From Arachidicoccus soli (lineage in GTDB: Bacteria; Bacteroidota; Bacteroidia; Chitinophagales; Chitinophagaceae), in contig NZ_CP032489.1 of assembly GCF_003600625.1 (NCBI RefSeq), forward strand, positions 4,030,001-4,094,000: 64,000 bases of DNA, given 5' to 3'. Below are positions 1-64,000 of this stretch, piece by piece (the first letter of the stretch is position 1; each line of letters starts with the position of its first letter). The position numbers were made by a program, and so were the translations under genes. The notes under the pieces are model-generated. The model saw only the letters and a program-made list of their open reading frames with translations. It did not search any database and was not told where the DNA came from.

Positions 1-340
1 TTATGAGATTGTCCGCTTCCTCTGTCGTAATCTCTGCATCAAAATCATAATCGGCATTCTGTCGATTATCAAACAATAAGCTCGCAATGTCTGATGCTTT
101 CTGTGGGATAAGACCGTTTTTAATAAACAGTTCGGTAAATTTTGTTTTTACTCCCTGATGCGTTTTTGCATATACATCTTTTGTGTATAAAAGGGCTGTC
201 ATGCAATAATAACAAGCATAGTAAGCACGATTAGCTGTTGCAAGTGTAAAACCACCGTTTAAATCGTATTCGGCGTTTTCCAATGCTTCTATTGCTTTAT
301 CCAAAACTTTTTGGACTTCGGTATTCAAAGGCTTATTCAT
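1..340 (-). CDS. HEPN-domain protein (HepT/UPF0332-type toxin candidate), 3' end outside window
   Basis: The frame opens with ATG at 340 and stays open to the window edge, giving 113 visible residues and no stop, so the gene is partial. Its residues 36-48 (motif NRAYYACYYCMTA), KTHQG near 60 and the NRQNADYDF stretch near 90-98 resemble the HEPN domain family (PF05168), small helical proteins that often act as RNases. The start overlaps the stop of the upstream nucleotidyltransferase gene as ATGA, the coupling typical of MNT/HEPN modules, in which the MNT protein neutralises HEPN by modifying it. Toxin activity is inferred from family and partner; the last residues cannot be checked here. Confidence 0.8.
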   Translation of the reverse strand, partial: MNKPLNTEVQKVLDKAIEALENAEYDLNGGFTLATANRAYYACYYCMTALLYTKDVYAKTHQGVKTKFTELFIKNGLIPQKASDIASLLFDNRQNADYDFDAEITTEEADNLI

Positions 341-660
341 ATTGTAATACCGTCTTTACGAATTTCTCTGTAAACACCCAACATAGAGGTTTGCTTTTTA
401 TGAAGCGCTACGGGCAAGGATGATATTGCTACACCATATTTTATGGATAAACGGGAAGAAAGCGGAGATGTTTTTATTAATTCTGCTGAAGCCCTTGTAT
501 CCGGACTATGGAGCACAATCGCAAAATCTATATCGGATTCTTCGTGATAATCGCCTCTTGCATGAGAGCCGAACAATACCAATTCAGCTAATTCATTACC
601 ATAAATTTGCTGAAGATTGGTTTTATACTCCTTTGCTATTTGTGCAACACGATTGTCCAT
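337..660 (-). CDS. MNT-type nucleotidyltransferase (antitoxin candidate)
   Basis: A protein of about 107 residues with the minimal nucleotidyltransferase signature GSHARGDYHEESDID (roughly residues 32-46), that is GS-x-RGD followed by the D-x-D metal-binding pair. MNT proteins of this size partner with HEPN proteins; known MntA antitoxins transfer AMP to the HEPN toxin. The downstream HEPN gene overlaps by four bases, so the two are translationally coupled. A GTG at 664-666 would add two residues, but a TAnnTTTG element covers 666-673, so the ATG at 660 is preferred and the message could be almost leaderless. The pair may be accessory cargo beside the tRNA-Leu gene. Confidence 0.82.
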   Translation of the reverse strand: MDNRVAQIAKEYKTNLQQIYGNELAELVLFGSHARGDYHEESDIDFAIVLHSPDTRASAELIKTSPLSSRLSIKYGVAISSLPVALHKKQTSMLGVYREIRKDGITI

Positions 661-665
661 AACCA

Positions 666-673
666 CAAAGGTA
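666..673 (-). promoter_or_regulatory. Minus-7 promoter element of the MNT/HEPN pair
   Basis: TACCTTTG on the minus strand is a perfect match to the Bacteroidota minus-7 consensus TAnnTTTG. It lies about six bases before the ATG at 660, which implies a very short or absent leader. I see no clear minus-33 TTTG at the usual distance. Confidence 0.45.
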
Positions 674-717
674 AAGAAAATCTGTTTAATGCTGATACTT
701 CATTACGCTAAACGGCT

Positions 718-903
718 TTAGACTTTTTTGTTTTCCAATATCGCAAGCGCTTCCTTGTTGAAGTTTTTTTGGATAGCATCTTTGGGTTTTACATAAGTAA
801 AAATCCCCGCTGCTTTTCTTTGATCAGATTCTTTGCCCCATTCAAAGGTGTACCAAACTTTCTGTTTGTTCCTTGACTTTTTGGCTGTGATAATAATACC
901 CAT
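718..903 (-). pseudogene. Truncated tyrosine recombinase (N-terminal arm-binding stub)
   Basis: A 61-residue frame. Its pattern, a charged basic N-terminus followed by GIFTYVKPKD and then FNKEALAILENKK, resembles the N-terminal arm-DNA-binding part of Bacteroidota phage and transposon tyrosine recombinases, where an 'N-K-E-x-L-A-x-A/L-E' helix follows a K-P-K segment. The usual protein is 350-430 residues; the SAM-like and catalytic domains are absent, because a stop at 718 is followed at once by the MNT gene promoter. The gene starts about 150 bases from the 3' end of tRNA-Leu, the normal position for an integrase of a tRNA-integrated element. Assignment is by pattern memory and is moderate; it could instead be a stand-alone small protein. 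Confidence 0.5.
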
Positions 904-928
904 TTTCTTGAGTTTTTATATCACCAAC

Positions 929-996
929 TGTCCGCCATTTGTCCGTCAAAAACAGCGGAAACAAGTGGAAATAAGCGTAAAAAATCACGGCGGACA
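929..996. repeat. Inverted TGTCCGCC repeats near the recombinase stub
   Basis: TGTCCGCC at 929-936 recurs inverted as GGCGGACA at 989-996, and a near copy (TGTCCGTC) starts at about 940. The repeats lie between the recombinase stub and the tRNA-Leu gene, where arm-type integrase or excisionase sites are expected. Function is inferred from position only. Confidence 0.35.
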
Positions 997-1003
997 TATT
1001 ATA

Positions 1004-1037
1004 AAAATCCCGTAAGTAATTGACTTACAGGATTTTA
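1004..1037. terminator. Stem-loop behind tRNA-Leu
   Basis: AAAATCC-C-GTAAGT pairs with ACTTAC-A-GGATTTT around a five-base loop, a 13-pair stem with one mismatch. On the minus strand it begins 15 bases past the tRNA 3' end, so it is likely the tRNA terminator. The A/T tracts on both ends would let it work in both directions. Confidence 0.55.
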
Positions 1038-1051
1038 TAACGGTTTCAGTG

Positions 1052-1135
1052 TGCGGAAGAGGAGATTCGAACTCCCAAGCCCTAACGGGCACTACCACCT
1101 CAAAGTAGCGCGTCTACCAATTTCGCCACCTCCGC
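1052..1135 (-). tRNA. tRNA-Leu (anticodon GAG)
   Basis: The minus strand folds as an 84-base type II tRNA. The acceptor stem is GCGGAGG with CTTCCGC plus discriminator A. The anticodon stem-loop is CTACT-TTGAGGT-GGTAG with anticodon GAG, the variable arm is long as in leucine tRNAs, and the T arm is GGGAG-TTCGAAT-CTCCT. CCA is not encoded. Its 3' end faces the MNT/HEPN and recombinase-stub segment, as expected for an integration target. Confidence 0.95.
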
Positions 1136-1142
1136 AGGAGCG

Positions 1143-1150
1143 CAAAAATA
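1143..1150 (-). promoter_or_regulatory. Minus-7 element of tRNA-Leu
   Basis: TATTTTTG on the minus strand matches TAnnTTTG and lies seven bases before the mature tRNA 5' end. No well-spaced minus-33 TTTG is visible. Confidence 0.4.
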
Positions 1151-1256
1151 AGGTTAAGTTTGCAAACAGAAATATTTTGAACTCCGGTTTTCTTTCGAAA
1201 GAAAAATAATTCTTTGTAAATTGCTTCTTGCAATTTCAAAATTAAAAAACCCAACC

Positions 1257-3038
1257 ATGCAGCCCACTAGGCTTTTTGACGCAGTAGCCTATCAATTAGA
1301 AAATTTTCCTAAAAAGGATATGCTTGCTACTAAGCAAAACGGGCAATGGGCAAAGTTGAGTACACATCAAACTCAACAGTATATCAATAAGTTAAGTGCC
1401 GGGCTTTTACAGCTTGGTATAGGTGCAAATAATTTTTCTGTAGAAACGGCCGATAAAATTGCAATCATTGCAAATAGCTGTCCTGAATGGCTCATCACGG
1501 ATATGGCCGTGCAGCAATTGGGAGCAATACTTATTCCTATTTATCCAACCACCAACGAAACAGAATTAGCATTCATCTTAAATGAAGCGGAAGTAAAATA
1601 TGTTTTTATTGGCAATCAGTTGCTATTAAACAGGTATCAATCCACCATACAAAAGATTTCTTCAATAAAAAACACATTCTCTTTTGATGAAACCACAGTT
1701 GATAATTGGAAAGGAATTATGGTATCTGCAACTGAGGCATCTATACAAAAAGTAGAAGAAATAAAAGCCCATATTAGCAGCGAATATATTGCCACCATTA
1801 TTTACACCTCCGGCACTACTGGTGTTCCAAAAGGAGTGATGCTTTCACATAAAAATATTATGAGTTGTGCAATGTTTTCAAAAGAAAGCTTCCCCTTGCC
1901 CGATAATCCAGAGATGCGCGCTTTAAGCTTTTTACCACTTAATCATATTTTTGAAAAATGCTTAAGTTATATATATTTATATAGTGGTATCAGTATTTAT
2001 TTTGCTGAAGGTCTAGATAAAATTGGAGATAATATTCGAGAGGTGCAACCGCACATTTTTACTTGTGTTCCCCGTTTACTGGAAAAAGTATTTGAAAAAA
2101 TACTGAATGCCGGTTATCAATTAAAAGGGGCAAAGAAGAAAATATTCTTCTGGTCTGTTAACCTGGCCAAAAAATATGATAATCGAAAAAAACATAATCC
2201 CTTATATTTATTAAATTTAAAAATAGCCAATAGGTTGGTTTTTTCTAAATGGAGAAAAGCATTAGGTGGGCATATCGATTATATTATCACTGGTGGAGCT
2301 GCTTGTCCCGAAAACCTGTTACGTATTTTTAATGCTGCCAAAATACCCGTTTATGAAGGTTATGGCCCAACAGAAAATAGTCCTGTAATTTCTGTCAATC
2401 GAGCAGTGAATAATCAATCATTATATGGGACTGTGGGTCCTGTCATTGATGGCTTACAACTAAAATTAGAGCCCGATGGCGAGATTTGTGTAAAAGGGCC
2501 AACTGTTATGATGGGATATTATAAAAATGAACAACTTACTCAAGAATCGATTATTGATGGGTGGTTACATACTGGAGATATCGGTTCTTTGATAGAGGGG
2601 AGATACTTAAAAATCACAGATAGGAAAAAGGAGCTTTTCAAGACATCCAATGGTAAATATGTAGCACCTCAACCACTGGAAAATAAATTAAAAGAAAGTT
2701 ATTTGATAGAACAGGCAATTGTTGTGGGTGCAGAACAAAAATATGTAAGTGCTTTAATTGTACCTTCTTTTTCAGCCTTGAAAGCTTGGATGGAGCGGCA
2801 TCACTTAGTTTTTGAAAATAATGAACAGGCCATTCGACATGTTGAAGTGAGAAAGCATTATTCATCCATAATTAAAGAGGCTAACAAACTCTTTAATCCG
2901 CACGAGCAAATAAAAAAACATATTTTATTGTCTAATGAGTGGTCAACAGAAACCGGAGAACTTACACCCAAATTAAGTTTGCGTAGAAAAGTTGTGGTCG
3001 AGAAATACAAAGAAAAAATTAATAAATTATTTCCCTGA
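1257..3038 (+). CDS. Long-chain acyl-CoA synthetase (AMP-forming)
   Basis: A 593-residue member of the ANL adenylating superfamily, expected to activate long-chain fatty acids to acyl-CoA through an acyl-adenylate at the inner face of the membrane. The P-loop YTSGTTGVPKG lies near residue 182, the GYGPTENSP motif near 368, the ATP-binding WLHTGDIG near 434, and the hinge and C-terminal segment DRKKELFKTSNGKYVAPQPLE near 455. Length matches bacterial FadD15-like enzymes. ATG 1257 is chosen because the upstream in-frame TTG only adds a low-complexity tail. The gene stands alone between tRNA-Leu and a convergent small membrane gene. Exact chain-length preference is not readable from sequence. 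Confidence 0.92.
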   Translation: MQPTRLFDAVAYQLENFPKKDMLATKQNGQWAKLSTHQTQQYINKLSAGLLQLGIGANNFSVETADKIAIIANSCPEWLITDMAVQQLGAILIPIYPTTNETELAFILNEAEVKYVFIGNQLLLNRYQSTIQKISSIKNTFSFDETTVDNWKGIMVSATEASIQKVEEIKAHISSEYIATIIYTSGTTGVPKGVMLSHKNIMSCAMFSKESFPLPDNPEMRALSFLPLNHIFEKCLSYIYLYSGISIYFAEGLDKIGDNIREVQPHIFTCVPRLLEKVFEKILNAGYQLKGAKKKIFFWSVNLAKKYDNRKKHNPLYLLNLKIANRLVFSKWRKALGGHIDYIITGGAACPENLLRIFNAAKIPVYEGYGPTENSPVISVNRAVNNQSLYGTVGPVIDGLQLKLEPDGEICVKGPTVMMGYYKNEQLTQESIIDGWLHTGDIGSLIEGRYLKITDRKKELFKTSNGKYVAPQPLENKLKESYLIEQAIVVGAEQKYVSALIVPSFSALKAWMERHHLVFENNEQAIRHVEVRKHYSSIIKEANKLFNPHEQIKKHILLSNEWSTETGELTPKLSLRRKVVVEKYKEKINKLFP

Positions 3039-3050
3039 GGCATTCCTTAT

Positions 3051-3275
3051 TTATTGTCTCCAGCCCATAATATCAGCAAGAACAATAAATGCAAATAATG
3101 CTGTACCGGCATACACTACTATTCTAAAAAATTTGCCTCTTTTTTGTTGCATAAAATTTTCAAACTTAGCTTGTCTTTGCGTAGATAAGCTTACTTTTCT
3201 ACGCACCATTAAAAATAAGTAAATGAAGACGACTAATACAATCAAATCATCTACATGTCCGCCTAAAAATTGCAT
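3051..3275 (-). CDS. Small two-helix membrane protein, unknown function
   Basis: A 74-residue protein with one hydrophobic helix near residues 8-25 (VDDLIVLVVFIYLFLMV), a basic linker rich in K, R and Q, and a second helix near 50-70 ending ADIMGWRQ. I do not recognise a named family. It lies 13 bases from the convergent acyl-CoA synthetase stop and 24 bases beyond the purD stop on the same strand, so it may be read through from purD. Confidence 0.6.
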   Translation of the reverse strand: MQFLGGHVDDLIVLVVFIYLFLMVRRKVSLSTQRQAKFENFMQQKRGKFFRIVVYAGTALFAFIVLADIMGWRQ

Positions 3276-3299
3276 TTTTAATAATTTCTATTCTTTTCT

Positions 3300-4574
3300 T
3301 TATTCAAATTCATAACCAATATCTTTTCTGAAATTCATTCCTTCAAAAGAAATTTCTTTTAATAGTTTTTTCGATTGTTTTGCAGCATCATTAATATTGT
3401 CGCCAAAAGAAGTAACAGCCAAAACACGCCCACCATTCGTCACGACATTTCCATTATGTTCTTTTGTGCCAGCATGAAAAACGATAGAATCGGTTGGAAT
3501 ATTTTGCGGCAAAGAAATAACTTTTCCCTTTTCATAATCCCCCGGATAACCACCACTCACAGCAACTACCGTTGCACAAGCACGGTCATCTGTTTCAATA
3601 ATTTGTTGGGGTAAGTTACTATTTTCCATAGCGACGAAAAGAGCTACTAAATCATTCTTCAATCTTGGAATAACGACTTCTGTTTCCGGGTCGCCCATTC
3701 TGCAATTATATTCAATCACCATTGGCTCACCCTTTACATTAATCAATCCAAAAAAAACAAACCCTTTATAAACAATCTTTTCTTTTGCTAGGCCTTCAAT
3801 TGTTGGTCGAATGATCTTTGTTTCAATTTTTTGCATGAAATCATCATTCACAAAAGGAACCGGCGTAACACACCCCATTCCCCCCGTGTTTAATCCAGTG
3901 TCACCTTCACCAATACGTTTATAATCTTTGGCGTGGCCAAGAATTTTATATTCTTTACCATCTGTCAACACAAAAACACTCACTTCAATTCCATCCAGAA
4001 ATTCTTCAATAACTACTTTAGAAGAAGCTTCACCAAATTGCTTATGCAAAATCATTTCTTCAAAAACTTGTAAGGCTTCTACATGGGATTGTGCAATCAC
4101 AACGCCTTTGCCCGCGGCTAGACCATCCGCTTTTAATACGATAGGAAGAGAATGCTGTTGAATATATACTTTGCCATCTTCAAAATTCTCTTTATTAAAT
4201 TCTGCGTAGCCAGCAGTAGGAATCTCGTGACGTTGCATAAATTTTTTAGAGAAAGCTTTGCTTCCTTCTAGCTGCGCAGCAAATTTTGAGGGTCCAACGA
4301 CAATACCATTCCAATCATTTTGCGCTTTAAAAAAATCATATACTCCATTGACCAAAGGGTCTTCCGGCCCAACAACAATCATTTCAATTTGATTATTTAA
4401 ACAAAACTCTTTTTGTTCTTCAAACTCATTTACCCCAATGCCTACATTTTCTCCAAACATAGATGTCCCGGCATTTCCAGGTGCAATAAATAGTTTATTA
4501 CACAGAGGGCTTTGCTTTATTTTCCAGGCTAAAGCATGTTCTCGTCCACCCGCGCCCAATAGAAGTATATTCAT
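3300..4574 (-). CDS. purD: Phosphoribosylamine-glycine ligase (GAR synthetase)
   Basis: A 424-residue ATP-grasp enzyme that joins glycine to phosphoribosylamine, step two of purine synthesis in the cytosol. The start MNILLLGAGGREHALAWK carries the N-terminal nucleotide-fold loop. Further family blocks are EEFLDGIEVSVFVLTDG, the glycine-rich GEGDTGLNTGGMGCVTP and EYNCRMGDPETEVV. Length is typical. The codon at 4575-4577 is also ATG and would add one Met. The gene lies downstream of tRNA-Glu with the group II intron between them. A second purine gene of the purF type lies far off at 58530. Confidence 0.97.
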   Translation of the reverse strand: MNILLLGAGGREHALAWKIKQSPLCNKLFIAPGNAGTSMFGENVGIGVNEFEEQKEFCLNNQIEMIVVGPEDPLVNGVYDFFKAQNDWNGIVVGPSKFAAQLEGSKAFSKKFMQRHEIPTAGYAEFNKENFEDGKVYIQQHSLPIVLKADGLAAGKGVVIAQSHVEALQVFEEMILHKQFGEASSKVVIEEFLDGIEVSVFVLTDGKEYKILGHAKDYKRIGEGDTGLNTGGMGCVTPVPFVNDDFMQKIETKIIRPTIEGLAKEKIVYKGFVFFGLINVKGEPMVIEYNCRMGDPETEVVIPRLKNDLVALFVAMENSNLPQQIIETDDRACATVVAVSGGYPGDYEKGKVISLPQNIPTDSIVFHAGTKEHNGNVVTNGGRVLAVTSFGDNINDAAKQSKKLLKEISFEGMNFRKDIGYEFE

Positions 4575-4675
4575 CATTTAAAGGTTTGTTCGTTAAATAT
4601 AGGGTGCGAAAATAACAAGCAATTTTTATATGGTAGGCTTTAGAGGCGTTTTTTCCGTTAAAATAGGGGTAGGAA

Positions 4676-4741
4676 GGTAGCGATTATTTCGCTACCTGAC
4701 CTCCCACACCACCGTACGTACGGTTCCGTATACGGCGGTTC
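4676..4741 (-). other. Group II intron domains V and VI
   Basis: Domain V reads ACCGCCGTA ... TACGGTGGT as the lower stem, with an upper stem capped by an AACC loop. Domain VI follows as GGTAGCG-loop-CGCTACC and carries the expected branch-point region. These are the catalytic core and branch-point domains of the ribozyme. Confidence 0.7.
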
Positions 4742-4750
4742 TATTAACTT

Positions 4751-6184
4751 TTACGTTGGAGAACTACTTTCCTGAGAAGCTGTGTAGACTTTATAGGCAT
4801 CTACGAAGCTAAAAAGTCGTAGCTCATCAAAATATTTCTTAGGAAATGCGAGATTCATGTGTGAGGCACCGGAGTTGAACCACGGTCCACGCTGATTAAA
4901 GGCAGAGCGAACTGCATGCTCCTCGGATAGCCCACCTTTACGGAGGTTCAAGAATCTTGTCCAATTGCGTTTCCATTGTCGCCAAAGAATGTTGCGTAAG
5001 CGGTGTCGAATCCATTCGTCCAAATCTTGGCTGAGGGATTTCATATCTGCAGGACGGTAGTAGTTAAACCAACCTCGTATAACGGGATTAAGATCGTTGT
5101 GGATAAATCCAGGTAAACTACGCCCACGGCCTTGATGGAATAGGTCTCTAAGTGTTTCCTTTAAACGAGTAACGCTTTTAGGAGCAACTCGAATACCCAT
5201 TTGTTTTCCCTTCTTATAATAGAAGGAGAAACCGAGAAACTTCCGTTTTACCGGTCTGTCGACCTTACTCTTTTCCTTGTTTACTTTCAGTTTCATCTTT
5301 TTCTCGACAAAATTCTGAATGGAGGCGGCAGCCCTATCACCTGCTCTTTTCGTCTTCACATACACATTAACATCATCAGCATAACGGCAAAATCGATGGC
5401 CACGTTTTTCCAATTCTTTGTCTAGTTCATCGAGCACGATATTAGACAAGAGTGGACTACAAGGGGACCCTTGTGGAGAGCCCTTTGATCGATCTTCAAT
5501 TAGTCCATCTTTCATCATTCCGGCAGTTAAATATCCATGGATGAGTTTGTGAATTTCTCGTTCTCCCGGCGTTTTTAGCATGATTTTGCTCATTAGTCTA
5601 TCGTGAGGAATCTCATCGAAGAATTTTGAGAGGTCCATGTCGATAACAATCCGATATCCCTCTTCCTGATATCCTTTTGCTCGCTTTACCGCATCGATCG
5701 CTTTGCGACCCGGACGAAAGCCGAAGCTATTGTCCGAGAAGGTTGGCTCCCAGATTGGGGTAAGGACTTGCAATAGAGCTTGTTGCAGAAACCTGTCTAA
5801 TACTGTAGGAATACCTAACATGCGCACACCACCGTCTGGCTTGGGTATCTCTACCTTCTTGACTGGCTGCGGTTTGTATTTTCCTTGTTTCAGCTGCTGC
5901 TCTATTGTCGGCCAATTTTTCCTTAGAAATAATTTTAGATCTCCTACTTCCATCCCATCTACTCCGGCAGCTCCTTTATTGTCTACGACTTTAATGAAAG
6001 CTTCATTCAAGTTATCAATGTTTAGGAGTTTGTCAATTAAGCGGAGTTCAGGGGGATTACTTCCTTTCTCTATGCGGTCACCAGCAACGGCACCATCGAG
6101 GGCCCTTGCCTCTTCCGGAGGTTTTACATCCCTTGATGATGAAGATTTTTCCACCTTCTTTTCTGCTTCTGACTGTTGATTCAT
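4751..6184 (-). CDS. ltrA: Group II intron reverse transcriptase/maturase
   Basis: A 477-residue protein. The reverse-transcriptase domain spans roughly residues 60-330: GAAGVDGM block, IPKPDGGVRMLGIPTVLDRFLQQA, FGFRPGR, the DMDLSKFFDEIPH block, SPQGSPCSPLLSNI and the catalytic RYADD at about 267-271. A maturase X domain with GWFNYYRPAD and RRQWK-like basic segments follows. There is no HNH endonuclease, as in class C introns. It binds its intron RNA, aids splicing and primes reverse transcription at the target. The first 50 residues are a low-complexity charged extension longer than in many class C proteins. The frame is intact. Confidence 0.95.
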   Translation of the reverse strand: MNQQSEAEKKVEKSSSSRDVKPPEEARALDGAVAGDRIEKGSNPPELRLIDKLLNIDNLNEAFIKVVDNKGAAGVDGMEVGDLKLFLRKNWPTIEQQLKQGKYKPQPVKKVEIPKPDGGVRMLGIPTVLDRFLQQALLQVLTPIWEPTFSDNSFGFRPGRKAIDAVKRAKGYQEEGYRIVIDMDLSKFFDEIPHDRLMSKIMLKTPGEREIHKLIHGYLTAGMMKDGLIEDRSKGSPQGSPCSPLLSNIVLDELDKELEKRGHRFCRYADDVNVYVKTKRAGDRAAASIQNFVEKKMKLKVNKEKSKVDRPVKRKFLGFSFYYKKGKQMGIRVAPKSVTRLKETLRDLFHQGRGRSLPGFIHNDLNPVIRGWFNYYRPADMKSLSQDLDEWIRHRLRNILWRQWKRNWTRFLNLRKGGLSEEHAVRSAFNQRGPWFNSGASHMNLAFPKKYFDELRLFSFVDAYKVYTASQESSSPT

Positions 6185-6655
6185 AGTGATGATTTTAATC
6201 CGTTCGTTAATAGTTCGGCCCTTCGTCCTTTCCGTGAGTCTTCCTGCGTTTCCTTTTTCGTCGGTCGCATAGCTCGTCTCGGGCTTACTATGGCCTCTGC
6301 TGACTTCTGATATCTTAGCCTGATGTTGCCATCAGGGTTGTTCCGGTGTAGAATACCGCGTGCTCCTCCCGCAAACGGGGTATCAGATCTCCCCGGGTAA
6401 GATGCATTTCTGTCACGCTTATACATGCCGTATTTACTGCCTACCTTCCCGTGTAAGTATCGGACTTTAGAGATAATTGCCTCCTCATCCAGATAGACAG
6501 CCTCATACGATTCCTGTGCGTCATGTCAGCGCTTTGCCTGCGGCTTCCTTCAGATTCCCAGTCACCCGGGACACCTTTGCCGTTCGGCTAATTGTTCCCC
6601 TTACCGGGCCAATAGGAATCTTTCATCCCCTAGAAATGCACCATGCCGGGCGCAC
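6185..6655 (-). ncRNA. 5' ribozyme part of the group II intron (domains I-III)
   Basis: The 470 bases between the intron 5' end and the maturase start hold the structured RNA domains rather than protein genes. The sequence is clearly more GC-rich than the flanks and dense in short complementary blocks. Open frames across it in both directions have no recognisable protein pattern. Confidence 0.7.
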
Positions 6656-6657
6656 AA

Positions 6658-6693
6658 TACAAAAGCCCGACCTTCATTAGAAAGCCGGGCTTT
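6658..6693 (-). terminator. Terminator of tRNA-Glu and intron target
   Basis: On the minus strand AAAGCCCG pairs with CGGGCTTT around a partly paired interior, followed by TTGTATT and then the intron 5' end. It ends the tRNA-Glu transcript 24 bases past the tRNA and provides the stem-loop that class C introns recognise. Confidence 0.8.
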
Positions 6694-6716
6694 GCAACTT
6701 TTAAACCTTTCCTTTG

Positions 6717-6788
6717 TAGAGCGTACGGGAATCGAACCCGTGATTCCTCCGTGAAAGGGAGGTGTCTTAACCCCTTGACCAACGCTCC
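6717..6788 (-). tRNA. tRNA-Glu (anticodon TTC)
   Basis: The minus strand folds as a 72-base tRNA. The acceptor stem GGAGCGT pairs with ACGCTCT (last pair G-T), with discriminator A. The anticodon arm is CCTCC-CTTTCAC-GGAGG with anticodon TTC, and the T arm is ACGGG-TTCGATT-CCCGT. CCA is not encoded. Confidence 0.96.
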
Positions 6789-6807
6789 GTTGCTTGTTTT
6801 GGGATGG

Positions 6808-6838
6808 CAAAGGTATAATATTTTACATCATAGCCAAA
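6808..6838 (-). promoter_or_regulatory. Promoter of tRNA-Glu
   Basis: Minus strand: TTTG, 19 bases, TACCTTTG. This is a full match to the Bacteroidota housekeeping promoter (TTTG-N19-TAnnTTTG) and lies 20 bases before the mature tRNA. It is the best promoter match in the window. Confidence 0.75.
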
Positions 6839-6967
6839 TTTTTTTCTCTTTTCTATTTAAAAAAATATTTTATTCTTCTTCTTATTGAATAAAAAGAAAA
6901 GCAAATTTGCTCCTAAATTCGGCTAAAATTCCTAACAAACAATCATTACTCATCAAATCGTTAAAGA

Positions 6968-6999
6968 TTTGCTATAAGTGCTGTTTTTATGTAAATTCG
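6968..6999 (+). promoter_or_regulatory. Probable gap promoter
   Basis: TTTG at 6968-6971, 20 bases, then TAAATTCG at 6992-6999, one base off TAnnTTTG. It lies 34 bases before the gap start codon. Confidence 0.45.
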
Positions 7000-7032
7000 C
7001 TCCGCATTATTAAACAAACTAAAAAAAAAGAT

Positions 7033-8043
7033 ATGAGTTCAGTAAAAGTTGCGATTAACGGATTCGGCCGTATCGGTCGTTTAGTTTTCCGTCAAATCTA
7101 CAACATGGAAGGCATTGAAGTCGTTGCTATCAACGATCTTACCAGCCCTGCTACACTAGCGCACTTATTAAAATATGACAGCGCTCAAGGCCGTTTTCAC
7201 GGAGAAGTAAAAAGTACAGAAAACGCAATATTGGTAAATGGAGAGAAAATTAACATTTATGCGCAAAGAGATCCTTCTCAAATTCCTTGGGGGGAACACG
7301 ATGTGGATGTTGTAATTGAAAGTACCGGTTTCTTTGCTGATAAAGATAAAGCTGAGGCACACATTAAAGCGGGCGCAAAAAGAGTTGTTATTTCCGCGCC
7401 GGCAACAGGAGATTTAAAAACTATCGTATTTAATGTAAACCATGAAATATTAGATGGTTCTGAAACAATTATCAGTTGCGCTTCTTGTACAACTAATTGT
7501 CTTGCTCCAATGGCTAAAGCATTAAACGATGCATTTACGATTGAAGTCGGAAGCATGACTACAGTACACGCTTATACAAACGACCAAAATACTTTGGATG
7601 CACCACATCCAAAAAATGATCTACGTCGTGCACGTGCAGCGGCCCAAAATATTGTACCCAATTCCACCGGTGCAGCGAAAGCAATTGGATTGGTTTTACC
7701 TGAATTGAAAGGGAAATTAGATGGGGGCGCACAACGTGTTCCAACTATTACCGGCTCTTTAACTGAATTAACTGCAATTCTTGCTAAAAAAACTACAGCA
7801 GAAGAAGTAAATGCTACAATGAAAGCTGCCAGCAATGAAAGTTTTGGTTATAATGAAGATCAAATTGTAAGTACCGATATCATTGGTATTCATTTCGGTT
7901 CTTTGTTTGATGCAACACAAACAAAAGTTATTACTGTTGGAGATCACCAATTGGTAAAAGTAACCAGCTGGTATGATAATGAAATGAGTTATGTTTCTCA
8001 ATTGGTACGTACTGTACACCATTTTGCGAAATTAATTTCTTAA
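7033..8043 (+). CDS. gapA: Glyceraldehyde-3-phosphate dehydrogenase
   Basis: A 336-residue enzyme of glycolysis that converts glyceraldehyde-3-phosphate, NAD and phosphate to 1,3-bisphosphoglycerate. The Rossmann start [18 protein letters not shown] and the active-site block [12 protein letters not shown], with the catalytic Cys near 152, are clear. The C-terminal half has the usual THPKN-like, [10 protein letters not shown] and [15 protein letters not shown] segments. The frame is open further upstream to 6907, but the ATG at 7033 gives the family N-terminus and the promoter lies just before it. A strong terminator follows the stop, so the gene is probably monocistronic. Confidence 0.97.
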
Positions 8044-8062
8044 GGTCATTTTGAAATTTCTT

Positions 8063-8100
8063 AAAGCCTGTTCAAAATTAATTGAACAGGCTTTGTATTT
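8063..8100 (+). terminator. Terminator of gap
   Basis: AAAGCCTGTTCAA pairs perfectly with TTGAACAGGCTTT around a six-base loop, followed by a T-rich tail. It lies 20 bases after the gap stop. Confidence 0.85.
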
Positions 8101-8118
8101 TTACAGAAATATTTATTT

Positions 8119-8673
8119 ATGCCCATTTATATCTCCTTTTTACGTGGAATAAATGTTAGTGGGAAAAGGATAATTCATATGATTGAATTACAAGCATTAT
8201 ATGAATTATTGGACTTTCAAAACGTAAAAACATATATACAAAGCGGTAATGTGTTATTTCTCTCTAAAGAAATCTCTTCGGAAAAGCTTTGCAAAAAAAT
8301 TGAATTGGCTATCAAAGAAAAATGGGGATTTTTTGTTCCAGTAATCATCCGAACTCCTGAAGAATTAAAGTCCATTATTACAAAGTTCCCTTTTGGAAAA
8401 GAGGTAGAAGAAAAAACCAGAGCCGTCTCATTTTTAAATAAGATGCCCAAAGAGAGTAATCTTGAACTATTGAAAAATGAAATATTTGAGGTTGATAAAT
8501 TTCATATAAGAGGGCGCGAAATTTATTTGCATTACCCTTTAGGGCAAGCAAATACAAAACTCACGAATAATCTGATTGAAAAAAAATTGCAGGTTAATTC
8601 GACTATTCGCAACTGGAAAACGATTCAAAAAATGATTGCTCTTTCAGAGGTATTTAAGGAAGTATCAGATTAA
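8119..8673 (+). CDS. DUF1697 family protein
   Basis: A 184-residue protein opening MPIYISFLRGINVSGKRIIHM and then TYIQSGNVLF, the hallmark N-terminus of DUF1697. The rest, with the ALSEVFKEVSD-like tail, fits the family in length and order. The family is widespread and has no established biochemical role. Its last 20 bases overlap the convergent lipid kinase gene. Confidence 0.88.
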   Translation: MPIYISFLRGINVSGKRIIHMIELQALYELLDFQNVKTYIQSGNVLFLSKEISSEKLCKKIELAIKEKWGFFVPVIIRTPEELKSIITKFPFGKEVEEKTRAVSFLNKMPKESNLELLKNEIFEVDKFHIRGREIYLHYPLGQANTKLTNNLIEKKLQVNSTIRNWKTIQKMIALSEVFKEVSD

Positions 8674-9610
8674 AGCACTTGGGCAAAATTTTTATATCCA
8701 CGTCTGTTTTTGTTTCAACGGGTTCTCCATCGATATGCATTGGTGCATTCTTCAGATTTTTAATTTTTATCTCTTCTGTTTGAAAATAAAGAATATTTCG
8801 ATGCGTAATGTTTTCTACCAACGTTTCTAACTTATTATTTCCTCTTATTTGTTTTAAAACAGCAAAAGGAAGTTTCGCTTTATTCATTTTCTGAACAATT
8901 ACAATATCTAATTGACCATCGGAAATATTTGCCTCAGGCGCTATCGTAAAATTATTTCCAAATTGATTGCCGTTAGCTACACTTATAAAAAAGGCATCTG
9001 TAAAAAATTTAAACTTATTTACCTCTACTTCAAATTGATAAGGCTGTGCTTTAAAATAATTAATAATACTTTGTTGTGTATAGGTGAGCAATCCTCTTGA
9101 AGTTTTTGTTGCAAAGTCATGGGCTACTTTCGCATCAAAGCCCACACCACTTAACATGCAGGCAAATTTTTCATTGACTAAAAATGCATCTACTGGTTTT
9201 GCTTCTCCGGTTAAAATAAGTTCAAAAGCTTTTTTGGGTTTTGAAGGAATGCCCGCTGCTCTTGCCAATCCATTTCCACTTCCATATGGAATAATTCCAA
9301 AATTAACAGGTTGATCATATAGTGCGCCTACAACATGATTGACAGTTCCGTCCCCGCCAATTATTACAATATCCGTGATATTATCTTTGTAAATTCTTTC
9401 AATTAAAAAATCGTAATTACCTCTTTGGTTTGTAGGTAATATTTCACAATATAACTCTTGCTCTTTGCTTATTTTTTCTATGAGATTAACCAGGGTCGAT
9501 TTCTTTGTTGTCCCAGAAACCGGATTAACAAGATAAATAATTTTTCTTTTTTGCTTACCAATAATTACTTTTTGCAAATCAACCGATTGTATCTTTTCAA
9601 ATACCTCCAT
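8654..9610 (-). CDS. Diacylglycerol/lipid kinase family protein (YegS/DgkB-like)
   Basis: A 318-residue soluble lipid kinase. The N-terminal phosphate-binding loop NPVSG lies at residues 29-33, the nucleotide-binding GGDGT at 85-89, and the GSGNGLARAAGI block near 115. The C-terminal half forms the lipid-binding beta domain. Members phosphorylate diacylglycerol or related lipids, so a role in membrane lipid turnover is likely, but the substrate cannot be read. The gene is convergent with DUF1697 (20-base overlap) and divergent from chrA. Confidence 0.9.
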   Translation of the reverse strand: MEVFEKIQSVDLQKVIIGKQKRKIIYLVNPVSGTTKKSTLVNLIEKISKEQELYCEILPTNQRGNYDFLIERIYKDNITDIVIIGGDGTVNHVVGALYDQPVNFGIIPYGSGNGLARAAGIPSKPKKAFELILTGEAKPVDAFLVNEKFACMLSGVGFDAKVAHDFATKTSRGLLTYTQQSIINYFKAQPYQFEVEVNKFKFFTDAFFISVANGNQFGNNFTIAPEANISDGQLDIVIVQKMNKAKLPFAVLKQIRGNNKLETLVENITHRNILYFQTEEIKIKNLKNAPMHIDGEPVETKTDVDIKILPKCFNLILP

Positions 9611-9771
9611 TATTCACTATTTGACATTAACTTATAGTTTACGAAGATATTTCTTTTAATGATTAGATATTGTTAATAATCTTTCTCTATTATTAAATAC
9701 CTTTATAGCTATATAAAAGGTTTCCGATAAAATTAATGTTTAGCAACTAATCAATTTTAGGTTTGAAATTA

Positions 9772-11013
9772 ATGCGACATTTACAATTTCTAAAAGCAGT
9801 ACTACTATATACTTTAACAGCGTTTGGTGGTGCACAGGGTCATTTTGCAATGATGCTAAAAACCTTTGTTCAGGAGAGAAAAGATATTACAGAGAAAGAA
9901 TTATTAGAATACAATGCTTTTTGTCAAATGCTTCCCGGGGCTTCTTCTTCTCAAACCATTACGCTCATAGGCTATAAACGAGGTGGATTATTATTGGCCA
10001 TCATAACATTAATAACCTGGATATTACCGGCAACCATTATAATGGGTGGTTTATCTTTTTTATTAGATTTTTTGAATGCGAAAGCTATTAATACAAAAGA
10101 AATTTTTAAGTATATCAAGCCCATGGCTGTAGGCTTTATTGCGTTTTCTGCTTTTAAATTATTAAAAATATCTGTTACCAATACCATTACACGCGTCATC
10201 TTGGTCTCTGCAACTATTATTACTTATTTATTGTTTAAAAGCCCTTGGGTTTTTCCTTCAGTAATTGTTGCCGCAGGTATTGCGACAAATTTTAGCAGTA
10301 AACGTATTCCTCAGCAAGAAATTCCACCCAAAAAAATACGCTGGGGAAATATTTTAATTTTCTTCGCAGTTTTCCTATTGGCTGCATTTTTTTCAGAAAC
10401 TGCGCGAAGAGAAAATTGGCCACAAAGAGGAAAGTTTAATTTGTTTGAAAACTGTTACCGCTTTGGCTCTCTCACGTTTGGTGGAGGAGATGTATTAGCA
10501 CCTCTTATGTATGGACAATATGTAGTGCGTCCTAATACCGTTCCCAAAACTAACAAAAATGTATTGAGCATGGGAAACGATGATTTTTTAACAGGATATG
10601 GAATGTTGAAAGCTATTCCGGGGCCAACTTTTTCTATAAGTGCTTTTGTTGGTGGAATGGTGCTAAAAAAGCAGGGGCTCTGGTCTCAATTTTGGGGATG
10701 TATTATCGCAACAGTTGCTATTTTTCTCCCCTCTACATTATTAATTTTATTCTTTTTCCCGGTATGGAATAATCTAAAAAAATATGCAGCTATTTATAGA
10801 TCCCTAGAAGGCATAAATGCCGCAGTTGTTGGAATTATATTTGCCTCTTCTTTTTATCTATTAAAAGATATTTCAGTGAATGTATTTGACGGAAGTATTG
10901 AGCATGTCATTAATCTTTGTACAATTGCCGGGACATTTATATTGCTTAGATACACAAAAATACGTGCTCCTTATATTGTGCTCTTATGTTTAGTTCTAGG
11001 TATTATATTTTAA
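9772..11013 (+). CDS. chrA: Chromate transporter (ChrA, two-domain)
   Basis: A 413-residue polytopic inner-membrane protein with two homologous halves. The first begins [23 protein letters not shown] with the PGASSSQT motif; the second has [13 protein letters not shown] and [17 protein letters not shown]. These paired FGG and PGP/PGA motifs define the CHR family, which exports chromate; many members have no tested substrate. The ATG at 9772 is preferred over the TTG at 9763. The gene stands alone, so a chromate role is a family inference. Confidence 0.9.
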
Positions 11014-11025
11014 TATAAATTATTA

Positions 11026-11601
11026 TTATAAATAATATTTATTTGATTCTATTTCACTATATACTCCATGGGGAAGTAAGTATTTAATATCTTTTCTTTC
11101 CTTTAATTGAGCTCTTATAAATGTAGCGGAAATGTCTAAAAGAGGCGCGTCAAGTAGTTCGTAATTGATGTTTTTTGTTGTTTCCGTATTTATTTCAAAT
11201 CCGGGTCGTCGGTAAACGATGAAAGAATAATTCTTAATTAATGTTTCGTAATTTTTCCATTTTGATAAATTGGTAAAACTGTCAGAACCTATTACTATAA
11301 CAAATTCATGTTGCGGATATTTTTCCTCTAAATACACAAGTGTGGTTATTGTGTAAGATGGTTTTGGCAATTTAAACTCTACATCCATTGCTCTAAACCT
11401 TTCGTTATCATCAATTGCTATATTTAATAAATGTAAGCGATCATATTCATTAAGAAGCGTATTAGATGATTTTAAAGGATTGTGAGGGGAAAGTACAAAC
11501 CAAACCTGTTTTAGGTCCGAGTTATTAACAACATGTTCTGCAATAATCATGTGACCAATATGTATCGGATTAAAGGAGCCAAAATATAACCCTATTTTCA
11601 T
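11026..11601 (-). CDS. nadD: Nicotinate-nucleotide adenylyltransferase
   Basis: A 191-residue nucleotidyltransferase that makes deamido-NAD from nicotinate mononucleotide and ATP. The HIGH-family motif appears as GSFNPIHIGH near residues 8-17, followed by GSDSFTNLSKWKNYE near 100, the PGFEI region and ISATFIRAQLKE near 160 (family ISxTxIR). ATG 11601 gives the standard N-terminus MKIGLYFGSFNP; an ATG at 11610 is also in frame. It follows feoA closely on the same strand. NadA, from the same pathway, lies at 15176. Confidence 0.94.
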   Translation of the reverse strand: MKIGLYFGSFNPIHIGHMIIAEHVVNNSDLKQVWFVLSPHNPLKSSNTLLNEYDRLHLLNIAIDDNERFRAMDVEFKLPKPSYTITTLVYLEEKYPQHEFVIVIGSDSFTNLSKWKNYETLIKNYSFIVYRRPGFEINTETTKNINYELLDAPLLDISATFIRAQLKERKDIKYLLPHGVYSEIESNKYYL

Positions 11602-11610
11602 CGCAAGCAT

Positions 11611-11835
11611 TTAAATTTCTTCTACTAAAATATATTCGGCTTCATTTAATCGCAGGCTAAGATTATACCCAACTACCGAAATAGAAATAGGATCTCCTAA
11701 TGGAGCTATTTGATCAACTTTGATAATTTCCCCCGGGATGCACCCCATTTCCATCAGTTTTATAAAAATTTCATTATTTACAAATTCCTTTATCACCACT
11801 GATTTTCCCACACCAATATCAGACAATTTCTTCAT
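11611..11835 (-). CDS. FeoA-domain protein
   Basis: A 74-residue SH3-like protein with the FeoA pattern: KLSDIGVGKSVVIKEF, then LMEMGCIPGEIIKVDQIAPLGDPISISVVGYNLSLRLNEAEYILVEE. FeoA proteins assist the FeoB ferrous-iron channel from the cytosol. No feoB lies in the window, so this may be a stand-alone regulator-like copy. Two ATG codons (11841, 11835) are possible. It sits ahead of nadD with a gap of about ten bases. Confidence 0.88.
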   Translation of the reverse strand: MKKLSDIGVGKSVVIKEFVNNEIFIKLMEMGCIPGEIIKVDQIAPLGDPISISVVGYNLSLRLNEAEYILVEEI

Positions 11836-11854
11836 AATCAATAATTAATATCCG

Positions 11855-11862
11855 CAAATTTA
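11855..11862 (-). promoter_or_regulatory. Minus-7 element of feoA-nadD
   Basis: TAAATTTG on the minus strand is a perfect TAnnTTTG match 14-20 bases before the feoA start codons. A minus-33 TTTG is not evident. Confidence 0.4.
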
Positions 11863-11931
11863 CTAGATTTAATCATTCATCTTATAATAATGAATTTTAT
11901 TTACGAATTTTGACAATTAAACAACAAAACA

Positions 11932-12360
11932 ATGAGTAAGGTGTTTTTTCATTATACAGAGCAATCTTTTCCCCTATCTAACAAAAAGGAAATAAAACAA
12001 TTTATTGAAATCCTTTTTCAATTAGAAAAGAAACCGCTTACCCGAATTGATTATATTTTTTGTTCAGATGAATATTTACTACAAATAAATAAGCAACATT
12101 TACAACATGATTATTACACTGATATTATAACGTTTGAACTAAGCCAGGATAATCACACCCAAGCAGAAATTTATATAAGTGTAGAAAGAGTAAAAGAAAA
12201 TGCCTATAATCTGTCAACAACATTTAAAAACGAAATATTACGTGTATTATTTCATGGGGCACTGCACTTATGTGGATATAAAGATAAATCTAAAAAGGAA
12301 GAAGAATTAATGCGAAAAAAAGAAGAAGAATACCTTGGAATGTATAATAATGATAAATAG
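11932..12360 (+). CDS. ybeY: Endoribonuclease YbeY (rRNA maturation factor)
   Basis: A 142-residue metal-dependent RNase involved in 16S rRNA 3'-end processing and ribosome quality control. The characteristic segment ILRVLFHGALHLCGYKDKSK lies near residues 105-124. It carries the first two metal-binding His of the family H-x3-H-x5-H motif, but the third position reads K-D rather than D-H, a variant I associate with other Bacteroidota. The upstream DIITFEL segment also fits. It is followed by a parS site and mnmG. Confidence 0.92.
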   Translation: MSKVFFHYTEQSFPLSNKKEIKQFIEILFQLEKKPLTRIDYIFCSDEYLLQINKQHLQHDYYTDIITFELSQDNHTQAEIYISVERVKENAYNLSTTFKNEILRVLFHGALHLCGYKDKSKKEEELMRKKEEEYLGMYNNDK

Positions 12361-12364
12361 CCAT

Positions 12365-12408
12365 TAAAATAAATATAGTGTTTCACGTGAAACACTATAT
12401 TTATTTTA
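12365..12408. promoter_or_regulatory. parS: parS centromere site inside a 44-bp perfect palindrome
   Basis: TGTTTCACGTGAAACA at 12379-12394 is identical to the canonical bacterial parS sequence bound by ParB (Spo0J). It is extended on both sides by AT arms that keep perfect symmetry over 44 bases. It lies in the 80-base gap between ybeY and mnmG, about 4 kb from the DnaA-box cluster. The hairpin could also act as a terminator after ybeY, but the exact 16-mer match makes the parS call strong. Confidence 0.93.
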
Positions 12409-12415
12409 GATAAAC

Positions 12416-12423
12416 TACCTTTG
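12416..12423 (+). promoter_or_regulatory. Minus-7 element of mnmG
   Basis: TACCTTTG matches TAnnTTTG exactly, 17 bases before the mnmG ATG. It lies only eight bases beyond the parS palindrome, so ParB spreading from parS could affect this promoter. Confidence 0.5.
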
Positions 12424-12440
12424 CAAATAAATAAAAATTA

Positions 12441-14306
12441 ATGTTCCAAGAGTATGATATAATTGTTGCTGGCGCAGGACATGCAGGTTGCGAAGCAGCT
12501 GCAGCTGCAGCAAATATGGGTAATAAAGTTTTACTCATTACAATGAATATGAATACAATTGCTCAAATGAGTTGCAACCCTGCAATGGGGGGAATAGCTA
12601 AAGGGCAAATTGTTAGGGAAATAGATGCAATGGGTGGTTATAGCGGAATTGTATCAGATAAAAGTATGATTCAGTTTAGAATGCTGAATAAAAGTAAAGG
12701 TCCCGCAATGTGGAGTCCACGTACACAAAATGACAGAATGCTATTTGCATTAACCTGGAGAGAAATGCTAGAGCATACAAATAACCTGGATTTTTACCAG
12801 GATATGGTACAGGGTTTATTGATAAAAGATGGGAAGGTAAATGGTGTAAAAACCGGTCTAGGTCATGAAATAAAAGCAAAAGCCATTGTAATTACAAGTG
12901 GAACCTTTTTAAATGGTATAATTCATATTGGGGAAAAACAATTTGGTGGTGGAAGAGTAGCAGAAAGAGCTGCAATAGGCATAACAGAGCAACTCGTTGA
13001 AAATGGATTTGAGAGCAATAGATTGAAAACAGGAACACCACCACGAGTAGATGCAAGAAGTCTTGATTATACAAAAATGGAACTTCAAGATGGAGATACA
13101 GAAATTATTGGATTTTCTTACATGGATATTAAAAAAATAAAGGCATCTGAACAATTACCATGTCATATTACTTATACCAACTCTACAGTACACGATATAT
13201 TAAAAACAGGTTTTGCACAAAGTCCTATGTTTACTGGAAGAATTGAAGGAACCGGTCCTAGATATTGCCCTAGTATAGAAGATAAAATAAATAGATTTGC
13301 AGACAGAGACAGACATCAATTATTCGTAGAACCCGAGGGTTTTAAAACGGTAGAAATATATGTAAACGGATTTTCAACTTCCCTACCTGAAGAAGTTCAG
13401 TATAAAGCTTTAAAAAGCATTCCAGGATTTGAAAATGTCAAAATGTTTAGGCCAGGTTATGCAATAGAATATGACTTTTTTCCACCAACACAGCTAAACG
13501 CAAATTTAGAAACAAAACTCATTAAAAACTTATTTTTTGCTGGCCAAATAAATGGCACAACAGGATATGAGGAAGCAGCTTGCCAAGGATTAATGGCAGG
13601 AATAAACGCCAGCCAAAATATCCATGAAAAAGAACCTGTAATCTTAAAAAGAAATGAAGCTTATATTGGCGTATTAATAGACGACCTAATCAATAAAGGT
13701 ACCGATGAACCCTACAGAATGTTTACCAGTAGAGCTGAATATAGAACTTTACTAAGGCAAGATAACGCAGATTTAAGATTGACAGAATTAAGCTATAATT
13801 TAGGCCTAGCAAAAGAAGACAGATATAATGCCGTTGTAAAGAAAAAGAATGATGTTAAAGAATTAATTAAAATATTGCAAGAATCTTCTTTAACTCCGGA
13901 AGAAATTAATCCATATTTAGTTAAAATAGGTTCTACACCAATAAATGAAAAACAAAGGATTTCCAAAATAGTATTACGCCCAGATGTCTTCTTAGATGAA
14001 TTATTAAAAAATATAAATAATATTAATATATTAAATAATTATAATATAAATATTATTCAACAAGCAGAGATTCAATTAAAATATGAACGTTATATTGAAA
14101 AGGAAGAAGAAATAGCCGCTCGTATTAATAAAATGGATGATTTAAATATTCCTTCAAGTTTTGATTATAATAAAATTATCGCTTTAGGCAATGAAGCAAG
14201 ACAAAAATTCCTAAAAATAAAGCCAAAAACTATTGGTCAGGCAAGCAGAATTAGTGGTATTAATCCTACAGATATTCAAATTCTTATGGTTCACATGGGT
14301 AGATAG
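12441..14306 (+). CDS. mnmG: tRNA uridine-5-carboxymethylaminomethyl modification enzyme
   Basis: A 621-residue FAD protein (GidA) that, with MnmE, modifies the wobble uridine of several tRNAs. The FAD-binding start DIIVAGAGHAGCEAA, the CNPAMGGIAKGQIVREIDAMGG block, TGTPPRVD, RYCPSIEDKI, TGYEEAACQGL and YRMFTSRAEYR are all in family order, and the C-terminal helical domain ends GINPTDIQILMVHMGR. mnmG is classically close to replication origins, which fits the parS site and the DnaA-box cluster nearby. mnmE is not in the window. Confidence 0.97.
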   Translation: MFQEYDIIVAGAGHAGCEAAAAAANMGNKVLLITMNMNTIAQMSCNPAMGGIAKGQIVREIDAMGGYSGIVSDKSMIQFRMLNKSKGPAMWSPRTQNDRMLFALTWREMLEHTNNLDFYQDMVQGLLIKDGKVNGVKTGLGHEIKAKAIVITSGTFLNGIIHIGEKQFGGGRVAERAAIGITEQLVENGFESNRLKTGTPPRVDARSLDYTKMELQDGDTEIIGFSYMDIKKIKASEQLPCHITYTNSTVHDILKTGFAQSPMFTGRIEGTGPRYCPSIEDKINRFADRDRHQLFVEPEGFKTVEIYVNGFSTSLPEEVQYKALKSIPGFENVKMFRPGYAIEYDFFPPTQLNANLETKLIKNLFFAGQINGTTGYEEAACQGLMAGINASQNIHEKEPVILKRNEAYIGVLIDDLINKGTDEPYRMFTSRAEYRTLLRQDNADLRLTELSYNLGLAKEDRYNAVVKKKNDVKELIKILQESSLTPEEINPYLVKIGSTPINEKQRISKIVLRPDVFLDELLKNINNINILNNYNINIIQQAEIQLKYERYIEKEEEIAARINKMDDLNIPSSFDYNKIIALGNEARQKFLKIKPKTIGQASRISGINPTDIQILMVHMGR

Positions 14307-14377
14307 TAAATTTACAATTTTATTAGTTCAACAATCTATGAAGAGTTAGTAATATTACTATCTACAAATTATTCTAT

Positions 14378-15175
14378 TTGAAAACCTATATTACCATAAA
14401 AGCATTATCAATTGCTCTTATACTTTGTTACACATCTAAATTATGTGCTCAAACAAGCGTAAAAGGCTATGTTTATGAAGATAAGTATAGAACGCCTATA
14501 GATTCAGTTGAAGTCTATAGTTACTCTGGAAATAAAACAATAAGCAAAGCAGATGGATCATATATCATTCCGGTAACAGGCTTAAAAGATTCCATTTGGT
14601 TTCGTTACAACAATAAGAACACGATTAAATATGCCATAGATACTATTAAAAATACCAACAATTTTGAAGTAAGAATATATTTACCAAATTATCTTAAACA
14701 AGATAATATTTTACCTACAGTTACTGTAGAAACACATAACTACATAAAGGATTCCATCTTTCTTAGAAATTTTTATTCCAAAATATTTAATTGGAAAAAA
14801 CCTTCACAAGCGCTTGGCGAAGGTGTAAGCGTAACACCAACCGGTGTAGGTGTAGATTTAGATGCGCTCGTAAATATGTTTAGATTTGGTTATAATAAAC
14901 GCCAAGAAGTCTATCACAAATTCGCCCTACAAATAGAGCAAGACAGATACATTGATCACCGTTTTACAAAAGAAAAAGTAGAAGCATTAACGGGTCTATA
15001 CGACACAGCCAGAGATGAATATATGAAACTCTATCGACCACAATATCAAGAACTACTTTTAATGAATGATATAGAACTTGGAAGATATATCCAAATAACC
15101 TACAAAAAGTATATTAAATATAAACAGCAAGAAAAAATAGAAGACAACATATTCTTAAGTCCTGAAGAAAAATAA
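14378..15175 (+). CDS. Secreted protein with carboxypeptidase-like regulatory domain, TTG start
   Basis: A 265-residue exported protein of unknown function. A signal peptide (about residues 1-24, cut after LCAQ) is followed by a beta domain (SVKGYVYEDKYRTPIDSVEVYSY...) resembling the carboxypeptidase-regulatory-like fold common in Bacteroidota surface proteins. A charged helical C-terminus follows, with EGVSVTPTGVGVDLDALVNMF near 148-168. TTG at 14378 is the likely start because it alone yields the signal peptide and no ATG lies nearby. The gene follows mnmG on the same strand and ends one base before the nadA stop. Confidence 0.75.
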   Translation: MKTYITIKALSIALILCYTSKLCAQTSVKGYVYEDKYRTPIDSVEVYSYSGNKTISKADGSYIIPVTGLKDSIWFRYNNKNTIKYAIDTIKNTNNFEVRIYLPNYLKQDNILPTVTVETHNYIKDSIFLRNFYSKIFNWKKPSQALGEGVSVTPTGVGVDLDALVNMFRFGYNKRQEVYHKFALQIEQDRYIDHRFTKEKVEALTGLYDTARDEYMKLYRPQYQELLLMNDIELGRYIQITYKKYIKYKQQEKIEDNIFLSPEEK

Positions 15176-16183
15176 TTATTTAATCAATCCAGAAGCTTTA
15201 CTGATCTCTAACATTCTAATAATAGGTTTACGCGCAGCTAAACGCAATTCTTCTTCCATTAAAATTTCCGGCTTTTCATATTTCATACATAAGTATAATT
15301 TTTCCAGCGTATTTAGTTTCATATAAGGGCAATCGTTACAAGCACAGGCATTATTCGGAGGCGCCGGTATAAATTTCTTTTGAGGTGAATCTTTCTCCAT
15401 CTGATGCAAGATGCCGGCTTCTGTAGCAACAATAAATTGAGTTGCTTCGTCCTTTTTAGCAAAATTCAATATTTCTGTAGTACTACCTATAAAATCAGCT
15501 TCTTTTAAAATAATCTCTTCACATTCCGGATGTGCTAAGATTTTAGCCTCAGGATAAGCCTGTTTAAGCTTCAAAATCTTCTCCAAACTAAAAATCTCGT
15601 GAACCATACAGGAACCATTCCAAAGGAGCATATTTCGCCCCGTTTGCTTATTTATAAAAGCACCTAAATTTTTATCCGGCGCAAATATAATGGGTTGGTT
15701 TTCAGGAATACTTTCTACAATTTTTTTAGCATTACTACTTGTACAAATAATATCACTCAAAGCTTTTATCTCTGCAGTACAATTAATATAAGAAATAACA
15801 ATATGATTCGGATGAGCTTCTTTAAAGTTTCTAAATGCTTCGGTAGGTGCACTATCGGCTAATGAACAACCTGCATGCAAATCAGGTAAAACAACTTTTT
15901 TATTTGGGTTTAAAATCTTCGCTGTTTCTGCCATAAAATGTACACCCGCAAATACAATCATATCTGCATCTGTTTGCGCAGCTTGTTGTGCCAAGCCTAA
16001 ACTATCACCAATATAATCGGCCACATCCTGAATATCTGCTTCCTGATAATAATGTGCCAAGATAATAGCGTTCTTTTCTTTTTTGAGTTTTTCAATTTCC
16101 GCAAACAAATCCAAAGTTGGAGAAACGGTCATATCCATAAAGCCTTTTTTTTCTAAATTTTTTGTTGCCTCTAAAATGTTCAT
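15176..16183 (-). CDS. nadA: Quinolinate synthase
   Basis: A 335-residue 4Fe-4S enzyme that condenses iminoaspartate with dihydroxyacetone phosphate to quinolinate, the first committed NAD precursor. The family motifs are [47 protein letters not shown] (first cluster Cys), AHPECE, and [20 protein letters not shown] near the C-terminus with the last cluster Cys. nadB and nadC are not in the window. Its start lies at the edge of the candidate oriC region. Confidence 0.96.
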
Positions 16184-16606
16184 ATCTGCTGTAATAATTA
16201 TTATACTATTATTTATTTAAAAAAGCCTATTACTATTAAGGGTGTGGATTTCTTGAAAACTTTGTTATACACACTTATCAAAGTTAATTAGATTTTCATT
16301 ATCCACAACTATCCACAATTTTATTTACATGAAGATTACGATGTTTATTGCATTTTAGATGATTTTTTAAAAATTGTGAATAAGATATTCTGCAATGCAC
16401 ATTTTGTAATTCACATGTTTCCACAGTTAATTAACTATGTGGAAAAAGTATATAAAAACAGAAGAAATCTGCATTTTAAAAATCTTTCGGTTTTTGTTAA
16501 TTTTATTTCCACATTATTTAATTGTTATCTAAATGTTATCTACAATTTTTATAGGTAATACCCACCTTACGTTAATAAGTGTTTCACGAAAAAAAACAGC
16601 TATCCA
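16184..16606. other. oriC: Candidate chromosomal replication origin (oriC)
   Basis: This gene-free stretch carries a dense set of DnaA-box-like 9-mers: perfect TTATCCACA at 16299-16307, and single-mismatch boxes at 16265-16273 (TTATACACA), 16309-16317 (CTATCCACA), 16375-16383 (minus, TTATTCACA), 16438-16446 (minus, TTTTCCACA) and 16536-16544 (TTATCTACA). Weaker sites lie near 16243, 16407, 16418 and 16505. Long A/T-only segments between them could be the unwinding element. A canonical parS lies 3.8 kb away and mnmG is adjacent. Against it: flanking genes on both sides mostly read toward the site, and dnaA is not in the window. Confidence 0.7.
16580..16588 (+). promoter_or_regulatory. parS half site
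   Basis: TGTTTCACG equals the first nine bases of parS, then diverges into an A run. It lies at the edge of the DnaA-box cluster. It may be a weak or decayed ParB site, or chance. Confidence 0.3.
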
Positions 16607-16646
16607 TAAAAAAACCGGCTATCACTTCTGTGCAGCCGGGTTTTTT
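16607..16646 (-). terminator. Terminator after nuoA
   Basis: CCGGCT and AGCCGG pair around a 13-base loop, flanked by an A run on one side and a T run on the other. On the minus strand it lies just past the nuoA stop at 16665; the symmetric flanks would also stop transcription in the other direction, isolating the origin region. Confidence 0.75.
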
Positions 16647-16664
16647 AATAATGTATACTATTTC

Positions 16665-17069
16665 TTAATCTTCCCAATTCAAAGCACCCTTTTTTATTAT
16701 ATAAATAAAACCTATTAGGAAAAAACCTACAAAGAGTAGAATTTCGTAAAAACCTTTCCAGGCTAAACCACGGAAATTTACAGCGTAAGGATAAAAGAAA
16801 ATCACCTCCACATCAAATAAAACAAACAAAATGGCAACAAGAAAATATTTGATAGCCATAGGTTGACGTGCATTACCGTGTGTAGAAATACCACTGGAAA
16901 AGCTTTCTAATTTATCGTTTGTTTTTCTTTTTGGACCCAACAATGAAGATACAAAAATCATCGTTGCTACAAAACCGGCAGCAAATATGATTTGAATAAT
17001 TATAGGAATATAGTTGGTAGCAACTTCCGGATTTGTAATAGTTGTTAATGACTGATTTAATAAGTACAT
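16665..17069 (-). CDS. nuoA: NADH-quinone oxidoreductase subunit A
   Basis: A 134-residue membrane subunit of complex I with three predicted helices. Family features are SSLLGPKRKTNDKLESFSSGI near residues 42-62 (usual K-x2-YESG pattern), RQPMAIKYFLVAILFVLFDVEVIFFYPYAV with the conserved acidic DVE, and GFFLIGFIYIIKKGALNWED at the end. The next gene downstream is nadA beyond the DnaA-box region; no nuoB-N genes lie near, so this subunit is separated from the rest of complex I. It has its own promoter element and terminator. Confidence 0.93.
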   Translation of the reverse strand: MYLLNQSLTTITNPEVATNYIPIIIQIIFAAGFVATMIFVSSLLGPKRKTNDKLESFSSGISTHGNARQPMAIKYFLVAILFVLFDVEVIFFYPYAVNFRGLAWKGFYEILLFVGFFLIGFIYIIKKGALNWED

Positions 17070-17086
17070 TCTTTTAAATTGAGTAA

Positions 17087-17094
17087 CAAAAATA
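17087..17094 (-). promoter_or_regulatory. Minus-7 element of nuoA
   Basis: TATTTTTG on the minus strand matches TAnnTTTG, 18 bases before the nuoA start. No clear minus-33 element is seen. Confidence 0.4.
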
Positions 17095-17111
17095 GTATAT
17101 ATCTATAAAAG

Positions 17112-17146
17112 AAAAAACTCTCTTAAATTTTTAAGAGAGTTTTTAT
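17112..17146 (-). terminator. Terminator after the TPR gene
   Basis: AAAAACTCTCTTAA and TTAAGAGAGTTTTT form a long hairpin with a short loop and T-rich ends, between the TPR-protein stop and the nuoA promoter. Confidence 0.8.
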
Positions 17147-17158
17147 AGCTAAAATTTA

Positions 17159-18886
17159 TTATTTAGTAGAATCTTTCGGTCTTTTTTCCGGATGTTTTTG
17201 ATAATATTCTTCCAATTGTTTCTGTTGTTCTACTGCTTTTTGTAATTGATCTACTGCAGATTTTGCAGCATCATTCGTGGGATCTAAATTGGCAATTTTT
17301 TGAAAAATCTCCAATCCTTTTGCATAGTCTTTTACATCATATACATAATAAGAACCAAGTTTACCATATTCTGCAATGATTAATTCTTTGTTTTTAACTG
17401 TGTCTTTACTTAAGAAGTTTATATAATCATTGATTGCAGGAATGGCTTGTACAATCGTACTTGTATCTTCTGCTAATTTAGTCTGTTCTAAATAATAGTA
17501 ACCATATGCTTGCTTCGGATATTTCGTTTTATATAAAGTGAACATTGTATCTGCCGTAGGTAGATAAACTTTATTGACTTTCCCGGCTTCTAAAGCTGCT
17601 TGACCTAGGTTGAAAATATCAAGGTTTGTACGGGAAGCAGTATCTTTTGCATTATATAACTTCCTAAGCCAATCATATTTAGCAATGGGTTTATTTGCTT
17701 TATCCAAAGCATAAGAGATGGAATCGGCATACATTGCTTTATCTGAAGCAAGGGTATCCATATCATAAGCCTTGGTCAAATAAGTAACAGCTGTATCCGC
17801 CATTTCTGGGATATCTTTATAGATGAAACCTGCAAAAGCATAGTCATAAGGCTGTATATTTCCAGAAGCAACAGTAGTAAAGAATTTTTTCGCATAGGTT
17901 ACTGCTTGGGTAGTATCTCCTAAACGGTGGTAATCTGCTGCCATTAATAAAGGTAAATGAGAATAAGTAGCACAGCTTCCTGCTTCCATTTGTTTAGCCT
18001 TATTAATAGATTCTTGGTAACTACCTGTTTGGAATAAGTAGTCTGCCTGATAATATTGTACTTCACAACCGTTATCAGAATTAGCTACATATTTGTCTAA
18101 ATATTCTTTAGCCTTGTTTACATCTTTGTCTTTGTAATAATTAAAATAGCCCAAATAGATAGGTGCAAAAGTTGGATCCGCAGTAATACCTGTTTGATAC
18201 CATTGGTTCATTACATCAAAATTGTCCTGAGACTGAAAGATTAAACCTAAATGATAATCTGCCGCGGCAAATTTCGGATCACGGTTAGAAGCCTGTGTAA
18301 ATGCAGAATAGGCATTACCACCCTGATCGCCACCTAGCTTTAAGAAATTCAGACCTAAATATAATGCGGAGTTTGGATCTGTTTTATCCAAATTCATTGC
18401 TTCCTGTAATTTTGGAATAGCATAAGCGGGATCACCTAAATCTTTGTCACCATAAGCGCTTGCGCGACCAATGGCAGTACGTATAGCAGCTTGATCTACT
18501 TCTTTGTGACGCCCTTTTATCTTGTCGGCCAAAGTAATTGCCTGTTCAAATTTTTGTTCTGCGGCATCATTTTTATGATTGATATAATCAATTTCACCCA
18601 GGCCCACCAAAATCCATGGGCTGTTCAAACTTGCAGCTTTTTGATATAAAGCCAATGCTTTACCCGTACCGTCGGTTTCTCCATTTTTATTTTCCAAGTA
18701 TACTTGCCCCAACCAGTAAATACTTTGACCATCTTGAGGGTTTTTCTGAACTACTTGTTGGAATGTTTGTTCTGCGCTTGTGAATTTACCATAGTAGAGG
18801 GCTTGAATACCATCCTCTAGTTTTTGCGCTGAGGCAAATGCTATACCACTTGCTAAAGCCAGAAAACTTAAAACAATCTTCTTCAT
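17159..18886 (-). CDS. Secreted tetratricopeptide-repeat protein
   Basis: A 575-residue exported protein with a signal peptide (residues 1-20, ending ASAQ) and many TPR-like helical repeats, for example YYGKFTSAEQTFQQVVQKNPQDGQSIYWLGQVY near 32-64 and the DPNSALYLGLNFLKL and DPKFAAADYHLGLIF repeats. It ends in a basic, glutamine-rich tail (QKHPEKRPKDSTK). TPR proteins scaffold complexes; the location is probably periplasmic. It is followed on the same strand by a terminator and preceded upstream by a PstS-like lipoprotein, which may share its function. The specific role is unknown. Confidence 0.85.
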   Translation of the reverse strand: MKKIVLSFLALASGIAFASAQKLEDGIQALYYGKFTSAEQTFQQVVQKNPQDGQSIYWLGQVYLENKNGETDGTGKALALYQKAASLNSPWILVGLGEIDYINHKNDAAEQKFEQAITLADKIKGRHKEVDQAAIRTAIGRASAYGDKDLGDPAYAIPKLQEAMNLDKTDPNSALYLGLNFLKLGGDQGGNAYSAFTQASNRDPKFAAADYHLGLIFQSQDNFDVMNQWYQTGITADPTFAPIYLGYFNYYKDKDVNKAKEYLDKYVANSDNGCEVQYYQADYLFQTGSYQESINKAKQMEAGSCATYSHLPLLMAADYHRLGDTTQAVTYAKKFFTTVASGNIQPYDYAFAGFIYKDIPEMADTAVTYLTKAYDMDTLASDKAMYADSISYALDKANKPIAKYDWLRKLYNAKDTASRTNLDIFNLGQAALEAGKVNKVYLPTADTMFTLYKTKYPKQAYGYYYLEQTKLAEDTSTIVQAIPAINDYINFLSKDTVKNKELIIAEYGKLGSYYVYDVKDYAKGLEIFQKIANLDPTNDAAKSAVDQLQKAVEQQKQLEEYYQKHPEKRPKDSTK

Positions 18887-18978
18887 TTTCTTCGATTTGA
18901 TTTTTTATTTATTTGTTTAATGAAATATTGCAAACAGCAGGTCTACAATAATTCTTTCCAAGGTTATAAAATTTTAAG

Positions 18979-19953
18979 CTACTTTTTTTTGGTAGCAAAA
19001 TCATTTACTGTCCTAATTGTAAAGTTCATTTTTGCAGGAACTAAATTTCCTCTTCTAAAAATTAATTGCCCCCGTTGAAAACTTAAAAAGTTATAGAACG
19101 AGGTTCCCAAACCAATATAATTGTCCTTTAATACACAATACAAAGGACGTACCAAAGGATATTGCATATTATAAATAGTGGATTGAGATGGTCTGGCAAA
19201 TACGCCGGTTGAATCCGGTATCTTACACTCAACATAAGCTAAATGTACTTTGTTGAAATAAGCTAATTGTTCTGGATCATCTGCATTCCCCACCCAACTC
19301 GAACCCACAAAACCAACAGCGTTTTTATTTGAAGCAACTAAATCAATCACTTGTTTACTACCTTTTGCGCCACTTACATTATTACCAAAAGATTTTCCAT
19401 GAGTAATAGAGTCTAATAAATACCTTACAGTGCTTGTTGCATTTTCCCCGTCTAAAATTACTTGATAGGGTTGTTTATTATTGCTGGTGAGCATCTTGTC
19501 CAATTCTTTTAGGGAAAACACAGAATCACTTGCATCTGCATTTACAATCATGGAAACAGCATCAAAAGCAATTATAGAAAAGCGAGGTCTATGACCTAAT
19601 TTACTATTATAATATTTGCTTTCATCTTCCTTAAGACCTCTGGCAACGATAATCATATTGGTGCTATCTTTCTCAAAATCCCGAAAGCAATCTGCTTCCG
19701 GTTCATATTTTACTATAATATGTGCTTTTGGAAAAGAAGATTCAAATACCATTATTTGTTGGCTGATGATTGGTTCAAAACTTTCATCCACGAAAAGTCT
19801 TAAAGTCCCTTGCTGAGGGTCAGCTTCAAGATCTTTTGTTCCATTTTTATTACTATTGCATGCACAAAAACTACAAAGAACTAGGCTAAAAATAAGTAGA
19901 AATTTTGTTGCATGAAAAAAAATCCTGCTTTTTTGTTTGTTGTAAAATAGCAT
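18979..19953 (-). CDS. PstS-like substrate-binding lipoprotein
   Basis: A 324-residue protein whose hydrophobic N-terminus ends in a Cys-rich lipobox-like segment (LCSFCAC near residues 26-32). The mature part follows the phosphate-binding (PstS) type II fold: LRLFVDESFEPIISQQ near 50, a signature TSTVRYLLDSITHGKSF region near 165, and a late QYPLVRPLYCVLKDNYIG then VGTSFYNFLSFQRGQLIFRR-like end. No pstCAB transporter genes are near, so it may be a stand-alone sensor or binding protein. In the same orientation lie an 81-residue membrane protein upstream and the TPR protein downstream; the three may be one unit. Confidence 0.8.
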   Translation of the reverse strand: MLFYNKQKSRIFFHATKFLLIFSLVLCSFCACNSNKNGTKDLEADPQQGTLRLFVDESFEPIISQQIMVFESSFPKAHIIVKYEPEADCFRDFEKDSTNMIIVARGLKEDESKYYNSKLGHRPRFSIIAFDAVSMIVNADASDSVFSLKELDKMLTSNNKQPYQVILDGENATSTVRYLLDSITHGKSFGNNVSGAKGSKQVIDLVASNKNAVGFVGSSWVGNADDPEQLAYFNKVHLAYVECKIPDSTGVFARPSQSTIYNMQYPLVRPLYCVLKDNYIGLGTSFYNFLSFQRGQLIFRRGNLVPAKMNFTIRTVNDFATKKK

Positions 19954-19982
19954 TTTTATTTATTTAACACCTTTTTTAAACT

Positions 19983-20228
19983 TTAATAGTCTCTTTTAAT
20001 GCCACGATAAAGCCTAAAACCTCCATATAAAACACAAAGGCCTCCAAAAATATTTAAAATTAATGGGTCTTTACTTTGCATCAATCCTTGTAAAGATTGA
20101 AAATGTTTACCAAAGAACATTAAAAAACCGATGCCCAGTATGATGAGCGCCATGACTATGTCTTTTACTGCACGCATATTGCTATAACGCTTGCGTTGTT
20201 GTTTTCTAAAATCGTCATTTATATCCAT
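19983..20228 (-). CDS. Small membrane protein of unknown function
   Basis: An 81-residue protein: a basic, polar N-terminus (DDFRKQQRKRYSNMR), a helix near residues 22-40 (DIVMALIILGIGFLMFFG), a short loop, and a second helix near 57-73 (ILNIFGGLCVLYGGFRLY) with a basic end. It is not assigned to a named family. It lies 29 bases ahead of the PstS-like gene on the same strand, so the two are probably co-transcribed. Confidence 0.65.
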   Translation of the reverse strand: MDINDDFRKQQRKRYSNMRAVKDIVMALIILGIGFLMFFGKHFQSLQGLMQSKDPLILNIFGGLCVLYGGFRLYRGIKRDY

Positions 20229-20292
20229 AAACTCCCTTTTCTATTTATAGATGCAAAATTTATCTTTTTAACTAAATACAAAAGATAAATAT

Positions 20293-21585
20293 TTATAAAA
20301 TATCAGCTAAACTTTCTTTTGCAGCCGAAATTGTTTTGTCCAAATCGGAATAAGAAATAGCGTTATTTAAAAACCAACTCTCAAAAGCCGATGGTGGTAA
20401 ATATACACCACGCATTAGCATTGCATGAAAAAACTTTTTAAATAGACTGCTATTTGTCATGGCAGCAGTTTCAAAATCAAATACTTTGTTTTTAGTGAAA
20501 AATATGCTGAGCATACTACCATACTGGTTAATGGTATAATCCAACTCTGCAGCTGTGAAAACCTCTTTTAGCCCATTTTTCAAATAGATTGTTTTCGATT
20601 CTAATTCATCATAAATAGTAGGATTGCTTTTTAATTCGTTTAAAAGCGTAAACCCGGCGATCATTGCTAAAGGGTTTCCGCTTAATGTGCCAGCTTGATA
20701 AACATTTCCGATAGGTGCAATATGTGCCATAATTTCTTTTTTTCCACCAAAAGCACCTACGGGTAAGCCGGCACCGATTACTTTTCCGTAAGTGACCAAA
20801 TCTGCATCGATGCTTAATTTTTGTTGTGCACCGCCTGGTGAAAGCCTAAAGCCGGTCATCACTTCATCAAAAACAAGCAATATTCTCTCTTCGTCACATA
20901 TTTTTCGAAGACCTTCTAAAAATCCCGGTTCAGGAAGCACACAACCCATATTTCCTGCAATCGGTTCTACAATAATGGCTGCTATCTCGTTTTTGTTTTC
21001 TGCAACCAATCTATTTACAGCTTCTAAATTGTTGTATGGAGCAGTAAGGGTATCTTTTGCAACGCCCTCTGTTACCCCAGGCACATTTTGAATACCAAAG
21101 GTTGCAAGACCACTTCCTGCTTTTACTAAAAACATATCAGCATGACCATGATAGCAACCTTCAAATTTGATAAATTTGTTTCTACCGGTATAACCCCTTG
21201 CCAGCCGTATGGCAGACATACAGGCTTCTGTGCCACTATTCACCATTCGTATAAGATCCATATTTGGAGCCAGGCTTTTTATCAGCTCTGCCATTTCAAC
21301 TTCAAGTTGGGTTGGAGCCCCAAAAGAAGTAGAATCTTCTGCTTTTTTTTGAATGGCTTTTATAACAGGTTCAAAAGCGTGTCCCAGAATCATTGGTCCC
21401 CAGGAAGCAATGTAATCGATGTATTGATTACCGTCTTCATCATATAAATAGGCGCCAATTGCCTTTTTAATAAAAATGGGGTTACCGCCAACACTTTTAA
21501 AAGCGCGTACAGGAGAGTTGACTCCACCCGGAATACACTGCTGTGCACGTTCAAATAATGTTTTGCTCGAGGTATATTCGTACAT
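20293..21585 (-). CDS. hemL: Glutamate-1-semialdehyde 2,1-aminomutase
   Basis: A 430-residue PLP enzyme that turns glutamate-1-semialdehyde into 5-aminolevulinate, the step after HemA. The start [23 protein letters not shown] is family-typical, [20 protein letters not shown] binds substrate and cofactor phosphate, [11 protein letters not shown] holds the PLP-nitrogen Asp, and [17 protein letters not shown] carries the Schiff-base Lys near residue 266. It is separate from the haem cluster at 37488-44510, which lacks hemL, so the two loci complement each other. Confidence 0.97.
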
Positions 21586-21654
21586 ATTTTTCTAAATAAT
21601 TTTCTGGCTAAAGATAGCAAGATAAAGCAAGTAGCTAAAGCTAAAAGTGAATAT

Positions 21655-22236
21655 TTATGGGTTGTTTATCGTTTTTTCAATTCTGCGGTCAGGAACCAGC
21701 CACACTGTCGCAACAAAAATATAAAGACAACCAGAAATCCAAGTATGCCAAAAAGAGCAGGCAATGCCTATTGCGTAACCAATCGGAGAAATTATTTCCT
21801 TAAGTCTATGCCCACCTACTGCCTTTGCCAGCACGGAATCCTTTCCGTTTGTTGCAATTAATTTGTTTTGTAAAATCCACCAGGCAAGACCAGCCATCAT
21901 TAATATAAAACCATATAAGGCCATTGTAGCCGGAGCGAAATGGTTTTCTCCTGTCCAACCGGTAGCAAAAGGAAGTAATGATAACCAAAAGAGCAAGTGA
22001 AGGTTTGCCCACAAAATATTTCCTGAAACATTTTTGGATGATTGAAGTAAATGGTGGTGATTGTTCCAATAAATGCCTACATAAATAAAGCTCAGAATAT
22101 AACTGAGAAAAACAGGAAGCAGTGGAGTTAAAGCCGCAAATGTTTCTCCATGAGGTATTTTTATTTCCAAGACCATTATGGTAATAATAATAGCAAAAAC
22201 ACCATCACTAAAGGCTTCTAAACGATTTTTATTCAT
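21655..22236 (-). CDS. TMEM175-type potassium channel family protein (DUF1211)
   Basis: A 193-residue polytopic membrane protein with about six helices. It opens MNKNRLEAFSDGVFAIIITIMVLEIKIP, the R-x3-FSDG signature of the TMEM175/DUF1211 family, followed by a second family block around YVGIYWNNHHHLLQ. Bacterial members form leak-type potassium channels. The gene lies 70 bases ahead of hemL on the same strand, with no evident functional link. Confidence 0.88.
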   Translation of the reverse strand: MNKNRLEAFSDGVFAIIITIMVLEIKIPHGETFAALTPLLPVFLSYILSFIYVGIYWNNHHHLLQSSKNVSGNILWANLHLLFWLSLLPFATGWTGENHFAPATMALYGFILMMAGLAWWILQNKLIATNGKDSVLAKAVGGHRLKEIISPIGYAIGIACSFWHTWISGCLYIFVATVWLVPDRRIEKTINNP

Positions 22237-22314
22237 GGAAAAAAGTGGATATCAATAATCTTTAAGTAAGTAAAATTAAGCAAATTATTTTTTAAACAGA
22301 TGGCGCTACCGCTT

Positions 22315-22353
22315 TGTTTAGCTTAGGTTTTCTTAGGAAACCTAAGCTAAACA
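22315..22353. repeat. Perfect 16-bp inverted repeat
   Basis: TGTTTAGCTTAGGTTT and its exact complement flank a seven-base loop. It lies between zapA (ends 22384 on the minus strand) and the TMEM175 gene, so on the minus strand it follows zapA and may end the pheT-zapA transcript, though there is no long T run. Confidence 0.6.
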
Positions 22354-22383
22354 GTGTATGAAAATAAAGAGGGGCATTCTATT

Positions 22384-22677
22384 TTATTCTTCTTTAAGGA
22401 GTTTGTCTAATAGATGTTCAAGGCTATTAAGTTTTTGATGGGTCTCTTTTTGTTCAATCATAAAAGAACCGGATTTGTTTTGCTCGGTAGCAAACCACAA
22501 TAAAGCCATGGAGATATAATCTTGCATATCTTTTCCGGCAAAATTGAGTTTAAATTCAGAAACCTTATCGTTTACTAGTTTTACTGTTTTGCGTACAATT
22601 TCTTCATCGGTCTTTTTGACCTTTAGTCGATAAGTTCTATCGCCAAGCACGACTTGTATTATGATTAATTCTGTCAT
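22384..22677 (-). CDS. zapA: Cell division protein ZapA
   Basis: A 97-residue protein with the ZapA head (ELIIIQVVLGDRTYRLKV, then EEIVRKTVKLVNDKVSEFK) and a C-terminal coiled coil (QKETHQKLNSLEHLLDKLLKE). ZapA binds and bundles FtsZ filaments at the division ring. It lies seven bases after a 93-residue coiled-coil gene and downstream of pheT, a common arrangement that suggests one operon. The match is good in order and length, although ZapA is weakly conserved. Confidence 0.82.
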   Translation of the reverse strand: MTELIIIQVVLGDRTYRLKVKKTDEEIVRKTVKLVNDKVSEFKLNFAGKDMQDYISMALLWFATEQNKSGSFMIEQKETHQKLNSLEHLLDKLLKEE

Positions 22678-22684
22678 AAAAAGG

Positions 22685-22966
22685 TTAGGCGTCTAAAAGC
22701 GCTAAACAGGTTTCTATATCTTTTAAATAACCATCAATTCTATGTTGTAGAACTTTTTTTTCTTCGGTGTTCCAATGTTGTACGCCAATTTTTAAGGCAT
22801 CGTTTTGTTGTTGCACTGTTTTAATAGTAAGATTACTTTTTGCCAATAAAGTTTGCGTATTTTCTAATTCTCGTTTTAGTTTTTGATTCTCTTTTTGCAA
22901 ACGTTCATAGCGTTGCAACAATAGTTGCAGCTTTTCCTCTAATCCTTGAAGTGGTGTTTGCTCCAT
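22685..22966 (-). CDS. Coiled-coil protein, possible ZapB-like partner
   Basis: A 93-residue, almost wholly helical protein with a continuous heptad pattern (LEEKLQLLLQRYERLQKENQ... and LLAKSNLTIKTVQQQNDALK). Its place directly before zapA suggests a division role like that of ZapB, which binds ZapA. That is inference from context; coiled coils give no direct homology. Confidence 0.6.
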   Translation of the reverse strand: MEQTPLQGLEEKLQLLLQRYERLQKENQKLKRELENTQTLLAKSNLTIKTVQQQNDALKIGVQHWNTEEKKVLQHRIDGYLKDIETCLALLDA

Positions 22967-23011
22967 AAATAAAAATCTAAGAAATAAAAAATGCAGAGTT
23001 AATCAATGCTT

Positions 23012-25429
23012 TTATTTTCTAATTTCTGCATTTAGCTCTTTTTCAAAACCCAGAATCAGCTTATTAATCATTGCATCAATTTCCTTGTCGGTTAAGGTTT
23101 TTTGTTCATCCAAAAATGTAAAATTAATCGCCAGTGATTTTTTATTTTCTCCTAATTTTTCGCTTTCAAAAATATCAAATAAACGTGTTTCTTTTAACAG
23201 GGTTAAATTTGATTTTTTAATCACAGCATAAATGTTTTCAAACAAAACAGCCTTATCCACTACCATTGCTAAATCACGTTGTACCGAAGGAAAACGAGCA
23301 ACTTCTTTATATAAGATAGTTTCTTTTTCTTTTAATTTGATTATTGCTTGAAAATCGATATCCACAAAATAAATGGAGGATTTTATGTCAAACAGTTCCT
23401 TCGCTTTTTTATTTACTTCAATTACCTTGCCTAAACTGGTTTTATTTACAGAAAATGCGACCCCCGATTCATTTTCGAGAGTTGTATATTTTATATTAGA
23501 AAGCCCACAAAGTGTTAGAATGCTTTGTGCCAGGCCTTTTGCACGGAAAAAATCAAACTGTTTCCCCTTTTCTTTCCATTCGTCTTCATGGGTTTTCCCG
23601 GCAATATATAGTGCTAAATGTTCTGTTTCAAAATATTTCCCAATACTGGTAGATCTATAGGTTTTACCAAATTCGAATAATTGAAGATTGGAGTTTTTTC
23701 TATTTAAATTATAAGCGAGACATTCCAAACCAGTTTCCAGCATTGAGGGCCGCATTAAATCTAAATCGGCGCTCAGACTGTTTATCATTTTTACGGAAGT
23801 TGCTAATATTTCTTCTGAATAATATTTACTATTGGTAATAGAGTTGGTCATTATTTCGTTGAACCCCTGCCCTACTAAGAACCCAGCAATTTTTTCGCGC
23901 GTATCTTCCTTTAAGCCCAAGGTATCAATTGCCGGAGTAATATGAATAGATGAAGGAATATCAATATTGTCCAGCCCGTCTATTCGTAAAATTTCTTCTA
24001 CGATATCGGCCGGTAAAGAAATATCAGGTTTGCTAAGTGGGACAGCTACCCAAACTTCATCAAGTGATTCCTTAATTTTTTCGAAACCCAGTGCTTCCAG
24101 TACATTAATAATCGCATCATGGTGATAGTTTTTCCCACTTAATTTTTTTAAATAATGAAATTTTAAAGCGACTTGGGTTCTTTCTTTTGGAGAAGGATAT
24201 AAATCGACAATATCTGAGCTAATTTGACCACCGGCAATTTCCTTTATCAACAATGCCGCGCGCTTTAGCGCATATAGAGTATTGGAAATGTCTACACCTT
24301 TTTCAAAGCGGGCTGCCGCATCGGTACGCAGGCCATGGCGCATTGATGTTTTTCGGATTGTAGAAGGATGGAAATAAGCACTTTCTAAAAAAATACTTTT
24401 AGTATTTTCGCTCACGCCACTTTTGAGACCGCCATATACACCTGCAATACACATACCTTCTTCTTTATTGCAAATCATTAAATCATCTGCCGAAAGTTTT
24501 ATTTCTTTATTGTCGAGCGTAATAAATGGAGTGTTTTCCGGAAGGTTTTTGACAACAATTGAATTGCCAGAAACCATTGCTGCATCAAAGGCGTGGAGCG
24601 GTTGACCCGTTTCATGCAATACAAAGTTTGTAATATCAACAATATTATTGATAGGTCTTAATCCAATTGATTTTAATTTGTTTTGTAACCAATCCGGAGA
24701 AGAAGCCACCGTAATATTACTGATAGAAATGCCCGTATACCGCGGAGCGGCTTCAGTATTTTCTACAGAGACGGTAATTGGTAAGCTGTTATTATCGGGC
24801 TTAAAACTATTTACGGACGGTGTTTTGTATTTAAAGTTGCCATTGTTATGCCGCGTAAGGTAGGCGCATACATCGCGCGCTACACCGATATGGCTCATGG
24901 CATCCATTCGGTTGGGCGTAAGACCTATTTCGTAAGTATAATCTTCATAAACCGAAAAGTATTCAGAAGCCGCCATACCCACTTTTACCTCTTTGGGTAA
25001 AACCATAATGCCTGCATGGCTTTGACCAAGACCCAGCTCGTCTTCTGCGCAGAGCATTCCAAAGCTTTCTTCACCACGAATCTTTGCTACTTTCATTGTG
25101 AGGGGATCTCCGGAACTTGGAAAAATAGTCGTGCCCACTGTAGCAACAACTACTTTCTGACCAACGGCAACATTAGGTGCGCCACAAACAATTTTAAGTG
25201 GTACTTCATTCCCAATATTTACAGTCGTTAATTTTAGTTTATCTGCATTGGGATGCTGTTCACAACTAAGTACTTCACCTATTATGAGACCTGCGAGGCC
25301 ACCTTTTACACTTTGATATTTTTCTAAGCTTTCCACTTCTAAACCAATGGAGGTAAGAATTCTAGAAAGTTTTTCCGGATCTGTTTTTTCCGGAAGGTAT
25401 TCGCTTAACCAGTTGTAAGAAATTGTCAT
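23012..25429 (-). CDS. pheT: Phenylalanyl-tRNA synthetase beta subunit
   Basis: An 805-residue subunit that charges tRNA-Phe together with PheS. From the N-terminus: the start MTISYNWLSEYLPEKTDPEKLS, an OB-fold tRNA-binding domain near residues 40-150 (GEVLSCEQHPNADKLKLTTVNIG), the B3/4 editing region with GLTPNRMDAMSHIGVARDV, then B5 and the catalytic-like core (GQGFNEIMTNSITNSKYY). The C-terminal FDX-ACB anticodon domain ends with RFPSVQRDLAMVVDK and LTDKEIDAMINKL. Length is typical. pheS is not in the window. Confidence 0.97.
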   Translation of the reverse strand: MTISYNWLSEYLPEKTDPEKLSRILTSIGLEVESLEKYQSVKGGLAGLIIGEVLSCEQHPNADKLKLTTVNIGNEVPLKIVCGAPNVAVGQKVVVATVGTTIFPSSGDPLTMKVAKIRGEESFGMLCAEDELGLGQSHAGIMVLPKEVKVGMAASEYFSVYEDYTYEIGLTPNRMDAMSHIGVARDVCAYLTRHNNGNFKYKTPSVNSFKPDNNSLPITVSVENTEAAPRYTGISISNITVASSPDWLQNKLKSIGLRPINNIVDITNFVLHETGQPLHAFDAAMVSGNSIVVKNLPENTPFITLDNKEIKLSADDLMICNKEEGMCIAGVYGGLKSGVSENTKSIFLESAYFHPSTIRKTSMRHGLRTDAAARFEKGVDISNTLYALKRAALLIKEIAGGQISSDIVDLYPSPKERTQVALKFHYLKKLSGKNYHHDAIINVLEALGFEKIKESLDEVWVAVPLSKPDISLPADIVEEILRIDGLDNIDIPSSIHITPAIDTLGLKEDTREKIAGFLVGQGFNEIMTNSITNSKYYSEEILATSVKMINSLSADLDLMRPSMLETGLECLAYNLNRKNSNLQLFEFGKTYRSTSIGKYFETEHLALYIAGKTHEDEWKEKGKQFDFFRAKGLAQSILTLCGLSNIKYTTLENESGVAFSVNKTSLGKVIEVNKKAKELFDIKSSIYFVDIDFQAIIKLKEKETILYKEVARFPSVQRDLAMVVDKAVLFENIYAVIKKSNLTLLKETRLFDIFESEKLGENKKSLAINFTFLDEQKTLTDKEIDAMINKLILGFEKELNAEIRK

Positions 25430-25478
25430 TAAAAATGTCTTTAATAAAATTGACGGAAAACTCCGGCAAAATGAAGTG

Positions 25479-25486
25479 CAAATCTA
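25479..25486 (-). promoter_or_regulatory. Minus-7 element of pheT
   Basis: TAGATTTG on the minus strand matches TAnnTTTG, 49 bases before pheT. No good minus-33 element is seen. Confidence 0.4.
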
Positions 25487-25678
25487 CATTATAATTCATA
25501 ATTGAAGAATGGGATGTTTTGCATCTTCACATAAATCTGTACCGTTTATCAATTTAAGCAGGATGGGTTGTTTTCTTTTATATAACTTTATTGCCTATAA
25601 AGTACAAATTCAGATTTATTGAAAAAGAATTTTCTTTAGATAAATATTGAGTTAATAACAATAATTAAAACTTTTAAG

Positions 25679-27559
25679 ATGAGAAAGAGTATTATTCTCT
25701 TAGTGGGTTCCTTATTCCTTGGACTCAATTTCCTGGTAGCACAAGATTTGTATATGCCTCGTAATATTGTAAAGGCTTTTAAAAACGGCACCCGCTCTTT
25801 AGATGGGAACCCCGGCAAAAATTATTGGCAAAATAAAGGCGTTTATGATATTAATGTAATGGTTAATCCGGAAACCAAAGCAGTTACAGGTGAAGAAACA
25901 ATTGCCTATACGAATAATAGCCCGGATACTTTAAAGATGATTGCGATAAGGTTTGTCAACAACTTACACAAACCGGAAGCGCCAAGATCAGGATATGCGA
26001 GTGCTGACTTTTTAGATTCCGGATTAACGATTACTTCTTTTTGGATAAATGACCTGCAATATAATATAGATGCAAAAAATTGGGGAACAGTTGTCGCCAT
26101 TAGGTTAAAAACGCCATTATTGCCGCACTCCTCGACGACATTGAAAATCAATTGGAACTATCCTTTATCTAAGCAAAGTGGAAGAGAAGGACAAATCGAT
26201 TCTACCACTTTTTATTGCGCTTATTCTTATCCACGGGTTTCGGTGTATGATGATTACAATGGATGGGACATGCTGCCACATAGCGACAGGCAAGAGTTTT
26301 ATAACGACTTTAATGATTACAAACTTAATGTAAAAGTACCAAAGGATTATGTGGTATGGGCTACCGGAAATCTTTTGAATGCCGATGAAGTGTTGCAACC
26401 GGCAATAGCAAAGCGCTTGAAGGACTCTTATCTATCGGACAGTGTGATACATATTGCGACACATAATGATATGCAACAGAAAAAAGTAACAAGACAGTAT
26501 AGTTGGAATATATGGAAATTTGAAGCAAATGATATTACAGATGTTTGTTTTGGTACCAGTAACCATTATGTTTGGGATGGCGCGAGCACAATTGTTGATC
26601 GCAAGACAGGAAGACGTACCAGTATGCAAGCGGCATATAATGAGACATCAGAAGATTTTCACCATTCTGTGGCATTTGGTCAAAATGCTTTGAAATATTT
26701 CTCCACGCAATATCCCGGAGTGCCATTTCCATTCCCCAAGATGACGGCATTTCAAGGTTTTGCCGATATGGAGTATCCTATGATGGTCAATGACTCACAT
26801 GTGGATAATATGCCTTTCGCACAGATGTTGCAAGACCATGAAATGGCGCATTCTTATTTTCCTTTTTATATGGGTATCAATGAAACACGCTATGCCTATA
26901 TGGACGAAGGATGGGCAACCACCTTTGAGTATTTGATTGGTCAAGAAGAATATGGCAAAGCACATGCCGATGCAGAATACAAGGCATTCAGGGTAAAAAG
27001 TTGGATTGGTGACCCGTCAACAGAAGAAGACCAACCCATTATTACGATGTCCACACAAGTAAGCGGTGCCGGGTATGGCAACAACTCTTATGTAAAGGCA
27101 TCACTAAGTTATTTGGCCTTGAAAGATATGTTGGGCGATGCTTTATTTAAGAAAGCTTTACATCATTATATGGATGTGTGGCATAGCAAACATCCGATTC
27201 CTTGGGATTATTTTAATGCAATGAGCGCCGGAGCAGGCGAAAACCTGAACTGGTTTTTTCAAAACTGGTTTTTTACCAATAATTATATTGACCTAAAGAT
27301 TAATGGTGTGAAAAAGCAAAAGGACGATTATGTAGTGGAGATAAGAAATGTCGGAGGATTTGCCATTCCCTTTGATATAGTAATGACTTATGCTGATGGC
27401 CAAACGGCAAGAATACATGAGACTCCGGCAATTTGGAAAGGCAATGAGCAAGTGCAACGGATAAAAATTCCTTCCCGACAAGCCATTCAATCTATTCAGT
27501 TAGATGGCGGTATATTTATGGACTATACGCCAACAGATAATGTGTGGAAGGCTGAGTAA
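25679..27559 (+). CDS. M1 family metallopeptidase, secreted
   Basis: A 626-residue zinc aminopeptidase-like protein with a signal peptide (residues 1-21, ending LVAQ). The zinc site HEMAH spans residues 387-391, with the third ligand Glu410 in DEGW, exactly the HExxH-x18-E spacing of gluzincins. The GxMEN exopeptidase motif appears as GFADMEYPMM near 360-369, so the usual Asn is replaced by Tyr. A beta-sandwich N-terminal domain and a C-terminal FQNWFFTNNYIDLKI region fit secreted Bacteroidota M1 enzymes. It likely trims peptides in the periplasm or on the surface. It stands alone and ends in a clear terminator. Confidence 0.93.
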   Translation: MRKSIILLVGSLFLGLNFLVAQDLYMPRNIVKAFKNGTRSLDGNPGKNYWQNKGVYDINVMVNPETKAVTGEETIAYTNNSPDTLKMIAIRFVNNLHKPEAPRSGYASADFLDSGLTITSFWINDLQYNIDAKNWGTVVAIRLKTPLLPHSSTTLKINWNYPLSKQSGREGQIDSTTFYCAYSYPRVSVYDDYNGWDMLPHSDRQEFYNDFNDYKLNVKVPKDYVVWATGNLLNADEVLQPAIAKRLKDSYLSDSVIHIATHNDMQQKKVTRQYSWNIWKFEANDITDVCFGTSNHYVWDGASTIVDRKTGRRTSMQAAYNETSEDFHHSVAFGQNALKYFSTQYPGVPFPFPKMTAFQGFADMEYPMMVNDSHVDNMPFAQMLQDHEMAHSYFPFYMGINETRYAYMDEGWATTFEYLIGQEEYGKAHADAEYKAFRVKSWIGDPSTEEDQPIITMSTQVSGAGYGNNSYVKASLSYLALKDMLGDALFKKALHHYMDVWHSKHPIPWDYFNAMSAGAGENLNWFFQNWFFTNNYIDLKINGVKKQKDDYVVEIRNVGGFAIPFDIVMTYADGQTARIHETPAIWKGNEQVQRIKIPSRQAIQSIQLDGGIFMDYTPTDNVWKAE

Positions 27560-27586
27560 TTTTATATACACAAATTAGGAACTTGG

Positions 27587-27621
27587 AGAGACTGCTATTT
27601 AATTATGGCAGTCTCTTTTTT
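27587..27621 (+). terminator. Terminator of the M1 peptidase gene
   Basis: AGAGACTGC pairs with GCAGTCTCT around a 12-base loop, followed by a T run. Confidence 0.85.
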
Positions 27622-28114
27622 ATAAGGATAAACCGCCATAAATGTCAAATTCTCAATTAATTAATTTCAACTAAGGCTTCCAGATAAATTGTATTTTGCT
27701 GAATTAGTATAAGAAATCGAGTCATTTCGACATTTCTCTTTTTTTATAAAAAATAATAATATCTTAATAAAGTATCTAAGCAATTGATCAATAATACTAA
27801 GCGTTGCGTCATATGAATAAAATATAACATTATTATTAATACAAATATTAACTTAAAAAATGTTAAAAAAAGAAAGTGAGTTTTGTTAATTATATGAAAA
27901 GTTGCGCTAGCTTTAACATTGATTTTTGATTAGCATCGTTACTATTTAACCTTTATACAGCAAATAAGGTTCAAACAAAATTGTTTTATTAGTAAGGATA
28001 AAACATGAATGGATGAACATAGAAGTAGAAGCAATTTTGTTTAAACTTCGTGGCATTTTATAAATTGTTAAATGGCAGCTAATTCATTATTAATTTACTA
28101 ATTAAAGAAAGTAC
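27622..28114 (+). promoter_or_regulatory. Long AT-rich leader of the first SusC operon
   Basis: About 490 bases without a credible gene. A weak promoter candidate is TTTTG at 27881-27885 with TAGCTTTA at 27908-27915. An 11-base inverted repeat (AAACAAAATTG at 27973-27983 and its complement at 28032-28042) brackets a 48-base stretch and could form an RNA structure in the leader. I see nothing else that is decisive. Confidence 0.35.
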
Positions 28115-31100
28115 ATGAGACAAAAACTATTACTACTACTCTGTTTCGGAATGTTTCTTTTTGCGGGAAAGGCTTTTTCGCAAGATATTTCTGTTTCTGG
28201 GACAGTAAAGAATGCCAAAGGGGAAGCAATTGCAGCGGCATCGATTCTGGTTAAAGGAACTAAACAAGGTGCAATTACTAATAGCCAAGGGGAATTTAGC
28301 TTAAAAGTTAAAAATGGCGATTATTTAGTTATTTCGGCAATTAGTTATGAAACCCAGACTGTAAAGGTTAATTCTTCAGAAATGGATGTAATATTAAAAG
28401 AACAGGATGCGGCACTTACAGAAGTTGTAGTGACTGCTTTGGGGCGTTCTTTGAATAAAGCAAAAATTGGGTATTCCACTATTGCTTTTACTGCAGATCA
28501 AATAAGTAAAAATGCTCCAGTAGGGTTATTAGATAACTTGGCAGGAAAAGTACCAGGTGCTCAAATTTCGAATATTGGTGGACCTGGATCTTCAACTAAA
28601 GTTATTCTTAGGGGGTATGGGGCTATTGCTGGTGGGTCTAATGCGCCATTATTGGTTATAGATGGTGTGCCGCTAGCAAATAACTCTCCCGCCGGAAGTG
28701 ATAATACGGATTTTGGTAATGGAATAAATGATATTAACCCTGATGATGTTGAAAGCGAGAATTTTTTATTAGGAACTGCAGCAACTGCAATCTATGGCTC
28801 ACTTGCCAAAAATGGAGCAATTATTATTACAACAAAACAAGGTAAGGCCGGCAATTTGAAAATAGCCTATAATGGCGGCATTAATTTTAGCAAGGTTGGT
28901 AAGTTGCCCAAAATGCAAGATCAGTTTGGGAATGGATGGGGGTTTGAATTTATACCAGGGGAAAATGGTAGTTGGGGACCAAAGTTAGATGGTGTCGTTC
29001 GTCCTTGGGGTTCAGTCGTAGATAATTCTCAATTAATAAAACCCTTTTCTTTTATTAACAATAATATTAGAGACTTCTATACTACAGGAGTTGAAGGGAA
29101 TAATAATGTATCACTTTCTGGAGGGAATGAACATAATAGGTTTTACTTTTCTTATGGAAATGTTTCAAGTAATGGAGTAATTCCAACTCAATCAGACCTG
29201 TTGCAAAGAAATACTTTTTCTATTAAAACCAATACGAATTATGGGAAGTTTTCCTTCAATTCATTTTTTAATTACATAAATAGAAAACAAAACGCTCCAA
29301 ACACAGGACAAGCCTCTGCAAACGGAGGTGGCGTATTTGAGTCTTTGCTACAAATACCTGTTGATTTACCCATTAAAGACTTCCAATTATATAAGAACAA
29401 GTTCTTTAATGTAGATAATTATTTTACTCCATATGCGGAAAATCCATATTATGGATTAAATGAAAATGGTGATCAACAGAGATCTGATCGTCTATTAGGA
29501 AATTTAGAAGCAAAGTATGAATTTACGCCTTCTTTTTCTGCTCTATATAGACTTGGTGGAGACTTTGAAAACACGAGAACACAAAGTTGGAATCAACCTA
29601 ATGCTCCAGCTTCAGGAAGTTGGAATGGGCCAAATCCTACAAATACCGAAGGTGCCACAAGAAAAGTTGACCCAGGATCTTATGAAAAGTACAACCAGTT
29701 TTATGGAACAATAAATATGGATTTTATTGTGGAGTATAAACATGATTTAAGTAACACCCTTAATTTAGATATAATAGGTGGAGGAAATTATTATCAGAAT
29801 AGTTATGAAGCAACAGATGCGCTTGTTACAAATTTGGTAATTCCGGGCTTTTTTAACCTTTCGAATTCAAATCAGCCACCTACTGCGACTGGTTCGACTA
29901 CAAGATCTAGAAGTGTAGGGTTATATAGCCAAGCAACACTTGCATTTAAGAATCAGCTGTATTTAACGGGAAATGTTAGAAATGACTGGTTCTCGACTCT
30001 TCCGATAGAGAAGAACTCTGTATTTTACCCCGGAGCAAACCTTTCTTGGGTTGCTTCAAATACTTTTGACTTATCAAATAGTTCAATTTCTTATTTAAAA
30101 CTTAGAGCGGCATATGGGGTTACAGGATCTGCCCCTTCAGCTTATCAAACTTATAATGTATTAAATGCAACAAACATTGGGCTTGGTTTTGGTAGCCTAA
30201 CTTCTCCATTTAATGGGGTAAGTTCTTTTTTGGTAAGTAATAATATTCCTAATTCTCAACTGAAACCAATTATTACAAAGGAACTTGAAGGTGGATTTGA
30301 AATAAAAGCGTTGCATGATAGAATTGGTCTTGACGCAACCTTTTATCACAGAATTACACAAAATCAAATTTTTCAGGTTCCGGTTGCGCCTTCTACAGGC
30401 TACACCACATTGGTTCAAAACCTTGGACACGTAAGAAATCAAGGCATAGAAATTGCATTTAATGCAACTCCTATAAAGTCTAATAACTTTGAATGGAATA
30501 TTAATTATTCGTTTGCTAAGAATTGGAATAAAGTATTGGATTTAACTGGTGGGTCTCCTAACCCAATCCTAAATACTGCATATGATGCAGAACTAAGGGC
30601 GGTTGTTGGGAAGTCAGTTGCGGAAATATATGCACCAACCCCACAATTATCACCTTCTGGTCAGATTGTTGTAAGCCCAACAACAGGTTTTCCGTTGGTA
30701 AATACTACACCAAATACAGCTGACAATAACATAACCAAAAGAGACTATGGATCTGCTTTATATAAATACACTATGGGTTTTTATAATAGTTGGCGGTATA
30801 AAGATGTATCATTCGATTTTGCATTAGATTATAGATTTGGTGGGGTTATGTATAGTGGTACTTCTGATTTGTTAAATTTTGTGGGAAATGCATACAATAC
30901 TACTTATAATGAGCGTAAACCATTTATTGTACCAAATTCGGTAGTTGCTAATACGGATGGAAGTGGAAAGACGACCTATTCTGAAAATACCATTGCTATT
31001 CCTTCCGAAGATATGTATGATTATTATTATCCTACTAAAAACCCAGCTCTGGCTTATGACTCTAGAATAATTTCAAAATCGTTTTTAAAACTTAGAAGTG

Positions 31101-31327
31101 TAAACCTTTCTTATTCATTGCCTAGTACTTGGGCAAATGGGATTAGGGTGAATAAAATTCTTGTAGGAATATATGCTAAAAATCTATTGTTATGGACTCC
31201 TGCTTCAAATGCTTTTGTTGATCCCGAAGCTACAAACTATGGAACCGACTTAAATGGAGAATTAGGAGAATTTAGAACGGCACCTCTTGAAAAGGAGTTT
31301 GGGTTCGTTTTAAAGGTATTATTTTAA
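28115..31327 (+). CDS. SusC/RagA-family TonB-dependent outer-membrane transporter
   Basis: A 1070-residue outer-membrane protein. A signal peptide (residues 1-22, ending AFSQ) is followed by a carboxypeptidase-like domain (VSGTVKNAKGEAIAAASILVKGT) and the TonB-box region with EVVVTALGR. The plug comes next (LAGKVPGAQI, VILRGYGAI, PLLVIDGVPL), then a C-terminal beta barrel. The usual plug motif 'SVEVLKGAAATALYGSRAANG' is here SENFLLGTAATAIYGSLAKNGA, so the conserved Lys-Gly and Arg are changed. It takes up an unknown substrate with the downstream SusD lipoprotein. No degrading enzyme lies in the operon. Confidence 0.95.
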   Translation: MRQKLLLLLCFGMFLFAGKAFSQDISVSGTVKNAKGEAIAAASILVKGTKQGAITNSQGEFSLKVKNGDYLVISAISYETQTVKVNSSEMDVILKEQDAALTEVVVTALGRSLNKAKIGYSTIAFTADQISKNAPVGLLDNLAGKVPGAQISNIGGPGSSTKVILRGYGAIAGGSNAPLLVIDGVPLANNSPAGSDNTDFGNGINDINPDDVESENFLLGTAATAIYGSLAKNGAIIITTKQGKAGNLKIAYNGGINFSKVGKLPKMQDQFGNGWGFEFIPGENGSWGPKLDGVVRPWGSVVDNSQLIKPFSFINNNIRDFYTTGVEGNNNVSLSGGNEHNRFYFSYGNVSSNGVIPTQSDLLQRNTFSIKTNTNYGKFSFNSFFNYINRKQNAPNTGQASANGGGVFESLLQIPVDLPIKDFQLYKNKFFNVDNYFTPYAENPYYGLNENGDQQRSDRLLGNLEAKYEFTPSFSALYRLGGDFENTRTQSWNQPNAPASGSWNGPNPTNTEGATRKVDPGSYEKYNQFYGTINMDFIVEYKHDLSNTLNLDIIGGGNYYQNSYEATDALVTNLVIPGFFNLSNSNQPPTATGSTTRSRSVGLYSQATLAFKNQLYLTGNVRNDWFSTLPIEKNSVFYPGANLSWVASNTFDLSNSSISYLKLRAAYGVTGSAPSAYQTYNVLNATNIGLGFGSLTSPFNGVSSFLVSNNIPNSQLKPIITKELEGGFEIKALHDRIGLDATFYHRITQNQIFQVPVAPSTGYTTLVQNLGHVRNQGIEIAFNATPIKSNNFEWNINYSFAKNWNKVLDLTGGSPNPILNTAYDAELRAVVGKSVAEIYAPTPQLSPSGQIVVSPTTGFPLVNTTPNTADNNITKRDYGSALYKYTMGFYNSWRYKDVSFDFALDYRFGGVMYSGTSDLLNFVGNAYNTTYNERKPFIVPNSVVANTDGSGKTTYSENTIAIPSEDMYDYYYPTKNPALAYDSRIISKSFLKLRSVNLSYSLPSTWANGIRVNKILVGIYAKNLLLWTPASNAFVDPEATNYGTDLNGELGEFRTAPLEKEFGFVLKVLF

Positions 31328-31346
31328 ACAACTAAAATTAGTCATA

Positions 31347-32825
31347 ATGAAATTATATAATAAAAATATCATTGTTTCTGCACTTGTATTTATGTCTTTC
31401 TCAATTTTGTGTAGTTGCCAGAAACAGCTTGATATAAATCATAGCCCCAATAATCCGGCCTTAGATTTAGGCTCTCCCCAAATAGTATTCCCGGGAGCGG
31501 TTTTAGCAACTGCAGCAAAGACTGGCGGGGATCTTGCAATTTTAGGAGGCTTATGGTCTGAATATTATACTCAATCGGCTGTAGCAAGTCAATATAGATC
31601 TTTGGTTCAATATAATATTCAGAGCCCAAATTTTAATTCATCTTATACAGTATTAATGTCAAGCGGGTTAAAAAATTATCAATATGTAATTGATAAAGCC
31701 AAGACTTCTGAAGATTGGAATTATTATTTAATGGCCACGGTGATGAAAGCTTATACAACGGAAGTACTTGTAGATTTATATGATCAAATACCGTATTCAG
31801 AATCATTATTGGGACAATCAAATCTTCATCCTAAATTTGATGATGGGCATACTATATATTTAAATTTATTAGCGAGTTTAGACACAGCTCTTGCAAAAAA
31901 CTTGAACGCCCCTACAAGTACAAATCCCGGAAGTAGTGATTTAATCTTTGGTGGAAAAATGTCTAATTGGATTGCTTTTGCCAATACACTAAAGTTGAAG
32001 ATGTATTTAAGGATGGTGAATAAATATCCTTCGGATGCTGAAAATGGGATAAAAGCCCTGTATGCTACATCTCCTAGTTTTTTAACCGTAGATGCAGCAC
32101 TAACTGGTTTTGCAGATCAGGATTCAAAGAGAAATCCAATGTATGAACAAAATATTAAACAGCTTAATACTCCCGATAATTTACGTGCCTGTAAAAGTTT
32201 TGTAAGTTGGTTGCAACAAAATTCAGATCCAAGGATTACTCCTTTTTTTGGTAAACCAAATATTACCACCGTAAATGCGGGAGATGATAACAGTGCTACT
32301 GCAGGAGCTAGTACTGCTGCGACATTCGTTGAGCACTATAATGATCCCGTAGAATTTATTTCAGCCGCAGAATCTTATTTCTTGCAAGCGGAAGCCAATC
32401 TTAGATATAGTGTGGGAGCAACTGATGTTGTTTCGTATAATAAAGGAGTAACTCAAGCGTTTTCTGAACTAGGGCTAGATGCCACTTCTTTTATTGCCCT
32501 TGGAGGTGCATATATGTACCCTATCACTGGCTCAATGGCAGATAAATTGCAAGCTATCATCACTCAAAAATGGGCTGAATGTGCTTATGGTTGTCATGGT
32601 ATAGAAGCATATTTTGAAAAGAACAGAACAGGTTACCCTAAAACAAGTTTGGTATATTCAGACAATATAGCATACATACCTGGGCAGATTGTAGTTTCAA
32701 AATCTTCTGTTTTGGCAGCGGGTCAATTGCCAAAGAGGTTGGTGTTCCCCTATGTTGAAATTCAATCAAACCCAAATGCTCCTGCATTGGTGCCAATAAC
32801 AACACCTGTTTGGTGGGGAAATTAA
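31347..32825 (+). CDS. SusD/RagB-family lipoprotein
   Basis: A 492-residue surface lipoprotein, exported with a hydrophobic leader ending ILCSC (lipidation at Cys22 or Cys24). The mature start QKQLDINHSPNNPALDLGSPQIVFPGAV and later EFISAAESYFLQAEANLR and QKWAECAYGCHGIEAYFEKNRTGYP fit the SusD-like (PF12771) group, a TPR-like fold that caps the SusC barrel and captures ligand. It begins 19 bases after susC. Substrate unknown; peptides or glycans are both possible. Confidence 0.93.
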   Translation: MKLYNKNIIVSALVFMSFSILCSCQKQLDINHSPNNPALDLGSPQIVFPGAVLATAAKTGGDLAILGGLWSEYYTQSAVASQYRSLVQYNIQSPNFNSSYTVLMSSGLKNYQYVIDKAKTSEDWNYYLMATVMKAYTTEVLVDLYDQIPYSESLLGQSNLHPKFDDGHTIYLNLLASLDTALAKNLNAPTSTNPGSSDLIFGGKMSNWIAFANTLKLKMYLRMVNKYPSDAENGIKALYATSPSFLTVDAALTGFADQDSKRNPMYEQNIKQLNTPDNLRACKSFVSWLQQNSDPRITPFFGKPNITTVNAGDDNSATAGASTAATFVEHYNDPVEFISAAESYFLQAEANLRYSVGATDVVSYNKGVTQAFSELGLDATSFIALGGAYMYPITGSMADKLQAIITQKWAECAYGCHGIEAYFEKNRTGYPKTSLVYSDNIAYIPGQIVVSKSSVLAAGQLPKRLVFPYVEIQSNPNAPALVPITTPVWWGN

Positions 32826-32848
32826 ATAATAATCTAAATAATTTAAAT

Positions 32849-33499
32849 ATGAGAAATTTTAAGAAAATATCCTTTATATTTTTAATAGCAATCGGGCTCT
32901 TTTCTTCCTGCACAAAAAGTATAATAAATACTGCAGACCAAGTTGGGATATCAAAAGTCACTTATTATGCGACTATTACATTGAAGGGGAATCAATATGA
33001 GTCAATAGTTAAGGGCAATCCATATAGCGATGAAGGAGCAACTGCAACTGCAGGCGGTAACTCATTAAATGTTATTGTTTCCGGAACAGTAAATACAAAT
33101 GCGGTAGGTCTTTATACAATTTCTTACTCAGCAAAAAACAAGGATGGCTTTTCTGCCACTTCTAATAGGGTTGTAGCGGTTTTACCTAGTGCAGAACAAT
33201 CGGGTATAGACATTTCAGGTTCTTACTATTATGTATCTACAGGTGCAAATAATTCTACTATTACGAAATTAGCCCCAGGGTTTTATTCTACATCAAATTG
33301 TTGGAGTAGTGCTACTACAATTGGGTGCTTATTTATTTGTATTGATGGAACTAATATTATAATGCCGAATCAATCTACTCCCTTTGGCCAACTATTTGGA
33401 ACGGGAACCCTTTCTGGTACAGGTGCTTTGACTTATATTGTAAGCATTCCTAGTCAAGGAATAAATAATAGCTCACGAAAATGGCACAAAGCGAACTAA
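32849..33499 (+). CDS. Surface lipoprotein with Ig-like and BT_2262-type domains
   Basis: A 216-residue lipoprotein whose ATG at 32849 gives a proper leader ending LFSSC (Cys21). Residues about 40-118 form an Ig-like or DUF5011-like repeat (NPYSDEGATATAGGNS, TNAVGLYTISYSAKNKDGFSATSNRVV). The C-terminal part (GSYYYVSTGANNSTITKLAPGFYSTSNCW) resembles the BT_2262-like domain often found downstream of SusCD. It begins 23 bases after susD and is probably an accessory ligand-binding surface protein. The domain name is from memory and moderate. Confidence 0.75.
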   Translation: MRNFKKISFIFLIAIGLFSSCTKSIINTADQVGISKVTYYATITLKGNQYESIVKGNPYSDEGATATAGGNSLNVIVSGTVNTNAVGLYTISYSAKNKDGFSATSNRVVAVLPSAEQSGIDISGSYYYVSTGANNSTITKLAPGFYSTSNCWSSATTIGCLFICIDGTNIIMPNQSTPFGQLFGTGTLSGTGALTYIVSIPSQGINNSSRKWHKAN

Positions 33500-33542
33500 A
33501 TACTTGGATTTTGACAATTTAATATCTGTAAAATAATATAAT

Positions 33543-34043
33543 ATGAAACTAAATACCATTAAGAAAATACTCTTTTTAATAATAGGGGGCTTTATTTTTC
33601 TTTCTTCATGTCAGAAATCTGTTGCACCTGGGGATACAAGCGCTGTAAAGGTTGCTAATGATTGGTGGTGTAGGTTATTAGATAACAATGGGAATGAATT
33701 GGCGCCTTATGCCCCTTTTGAAACCTATAATACTTCGGCTAATAAAGATTCTATATGGGTCGATGATGAAGGGAATTTATATAACTTTAAAGCTAAAGCA
33801 AAATTCTCAACGGACGGAACTTTTGAAACGGCTGGATCTAGCGATGCATATTACCACGGCACGTCAAGTGCACCGGCTACTGTAATAATTACTAATGGCA
33901 AAGTCATGGTTAATGCTGCGAAATCTAAGACCGGGATTACAGTAGATAGTATATATATGAAGGTTATATTTTCCGATGACCCTAGTACAACATATATTAT
34001 TGAAGGAAAAGCAAAAACAGGTTTTGATGCTGATAATTATTAA
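33543..34043 (+). CDS. Lipid-binding-family lipoprotein (Lipid_bd type)
   Basis: A 166-residue lipoprotein with a leader ending LSSC (Cys23). The mature domain (VANDWWCRLLDNNGNELAPYAPFETYNTSANKDSIWVDDEGNLYNFKAKA and on) matches in order the small beta-barrel 'Lipid_bd' proteins that recur behind SusCD/BT_2262-type operons. That places it as the fourth gene of the operon, 43 bases after its neighbour. Biochemical role is unproven. Confidence 0.72.
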   Translation: MKLNTIKKILFLIIGGFIFLSSCQKSVAPGDTSAVKVANDWWCRLLDNNGNELAPYAPFETYNTSANKDSIWVDDEGNLYNFKAKAKFSTDGTFETAGSSDAYYHGTSSAPATVIITNGKVMVNAAKSKTGITVDSIYMKVIFSDDPSTTYIIEGKAKTGFDADNY

Positions 34044-34159
34044 GTAATTCTCACAAGTAAATAGGGGGAGGGAATATAAGTATTAAACTTAACCCCAATT
34101 TATAAAAATGATAATTAATTATCTAACCAAAAGCTAAAATGTGACCGATTAATAAATAT

Positions 34160-34206
34160 ACACAAAAGACAACTTTTTCAATATGTAAGGGGGTTGTCTT
34201 TTGTGT
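34160..34206 (+). terminator. Terminator-like hairpin of the SusCD operon
   Basis: ACACAAAAGACAAC pairs perfectly (14 bp) with GTTGTCTTTTGTGT around a 19-base loop, 117 bases past the last operon gene. Confidence 0.65.
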
Positions 34207-34780
34207 TATTAATTGCTAAAACCTTAAAATCTAGAAGAAACAACAAGAAATAAAGAAAACAATTGACAGTTAATTATATTAAATTTGTTCAAAAATCCCT
34301 TTCAGATGCATCTCAGGTTTAATCCATGATTGAGTTTAATAATATTAATTTAAAGTAACCCCTTCAAAGTGCTCGGGCAGCATATTGGCTTAATATCAAT
34401 GTGTAAATACAAAACTGATTACACAAACAAGTAATGCATTTATTGCACTAAATTTGGGGTTGGTTTTTTCCTCTTAATATTTATTATAAACCCGATACCA
34501 GCCAATAAAAATATAATCAAAAAATTTCGCCTGAATTGTTTTAGTAAAATTACTTGAATTTCCCCACCATTTTGTGTACTGGGCACAGAGTGCCTGCCGT
34601 TAGTAGATTCCTAGTTATAAGAGAGGTTGATAAAAGTATTCTACAAACATGTCAAAATCCATAGTAAATTTTCAATTAATTTTTCAAAAGGGACCGTATT
34701 GTATTGCGGTCTCTTTAATTTTCTGTTTGATGAAGTTTATTAATTGATAAATTACTAACTTGCCATTTTAAAAGTAATTT
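34207..34780. other. Gene-free gap with an orphan terminator
   Basis: I see no credible protein gene. A TAnnTTTG match (TAAATTTG at 34280-34287) lies near its start. A hairpin AAAGGGACCG ... CGGTCTCTTT with a T-rich tail lies at 34687-34720, with no gene upstream of it in that direction. A short transcript of roughly 420 bases between them is possible. A small GGCAC-AGA-GTGCC stem lies near 34584-34597. Otherwise it is the leader of ftsE. Confidence 0.35.
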
Positions 34781-35473
34781 ATGTCTAAATCAGTAATATC
34801 AATATCCAACGCGAATATTTATCAAGGCAGTAACCTAATTCTCCAAGATGTTAATTTTAAAATTGATAAGGGGGAGTTTGTTTATTTAGTTGGGAAAACC
34901 GGGTCCGGAAAGACGAGCCTGCTAAAGACATTGTATGGCGAACTGTCTTTAAGAGAAGGCCAAGCTAATGTCGCAGACTTTGAAATAAAAGGAATGACAT
35001 GGAAAGACGTACCATTTCTAAGACGCAATATAGGTATAGTATTTCAGGATTTCCATTTATTAAGTGACAGGAATGTATATGAGAATTTGCGTTTTGTACT
35101 TAGGGCTACCGGTTGGAAAGAAAAACATTTGATTGATGAAAAAATTAATGATGCTCTTGAAAAAGTTGGCCTAAAAAACAAAGGGTTTAAAATGCCTCAT
35201 GAGATGAGTGGCGGAGAGCAGCAACGTGTGGATATTGCGCGTGCATTGCTTAATTCGCCCAAACTTATCTTAGCAGATGAACCTACAGGCAATCTTGACC
35301 CAGAGACAAGTAATGGTATAATGCAACTGCTTTTGAGCATCAGTAAAGATATGGGCACTACAGTATTGATGGCCACGCACGATTATGTAGTTATCAATCG
35401 CTACCCATCCAGGATTTTAAAAACTGAAAATGGTAAGGTATTAGATAGTGATGTTGTTTTGGCAAATGGATAA
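34781..35473 (+). CDS. ftsE: FtsE-like ABC transporter ATPase
   Basis: A 230-residue ABC ATPase. Walker A GKTGSGKT spans residues 38-45, the Q-loop is IVFQDFHLL near 87, the signature is MSGGEQQRVDIARAL near 142, Walker B is LILADEPTGNLDP near 163 and the H-loop is MATHDY. The pattern with a short, soluble protein and NLDPET fits FtsE, which with the FtsX membrane partner controls cell-wall hydrolysis at division. No ftsX is adjacent, so a LolD-type role cannot be excluded. Confidence 0.85.
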   Translation: MSKSVISISNANIYQGSNLILQDVNFKIDKGEFVYLVGKTGSGKTSLLKTLYGELSLREGQANVADFEIKGMTWKDVPFLRRNIGIVFQDFHLLSDRNVYENLRFVLRATGWKEKHLIDEKINDALEKVGLKNKGFKMPHEMSGGEQQRVDIARALLNSPKLILADEPTGNLDPETSNGIMQLLLSISKDMGTTVLMATHDYVVINRYPSRILKTENGKVLDSDVVLANG

Positions 35474-35868
35474 AACCTGAAGGATAATCTTCCTATTGTT
35501 GTTTTTATTGAACGACTTTTTCAAAACGGGTGGGCTGTAATTGTCAATGAATGTTTGAAATTCCTTTCAGGGAATTTATCTCACAAGTATAAAATCAAAG
35601 CCCTTGTTTTCAGAAGAATTTACTTGATAACTTTTAAGAAATTGAATTTATTGCGTTTCCTAAAGCTCGGAAAACCATCCTTCTATGGATGGAAGTCACT
35701 GCTAGGCGTTTCTTTGCAAGATAGTACGCTCAATGTACATGCAAAAGTTCGAGTGGTGTGTTATCACAATTCGCTTTTGATGAGTCCTATATAGTCATTA
35801 CCTTTCAGCCACGACTTTTATTTTTGTGGATGCTCCATAAATTTATTTACACAATGAATAATTAAATA
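35474..35868. other. 395-base gap, nothing assignable
   Basis: A weak open frame (TTG start, 35555-35794) has no recognisable pattern and is rich in rare-looking basic residues, so it is not called. A small CCATCC-TTCTAT-GGATGG stem lies near 35680. This is the space between ftsE and the convergent rlpA gene. Confidence 0.4.
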
Positions 35869-36234
35869 TTATTTTGTTTTTTTGTATTTTAACTGCACGG
35901 GTACTACGCCTGCATTGAGCATATCGATACGTTTGGCAGCCTTCCAACTTAAATCAATAATTCTTCCTTTTACAAATGGTCCGCGATCGTTGATCCGGAC
36001 TTTTACAGAGCGTCCATTGGATAGGTTGGTGACTTTCACGCGGGTGCCAAAAGGTAAGGTTTTGCTGGCGGCGGTTAATTTTCTTTTTCTAAAAGTCTCG
36101 CCATTAGCGGTTTTCCGTCCAATAAATTTTCCTGCATAATAAGAAGCTTTGCCGGTTTCTTTTATATAAGTCGCACAAGAAAATAAGGTGATGCAAAGTC
36201 CCAATAATAAAAATATGTAAACTGCTTTGGCCAT
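35869..36234 (-). CDS. rlpA: RlpA-like lipoprotein (septal ring lytic transglycosylase family)
   Basis: A 121-residue lipoprotein with leader ending LFSCA (Cys19) and a double-psi beta-barrel domain: [63 protein letters not shown]. In RlpA the catalytic residues lie within this barrel; the enzyme cleaves stem-less glycan strands in the septum. The SPOR domain of the E. coli protein is absent, giving a shorter form. It lies nine bases after gcvT on the same strand. Confidence 0.88.
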
Positions 36235-36243
36235 TTTTAATTA

Positions 36244-37335
36244 TTATTCAAAAGGAATTTTAACCACTTTCGCTTTTATGTTTTTATCACGTATGTTGAT
36301 AAAGATTTCAGTATCAACACTTGCGTTTTCTAAGGTTACATACCCCAATCCGATTGCTTTATTTAATGAAGGGGCTTGCGTGCCACTAGTGACTTTTCCT
36401 ATTTCTTTTCCTTCTGCATCTACAATTTTGTAATCGTGTCGTGGAATACCGCGCTCCAACATTTCGAAGCCAATCAATTTACGCGTAATGCCAGCTGCTT
36501 TTTGTCCAGCCAACTTTTCTTGGGAGGTGAAAGGCGTAGTCTTTTTCAATTTTGTAATCCATCCAAGACCGGCTTCAAGAGGAGATGTTGTATCGTCAAT
36601 ATCATTGCCATATAAACAATAACCCATTTCTAAACGAAGTGTGTCTCTTGCGCCCAAACCACAAGGTTTGATATTTGATGTTTTGCCCGCTTCAAAAATG
36701 GCATCCCATATCTTATTGGCGTCATCATTTTTATCTTCAAAATATATTTCAATACCTCCGGCTCCCGTATATCCTGTTGCACTTATCAAAACATTTTCTA
36801 CGCCAGCAAAAGTATTTTTTTCGAAAGTATAATACTTTAAGTTTTGCAAATTGGTAGTAGTTAATGCTTCTAATATTTTACATGCATTCGGGCCCTGTAT
36901 AGCCAATAAACAAGTTTTGTCACTTATATTATGTGCTTCTACATTCGCGGTATTGTGCGCAACAATCCAGTTCCAGTCTTTCTCAATATTGGAAGCATTT
37001 ACCACCAGCATATATGTTTGGTTCTGCTCAATACAATAAATCAACAAGTCATCGATAATGCCGCCATTATTATTGGTAAGACAACTGTATTGGGCTTGTC
37101 CGTTGACCAGCTTTGAAGCATCGTTAGAAGTAACGCGTTGAATCAAGTCTAAAGCGTTTTCTCCCTTCAAAATAAATTCACCCATGTGGCTTACGTCAAA
37201 TATGCCAGCATTGTTGCGCACCGCAAAGTGTTCATCATTGATGCCTGTATAACTGATAGGCATGTTGTATCCGGCAAATTCTGCCATTTTCGCGCCAAGC
37301 GCCAGATGTTTTTCTGTAAAAGGAGTGTTTTTCAT
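36244..37335 (-). CDS. gcvT: Aminomethyltransferase (glycine cleavage T protein)
   Basis: A 363-residue T protein that moves the methylene carbon from the aminomethyl-lipoyl H protein to tetrahydrofolate. The family start [28 protein letters not shown], the [16 protein letters not shown] block, [14 protein letters not shown] and [19 protein letters not shown] are all clear. The ATG at 37335 matches the family start; the ATG at 37350 adds five residues. gcvH and gcvP are not in the window, and no glycine riboswitch is visible before it. Confidence 0.96.
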
Positions 37336-37363
37336 TATTGATACTTGCATTAAAATTTGTGTG

Positions 37364-37395
37364 CAAAAGTAACGAATGTTAGGTTATAACTCAAA
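37364..37395 (-). promoter_or_regulatory. Promoter of gcvT
   Basis: Minus strand: TTTG at 37395-37392, 20 bases, then TACTTTTG at 37371-37364, a full match to TTTG-N19/20-TAnnTTTG, 28 bases before the start codon. Confidence 0.6.
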
Positions 37396-37487
37396 TTATA
37401 TAAGACTTGCTATTAATGAAAAGAACTTTATATTTTTCAGCTTAAAATTGCTCGGATTGAGGAATAAAATTTCTTTTATAAATGGAA

Positions 37488-38468
37488 TTAACCTAACAAT
37501 TTTACTGCATCTTTTGCAAAATAAGTAGCAATTAAATCCGCACCAGCCCGCTTAATGGATGTGAGAGATTCCAGGATTAGTTTATCTTCATCCAACCAAC
37601 CCATTTTCGCGGCAGCTTTAATCATGGCATATTCTCCGCTCACATGATAGGCGCTTACCGGGATTGTAACAGCGTTTTTTACCTCTCGGATAATGTCTAG
37701 ATATGCCATTGCAGGTTTCACCATTACAATATCTGCACCTTGTTCCACGTCTTGCAGTGTTTCATTGATGGCTTCTATTCGATTGGCATAGTTCATTTGA
37801 TAAGTTTTCTTGTCGCCAAAACCGGGTGCGCTATCCAATGCATCACGAAAAGGACCATAAAAACAACTTGCATATTTAGCGCTGTAACTCATAATGCCTA
37901 CATTGGAAAAGTTATTCTCTTCCAAAGCCTTGCGGAATGCACCAATGCGACCATCCATCATATCGCTGGGTGCAATAAAGTCTGCACCTGCTTCGGCATG
38001 AGAAAGGCTCATTAATGTAAGCGCATCTACAGTTTCATCATTTAAGATATAACCGGATGCTATATCCACAATGCCGTCATGACCATATTCTGAATATGGA
38101 TCTAAGGCAACATCTGTCATAACCACCATTTCCGGAACGGCATCTTTAATGGCGCTGATGCTGCGTTGCATTAAGCCGTTTTTATTCCAACTTTCTTTGC
38201 CGGTATTATCTTTTACCTTGTCGTCGCATTTTACAAAAAGCAAAACAGATTTAATGCCCATCTTCCACAACTCTTTTACTTCTTTTACGGTATTGTCTAA
38301 TGAGTATCGAAAATAACCGGGCATGGAAGGAATTTCATATTTTATATTTTCGCCTTCGTCGATAAAAATGGGCAATATAAAGTCATTAGGGGTTAAAACC
38401 GTTTCGGCTACTAAACTTCTGATAGCAGCGCTACGGCGTGTGATACGGTTTCTTCTTTGTAAGAACAT
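37488..38468 (-). CDS. hemB: Delta-aminolevulinic acid dehydratase (porphobilinogen synthase)
   Basis: A 326-residue enzyme joining two 5-aminolevulinates into porphobilinogen. The active-site lysines sit in SYSAKYASCFYGPF near residue 200 and DIVMVKPAMAYLDI near 250. The segment that holds three zinc Cys in animal and E. coli type enzymes reads DVALDPYSEYGHDGI, with no Cys, so this is the zinc-independent, magnesium-type form known from pseudomonads and plants. It ends the haem cluster, 194 bases after hemF. Confidence 0.97.
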   Translation of the reverse strand: MFLQRRNRITRRSAAIRSLVAETVLTPNDFILPIFIDEGENIKYEIPSMPGYFRYSLDNTVKEVKELWKMGIKSVLLFVKCDDKVKDNTGKESWNKNGLMQRSISAIKDAVPEMVVMTDVALDPYSEYGHDGIVDIASGYILNDETVDALTLMSLSHAEAGADFIAPSDMMDGRIGAFRKALEENNFSNVGIMSYSAKYASCFYGPFRDALDSAPGFGDKKTYQMNYANRIEAINETLQDVEQGADIVMVKPAMAYLDIIREVKNAVTIPVSAYHVSGEYAMIKAAAKMGWLDEDKLILESLTSIKRAGADLIATYFAKDAVKLLG

Positions 38469-38662
38469 TTTATTTATGATTTGTAATCTCAGATGTAAGG
38501 TCTCTGAAATGATTGGTTAAAAATAATGTTTCTTTCTTTTTAGAAACGATTTTATAATGTGAAAAAAGCGGAAGTCAAACCAGTGTTACTTCAATTATTA
38601 GCTGCTTTAAACAGGTCTGCAATTCAGTTCTATTCCACTGTCAAAAGTAGAAAAATCTTAGA

Positions 38663-39604
38663 TTATATCCATTCTCTTGGATGCTTGCATGCTTCCAACA
38701 ACTTTGCTTCCTCACTTTCTTCTTTTGGTTGATAGTTATAATCGAAACGAACGGTCGGCGGTAAACTCATCAAAATACTTTCGGTACGACCATTGGTTTT
38801 TAACCCAAACAAAGTACCTCGGTCGTGAATTAAATTAAATTCTACATATCGACCTCTCCTTATCTCTTGCCAATACTTATTCTCTGGTGCAAAAGGATAT
38901 GATTTTCTTTTTTCAACAATGGGTAAATAAGCGTTTAAAAAACTATTGCCATTGGCCTGTTGAAATTGAAAAAGTTGCTCCAAGTCCATATCTGGAGAAG
39001 GTTTCAGGTGATCGTAAAAAACACCGCCGATACCACGCATTTCATTCTCGCGATGTACGTTGGTAAAATATTCATCGCACCATTTTTTGTATTTTGGATA
39101 TAAATCTTCTCCAAAAGGTTGCATGGCATTTTTAAATGTTTGATGAAAATGAACTGCATCTTCTTCAAACAAATAATAAGGCGTAAGGTCTGAGCCGCCA
39201 CCAAACCATTGGTCAATCACATTGTCATTTTCGTCATACAACTCAAAATAACGCCAGTTGGCATGCACAGTTGGTACAAATGGATTGAAAGGATGAATGA
39301 CTAAACTCAACCCACAAGCAAACCATTTTTCTCCATCGAGCCCCAATTGTTTGCGCATTTTATCCGAAACTTTTCCATAAACAACAGAACTGTTTACGCC
39401 ACCTTTTTCAAACACTTCACCATTAGTGATTACCCGGGTTTTTCCTCCACCCCCGCGACCTTCAGCGCGCTCCCAATCATCGGTGATGAAATGAGCCTTG
39501 CCATCTATTTTTTCAAGACCCGCACAAATCTCTTGTTGAAGGTTTAAAATATATTCAATCCAACATTCACGAAAGGCGTGCGTTTCTGTTTTATAAATAC
39601 TCAT
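38663..39604 (-). CDS. hemF: Oxygen-dependent coproporphyrinogen-III oxidase
   Basis: A 313-residue enzyme that decarboxylates two propionates of coproporphyrinogen III with oxygen. Family blocks are DWERAEGRGGGGKTRVITNG, HANWRYFEL, WFGGGSDLTPYYLFEEDAVHFHQTFK, RGIGGVFYDHL and RRGRYVEFNLIHDRGTLFGLKTNGRTESILMSLPP. Presence of HemF points to an aerobic protoporphyrin route. It follows the AbiEii-type gene by 12 bases, so it is probably transcribed with it from hemA. Confidence 0.97.
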   Translation of the reverse strand: MSIYKTETHAFRECWIEYILNLQQEICAGLEKIDGKAHFITDDWERAEGRGGGGKTRVITNGEVFEKGGVNSSVVYGKVSDKMRKQLGLDGEKWFACGLSLVIHPFNPFVPTVHANWRYFELYDENDNVIDQWFGGGSDLTPYYLFEEDAVHFHQTFKNAMQPFGEDLYPKYKKWCDEYFTNVHRENEMRGIGGVFYDHLKPSPDMDLEQLFQFQQANGNSFLNAYLPIVEKRKSYPFAPENKYWQEIRRGRYVEFNLIHDRGTLFGLKTNGRTESILMSLPPTVRFDYNYQPKEESEEAKLLEACKHPREWI

Positions 39605-39616
39605 TTTTATTTATAT

Positions 39617-40243
39617 TTAAGAAAGGAAATCCCTTACCTCTTTTTGAATATTTTCTTTTACACTTTCCCAAGTTTGATTTTTTAGACTCACAGGACTTTC
39701 ACTTTCTTCGGCATCTTCAAAATAGCTGATAGCTTGCGGAATAGTTATGAGTAGGTTTTGAGAAGGGAATTTTTGTTGGTGAAATTTAATTGCATCATTT
39801 AATTCAAAATGATTTAATAATTCGTCCAAGTCGTAAAAATCTTTCTTTTTCCCTCTGCCCAATATTGCATTAATTTTCATTGCGAGGATATCTTCTGCGC
39901 TATAAAACCTAATATTGTCAATCGTTTCGGGTACTTTAATTATTGGATGCGGATAATATACAATATCTACTTTAATGTTTTCAATAAAGCAAAATATGCC
40001 CCATTTGGTAGTTTGACTTTCTACTGCCAATTGGTGGGAAAACTCCTTTTCTAGAGCATTGATTATAATAGAATGGTCGAACTTCTCGTTACTAAAAAAA
40101 CCTAAGTCTATTGAAATTCTGTGACCATATTTTAAGGTTAAAGCGGTTCCGCCTACAAGGTAAAATTTTTGTAGTTTCTTCATCCTCATTACTCTCCTTA
40201 ATACGGATAAAGTTTTGGGTTCAACTGTCTGTGCATGTAGCAT
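39617..40243 (-). CDS. AbiEii/AbiGii-type nucleotidyltransferase (toxin candidate)
   Basis: A 208-residue protein with the DNA-polymerase-beta-like toxin fold of AbiEii: FYLVGGTALTLKYGHRISIDLGFFS near residues 27-51 and FYSAEDILAMKINAILGRGKKKDFYDLDELL near 133-163. AbiEii proteins are toxins of type IV TA or phage-abortive systems. The usual motif is R-x-S-x-D-x-D-F; here the second Asp is Gly (IDLGFF), which may lower metal binding. It overlaps the upstream 101-residue gene by 46 bases, so the pair is coupled, and it sits inside the haem cluster between hemE and hemF. Confidence 0.8.
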   Translation of the reverse strand: MLHAQTVEPKTLSVLRRVMRMKKLQKFYLVGGTALTLKYGHRISIDLGFFSNEKFDHSIIINALEKEFSHQLAVESQTTKWGIFCFIENIKVDIVYYPHPIIKVPETIDNIRFYSAEDILAMKINAILGRGKKKDFYDLDELLNHFELNDAIKFHQQKFPSQNLLITIPQAISYFEDAEESESPVSLKNQTWESVKENIQKEVRDFLS

Positions 40244-40503
40244 AAAAAATGGTTAATAGGCTCATCAATAATTGCAGATGCCAAATATATCCTTCTTTCG
40301 GGTAAATATTTCGCCTTCAGCAATACCTCTTTCACTTTTTTGTCGCCATAATAACGTCTGCATTGGCGAATATCTTCAACATCGCCTCGTTCAAAAACAC
40401 GCTCGATTATAAAGCCGGCTTTCTTATCATAATCAAGCTTATCAAAAGCGACATCCCAAAAAATACGCGGATGCAAAATTGGTTTATCCTTTATGTTGTT
40501 CAT
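40198..40503 (-). CDS. DUF6922-like small protein, partner of the AbiEii-type gene
   Basis: A 101-residue protein: LHPRIFWDVAFDKLDYDKKAGFIIERVFERGDVEDIRQCRRYYGDKKVKEVLLKAKYLPERRI. It resembles a small Bacteroidota family found directly before AbiEii-type nucleotidyltransferases, where it may act as the antitoxin. I name DUF6922 from memory with moderate confidence. It starts 29 bases after hemE, and its 3' end overlaps the next gene by 46 bases. Confidence 0.7.
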   Translation of the reverse strand: MNNIKDKPILHPRIFWDVAFDKLDYDKKAGFIIERVFERGDVEDIRQCRRYYGDKKVKEVLLKAKYLPERRIYLASAIIDEPINHFLCYMHRQLNPKLYPY

Positions 40504-40532
40504 AGTATAAAGGTAAGCTTCTTAAGCTATTT

Positions 40533-41576
40533 TTAATTAAATGAAAACTCTTTTACTGTATCTACAAAGACTCTTGCATGATCTACTGCAACATTGGGTA
40601 GAATGCCGTGTCCAAGATTGGCAATATGTCTATTTGGGCCAAATGCACGCAACATTTTTGTTACCTCTTTTTTTATTTCAGGAATAGGAGAAAGTAATTT
40701 GGCCGGATCAAAATTTCCTTGCAAGGTGATATTGTCTCCAGCAAATTTGCGCGCCATTTCCGGCTCAATACACCAATCAATTCCCAAGCCATTTGCACCG
40801 GTTTGAGCCATTTCACCTAAAGAGTGCCAGGCGCCTTTTGCAAAAACAATCACGGGAACCTCGTCTTTAAGAGCCGCAACAATTTGTCGAATATATTGTA
40901 AAGAGAAAATCTCAAAATCTTGTTTACTCCAAAGCCCACCCCAACTATCGAATATCTGTACCGTGTCTGCTCCGGCTGCAACCTGTGCTTTTAAATAAGC
41001 AATCGTTGTATCGGTGATCATTTGCAAAAGCTGATGTGCTAACGGTGGATTTTGGTAACAAAATGCTTTGGCTTCATCAAAAGTTTTGGAACCCTTTCCT
41101 TGCACCATATAGCAAAGCAAAGTCCAGGGAGCACCGGCAAAGCCAATTAATGGCACACGACCATTTAATTCTTGTTTTATTAATTTTATCGCATCAAAAA
41201 CATAGCCTAAAGTTTCCTCTACATTTGGAACCCGCACCCTGTTTAAATCTACATCTGTTTTTATTGGATTGGGCAATAGGGGTCCTTGTTTTTCTATCAA
41301 CTGCACTTCTAAGCCCATTGCTTGTGGCACGACTAAAATATCGGAAAACAAAATTGCTGCATCTACACCTATAATATCCACCGGTTGTAAAGTGATTTCA
41401 CATGCCAACTCGGGAGTTTGACATCTTTCGAAGAAGGAATATTTTTCACGTATTTTAATGTATTCCGGCAAATACCTACCCGCTTGTCGCATCATCCATA
41501 CGGGTGTGCGTTTGGTGTTTTCACCACGAAGAGCTTTTAAAAAGAGGTCGTTTTTTATATTACTGTCTTGTTTCAT
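40533..41576 (-). CDS. hemE: Uroporphyrinogen decarboxylase
   Basis: A 347-residue enzyme that decarboxylates the four acetate side chains of uroporphyrinogen III. The start [31 protein letters not shown] carries the invariant [53 protein letters not shown] and the [13 protein letters not shown] end are all present. The start codon overlaps the hemD stop by one base, so the two are coupled. Confidence 0.98.
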
Positions 41577-42289
41577 TAATCGGATAGTTGATTTTTAAAA
41601 TAATGTTGTTTTACCAAATTTATTAATTGCTTTGCGCTAGGGAAAGTACTGGTAATAATTTCATTTTTAGAGAATTCTTTTAAGGCCTTTGTAGTTGTTT
41701 CTCCAATAGAAAAAAGCGCTGTTTTTTCTGAAACATTGTTTAAAGAAAAGAAACTGTTTACTGCTGTTGGGCTAAAAAATAGAATTCCGTCGAAGCTTCT
41801 TTTTAGTTTTTGGGGGGTTAGAACCGTTTGATAAACCACCAACTCTGTTAATTGAATTCCTTTATTCAGCAAAGAAGTAGGCATTGTATTCATTCTTTTA
41901 TCGCCGCAAAAAAAAAGGCATTCTTTTATGTAGTTATGAGCTATTATTTTTTCTGCCAATAAAGCCCCGTTCTCTGCAGTATCAAGGATAGTTGAGGAAG
42001 GAACATATTTAACTAATTCTTCCATTGTTTTTCCAGAAATACAATAAAAAGTCCAGTTTGGAGTGGATTCAATTTTTGAAAAAACGGCTTTTACAGCATT
42101 TGCGCTAGTAAAAATTACTGCGATATTTAGTTTCGAAAACTTATCTATTTCTTCTGTAATGAGATTACTTTCAAGAGGAATAGTTTTAATAAATTCAATT
42201 GAAGTTATTGCTATATCATTGGCTTTTGCTGAATTGACTAATTCAAAATCGAGCGGACGTGTAGATAATATTTCAATTTCTTTTTTCAA
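41576..42289 (-). CDS. hemD: Uroporphyrinogen-III synthase
   Basis: A 237-residue protein that cyclises hydroxymethylbilane with ring-D inversion. HemD is poorly conserved; the support is the place between hemC and hemE, the length, and family-like segments [14 protein letters not shown] near residue 53-66, LVVYQTVLT near 148, and the end block [14 protein letters not shown] then [11 protein letters not shown]. It starts 18 bases after hemC. Confidence 0.9.
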
Positions 42290-42306
42290 TTATTTGTAAG
42301 TACTAA

Positions 42307-43254
42307 TTAGAGGGACTTTCTTATGTCTTCAACAATTTTCATCGCGCCATTTTGTAGCAATTCATTCGCTGCCGAAACCCCCAAGTCGTCCATATTTGAG
42401 AGAGAGACCCTTTTTTCAATCTCTAACATTTCTTTTCCATCTAAAGACAAAATATTCCCTTTGAAAACCATATGAGTGTCTTTGATTTCAGCTAAGGCAC
42501 TTATGGGAGTGGAACATCCGCCCATTAATGTTTTCAGAAAGTCGCGCTCTATTTTTACACAAGCAGCAGTTTCCTGATGATTTAATAGCGTTATTTTTTC
42601 AAAACAATCTTTATCTTCTGTCTTGCAAACAACCATAATAGCCCCTTGTGCCGGTGCTGGTAACATCCAATCTATTTCTACAGCATTCTCAGGCCGTTCT
42701 CCAATTCTTTCTAAACCTGCTGCTGCGAAAATGGCCGCATCCCAATGATTATCGTGCAGTTTCTTCATTCGCGTTTGCACATTGCCACGTAAATTCTCAA
42801 TTGTTAAACCTGGAAAACGGTGAAGCAGCTGAGCTTTTCGTCTTACCGAACCTGTAGCAACGATCCCTTGCAAGGTTTTTCGCTCATCAATATTTGAAGT
42901 AAAATAGCTTTTATAAATACGATTTTCTTTATAAACAAATAAGTCTTTATAATTGGCTCTTTCTAATACCGCTGCTTGTTGAATTCCCTGCGCCAATTGA
43001 GTGGGAACATCTTTCATGGAATGCACAGCAATATCAATTTTATTACTTAACAAATAAGCATCTAATGTCTTTGTAAAAACGCCTTGAACTCCCATTGCGT
43101 AAAGTGGTGTTACTAAATCTAAATCTCCTTCGCTTTTTACAGGTATTAAATCAGAATAGAAGCCCTTTATTGTCAATAAATCTTGAACCTTTTTTGCTTG
43201 CCAAAGTGCAAGTTTGCTGTCGCGTGTACCAATTCTTAAAATTCGCTCTGTCAT
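42307..43254 (-). CDS. hemC: Hydroxymethylbilane synthase (porphobilinogen deaminase)
   Basis: A 315-residue enzyme polymerising four porphobilinogens. The start MTERILRIGTRDSKLALWQAKKV is the family N-terminus, so ATG 43254 is chosen over an upstream frame extension overlapping hemA. DIAVHSMKDVPTQ, the LRGNVQTRMKKL and GLERIG blocks, and MGGCSTPISALAEI with the dipyrromethane-cofactor Cys are present. It starts two bases after the hemA stop. Confidence 0.97.
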   Translation of the reverse strand: MTERILRIGTRDSKLALWQAKKVQDLLTIKGFYSDLIPVKSEGDLDLVTPLYAMGVQGVFTKTLDAYLLSNKIDIAVHSMKDVPTQLAQGIQQAAVLERANYKDLFVYKENRIYKSYFTSNIDERKTLQGIVATGSVRRKAQLLHRFPGLTIENLRGNVQTRMKKLHDNHWDAAIFAAAGLERIGERPENAVEIDWMLPAPAQGAIMVVCKTEDKDCFEKITLLNHQETAACVKIERDFLKTLMGGCSTPISALAEIKDTHMVFKGNILSLDGKEMLEIEKRVSLSNMDDLGVSAANELLQNGAMKIVEDIRKSL

Positions 43255-43256
43255 TT

Positions 43257-44486
43257 TTATTGCTTTATGGGGTGGTGTGCAATAAAATCGTGCAGCGTTT
43301 CGATATAAGAACAACCAACCGTTTGTTGTTGGCTACGTAGTTTTACCGCTAATTGTTTTACCGCTTTTTGCACGGCTACTGCTTGTTGCTCTTCAGTAGC
43401 TAAGGTTTCGGGCTGTAACGATTGAAACCAAGGGCAAAGGTTAATATCGGTTAAAGTTTTTTTGGCAGCGCGAATAATTGGAGCATTTTTGCGCATTTTG
43501 TACCAATCATAAAACTCATCCATATATTCTTTAATGATACTTTTCACTTTAGGAATTTCACATTCTCGCATTTTCAGCGTTTCGTCATTCATTTTAGAAA
43601 GATCGTCAACATTGACCAATATTTTGTTGGATAAAGTTTTCAGGTTTGTATGGATGTTGCTTGGAATGGACAGGTCAAGAAGAATTTTTCTCGAATCTTT
43701 ATCAAAATCCTCTTTTGAAAGAATGGGTTCCGGTGCGTTGGTTGCGACAATAATAATGTCTGCTTTTTTTACTTCTTCTTTATAAGTGCTAAAAGCAGCA
43801 AATTTTACGCCTAGTTCCTGTGCGATTTCTTCTGCTTTTTCATCACTTCTATTTAATAATGTGATATCGGTAAAGCCTAAATAATCAATAAGATTTTTAC
43901 AAGTATTTTTTCCTATTTTACCCGTACCAATAAGAGCCACTTTTTGAGATGGGGCATAATGGCGGTGTAAGCGTAAAAATTGAATAGCGGCAAATGCTAC
44001 CGAAACGGTTCCGCCACTAAAAAATGTTTTATTTTTGATGGCCTTGGAAGATTCAAATACTGTATTTGAAAGACGTTCTGTAAAAGCGCCTAAACTGCCG
44101 TTCTGTTTTGCAAATTTTATAGCGTTTTTTAATTGACCCACAATTTCATAATCACCTAATATTTGTGAATCTAAACCGGAAGCAACGGAAAATAGATGTT
44201 CAACAGCATCTTTGCCTTGCTTTATATAGCATAGATCTTCAAATATTTCCAGATTGCCCTTGGTTTCACTACAAAGCAAATTACTTAGTTCTTTTGCAGA
44301 AGACGCAATGCCATATATTTCAGTACGATTGCAAGTAGAGAGTACAAAAACATTTTTAATATTTTGCTGAGCAGATTTTTGTAATAGAGATAAGTATTGT
44401 GTTTCGTTTAAAGCAAATTTACCCCGAATGGTTACATCTGTCTTTTTATAGTTGATACCTGCTATATGAAACTGTTGAATTTCCAT
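43257..44486 (-). CDS. hemA: Glutamyl-tRNA reductase
   Basis: About 409 residues; reduces Glu-tRNA-Glu to glutamate-1-semialdehyde, the first step of the C5 haem pathway. The catalytic Cys lies in LSTCNRTEIYG near residue 50; GLDSQILGDYEIVGQLKNA is the substrate block, FFSGGTVSVAFAA and VALIGTGKIGKNTCKNL the NADPH-binding fold, and a C-terminal helical dimerisation arm follows. An ATG at 44510 would add eight residues. It leads the hemA-C-D-E operon; HemL, its partner, lies at 20293. Confidence 0.96.
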   Translation of the reverse strand: MEIQQFHIAGINYKKTDVTIRGKFALNETQYLSLLQKSAQQNIKNVFVLSTCNRTEIYGIASSAKELSNLLCSETKGNLEIFEDLCYIKQGKDAVEHLFSVASGLDSQILGDYEIVGQLKNAIKFAKQNGSLGAFTERLSNTVFESSKAIKNKTFFSGGTVSVAFAAIQFLRLHRHYAPSQKVALIGTGKIGKNTCKNLIDYLGFTDITLLNRSDEKAEEIAQELGVKFAAFSTYKEEVKKADIIIVATNAPEPILSKEDFDKDSRKILLDLSIPSNIHTNLKTLSNKILVNVDDLSKMNDETLKMRECEIPKVKSIIKEYMDEFYDWYKMRKNAPIIRAAKKTLTDINLCPWFQSLQPETLATEEQQAVAVQKAVKQLAVKLRSQQQTVGCSYIETLHDFIAHHPIKQ

Positions 44487-44564
44487 TTTATTTTCTGCCG
44501 CCGTTATCATTTGTGGTGATTTCTTTTATGTACGGCTTTTGTTGCTTTCTGGTTTGTGCAGGTG

Positions 44565-44572
44565 CAAAGTTA
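44565..44572 (-). promoter_or_regulatory. Minus-7 element of the hemA operon
   Basis: TAACTTTG on the minus strand matches TAnnTTTG, 55-79 bases before the possible hemA starts. The nearest TTTG upstream is 15 bases away, shorter than usual. Confidence 0.45.
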
Positions 44573-44803
44573 CTTGGCAAACTTTGTCAAAAAAAATTGA
44601 ATTAGTCATACAAATGTCATGTTTAAGCTTTTTGGAGGCTTTTGATAAATTCCCCGTCTCTATTTTTAAATAAAACAACTATTTAAGATTTTGTAAACAA
44701 ATTTCTAAAGAAAAACACAATACTTATTGTTTTTTACGATAAGTTTTCTTTACTTTGAATAATTAAATATTAAATAACTGTTCTTTTGTTAAATTTTTTT
44801 TAA

Positions 44804-46018
44804 GTGAGTGCCAAAAAAACTTCATATCAAAAAAATATTCTTGGCGAATTATTTTTAACAGAATCTTCTTCTTGTGCCGAGTTGAGTGAAAGAATTGAAA
44901 AAAGTTTGTCTCTCGTAACGAAGATGGTCAATGAATTAGTCGATGAAGGCTTAGTAATAGAAAAAGGATTGGCTCCTTCAAGTGGTGGCAGGCGGCCTCT
45001 TACCTATTCGCTGAAGCCAGACAGCTTTTATATCGTGGCGGTAGCAATGGATCAATTTGTTTCACGTATTGCTATTTTAGATGCACATAAAAACTTTGTT
45101 GCGGCCGCCAAAGAAATTGAACTATCGCTTGCAAAGAATGATCAGGCTTTAGCAATGTTAACGGAAAATATTTTGTCTGTTTTAGAAACAACAAAAGTTG
45201 ACAGAGATAAAGTTATAGGAATCGGTATTGGTATGCCTGGATTTATTGATCCACATAAAGGCGCCAATTATACATTTTTGGGGGTGGATATTTGCGCTTA
45301 TATAAAAATGAGAACCAATCTTCCGGTTTTTATAGAAAATGATTCTTCTGCAATTGCTTTGGCTGAATATAAGTTTGGCGCAGCTAGAGGGGAGCGTAAT
45401 GCTATGGTAGTAAATATTGGATGGGGCGTTGGCTTGGGTATGATTATCGACAATAAATTATTTAGAGGGGAGGATGGATTTGCAGGAGAGTTTAGTCATA
45501 TACCTCTATTTCAAAATGGCAAGTTGTGCAGCTGCGGAAAAATTGGATGTTTAGAAACAGAGAGCTCACTAAATTATATGTTGGATAGAGCAAGTGCCGA
45601 AATAAAAAATGGAAAACCCTCTTTTTTGAAACCGGCTATATTAGCCTCAAGCAACCATGAACAAAAGTTTCAGCAATTTATTCAGGCGGCCATTATAGGT
45701 GATTCATTGACGGTAGGCATTATCTCAGATGTTGCTTATAATATAGGTAGAGGTATTGCTATTCTAATTCATTTATTGAATCCAAGTAAAATAATATTAA
45801 GTGGTCGTGGGTCAGCAGCGGGACGCATTTGGCTGGCACCGGTTCAACATGCGATTAATGAATTTTGTATTCCCCGCTTGGTAGGCAATACAAAGGTTGT
45901 TGTGTCTACGCTTAATCATGATGCCGAAATTATTGGCGCCGCTTCTTTAGTTATTGAAAATATAAAAGACTGTTCAATTGAAAAAATATTCGTAAAACAT
46001 TCCCTTACCAAACACTAA
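44804..46018 (+). CDS. ROK-family transcriptional regulator, GTG start
   Basis: A 404-residue NagC/XylR-type repressor. Residues about 10-60 form a winged helix-turn-helix (SCAELSERIEKSLSLVTKMVNELVDEGLVIEKG). The sugar-kinase-like ROK domain follows with GIGIGMPGFIDPHKG, FIENDSSAIALAEYKFG and the zinc motif C-x-CG-x2-GC-x-E (CSCGKIGCLETE) near 246. GTG at 44804 is the start; no upstream ATG is in frame. It lies 104 bases before the second susC and probably senses a sugar or sugar derivative to control that pair. Confidence 0.92.
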   Translation: MSAKKTSYQKNILGELFLTESSSCAELSERIEKSLSLVTKMVNELVDEGLVIEKGLAPSSGGRRPLTYSLKPDSFYIVAVAMDQFVSRIAILDAHKNFVAAAKEIELSLAKNDQALAMLTENILSVLETTKVDRDKVIGIGIGMPGFIDPHKGANYTFLGVDICAYIKMRTNLPVFIENDSSAIALAEYKFGAARGERNAMVVNIGWGVGLGMIIDNKLFRGEDGFAGEFSHIPLFQNGKLCSCGKIGCLETESSLNYMLDRASAEIKNGKPSFLKPAILASSNHEQKFQQFIQAAIIGDSLTVGIISDVAYNIGRGIAILIHLLNPSKIILSGRGSAAGRIWLAPVQHAINEFCIPRLVGNTKVVVSTLNHDAEIIGAASLVIENIKDCSIEKIFVKHSLTKH

Positions 46019-46122
46019 ATAAATGGAGAAATATTATCACAAAAAAGCTACATAATAATTACTTAAACATTATCACAAATTTATTCTTAACAAAAATTAT
46101 TTCACTCATAAAAAGAAGGTTT

Positions 46123-49100
46123 ATGAAAAAATCAAATTTGCGCTTCTTTAAGACATTCTTACTGGCTGTTATCGTCTTGTGCATGCAAAATAATTCCTTT
46201 GCGCAAACAGGGTATATCTCTGGTAGCGTCAAAAGCAACACAGGTGATCCTTTAAGTGGCGTAACCATCACAGTAAAAAACTCCAAAGCGCATGATATAA
46301 CCAAAGCAGATGGCTCATTTTCTATTAAAGCCCAGAGGGGTGCTACTTTGGTTTTCACTTACATTGGTTATGAAACCCAAACCCTGGAAGCTAATAGCGA
46401 TATATTAAACGTTGTCTTAATCCCAGCACAGGCGGCTTCTGCAGGAGATGAGGTAATCGTTACAGCTTTAGGTATCAAAAAGAAAAGTAAGTCTTTGGGA
46501 TATGCGGTTCAAGAAGTAAGTGGGCAAACGCTCGCCGATGCCAAAGAGCCTAATCTGGTTAATGATCTTTCTGGCAAAGTAGCCGGTTTGCAAATTATTC
46601 GCTCAGGCAATGGCCCCGGGGCTTCTTCTCAAATTGTTTTAAGAGGCAATAACTCCATAACCGGATTAAGCCAACCATTAATAGTGGTGGATGGTGTGCC
46701 TTACGATAATTTTACGGGAGCTTCTAATAATGATTTCTGGAATCCATCTTTGGATATGGGTAACGGATTAGCGGATATCAGCGCTGAGGATATTGCATCC
46801 CTTACTGTTCTTAAAGGCCCTGCCGCTGCTGCACTTTATGGGTCAAGGGGCGGAAATGGTGTCATAATGATTACAACAAAAACGGGCAGAAAGCAAAATG
46901 GTTTGGGAATAAATGTTTCTTCTTCCATTGGTGTGGAGAGTATTTTTGCCAACCCGGATTTGCAAAATACTTATAGTGCCGGTACTTTGGGCATATATGG
47001 CCCAACAGCAAGTCAAAGTTGGGGCGCAAAAATTGCGGGTCAGACTGTTCAAGATGCGGCAGGAAATAACGTTGTTTTAAAACCTCACAATAATGTAGCT
47101 AATTACTTTGGTAATGGTATTGCTTCCAACCAGAGTATTTCTTTTCAGCAATTAATTAATAATACATCAATTTATACTTCTTATAATAGAATGGATGATA
47201 AGAGTATTATTCCTGGTGCAAAACTGACAAGAAATAATATAACAACAAGAGTTACGACTAAATTTGGAACAGACAATAGATGGTCCTTGGATGCTAAAGT
47301 GCAATACATTAATTCTGCTGCCAACAACAGACCTCAGGGAGGAGCAGCAGTTCAAGGTAATAACACCTTCTTTGCTACCTATCTTTTGCCGCCATCCATT
47401 GATATTACCCAATACAGAAATGCAGTAGACAGTGCTGGCAAGATGAGATGGTACGCTGGGGGCAATGCACAGAACCCTTATTGGGCAGCTAAATACCGGT
47501 TGAACAGCGACGCAAGGGACAGGTTCTTGATGCATGGAATATTGAAATATCAATTTACAAGTTGGTTAAATGCGCAAATCGAAGGAGGTTCGGATATGTA
47601 CACTATAAATACCGAAAATAAAATGTATGCGGGTAGTCCTGCAAGTAAAACAGGTAATTATGGTGTTGGGAAATCTACTTTTCGCGAAACAAATTATAGT
47701 ACTTTGATAACTGCGTCAAAAGATAATGTGTTTGGCAAATTAGGTGGAACCATTTCAGTGGGCGGAAATCTGATGTCTCAATACACATCTAATATAGGAA
47801 CAAGTGTTGGCCTGTTGGTTGTGCCGGATTATTTCTCGGTAAATAATGGAGCAGGTAATCCGACGGTAAGTTCCGGCTATACCAATGAAAGGATTAATTC
47901 AGTTTATGGTACAGCTGAATTGAATTATGATGATTATGTATTTCTGACTGGTACTTTAAGAAATGACTGGTCATCTACTTTAAGCCCTGCAAACAAATCC
48001 TATCGATATCCGTCTGTGAGCTTGTCTTATGTATTTACTGATATGATCAATAAAGTTGGTGGACATTTGCCTTCTTGGATTAGTTACGGTAAGCTGCGTG
48101 CTTCTTATGCAAGCGCTGGTGATGGCCTTCCTCCTTATTCGCTCTACAATACATATATTATTGGAAAGGATCCGAATGGCAATACCACTGCACAGAATGG
48201 AAGTAATACATTGTTTGATCCCAATGTAAAAGCAGAACTAATTAAGTCTTATGAAGCAGGCTTGGAAATGCGTTTCTTGCAAAGCCGTATAGGATTTGAC
48301 TTGTCCGTATATAAAGACAATGCAGTAAACCAGCTTATCAGATTACCAATGAATCCGTTGAGCGGGTATTCTTATAAGATGATTAATGCAGGGAATATTC
48401 AGAATAAAGGGATTGAATTAATTGCAGATGCGAAAATATTGGACAACCCAACCGGATTCAATTGGACAAGTACCGTAAACTGGTCTACCAATGATAATAC
48501 TATTCAATCGCTATATGGAGATGTAAAAACCTATAGCTTAGGGGGCTATGATAATTTAGCAGTCGTTGCGGAAGTGGGCAAAAAATACGGTGAAATATAT
48601 GGTTCTTATTTTGACCGCGTAACAGATAAAACAAGCCCTTACTATAACCAACTGATTTTAACGAATACGGGATTACCACAAACAGCTCCTAATCAGGCGA
48701 CAAAAGATTTGGGCAATCAGCAAGCCAGTTCGCTTTTAGGGTTTACCAATAGTTTTTCCTATAAGAACTTTCATTTGTCCATATTGTTAGATGCGCGTTT
48801 TGGGGGTAAAATATTTTCCGGTACAATGGATGCTTTGGAGCTGAATGGCGTATCGGCACTGACAGTGGTTAACGGAAGCAGGGACTCAATGCTTGTAAAA
48901 GGCGTAATCGATAATGGCTCAGGCTCTTATACACAAAATACACAGAAAGTGTCTCCACAAGATTATTGGAAGCAAATAGGAGCTACTGGTGGTAACTTGG
49001 GTATTAATGAAGCTAATATGTATGATGCGTCCAATATCCGCATCCGCAATATTCAATTAGGCTATAGTTTCTCTCGTAAAATGTTGACTAAAACGCCTTT

Positions 49101-49272
49101 TCAAAAAGCTATGTTATCCGTATCTATGAACAATGTATGGCTAATATCCAGCCATATGCATGGTTTAGATCCCGAAAGCGTTTATGCTACAAGCACGAAT
49201 GCTACCGGATTTGAAAATGGAGCGGCACCTACAACGAGGACATTCTATATCAACTTAAACTTAGGGTTCTAA
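46123..49272 (+). CDS. SusC/RagA-family TonB-dependent outer-membrane transporter
   Basis: A 1049-residue outer-membrane protein with a signal peptide (about residues 1-28, ending SFAQ), a carboxypeptidase-like domain (ISGSVKSNTGDPLSGVTITVKN) and a TonB-box region DEVIVTALGI. The plug carries LVNDLSGKVAGLQI, VLRGNNSITG, PLIVVDGVPY and the classic SLTVLKGPAAAALYGSRGGNGVIMITTK, followed by a long beta barrel. It forms the import channel for an unknown ligand with the following SusD. Unlike the first SusC in the window, its plug motif is canonical. Confidence 0.96.
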   Translation: MKKSNLRFFKTFLLAVIVLCMQNNSFAQTGYISGSVKSNTGDPLSGVTITVKNSKAHDITKADGSFSIKAQRGATLVFTYIGYETQTLEANSDILNVVLIPAQAASAGDEVIVTALGIKKKSKSLGYAVQEVSGQTLADAKEPNLVNDLSGKVAGLQIIRSGNGPGASSQIVLRGNNSITGLSQPLIVVDGVPYDNFTGASNNDFWNPSLDMGNGLADISAEDIASLTVLKGPAAAALYGSRGGNGVIMITTKTGRKQNGLGINVSSSIGVESIFANPDLQNTYSAGTLGIYGPTASQSWGAKIAGQTVQDAAGNNVVLKPHNNVANYFGNGIASNQSISFQQLINNTSIYTSYNRMDDKSIIPGAKLTRNNITTRVTTKFGTDNRWSLDAKVQYINSAANNRPQGGAAVQGNNTFFATYLLPPSIDITQYRNAVDSAGKMRWYAGGNAQNPYWAAKYRLNSDARDRFLMHGILKYQFTSWLNAQIEGGSDMYTINTENKMYAGSPASKTGNYGVGKSTFRETNYSTLITASKDNVFGKLGGTISVGGNLMSQYTSNIGTSVGLLVVPDYFSVNNGAGNPTVSSGYTNERINSVYGTAELNYDDYVFLTGTLRNDWSSTLSPANKSYRYPSVSLSYVFTDMINKVGGHLPSWISYGKLRASYASAGDGLPPYSLYNTYIIGKDPNGNTTAQNGSNTLFDPNVKAELIKSYEAGLEMRFLQSRIGFDLSVYKDNAVNQLIRLPMNPLSGYSYKMINAGNIQNKGIELIADAKILDNPTGFNWTSTVNWSTNDNTIQSLYGDVKTYSLGGYDNLAVVAEVGKKYGEIYGSYFDRVTDKTSPYYNQLILTNTGLPQTAPNQATKDLGNQQASSLLGFTNSFSYKNFHLSILLDARFGGKIFSGTMDALELNGVSALTVVNGSRDSMLVKGVIDNGSGSYTQNTQKVSPQDYWKQIGATGGNLGINEANMYDASNIRIRNIQLGYSFSRKMLTKTPFQKAMLSVSMNNVWLISSHMHGLDPESVYATSTNATGFENGAAPTTRTFYINLNLGF

Positions 49273-49395
49273 TATCTAAATAATATTAATTATGAAATGA
49301 GTCATTGCATACCCAAAGCAATGATTATTTGGCGAAACGGAGTTCAACGCAAGGCAATTCCATCGGACCATTAAAAAATAATAAAAAATAAACAG

Positions 49396-51342
49396 ATGAA
49401 AAAGACATTCATAAAATCAGGCCTGCTTATTACGACAGCTCTCGTAGTTGCCGCAGGCTGCAGTAAATTTGATGCGCTCAATGTAAAACCTGATGCAGCA
49501 AATGCCAGTCAGGTGCAGGTGGAATATTTTATTGATAATTCTATCATTCATAACCAGCAAAACCCATCTACTTCGGAAAGGGCATTTATCTTGTATTGGC
49601 AGGCGGCCGGTCATCAGATTTCAGATGCAGATGGCGAAACGTTCTCCTGGGGTGCTTATTCCGACGAATGGATTGGAGAATATTATGCAGAGATGTCAGA
49701 ATCTTTACAATATATCAATAGCGCTGTAACGGTTGCCAACCAGCAATTGGCAAATGGGACAGCCAAATTATATACCAATAATTTACTTCAGGTAGCGAGA
49801 ATATGGAGGGCTTATTTGATGAGTGAATTGAGCGACTGTTTTGGCCCAATTCCTATTAACGCTTTTCAAGGAGTAAACCCCCAGTTTTCAAGTGTAAAAA
49901 CTGTTTATTATTATATGCTGGATGAGTTAAAGGATGCAACTTCAAAAATAGATGTAAATGTTGACGGCAGCAGTATTAAAAATGAAGACCCGGCTTTTGG
50001 CTATGATTTTGATAAATGGGAAAGATATGGTAACTCTCTGCGCTTGCGTTTAGCAATGCGCCTATCAGAAGTTGACCCGGCAAAAGCAAAAGCAGAGTTT
50101 GAAGATGCAGACAAAGGTAAATTAATGACAGATAATTCGGGTATTTTCCAGATTCAGGAAAAACCGGGATGGGACGATTTATCAGGTGTCTATACGCGTA
50201 GTTGGTATGTATTACCAATCGGCGTTAGTTTAAACAATTTGATGCTTAATTTAGGTGGCGTTAAGTCTTCAGATCTATTGCCCGGGGTGATTACGCAGAA
50301 TTTGACAGCAGCTCAGGCGAATGTGAAGCCCGCAGATTATATTGGTGAACGTTTCCCAAATCAGTTCTCTACGATGACCAATGATCCTTCTGCCGGATAT
50401 TGGTTGGATGGTTTGCCTTATACCATTGATCCACGTGCATATCAAATGTTCTATATCCCAGGTAACTTTAACAGCCCGACTTACCCGGCTGCAGGTGCTG
50501 TTAATCAAACAACTCTTGGCTATTTGAGAGACCTGAACGGGAAGAAGATTGACTCACTTGATGCGACCTATACTTGGAATCCTGTACCTGATGGAGATTT
50601 GGGTACAAAAGGAGGCCCCGCAAATACGAATGATTTGAACAATATATATGTGGCAGCAAATGGTTATGTGCCGAGTCTGGTAAATTCATTTAGGACACAA
50701 ACAGCGAAACGTGTATTCTTTGCTCCCTGGGAAACATATTTCCTTCTTGCTGAAGCTGCTGTAAGAGGATGGTCAACGCCTATCGACGGTAGAACTGCCT
50801 ATAACGACGGTATTTCAAGTAGTTTCCAATATTGGGGAGTTTCTCAATATTTAACTGCTTATTTAGCTTCTACTGATTATAACAGAGCGGGAACTTCTGT
50901 AAGTTGGGACAATACTACTGAACCCGGCAATACACATACTATGAATTATGTAGATGGGATGAGTGGTACACCAGGCACGGTTCCCATAAAATATCCGGTA
51001 AATAATTTATATAAAAATGGAAGCCTGCGTAATGACCTTCTAACAAAAATCATTACTCAAAAATTTATAGCGCAGACACCATGGTTACCTTTAGAAGCTT
51101 GGAGTGATCATAGAAGATTAGGTCTACCGTTTTTTGAAAACGTAGTTGCGGAAAAAAATATCCCGACTCTACCCGATTTAACGGCTTCTACATATATGAC
51201 GGCAAGTATTAAGTTTCTCCCACAAAGAGAACCCTATCCGTCTTCGTTGAAAAACAGCGATGCAGTCGGATACAAACAGGCAGTAGATTCATTAGGTGGT
51301 GATGACGCTGTGCTTACACCGCTTTGGTGGGCGCAACATTAA
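49396..51342 (+). CDS. SusD/RagB-family lipoprotein
   Basis: A 648-residue lipoprotein, longer than the usual 480-600. The leader ends VAAGC (Cys22). The mature part has SKFDALNVKPDAANASQVQVEYF, WRAYLMSELSDCFGPIPI and RVFFAPWETYFLLAEAAVRGW with helical-repeat features of SusD-like proteins, ending QREPYPSSLKNSDAVGYKQAV. It starts 123 bases after susC and ends in a strong terminator, so ROK-susC-susD is a complete transport unit without enzymes. Confidence 0.92.
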   Translation: MKKTFIKSGLLITTALVVAAGCSKFDALNVKPDAANASQVQVEYFIDNSIIHNQQNPSTSERAFILYWQAAGHQISDADGETFSWGAYSDEWIGEYYAEMSESLQYINSAVTVANQQLANGTAKLYTNNLLQVARIWRAYLMSELSDCFGPIPINAFQGVNPQFSSVKTVYYYMLDELKDATSKIDVNVDGSSIKNEDPAFGYDFDKWERYGNSLRLRLAMRLSEVDPAKAKAEFEDADKGKLMTDNSGIFQIQEKPGWDDLSGVYTRSWYVLPIGVSLNNLMLNLGGVKSSDLLPGVITQNLTAAQANVKPADYIGERFPNQFSTMTNDPSAGYWLDGLPYTIDPRAYQMFYIPGNFNSPTYPAAGAVNQTTLGYLRDLNGKKIDSLDATYTWNPVPDGDLGTKGGPANTNDLNNIYVAANGYVPSLVNSFRTQTAKRVFFAPWETYFLLAEAAVRGWSTPIDGRTAYNDGISSSFQYWGVSQYLTAYLASTDYNRAGTSVSWDNTTEPGNTHTMNYVDGMSGTPGTVPIKYPVNNLYKNGSLRNDLLTKIITQKFIAQTPWLPLEAWSDHRRLGLPFFENVVAEKNIPTLPDLTASTYMTASIKFLPQREPYPSSLKNSDAVGYKQAVDSLGGDDAVLTPLWWAQH

Positions 51343-51362
51343 ACAAGTACATTCTCTATATG

Positions 51363-51406
51363 AAATAAAGGCTGCTCAAATAGTTGAGCAGCCTTTATTT
51401 TTTTAA
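51363..51406 (+). terminator. Terminator of the second SusCD unit
   Basis: A perfect 17-bp stem (AAATAAAGGCTGCTCAA with its complement) around a four-base loop, followed by a T run. It lies just past the susD stop. Confidence 0.9.
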
Positions 51407-51439
51407 TTTACCCAAGAGGGTGTGTAACAGTCATGTGGG

Positions 51440-51931
51440 TTAATAACCGTTATAACCGCCTCCATAATATCCATTTTGTCTATAACCCATATTATTATTG
51501 GATTGTGCCGCTTGAGCATCTTTTTGTGCTTTTATTCTTTCGTCTTGCTCTTTTTTTTGCCTTAGCTCAAAAGCCTGTAATCTTTGTAGTTCCTCGGCAT
51601 TTAAAATTGCACCTAGATGCATGTACATATCACCATCGAGCATACCTGTTTGAACTTCTTTATCATCCTTAGAGATAGACTTATCATTACTAATCTTCAT
51701 TTTTTTAAGTAAATAAGAAAGTTCTATTGCAGCAACAGTATCTCTTTTGGATGTAGGTATATTTAAGGAATCTCCAAGTACTTGTTTATATCTGTCTATG
51801 AAGTTCATTTTTTGTGCTTCCGTAGGAGTGAAGTCCTTGGATCCTTTTTTCTTATGTTTTCTTTGTGCAAAAGATATAGTGCTAATGCAAAGAAACAATA
51901 TGGTTACCAATAGGGTAGAGACTCTTTTCAT
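51440..51931 (-). CDS. Small secreted protein with glycine/tyrosine-rich tail
   Basis: A 163-residue protein. ATG 51931 gives a clean signal peptide (about residues 1-22, ending SFAQ) and is preferred to the frame extension upstream. A basic start (RKHKKKGSKDFTP) is followed by helical segments and a charged coiled-coil-like helix (EELQRLQAFELRQKKEQDERIKAQKDAQ), then a tail rich in G, Y and N. It vaguely resembles CpxP/Spy-like periplasmic helical proteins, as does its upstream neighbour. No function is assigned. Confidence 0.65.
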   Translation of the reverse strand: MKRVSTLLVTILFLCISTISFAQRKHKKKGSKDFTPTEAQKMNFIDRYKQVLGDSLNIPTSKRDTVAAIELSYLLKKMKISNDKSISKDDKEVQTGMLDGDMYMHLGAILNAEELQRLQAFELRQKKEQDERIKAQKDAQAAQSNNNMGYRQNGYYGGGYNGY

Positions 51932-51967
51932 TATAAAAAAATTGATTTCAGAAGTAAAAGTAAAAAA

Positions 51968-52010
51968 AGCGTTGTACTTCTTCAAATCAATTTTGAAGAA
52001 GTACAACGCT
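51968..52010 (-). terminator. Long hairpin terminator after the Spy-like gene
   Basis: A perfect 19-bp stem (AGCGTTGTACTTCTTCAAA with its complement) around a five-base loop; on the minus strand it is followed by a run of T. It ends the transcript of the gene at 52050. Confidence 0.85.
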
Positions 52011-52049
52011 AAATCTCTAAATTATAAAAGCAAAAAATTAAAAATCTTC

Positions 52050-52454
52050 TTATTGGCTATCGGGAGATGCTTTTTTGCTTTTCCATTGTGCCATTCTCTC
52101 TTTGCGACTCTTTTCAATTAATGCTTTTTGTTCAGGCGTGTAAATAGCATCCCGATCTTTCATGTTTTCTTTCATTAATGAACGAAAGGCTTCTTTCTTT
52201 TGTTCGTCAGAAAGACTGGCATTGTTTTTAATTGCTTCACGTTTTGTTTTCATTGACTCATTGAGTGCCTTTAATTGGGTTTTCTGATCCGGTGTTAGGT
52301 TCAGTTGTTTCATCAATTGCGAATTCATCCCGTGCATGCCGCCTCTGTGCATACCTTCTTTTTGTGTTGTTTGTGTCGTTGTGTTAGCATCTTGCGCTTT
52401 TGTTAGGGCTGTAAAAAGCAAAAATGCAAAACTCAGTAAAAAAATCTTTTTCAT
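52050..52454 (-). CDS. Spy/CpxP-like periplasmic protein
   Basis: A 134-residue protein with a signal peptide (about residues 1-20, ending TKAQ). A His/Met-rich stretch (GMHRGGMHGMN near 34-44) is followed by LNLTPDQKTQLKALNE, an LTxxQ-type motif, and IYTPEQKALIEKSRKERMAQW, a second TPEQ repeat. LTxxQ proteins of the Spy/CpxP type are envelope-stress chaperones or metal sensors; the His/Met stretch could bind metal. ATG 52454 is chosen because it begins the leader. Confidence 0.75.
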   Translation of the reverse strand: MKKIFLLSFAFLLFTALTKAQDANTTTQTTQKEGMHRGGMHGMNSQLMKQLNLTPDQKTQLKALNESMKTKREAIKNNASLSDEQKKEAFRSLMKENMKDRDAIYTPEQKALIEKSRKERMAQWKSKKASPDSQ

Positions 52455-52667
52455 TGTTACAGTTTTTTTATTTAAAAAATATAAAGTGATATTCCGTTTG
52501 GAAAACGAATATACTTTCGATAGATATCTAAATGGCAAATAAGTTTATTATGCTTGCGTTTTTTCGGTAGAAAGGGTGTTTTAACAGGCAAGAGCATAAA
52601 ACTATAAACAACCTTTGTATAAAATTGATGTTTTCAAAGATCGTTTCGAAATAAGACAGCCGTTTAG

Positions 52668-53807
52668 TTATAGTCGTTGTTTCAGTTTTACCACCATTGC
52701 CTCTTTCCAACTTTTAAAATCACCTGCAATAATGTGCTTTCTTGCGTTTTCAACCAGCCATAAATAGAAAGAAAGGTTTTGCAAACTGGCCAATTGCCCG
52801 CCTAAAAGTTCCCCGCTTATAAATAAATGTCGAAGATAGGCTTTGGAGTAAAAGTTACTTGTTTCACAATCAAACCCCTCATCGATAGAGGAGAAGTCTG
52901 TGGCCCATTTTTTATTTCTTATATTGATAACACCCTGTGTTGTAAACAACATGCCATTGCGTCCATTACGTGTGGGCATCACACAATCAAACATATCTAC
53001 ACCCAAGGCAATCCCTTCAAGAATATTCCAAGGAGTGCCCACCCCCATCAGATAGCGAGGCTTATCTGTTGGCAAATTATCGCAACAGAGTTCTGTAAAC
53101 TCATACATTTTATCTTCGGGCTCACCAACGCTAAGGCCACCAATTGCATTGCCGGCTGCGTCTTTTGAGGCAATATATTGGGCTGATTCTGTTCGTAAAT
53201 CTTTAAAAGTGCTTCCTTGCACTATAGGGAAAAGGTTTTGTGTATAACCATATTTATCTTCAGTCTCGGCCAATTGCTGAATACATCTGTCCAACCAACG
53301 ATGGGTAAGCTGCATGCTTTTTTTTGCATAGATATATTCGCATCCTGCCGGTGGGCATTCATCAAATGCCATAATGATATCCGCACCAATGCTACGCTGC
53401 GTGTCCATCACATTTTCGGGAGAAAATAGATGACGGCTCCCGTCAATATGGGATTGAAAAATAACGCCTTCTTCTTTAATCTTCCTCGTTCCGGCTAAAG
53501 AAAAGACCTGATACCCGCCACTGTCTGTAAGAATAGGTCTGTCCCATCCATTAAAACGATGCAATCCTCCCGCTTGTTCTAAGATTTCGATACCAGGTCT
53601 TAAGTATAAATGGTACGTGTTGCCTAAAATAATTTGCGCTTTTACTATGCTTTTTAATTGTTGTTGGTTTACGGCTTTTACACTTCCTACTGTCCCTACC
53701 GGCATAAATATAGGGGTTAATATTTCCCCGTGGTCAGTGGTTATTTTCCCGGCACGAGCCTTGGTTTGGTTATCGTTTTTTTGAAGATGGAACTGCAGTT
53801 TTGCCAT
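52668..53807 (-). CDS. tgt: Queuine tRNA-ribosyltransferase (tRNA-guanine transglycosylase)
   Basis: A 379-residue TIM-barrel enzyme that swaps guanine 34 for preQ1 in tRNAs with GUN anticodons. The catalytic Asp blocks TDSGGYQVFSL and MGVGTPWNILEGIALGVDMFDCVMPTRNGRNGMLFT are present, as is GADIIMAFDECPP. The zinc site (C-x-C-x2-C) normally found near residue 310 is FDCETSNFYSKAYLRHLF here, with only one of the three Cys. A long hairpin separates it from the upstream zinc-ribbon gene. Confidence 0.95.
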   Translation of the reverse strand: MAKLQFHLQKNDNQTKARAGKITTDHGEILTPIFMPVGTVGSVKAVNQQQLKSIVKAQIILGNTYHLYLRPGIEILEQAGGLHRFNGWDRPILTDSGGYQVFSLAGTRKIKEEGVIFQSHIDGSRHLFSPENVMDTQRSIGADIIMAFDECPPAGCEYIYAKKSMQLTHRWLDRCIQQLAETEDKYGYTQNLFPIVQGSTFKDLRTESAQYIASKDAAGNAIGGLSVGEPEDKMYEFTELCCDNLPTDKPRYLMGVGTPWNILEGIALGVDMFDCVMPTRNGRNGMLFTTQGVINIRNKKWATDFSSIDEGFDCETSNFYSKAYLRHLFISGELLGGQLASLQNLSFYLWLVENARKHIIAGDFKSWKEAMVVKLKQRL

Positions 53808-53843
53808 AGTGTCAATGTAAACTTTTAGCTGCTTATAAAAGAG

Positions 53844-53880
53844 AAAGAGCTACACCATTTTTATGCAGTGTAGCTCTTTT
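53844..53880 (-). terminator. Terminator between the CT398-like gene and tgt
   Basis: AAAGAGCTACAC pairs with GTGTAGCTCTTT around a 12-base loop, with a run of T on one side and A on the other. Confidence 0.75.
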
Positions 53881-53896
53881 AGATAGTAATATTAAA

Positions 53897-54652
53897 TTAT
53901 TTTATTTCGATAGAATCAGATAACTCTTCATCTACTAAAATGCGACCACAGTTTTCACAAACCATGATTTTTTTGCGCTGTTTTATTTCGCTTTGTTTTT
54001 GAGGCGGGATCGCATTATAGCATCCGCCGCAAGCATCTCTTTCTACGTGTACAACGGCTAGGCCATTTCTATAGTTATTGCGAATACGATCGTAGGAGAA
54101 CAATAAACGCTCTTCAATTTCTTTGCGTGCTTTTTCGATTTTGTTTTGGTAGGTGGTCTCTTCTTTTTCTGTTTCTGCGATAATTTTACCCAATTCTTGT
54201 TTTTTGGTAGTAAGAACAGCCTCTTTTCCTTCTATTCTGTGCTTTACTTCTTCAAAAACCTTTACCTTTTCTGCTACTTCTATATTGGCGTCGCGAATAT
54301 GTTTTTCCGCTAACTTACCTTCAAGCTGTTGCATTTCAATTTCTTTATTGATTGCTTCAAACTCGCGGTTGTTTTTTACGTTTTCGCTTTGTTTTTCGTA
54401 TTTCAGCACCAGGGCTTCCGATTCCTTAATGGTTTCTTTCTTTTCATTAATAAAATCAGAAATACCATTGATTTCTTCTTCAATACGGTTTTTGCGGCTA
54501 TTTAAACCAGCCAAATCATCCTCAAGATCACTTACCTCAATTGGAAGCTCTCCTTTTAAGATTTGAATTTGATCAAGCTTGCTATCAAGCTTTTGAAGTT
54601 TTATTAGCCCAACTAATTTTTCCTCTACAGAGAAATCTTTAACTATTGCCAT
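53897..54652 (-). CDS. CT398-like coiled-coil zinc-ribbon protein
   Basis: A 251-residue protein: about 190 residues of long coiled coil (LQKLDSKLDQIQILKGELPIEVSDLEDDL..., rich in E and K heptads), then a C4 zinc ribbon with CGGCYNAIPPQKQSEIKQRKKIMVCENCGRIL. This is the C4-type zinc-ribbon family linked to Chlamydia CT398. Its molecular role is not firmly known. It starts 17 bases after the Nif3 gene, an arrangement that is common across bacteria. Confidence 0.87.
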   Translation of the reverse strand: MAIVKDFSVEEKLVGLIKLQKLDSKLDQIQILKGELPIEVSDLEDDLAGLNSRKNRIEEEINGISDFINEKKETIKESEALVLKYEKQSENVKNNREFEAINKEIEMQQLEGKLAEKHIRDANIEVAEKVKVFEEVKHRIEGKEAVLTTKKQELGKIIAETEKEETTYQNKIEKARKEIEERLLFSYDRIRNNYRNGLAVVHVERDACGGCYNAIPPQKQSEIKQRKKIMVCENCGRILVDEELSDSIEIK

Positions 54653-54668
54653 ATTTTTTGTTGTTCTT

Positions 54669-55766
54669 TTACAAATAATACTGAACGGGATTGGTATTCA
54701 ATGCCGATTTTAAGATGGCAAAGGTAGTAAATTTTGTAACCAAAATATCAAATATTAAATCAATTGTATATTGTTCGCTTTCCCAATGGCCAATATCAGC
54801 AATGACTAATTGATTATCAGCGTCAAAGAATTCATGGTATTTAATGTCGGAACTGACAAAAACCTGTGCTTTGGCAGCAATAGCAGGTTTGATTAAAAAA
54901 CTACCAGACCCTCCGCAAACTGCAACCTTTTGGACTTTTTGAGAAAGGAATGGTGTATGTTTAATGCAGGGGACCTTGAAAATTTTTTTTACCGTGGCAA
55001 GAAAAGCTGACTCATCTGTTTCAACAACCAGATCCCCAATAATGCCGCTGCCAATGTTTTGATAAATATTATTAATTGGAATAATGTCATAGGCGACCTC
55101 TTCATAAGGATGAGCCTGTTGTAGGGTGCTAACGAGGAGGTTCTGTAATTCATTTGGAAAAATAAATTCAACTTTCAGTTCTTCAGTAGTAACTTTTTCT
55201 CCCAGTTTTCCAACAACAGGATGAGCGGCTTCTTTTGCTTTAAAGGTTCCGACACCCGAACTGCTAAAGCTACACTCCGTATAATTCCCGATATTGCCAG
55301 CGCCAGCCGTAAATAATGCGTTGCGAACCTTGTCGAGTTCAGAAGGTGGAACAAATGTGATTAATTTACTCAGTAAATTATTTTTGGGGGATAATATTTT
55401 TTGATTGGTTAACCCCAATAAATCTGCAATCTTTTTATTGACACCATTGTATACATTGTCTAAATTGGTATGTATTGCGTAGATGGCAATGTTATTTTTA
55501 ATTGCTGCAATTACCGTGCGCTCAACGTAGTTTTTCCCATTCAGTTTTTTAATGCCGGAAAAAATAATAGGATGGTGCGCAACAATTAAATTACAATTTT
55601 TTGCAGCAGCTTCTTCCACAGTTCTTTCCAATGTGTCCAATGTACATAGCACACCGGTGCATTCTACATTGGCGTCACCGACTATCAGACCTGAATTGTC
55701 ATAGTTTTCCTGATAGTTTAAGGGCGCAATTGCCTCTAATGTTTGTATAATCTCCGTGATTTGCAT
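54669..55766 (-). CDS. Nif3-like dinuclear metal-centre protein
   Basis: A 365-residue protein with the Nif3/YqfO metal-binding His-rich motifs: NLIVAHHPIIFSG near residue 59-71, AIHTNLDNVYNGVN near 97-110 and the C-terminal VIADIGHWESEQYTID. A middle insert (about 130-240, with HPYEEVAYDI) is the CutA-like domain seen in longer forms. Function is uncertain; it is often found with the CT398-like gene as here. It lies directly after mqnD. Confidence 0.9.
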   Translation of the reverse strand: MQITEIIQTLEAIAPLNYQENYDNSGLIVGDANVECTGVLCTLDTLERTVEEAAAKNCNLIVAHHPIIFSGIKKLNGKNYVERTVIAAIKNNIAIYAIHTNLDNVYNGVNKKIADLLGLTNQKILSPKNNLLSKLITFVPPSELDKVRNALFTAGAGNIGNYTECSFSSSGVGTFKAKEAAHPVVGKLGEKVTTEELKVEFIFPNELQNLLVSTLQQAHPYEEVAYDIIPINNIYQNIGSGIIGDLVVETDESAFLATVKKIFKVPCIKHTPFLSQKVQKVAVCGGSGSFLIKPAIAAKAQVFVSSDIKYHEFFDADNQLVIADIGHWESEQYTIDLIFDILVTKFTTFAILKSALNTNPVQYYL

Positions 55767-55775
55767 AATGGAAAA

Positions 55776-56621
55776 TTAATAAACCTTGCGTGCAAAAACC
55801 TCATGTTCATCAAGTATCGTTTCGGGGTGCATCGTTTGATAAACTTTTAACAGTTCGCGTACGGCGTCTCTTCCGGTTTTCCCTAGTTTAAAACTAAAGT
55901 TGTTAACATATAAATTTATATGCTGCAGCATTACTTTTTCACTCATTTCTTGAGAATGACTTTTTATATATTCCGGTAAGGCATCTTTATATTTTTTTTC
56001 GTAGGCGTATTCGATACTTTTACGAATAAGGCTATCTACTTTTTTCAAAACGGGAATGGGCAGGCCCCTTCTGGCAATAATGCCTCCGAGAGGAATGGGT
56101 GAGCTGGTGGTCTTCTCCCAATAATCGCCAAGGTCAATAACCTTTTTAAGGCCCTTTTCCATATAGGTAAATCTATTTTCATGAATAATTACACCCAAAC
56201 CTTCACCTCCGGCTACAAAGGTTTCTATTTCATTGAAAACTTTAAAAACTTTGTTTTTTGCATTGGGGTATGCCAAAGAAAAGAGCAAATGTGCAGTAGT
56301 GTTTTCTCCCGGTATCGCAATTAAGCTGTTATTTACATCTTCTTCAGACACCTCTTTTTTGCTGATAAGTAATGGGCCTACACCATTTCCTAATGCTCCT
56401 CCGCTGGAAAGTAAAATATAATCTTTAATGAGTAAAGGTAATACACCGTAACTTATTTTAGAAACGTCAAGTTTCCCTTCAATCGCCCACTTGTTTAGCG
56501 TTTGTACATCTTCGAGGTGGACATCAAATTCGAATCCTTCCGTATCAATTTTTTTATTGACCAATGCGTCGAATATAAATGTGTCATTCGGGCATGGACT
56601 AAATCCTAAACTTAATTTCAT
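55776..56621 (-). CDS. mqnD: 1,4-dihydroxy-6-naphthoate synthase (futalosine menaquinone pathway)
   Basis: A 281-residue enzyme of menaquinone synthesis by the futalosine route. LGFSPCPNDTFIFDALVNKKID at the start, FDVHLEDVQTLNKWAIEGKLDVSKISYGVLP, GENTTAHLLFSLAYPNAKNKVF and AVIIHENRFTYMEKGL-type blocks match the family. It implies this organism makes menaquinone by futalosine. Other mqn genes are not in the window. Confidence 0.93.
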   Translation of the reverse strand: MKLSLGFSPCPNDTFIFDALVNKKIDTEGFEFDVHLEDVQTLNKWAIEGKLDVSKISYGVLPLLIKDYILLSSGGALGNGVGPLLISKKEVSEEDVNNSLIAIPGENTTAHLLFSLAYPNAKNKVFKVFNEIETFVAGGEGLGVIIHENRFTYMEKGLKKVIDLGDYWEKTTSSPIPLGGIIARRGLPIPVLKKVDSLIRKSIEYAYEKKYKDALPEYIKSHSQEMSEKVMLQHINLYVNNFSFKLGKTGRDAVRELLKVYQTMHPETILDEHEVFARKVY

Positions 56622-56829
56622 TCGTTTTGTTTTGTGAATCGATTATAATAATTATTGATGTCTCCCCATGCTTTCTAATGAAAATTACACATAAGCATGA
56701 AACGATAAAGGTATATTATTTTTAAAATTTAGCAACAAAGGGAGCGGAATTCTTCTTTAAGCATTTGCAATAAAAAGAGAATTATCTGTTAAAGAAAATA
56801 AATTTTTCCTGATTAATTTTTCAAATTAG

Positions 56830-56848
56830 ATGTATATACATACATTTG
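56830..56848 (+). promoter_or_regulatory. Operator and promoter of marR
   Basis: A perfect 12-bp palindrome ATGTATATACAT (56830-56841) runs into TACATTTG (56841-56848), an exact TAnnTTTG element, 23 bases before the marR ATG. The core GTATATACAT recurs before yceI. A repressor bound here would block its own promoter. Confidence 0.65.
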
Positions 56849-56870
56849 CATTGTAATTATATTTTAGGAA

Positions 56871-57323
56871 ATGAAAATCGCAGAAGTAATAAAATCAAAA
56901 AAGCCTATTGATGATGAGCAAGGTGTAGCCATAAATATTATGCATACAGCTTATGTAGTGAAAACATCTATAAGCGCGGTGTTGAAACAGTTCGCACTGA
57001 CCAATGAACAATATAATATATTGCGGATTCTAAAAGGTGCATTACCGGAAAAAATCTGCGTAAAACAGATTGCTGAAAGACTTATAGAGAGAAGCGCTAA
57101 CGTTCCTAGAACGATGGATAAGCTGGTCGCAAAAAAGTTGGTAAAACGTAGTATCTCTATGGCAGATAAACGAGAAACGGTGTCAGAGATATCTATAGCC
57201 GGTTTGAGAATGCTAGAAACAGTAACGCCTGAATTACAGAAAACACTGAATGATATTTGTAACTTAGATAAGCAAGAACTATCACAACTTAATTCATTAT
57301 TGGATAAATATAGAGTTGAATAA
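56871..57323 (+). CDS. MarR-family transcriptional regulator
   Basis: A 150-residue winged-helix protein: dimer helices at both ends, a helix-turn-helix with QYNILRILKGALPEKICVKQIAERLIERSANVPRTMDKLVAKKLVKRS near residues 44-90 and a wing MADKRETVSEISIAG. MarR proteins sense small phenolics or oxidants and release a palindromic operator. A palindrome overlaps its promoter and a copy precedes yceI, so it probably controls itself, yceI and the FMN reductase. Confidence 0.9.
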   Translation: MKIAEVIKSKKPIDDEQGVAINIMHTAYVVKTSISAVLKQFALTNEQYNILRILKGALPEKICVKQIAERLIERSANVPRTMDKLVAKKLVKRSISMADKRETVSEISIAGLRMLETVTPELQKTLNDICNLDKQELSQLNSLLDKYRVE

Positions 57324-57336
57324 TTTAATAATAGAA

Positions 57337-57349
57337 GTATATACATTTA
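57337..57349 (+). promoter_or_regulatory. Second copy of the MarR operator before yceI
   Basis: GTATATACAT (57337-57346) is identical to the core of the marR palindrome; it overlaps TACATTTA, one base off the minus-7 consensus, 20 bases before yceI. Confidence 0.6.
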
Positions 57350-57369
57350 AAAATAAAAATTAAAAAACA

Positions 57370-57894
57370 ATGAAAACCTACAAAATTGACCTGACACATT
57401 CAAGTGTGTCTTTTAAAATTCGTCACCTGCTTATCTCGAATGTTACAGGGCAGTTCAGAAACTTTGACGCGACCTTGGAAAAACCTGCAGAGGATTTCTC
57501 TGAAGCAAGGGTTACCTTTGTGGCGCAAACAAATAGCGTGGAAACAAACAATGAACAAAGGGACGCGCATTTGAAAAGCGCAGATTTCTTCGATGTAGTA
57601 AATCATCCGGAAATAAAATTTGTTTCAACAGCTGTACAAAAATTAGACGAAGAATCTTATAAAATTACAGGAGATTTGACGATTAAGAATATTACCAAGA
57701 GCGTCGATATCAACGCAACATTTAATGGTGAAACAACTGACGGGTATGGTCAAGTGAAAATTGGCTTTGAGGGAGAAACAAAAATTAACCGTAAAGAATT
57801 TGGTCTTACTTGGAGCATGGCTACTGAGGCCGGTCAGATAGTTGTTGGTGATGACGTGAAATTGCAATTTGATGTTCAATTTATAGAACAATAA
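57370..57894 (+). CDS. YceI-family protein
   Basis: A 174-residue lipocalin-like protein starting YKIDLTHSSVSFKIRHLLISNVTGQF, then AHLKSADFFDVVNHPEIKFVST and the RKEFGLTWSMATEAGQIVVGDDVKLQFDVQF end, all family hallmarks. YceI proteins bind isoprenoid-type or amphiphilic ligands. Here there is no signal peptide, so it is probably cytoplasmic. It is coupled to marR upstream and to the FMN reductase nine bases downstream. Confidence 0.93.
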   Translation: MKTYKIDLTHSSVSFKIRHLLISNVTGQFRNFDATLEKPAEDFSEARVTFVAQTNSVETNNEQRDAHLKSADFFDVVNHPEIKFVSTAVQKLDEESYKITGDLTIKNITKSVDINATFNGETTDGYGQVKIGFEGETKINRKEFGLTWSMATEAGQIVVGDDVKLQFDVQFIEQ

Positions 57895-57903
57895 AAATTT
57901 GAT

Positions 57904-58449
57904 ATGAATATTGAGATTGTTTCGGGAAGTGCTAGAAAAGAAAGTATCACGCTTCGGGCTGCATTACATTTGGAGCGTTATTTAAGGGAAAAACAACCAC
58001 AACACCATATTGGCCTTATCGATTTGCGTGAACATTCTTTGCCATTTATGGATGGTGTATTTTCTTCTCCCGAAAAAGCGCCGGTAGAAATGCAGTCAAT
58101 AGCAAAGCGGATGTTTTCAGCAGATGCTTTTATCATGGTGACACCTGAATACAATGGTAGTTTTGCGCCTACATTATCTAATTGGTTTAATCATTTTCCT
58201 AAACAATTGCATAAGGCTTTTGGGTTAGTTACCGGGTCAGATGGTGCTTTGGGCGGCATTCGTGCCGCATTGCAATTGCAGCATTTAGCATTGGCTCTGT
58301 TTGGTGTCCCTTCTCCTCAAATGTTGGTGATTGGTCAAATTGATAAAAAGTTTGCAGAAGACGGGACTTTGCGGGCAGAAGCTTTCAAGAGTAATATAGA
58401 CAATTTTGTGGCGGAATTTCTTTGGCTGGCAGAAAAATTAAAACAATAA
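57904..58449 (+). CDS. NADPH-dependent FMN reductase
   Basis: A 181-residue flavodoxin-like reductase with the FMN phosphate loop SGSARKES near residues 7-14, FIMVTPEYNGSFAPTLSNWFNHF near 78-100 and a GSDGALGGIRAALQLQH block. It likely reduces quinones or other substrates with NADPH. It forms a unit with marR and yceI, suggesting a detoxification or redox stress response, and is followed by a terminator. Confidence 0.9.
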   Translation: MNIEIVSGSARKESITLRAALHLERYLREKQPQHHIGLIDLREHSLPFMDGVFSSPEKAPVEMQSIAKRMFSADAFIMVTPEYNGSFAPTLSNWFNHFPKQLHKAFGLVTGSDGALGGIRAALQLQHLALALFGVPSPQMLVIGQIDKKFAEDGTLRAEAFKSNIDNFVAEFLWLAEKLKQ

Positions 58450-58454
58450 ATTGG

Positions 58455-58485
58455 AAGGCGCTTCAATGGGAGCGCCTTTTTCTTT
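58455..58485 (+). terminator. Terminator of the marR-yceI-reductase unit
   Basis: AAGGCGCT pairs with AGCGCCTT around an eight-base loop, followed by a long T-rich run. Confidence 0.85.
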
Positions 58486-58505
58486 TTTACAAAAAAATCT
58501 TACCG

Positions 58506-58513
58506 TAACTTTG
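58506..58513 (+). promoter_or_regulatory. Minus-7 element of the purF-like gene
   Basis: TAACTTTG matches TAnnTTTG, 16 bases before the start codon. No good minus-33 element. Confidence 0.45.
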
Positions 58514-58529
58514 CGGTTTCTACTACACC

Positions 58530-60377
58530 ATGAGCGATGAAATAAAACATGAATGTGGCCTGGCATACATTCGACTTCGGAAACCTCTTTCTTTTTATCT
58601 GGAAAAATACGGAACCGTATTATATGGACTCAATAAATTGTATTTGTTGATGGAAAAACAGCACAATCGTGGTCAAGATGGTGCTGGCGTTGCAACTGTA
58701 AAGTTGAATGTAGATAACGGGTATGAGTTTCTTCACCGAATTCGAAGTAATGCGCAACATCCTATTGCCGATATTTTTGCACAAATTGGCCAACAAGTAG
58801 GTGATCTTGAAAAATATCTACCCGAAATACAGTCCAATCCAGAATTGATGAAAGGCCATGTACCCATGTTGGGGGAATTGCTTTTGGGACATTTGAGGTA
58901 CGGAACGCAGGGGAAAAATGATGTAGAATTTTGCCATCCGTTTATCAAGCGTAATATTGAACGTGTTAAAAATATGGCTCTCGCAGGAAACTTTAACCTG
59001 GTAAACACCAAGGAACTTTTTGAAGCGATTGATCTTGAGCCGGGCAATTTTCAAAAACAAAGCGATCTCGCTGCAATGATGGAAGTGGTACATCGTTATA
59101 TTGCTGAAGATGCCGATAATAATAATGGCGAAGCAAATATTGCGCAGGTTTTGAAAAGAGCAGCTTCTTTATTTGACGGCGGTTATACAATTGGCGGCTT
59201 ATTGGGGAATGGTAAAAGCTTTGTTTTACGCGATGAGCATGGCATCAGGCCGGCTTATTATTATGCTGATGAGGAAGTAATTGTTGCTGCAAGTGAGCGC
59301 GCGTCCATTCGTACTGCTTTTAATGTTGGAGAAAATGAGGTAAAAGAGTTAATGCCCGGTAAATCGTTAATAGTGGATGAAAATGGTGAATTTACTATTG
59401 TGCAAATACTTGAACCAAAAGAAAGACGTGCTTGTAGTTTTGAGCGCATTTATTTTAGTCGTGGCGGGGATGAAAAAATTTACCGCGAACGTATTGCTTT
59501 GGGTTATCATTTGAGTGAGCGCATATTGAATGAGATAGATGCCGATTTAAAAAACACTATTTTCTCGTATATTCCCAATACGGCAGAAGTTGCTTTTTAT
59601 GGACTGGTAAAAGGGATGGAAGACTATCTCAATAAGATAAAGGTGCAACGTATATTAAGTTGGGGGACTGATTTTACACCGGAGAAATTAGAAGAAATGG
59701 TGAATAGAAAAATTCGCCAAGAAAAAATTGCTATTAAAGATGTAAAAATGAGAACCTTCATTACTGCCGATGCCGGTAGAAATGAAATGGTGCAGCACGT
59801 ATATGATATTACTTATGGTACCGTAAAAAAAGATGAAGATACCTTGGTGGTAATTGACGACTCTATTGTGCGAGGAACAACTTTAAAGGAAAGTATTGTT
59901 CGCATGTTGGCTCGGTTACAACCAAAAAAAATAATTGTTGTTTCCTCTGCCCCTCAAATTAGGTATCCTGACTGTTATGGTATTGATATGAGCCGAATGG
60001 GCGATTTTATTGCCTTTCGTGCAGCACTGGCTTTACATAAAGACGGTGGTACAGAACATATAATTGAAGAAGTATACCAGCGTTGTAAGAGGTATCACGA
60101 AGAAAATAAATTGCATACCGAGAATTTGGTAAAAGAAATATACGCGCCATTTACTACTGAAGAAATCTCAGCCAAGATTGCTGAGTTGATTACACCCGAA
60201 GGCGTAAGCGTTCCTATTCAAGTAATTTACCAAACGATTGAAGATTTGCATGATAGTTGTCCAACCAATACGGGTGATTGGTATTTTACCGGTAACTATC
60301 CGACACATGGTGGTAATCGGGTGGTGAATAAAGCATTTATCAATTATATTGAAGGGAATAATTCAAGAGGGTATTAA
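58530..60377 (+). CDS. PurF-type amidophosphoribosyltransferase, long form
   Basis: A 615-residue enzyme, about 100 longer than standard PurF. It has an N-terminal class II glutamine amidotransferase domain (HECGLAYIRLR with the nucleophile-type Cys9 after a short leader, LLGHLRYGTQGKNDVEFCHPF, LAGNFNLVN) and a C-terminal phosphoribosyltransferase domain with VVIDDSIVRGTTLKESIVRML and SSAPQIRYPDCYGIDM. It likely makes phosphoribosylamine for purine synthesis. Whether this long form is the main PurF or a paralogue cannot be decided from one window. Confidence 0.9.
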   Translation: MSDEIKHECGLAYIRLRKPLSFYLEKYGTVLYGLNKLYLLMEKQHNRGQDGAGVATVKLNVDNGYEFLHRIRSNAQHPIADIFAQIGQQVGDLEKYLPEIQSNPELMKGHVPMLGELLLGHLRYGTQGKNDVEFCHPFIKRNIERVKNMALAGNFNLVNTKELFEAIDLEPGNFQKQSDLAAMMEVVHRYIAEDADNNNGEANIAQVLKRAASLFDGGYTIGGLLGNGKSFVLRDEHGIRPAYYYADEEVIVAASERASIRTAFNVGENEVKELMPGKSLIVDENGEFTIVQILEPKERRACSFERIYFSRGGDEKIYRERIALGYHLSERILNEIDADLKNTIFSYIPNTAEVAFYGLVKGMEDYLNKIKVQRILSWGTDFTPEKLEEMVNRKIRQEKIAIKDVKMRTFITADAGRNEMVQHVYDITYGTVKKDEDTLVVIDDSIVRGTTLKESIVRMLARLQPKKIIVVSSAPQIRYPDCYGIDMSRMGDFIAFRAALALHKDGGTEHIIEEVYQRCKRYHEENKLHTENLVKEIYAPFTTEEISAKIAELITPEGVSVPIQVIYQTIEDLHDSCPTNTGDWYFTGNYPTHGGNRVVNKAFINYIEGNNSRGY

Positions 60378-60381
60378 GATT

Positions 60382-60951
60382 TTATTTTTTAGTGATTATC
60401 CTTTCAGGGTTTTTAGACAGGAAATCATTCCAATTTTTTAATCCTTTTGCTGTATTGGCAAGTAAGGATGTTGTTTGATAGTGATGACAGAGTGCTACGG
60501 CTAGTGCATCAGAAGCATCGAAGTATTTTGGATTTTCTTGAATGTTAAGCGTTTGTTGCAACATTTTCCATACTTGTTCTTTGCTCGCATTGCCGTTTCC
60601 GGTTACAGATTGTTTTATCTTTTTAGGAGAATATTCTGTTACGGACAAGGAGAACTGCATGGCTGCGGCAATGGCTACACCTTGCGCACGACCAAGTTTC
60701 AGCATACTTTGTACATTCTTCCCGAAAAACGGAGCTTCAATTGCAAAAGAGGAAGGGGTATGTATCTTTATTAATTCGCATACTGTGGAATGAATTTTCT
60801 CTAACCTAAGATAAATGTCTTTGTGAGAAGAAAGCAACAAAGTGCCCATAGAAATTAAGGCTGGTTTACCTGCTATTGAACTTATAATTGCATATCCCAT
60901 TTTAATAGTTCCAGGGTCTATGGCTAATATGACAGGGCTTTTTCTTTCCAT
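60382..60951 (-). CDS. ruvC: Holliday-junction resolvase RuvC
   Basis: A 189-residue endonuclease with the RNase H-type acidic residues: ILAIDPGTIKMGYAI (first Asp near residue 12), SFAIEAPFFGKNVQSMLKLGRAQGVAI (Glu near 73) and the C-terminal DASDALAVALCHHY. It resolves recombination junctions with RuvAB, which are not in the window. It is convergent with the PurF-type gene, four bases apart. Confidence 0.95.
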   Translation of the reverse strand: MERKSPVILAIDPGTIKMGYAIISSIAGKPALISMGTLLLSSHKDIYLRLEKIHSTVCELIKIHTPSSFAIEAPFFGKNVQSMLKLGRAQGVAIAAAMQFSLSVTEYSPKKIKQSVTGNGNASKEQVWKMLQQTLNIQENPKYFDASDALAVALCHHYQTTSLLANTAKGLKNWNDFLSKNPERIITKK

Positions 60952-61104
60952 TTATTCATCAAAAATACTAAGTTTAATGCACTCTGCAGTTGCAAATTAG
61001 GGTCAACATATTTGTTCTTTTAGGAAATGCAATTTATTTTATAATGAATAAAAATGCGAGGTGATGTTTTATGAAATAAAAAGATGATTTTTGTATAATA
61101 ACCG

Positions 61105-62127
61105 ATGAAGCTAAACGCAAAATACAAAGCGATATTAAATTATGTTATTGGCCCATTATTGTTTGTGGTGCTGTCTTTTTCTATTTATAATAAAATAAAA
61201 GAACAGCCGCATCTTGCACAATCTTGGCAAGAGATTAGCCGGGCCTTTACCCAAAACAAATATTTGCTTTTACTAATGTTCCTGCTAATGTGTGCTAATT
61301 GGATATTGGAGTCATGGAAATGGCAGCAATTAATAAGTTTTGTACAGAAGATAAGTTTTTCCAAAGCTTTTAAATCGGTATTATCCGGGCTATCTTTTTC
61401 TTTATTTATTCCGAATGGCTTTGGAGAATATCTAGGAAGAATGCTGTATATGGATGAAGGAAACCGTTTACGTTCCATAGCAGTAAGTTTCGTAAACGGT
61501 ATATGCAAGTTAATTGCTACACTCCTCTTTGGGTTTATTGGGTTGATTGTTTTGTTAAATAAAATACCGGTATTAAGTGAAGCCCAATTGGGGCTGCCTC
61601 TTTTTTGGATGCATACATTAATCTATTTAACTGGTGTAGGATTAATACTTAGTTTGTTGCTTTATTTTAAAATCTCTTTGTTTATAAAGTGGTTCGAAAA
61701 AATCCCTTTTATATATAAACACCGTAAGTTGATTAGCAGCTTAGAAGAATTTAAGTTGAGTATGTTGATGCGTGTTCTTCTTATTTCTATTTTGCGGTAT
61801 GCTGTATTTGTTGCACAATATATTTTAGCTTTTTATTTGTTCCATATAGTGATTCCGATAAGCATGGCTATTTGGTTAGTGACATTATTACTTTTGTTAA
61901 TGGTAATTATCCCCACAATACCTATTGCAGAGTTGGGCATAAGAGGAGAATTGGGCATAAAAGTTTTTGGGCTGGCAAGTAGCAATACTTTGGGTATTGT
62001 AGGCTCTGCAGGTTTTATTTGGTTGATAAATATACTTATTCCAGCTTTGGTAGGAAGTTTGTTTGTATTAAGTTTGAAAATATTTAAAAAAAATTTGCAG
62101 GGAAATGAATTTGGTGGAAGAATTTAA
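61105..62127 (+). CDS. Lysylphosphatidylglycerol synthase TM-region/UPF0104-type flippase-like protein
   Basis: A 340-residue polytopic membrane protein with about eight helices. WILESWKWQQLISF near residue 70, the LSGLSFSLFIPNGFGEYLGRMLYM block and GLISIPTIPIAELGIRGELG-type late motif fit the family of MprF-like and glycosyltransferase-linked flippases. The substrate is unknown. It lies 18 bases before the DUF3108 gene, so the two are co-transcribed. Confidence 0.8.
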   Translation: MKLNAKYKAILNYVIGPLLFVVLSFSIYNKIKEQPHLAQSWQEISRAFTQNKYLLLLMFLLMCANWILESWKWQQLISFVQKISFSKAFKSVLSGLSFSLFIPNGFGEYLGRMLYMDEGNRLRSIAVSFVNGICKLIATLLFGFIGLIVLLNKIPVLSEAQLGLPLFWMHTLIYLTGVGLILSLLLYFKISLFIKWFEKIPFIYKHRKLISSLEEFKLSMLMRVLLISILRYAVFVAQYILAFYLFHIVIPISMAIWLVTLLLLLMVIIPTIPIAELGIRGELGIKVFGLASSNTLGIVGSAGFIWLINILIPALVGSLFVLSLKIFKKNLQGNEFGGRI

Positions 62128-62145
62128 TTTTAAAAATATACGTCT

Positions 62146-62940
62146 ATGAGAAGAATTTTTTTATTATTGAGCATTTTAACTTGTTGTGCATTTACGCAAA
62201 TAAATGAAACAAGTTACGATTTATGTGGAATGAAGAACACTTCCTTTAAGGCTGGCGAATCTTTTTCACTTACTATATACTATTCTGTTGCCGGGCTGTA
62301 TGTAAACGCCGGTACAGCGAATATTTCTACGACCTTGGGCCATTTTGAGAATAGAACTGTTTATCGAATTGCATGCGATGGGAAGTCTAACTCTTCTTAT
62401 GATTGGATTTTTAAAGTAAGAGATCATTATGAGTCCTATGTTGATACGGCAACCATGCAGTCGTTAAAATTTATCAGACAAATACATGAAGGCAAATATA
62501 AAAAACGGGAGAATGTTGTATTCAATAGAGAAACAAATACAGCCATTACCAATAAGGGTGTTTATAAAACCCCAGACTGTGTACAAGATGTGGTAAGCGC
62601 TGTTTTTAACGCAAGGAATATAGATTTTAATAAATATGAAGCCGGTGACAAAATTCCCTTTAAAATGTTTTTGGATAATGAAGTGTACAGTTTGTATATA
62701 CGTTATTTAGGGAAAGAAAGAATTACCACACGTTTTGGAACCTTTAATGCAATAAAGTTTAAACCGCTACTAATCAAAGGGGAGATGTTTAAGGGGGGTG
62801 AAAAAATGACTGTTTGGGTAAGTGATGATGCAAACCATTTACCGCTAAGAATAGAAAGCCCCATTGTTGTAGGGACCGTGAAAGTGGATATGACCGGATA
62901 TAGAAATTTGCGTTATCCTTTGAGCTCTCGCATCAATTAA
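62146..62940 (+). CDS. DUF3108 family exported protein
   Basis: A 264-residue protein with a leader peptide (about residues 1-18). The domain GESFSLTIYYSVAGLYVNAGTANISTT, WIFKVRDHYESYVDTATMQSLKFIRQIHEG and VWVSDDANHLPLRIESPIVVGTVKVDMT matches DUF3108 in order. Function is unproven; the family is periplasmic and sits near envelope genes. It ends within four bases of the convergent DCC gene. Confidence 0.87.
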   Translation: MRRIFLLLSILTCCAFTQINETSYDLCGMKNTSFKAGESFSLTIYYSVAGLYVNAGTANISTTLGHFENRTVYRIACDGKSNSSYDWIFKVRDHYESYVDTATMQSLKFIRQIHEGKYKKRENVVFNRETNTAITNKGVYKTPDCVQDVVSAVFNARNIDFNKYEAGDKIPFKMFLDNEVYSLYIRYLGKERITTRFGTFNAIKFKPLLIKGEMFKGGEKMTVWVSDDANHLPLRIESPIVVGTVKVDMTGYRNLRYPLSSRIN

Positions 62941-63350
62941 TCTTCTAAAAATCTACTTTTCAATGCCGGTGTAGGAAGCATGCATTCCTGTTTTTTGCCA
63001 AACCATTTATATCTATTTTTTGCAATAAGGCGGTAAAAGAAATTGCGGATAAACTTTGGTACAATAAAAAGAACTGTCGCTATTTTCCAAGCTCCATCCA
63101 GTCTTTGAGCAATGTGTAGAATTGCTGAAGATTGATAAAATATTTTATGCTCCCTTATTAGCAAAATACTTTCCGGAGGGTTACGCATTTCTATGCCGTA
63201 TTGAAGTAACAGTTTTTTTGCAACTGCTGACTGTAGAGAGGCAAATTTGAAATGCGCATTCTTATCATGTTTGATAATAAACTGTACTGCCCCGTTGCAT
63301 AAATTGCAGATACCATCAAACAATACAATATTTTGAGCTTGTTCTGTCAA
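62937..63350 (-). CDS. DCC-family thiol-disulfide oxidoreductase (DUF393)
   Basis: A 137-residue protein with DGICNLC near residues 12-18, the D-G-x-C-x2-C motif that names the family, followed by GAVQFIIKHDKNAHFKFASLQS and SAILHIAQRLDGAWKIATVLFIVPKFIRNFFYRLIAKNRYKWFG. It is thioredoxin-like in fold; its physiological role is poorly known. Its stop overlaps the convergent DUF3108 gene by four bases. Confidence 0.92.
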   Translation of the reverse strand: MTEQAQNIVLFDGICNLCNGAVQFIIKHDKNAHFKFASLQSAVAKKLLLQYGIEMRNPPESILLIREHKIFYQSSAILHIAQRLDGAWKIATVLFIVPKFIRNFFYRLIAKNRYKWFGKKQECMLPTPALKSRFLED

Positions 63351-63353
63351 TCT

Positions 63354-64000
63354 TTATTGAATTTCTGACATAAAACTTTGTATGTCTGCATAACTTTTCT
63401 TCTCTAGGATTTGGTCTCCCTTCATCAAAAAATAGGTTGGATTGGCACGAGCTGCCGTTTTTTCAACAACGGCATCAAGCCTTAAAAGTGTGATGTTTTG
63501 CGGGAAGAGCTTAACTGCATCCCCAATCTGCGGAGAGGCTACAAAGACTTTCAAGCCTTTTGCCGTAGCGTACCCCAACATTTTATAAAAGTCTTCCTTT
63601 TGTACTTTCCATTTTTCAAAAGATTGTACGAGCACCAAAATATACATATTGGGCTGTTGCAGAATAGCCTGGGTGGAATCATTGCCTGATAATGTTTGCA
63701 GGGAGAAGTCGGTTATAGCTGGTGTGGCATTCCCTTTGCGCACCAATTTCTCGTATCGATCTACATAAGTATAACTAGAGTCAAAATCCGCCGGAAAATG
63801 ATTGGCATCAAACGCTACCGTTTTACCCGCTTTCTCATATTTAAAAGTAATAGCAAAACTGTCCGAAATGGCCCCCTTAGGAATTTTCATTTCTTCTAAT
63901 AAGTGATTGCCCTGTTTGTAGGCTAGGCAATCTAAAACAGGCAGATGTTCTAAGGTGTAAGCCTGCAGGCCCACAGCTACAAATATACTTAAGAGCAATA
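63354..64000 (-). CDS. BT_3928-like protein, C-terminal part only
   Basis: The frame is open from the window edge; the true start lies outside. The visible 214-plus residues begin in a hydrophobic segment (LLSIFVAVGLQAYTLEHLPVLDCLAYKQGNHL) and go on with an extracytoplasmic region and a thioredoxin-like end (MYILVLVQSFEKWKVQKEDFYKMLGYATAKGLKVFVASP, then ARANPTYFLMKGDQILEKKSYADIQSFM). This matches the second half of Bacteroidota proteins with an N-terminal DoxX-like domain. It lies three bases before the DCC gene on the same strand, so the two are likely co-transcribed. Confidence 0.7.
   Translation of the reverse strand, partial: LLLSIFVAVGLQAYTLEHLPVLDCLAYKQGNHLLEEMKIPKGAISDSFAITFKYEKAGKTVAFDANHFPADFDSSYTYVDRYEKLVRKGNATPAITDFSLQTLSGNDSTQAILQQPNMYILVLVQSFEKWKVQKEDFYKMLGYATAKGLKVFVASPQIGDAVKLFPQNITLLRLDAVVEKTAARANPTYFLMKGDQILEKKSYADIQSFMSEIQ

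Follow-up and report, generated by a model that had tools for sequence, protein, structure and literature searches.

A probable chromosomal replication origin with a conserved basal unwinding system beside nadA in Arachidicoccus soli

The gene-free interval between nadA and nuoA in Arachidicoccus soli raises the question of whether replication of the chromosome starts there. A preliminary description had proposed it as a candidate oriC on account of its DnaA boxes, with the arrangement of the flanking genes as the main doubt. The window analysed here, a stretch of 64,000 nucleotides, corresponds to C1:4030001-4094000 of a genome assembled as one contig (4,099,663 bases), and positions are those of the window unless the contig is named. 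The interval itself spans 481 bp (16184-16664). On the grounds of its box cluster, a strict motif that is single in the genome, conservation in relatives and a location at the bottom of the GC skew, we consider it very probable that 16184-16606 is the chromosomal oriC, with a conserved basal unwinding system (BUS).

The features of the locus are listed in Table 1. They include mnmG (gidA), a gene that is often found near oriC. The closest relatives of the NadA protein in our collection are from Chitinophagaceae, at 73-76% identity. Zero matches were returned by an Rfam scan of 15000-18000, and zero terminators by a terminator scan of 16000-16800, even though the sequence at about 16606-16650 does show an A/T-flanked inverted repeat rich in G/C.

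Table 1. Features of the nadA-nuoA interval and its surroundings (window positions)
Feature	Position	Strand	Basis
Probable oriC region: box cluster and putative unwinding region, gene-free	16184..16606	.	boxes, skew bottom, conservation in relatives
nadA, quinolinate synthase, left neighbour	15176..16183	-	TIGR00550, 402 bits
nuoA, right neighbour	16665..17069	-	PF00507, 109.5 bits; under NCBIfam equivalog cut-offs
mnmG (gidA)	12441..14306	+	TIGR00136, 840.6 bits
parS site TGTTTCACGTGAAACA, 16-mer	12379..12394	.	motif match; 46 bp before mnmG
A/T-rich stretch, 83.7% A+T, putative unwinding element, ends at nadA start codon	16184..16226	-	sequence
Four DnaA-trios TAATAGTAATAG	16227..16238	-	sequence; box+trio pattern in 32/34 nadA-upstream sequences
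Trio-proximal DnaA box AAATCCACA, 2 mismatches, 4 bp (CCCT) from trios	16243..16251	-	offset mean 2.41 mismatches, n=32
Upstream tandem box position TTTTCAAGA, degenerate, 3 mismatches, 12 bp from trios	16251..16259	-	offset mean 2.19 mismatches, n=32
DnaA box TTATACACA, 1 mismatch	16265..16273	+	consensus match
Putative nadA promoter -7 element TAACTTTG	16279..16286	-	TAnnTTTG type; directed through BUS into nadA
DnaA box TTATCCACA, perfect	16299..16307	+	consensus match
DnaA box CTATCCACA, 1 mismatch	16309..16317	+	consensus match
DnaA box TTATTCACA, 1 mismatch	16375..16383	-	consensus match
DnaA box TTTTCCACA, 1 mismatch	16438..16446	-	consensus match
DnaA box TTATCTACA, 1 mismatch	16536..16544	+	consensus match

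A cluster of DnaA boxes at the bottom of the GC skew

Scored against TTATCCACA, which we take to be the DnaA-box consensus, 16184-16664 contains six boxes with at most one mismatch, where 1000 dinucleotide shuffles give a mean of 0.20 and a maximum of 3. The dense cluster previously described, with one perfect and at least five single-mismatch boxes on both strands, is therefore borne out at 16265-16544 as a departure from chance in non-coding DNA, and seven further two-mismatch sites start within 16184-16606. Genome-wide, sites with at most one mismatch are in mild excess (864 + 842; the reversed pattern has 739 + 732), so it is clustering, not number, that constitutes the signal. With six boxes in 300 bp, the cluster is the densest in the 1,239,663 bases of the genome that were scanned (30%, window included). 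The runners-up in the same 30% have four boxes within 300 bp, mostly repeats of TTATCCAAA, at about 1.567-1.569 Mb; they correspond to several small groups of this repeat on both strands at 13681-18951 of locus L153 (contig ~1.5637-1.5690 Mb). The A/T-only runs that had also been pointed out do exist, with lengths of 18, 14 and 14 bp, but are unexceptional: 1217 of the window's 63,958 43-mers match or exceed the A/T content of the 43-mer at 16184.

A comparison with the GC-skew minimum had been suggested as a check, and its outcome favours the site. The cumulative skew was sampled in forty 20-kb pieces at 100-kb spacing plus the window, rather than over the full chromosome; on these samples the minimum falls between 3.8 and 4.1 Mb, whereas the maximum is around 1.3-1.5 Mb. 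The arms are thereby unequal (~1.45 and 2.65 Mb), which counts against the site. A continuous scan of 419,663 bases, which begins at 3.80 Mb, crosses the contig end and stops at 0.12 Mb, has its minimum at 4,055,345 (window 25,345), 9 kb to the right of the site. The bottom is broad (~4.03-4.13 Mb) and has two dips with a rise between them, the second at contig ~20,200. This second dip is made by a block at contig 10,000-20,200 (L082), where the skew is strongly negative over some 10 kb and coincides with a long - strand nuo block.

Given such a broad bottom, replication could start elsewhere within it, for instance in the divergent intergenic region 25430-25678, next to which the fine minimum lies, or at a displaced SurA/PpiD-like gene (contig 20,541), in keeping with the second dip. 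We regard this as extremely improbable. Region 25430-25678 is without any box of at most one mismatch and was rejected as a candidate for that reason; within 25000-26500 there are only two, at 26040 and 26227, and the locus of the displaced gene (L292, 4.0 kb) likewise has two only. The strict BUS motif introduced below lies at neither alternative site. Moreover, the long reading frames between 17 and 25.4 kb are on the - strand, against the right-hand fork, and could themselves shift the local skew minimum, which may account for the 9-kb offset.

Skew was sampled in relatives as well. In congener G005 (20 samples) its sign switches to positive somewhere in the interval 2.366-2.45 Mb, which includes the corresponding site at 2.376 Mb. 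In congener G003 (20 samples) the minimum is flat over 2.70-2.98 Mb, and the site, at 2.707 Mb, is at one end of it. The left-hand samples are negative in 5/5 cases and the right-hand ones positive in 3/5 in Chitinophaga sp. E66 (G197); in G059 the right-hand samples are positive in 5/5, the left-hand ones mixed, and the skew is near zero around the site. A further genome (G106), represented by a contig of 2.3 Mb rather than a whole chromosome, gave no support either way.

Anatomy and conservation of the basal unwinding system

On the - strand, starting at 16259, the nadA-proximal end of the interval reads TTTTCAAGA-AATCCACA-CCCT-TAATAGTAATAG, after which the A/T-rich stretch runs as far as the ATG of nadA (16183). 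This is the order of elements given for the BUS in the accounts of PMC6669920 and PMC8287927, namely one or more DnaA boxes, DnaA-trios and A/T-rich DNA, and on this basis we read it as a BUS. As outlined in PMC8287927, spacers peak at 10-13 bp, tandem boxes are the commonest layout, and the upstream box is the nearer to consensus; the gaps of 12 and 4 bp seen here agree with that peak and that layout. The search rule stated there asks for at least three trios no more than 16 bp from a DnaA box; here four trios lie 4 bp from AAATCCACA, a sequence that we count as a box at two mismatches to our assumed consensus. One point against an oriC reading is that the tandem boxes have three (upstream) and two (proximal) mismatches here. 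The upstream box is nearer consensus in some relatives, reading TTATCCAGA in congeners G001 and G002.

To follow the conservation of this arrangement, 260 bp upstream of nadA were taken from the window, from five congeners and from 28 of 80 loci with NadA relatives, picked as Chitinophagaceae-like by title or similarity, which gave 34 sequences in all. A box+trio pattern matches 32 of the 34, against 0 in 200 shuffle sets, and the two that it misses (L023 and L024) show visible variants of the motif. Among the offsets -60 to -1 from the trios, only -21 and -13 average fewer than four mismatches, and both are box-like (2.19 and 2.41; n=32); the tandem positions are kept across the set, but the upstream box has three mismatches in A. 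soli. Selection by the pattern contributes to the value for the -13 box and in part conditions the column counts over the 32 sequences; the -21 box lies outside the pattern. A looser pattern found no motif directly upstream of nadA in 23 other loci of the 80, mostly from other families; together the two scans covered 28 + 23 of the 80 loci.

A strict form of the motif, THMACASNNNTARTARTARTRG, is present in 90 of 195 family genomes, at 91 sites altogether, as compared with 6 matches for its reversed control (counted by eye). Only one of the 90 has more than a single site, and in A. soli the motif occurs exactly once, at 16227-16248. The other 105 family genomes are without the strict motif; among the minority of them that were inspected, some have variants (G002). 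An earlier pattern was dropped as too loose, since it gave many chance-like and control matches and missed the A. soli site by one base. Thirty of the 91 strict-motif sites were inspected as loci, and 26 of these lie directly upstream of nadA. Three loci (L236, L237 and L240) lack nadA, and there the motif adjoins a SurA/PpiD-like gene, with 3, 4 and 2 boxes within 700 bp; a class-level search added a fourth site of this type (L282, one box within ~700 bp). The gene name, in which "PpiD" is our assumption, is based on the Pfam family SurA_N_2 in L237, on a tblastn identity of 38% in L282, and on resemblance by eye in L236 and L240. The site in L244 has zero boxes and looks like a chance match.

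Beyond the family, the strict motif does not rise above background. It occurs in 11 of 295 genomes of the class, against 10 control matches (by eye); five of the 11 belong to the family itself, which has seven genomes in that sample, and the other six are at control level. In five genomes behind loci in our collection there are two matches, both in Chitinophaga, and no match in the Pedobacter, Olivibacter and Sphingobacterium genomes among them.

The box cluster, whose absence from close relatives the preliminary description had named as a point that would tell against an origin, is present in 5/5 congeners (weakest in G003, with four boxes) and in more distant relatives. In some relatives (L003, L025 and L242) only one box with at most one mismatch is found upstream. 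We also observed nine DnaA-like boxes in 500 bp at ~12571 of locus L014, from a Chitinophaga MAG, 2.6 kb to the downstream side of the nadA start.

Gene order, dnaA and parS around the site

The usual layout in relatives is a SurA/PpiD-like gene on one side of oriC and nadA on the other. The former is on the box side and transcribed away from the origin in 25 of 28 relatives' loci, in 23 of those 25 less than ~1 kb from the nadA start. With both genes pointing away from the origin, this is a normal divergent layout. In A. soli the SurA/PpiD-like gene is displaced to 74 kb right of the origin, and nuoA is in its place. It is displaced in the congeners as well, to 101-106 kb left (G001 and G005), 137 kb (G002) and 543 kb (G003), and in G004 it is on another contig. 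The odd strand layout that had counted against the candidate fits a rearrangement in which the SurA/PpiD-like gene has moved. As a side observation, nuoA is alone beside oriC: nuoB lies ~72 kb off (contig 19,691-20,278), together with what appears by eye to be the remainder of the nuo operon (nuoD, nuoL, nuoN), adjoining the displaced SurA/PpiD-like gene. No nuoB was found in the ~4-kb loci of the SurA/PpiD-like gene in any of the five congeners.

An origin adjacent to dnaA or dnaN is common, but it is neither universal nor defining. The remark that dnaA is not close to the site was correct: it is at C1:1,706,421, 1.76 Mb away. The DnaA protein is genuine, with a TIGR00362 score of 513.3 bits, all three Pfam DnaA domains and the GGRDHTTV helix, which we take to be a DnaA motif, and the dnaA locus (3.5 kb) has one box only with at most one mismatch. 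In the single-contig congeners the distance between dnaA and the site is 1.94 Mb (G005), ~2.3 Mb (G001) and 0.79 Mb (G003). With distances of 0.8-2.3 Mb in four single-contig genomes of the genus, dnaA is a poor guide to oriC. The record of the G003 contig C1 begins close to dnaA (Pfam match, 409-894), whereas 2.707 Mb is where the origin probably lies; choosing the orientation by dnaA thus misplaces it.

A canonical parS site and mnmG within 4 kb of the candidate, as had been reported, were both recovered. The 16-mer in Table 1 was identified by what we take to be the parS motif. Even with one mismatch allowed, the genome has a single copy of the 14-base core of this site, but also a single copy of a reversed control; it is therefore the position of parS, not the number of sites, that is informative. 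The core occurs once each in A. soli and in G005, ~3.9 kb from the BUS, and is absent from the other four of the six genus genomes (A. soli included in the six). A one-mismatch form, GTTTCACGTGGAAC, is found 3-5 kb from the nadA start in 4 of 28 relatives' loci, and parB is at 2.74 Mb.

If the B. subtilis system is taken as a guide to DnaA binding, filament polarity, opening and helicase loading, DnaA encoded 1.76 Mb away would bind both the spread boxes (16265-16544) and the tandem ones next to the trios (16259-16243). Its filament would then extend onto the four trios at 16238-16227, on the strand reading 5'-TAATAGTAATAG-3', the A/T-rich stretch 16226-16184 beside nadA would open, and helicase would be loaded there for both forks. 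The B. subtilis oriC, as presented in PMC6669920 and PMC8287927, likewise has boxes (DnaA-boxes 6/7) beside repeated trios, A/T-rich DNA, and further boxes farther off. The A. soli locus differs in that it is not beside dnaA, its trio-adjacent boxes are farther from consensus, its trio side ends at nadA, and the action of DnaA is presumed by analogy.

The origin predicted by Ori-Finder in Elizabethkingia meningoseptica, also one of the Bacteroidetes (PMC8994065), similarly combines a box cluster and A/T-rich elements with a distant dnaA, but differs in that the part of that report describing it names three boxes and mentions no trios. The E. coli origin appears, according to PMC6669920, not to keep the box-trio arrangement that is present here. 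While E. coli oriC is beside gidA (mnmG), which is close in A. soli too, it is nadA that adjoins the site in A. soli.

A putative nadA promoter within the probable origin

The sequence TAnnTTTG is the -7 type element of Bacteroidetes promoters. In 23 of the 32 sequences an element of this type, TANNTTTG, begins 30-60 bp ahead of the trios, 22 of them at -48 to -50, against a mean of 0.85 and a maximum of 5 in a shuffle control. The other nine lack the exact element, several having A in place of the final G.

That a conserved promoter-like element inside the cluster is aimed at nadA would also fit a different explanation, in which the cluster serves as a DnaA-controlled nadA promoter region or for DnaA titration, with replication starting at another place. 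This we consider very improbable. The BUS is kept in the four loci without an adjacent nadA, boxes included, whereas the promoter element is absent from 4/4 of them. On this small number of loci, the promoter seems tied to nadA, and the BUS appears to be independent of it. The skew bottom, furthermore, is at this site's part of the chromosome, and DnaA-trios are an unwinding signal that, to our knowledge, is not known for titration sites.

For the probable oriC, this conserved element, which appears to direct transcription across the unwinding site, is the unusual feature. If transcription starts a few bases past it, the nadA leader contains the tandem boxes, the trios and the A/T-rich stretch. 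We tentatively raise the possibility, doubtful at present, that a conserved promoter in oriC transcribes through the BUS into nadA, that the BUS is thereby the 5' leader of nadA family-wide, and that NAD supply is coupled to initiation. Transcription beside the origin is found at E. coli oriC too. Were this so, DnaA assembling on the BUS would silence nadA; alternatively, transcription of nadA would promote or impede opening.

No published description of this origin was found among the titles and abstract openings listed, and DoriC may already list origins of the family. The components are already known; the present analysis contributes the family-level definition of oriC and the link with nadA. 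At the sequence level, oriC of the family can be defined as box-SNNN-TARTARTARTRG, usually beside nadA. Such a definition matters for growth-rate estimates from read depth, for genome orientation and for oriC plasmids, and the loci that keep the BUS without an adjacent nadA are a natural experiment separating origin from promoter.
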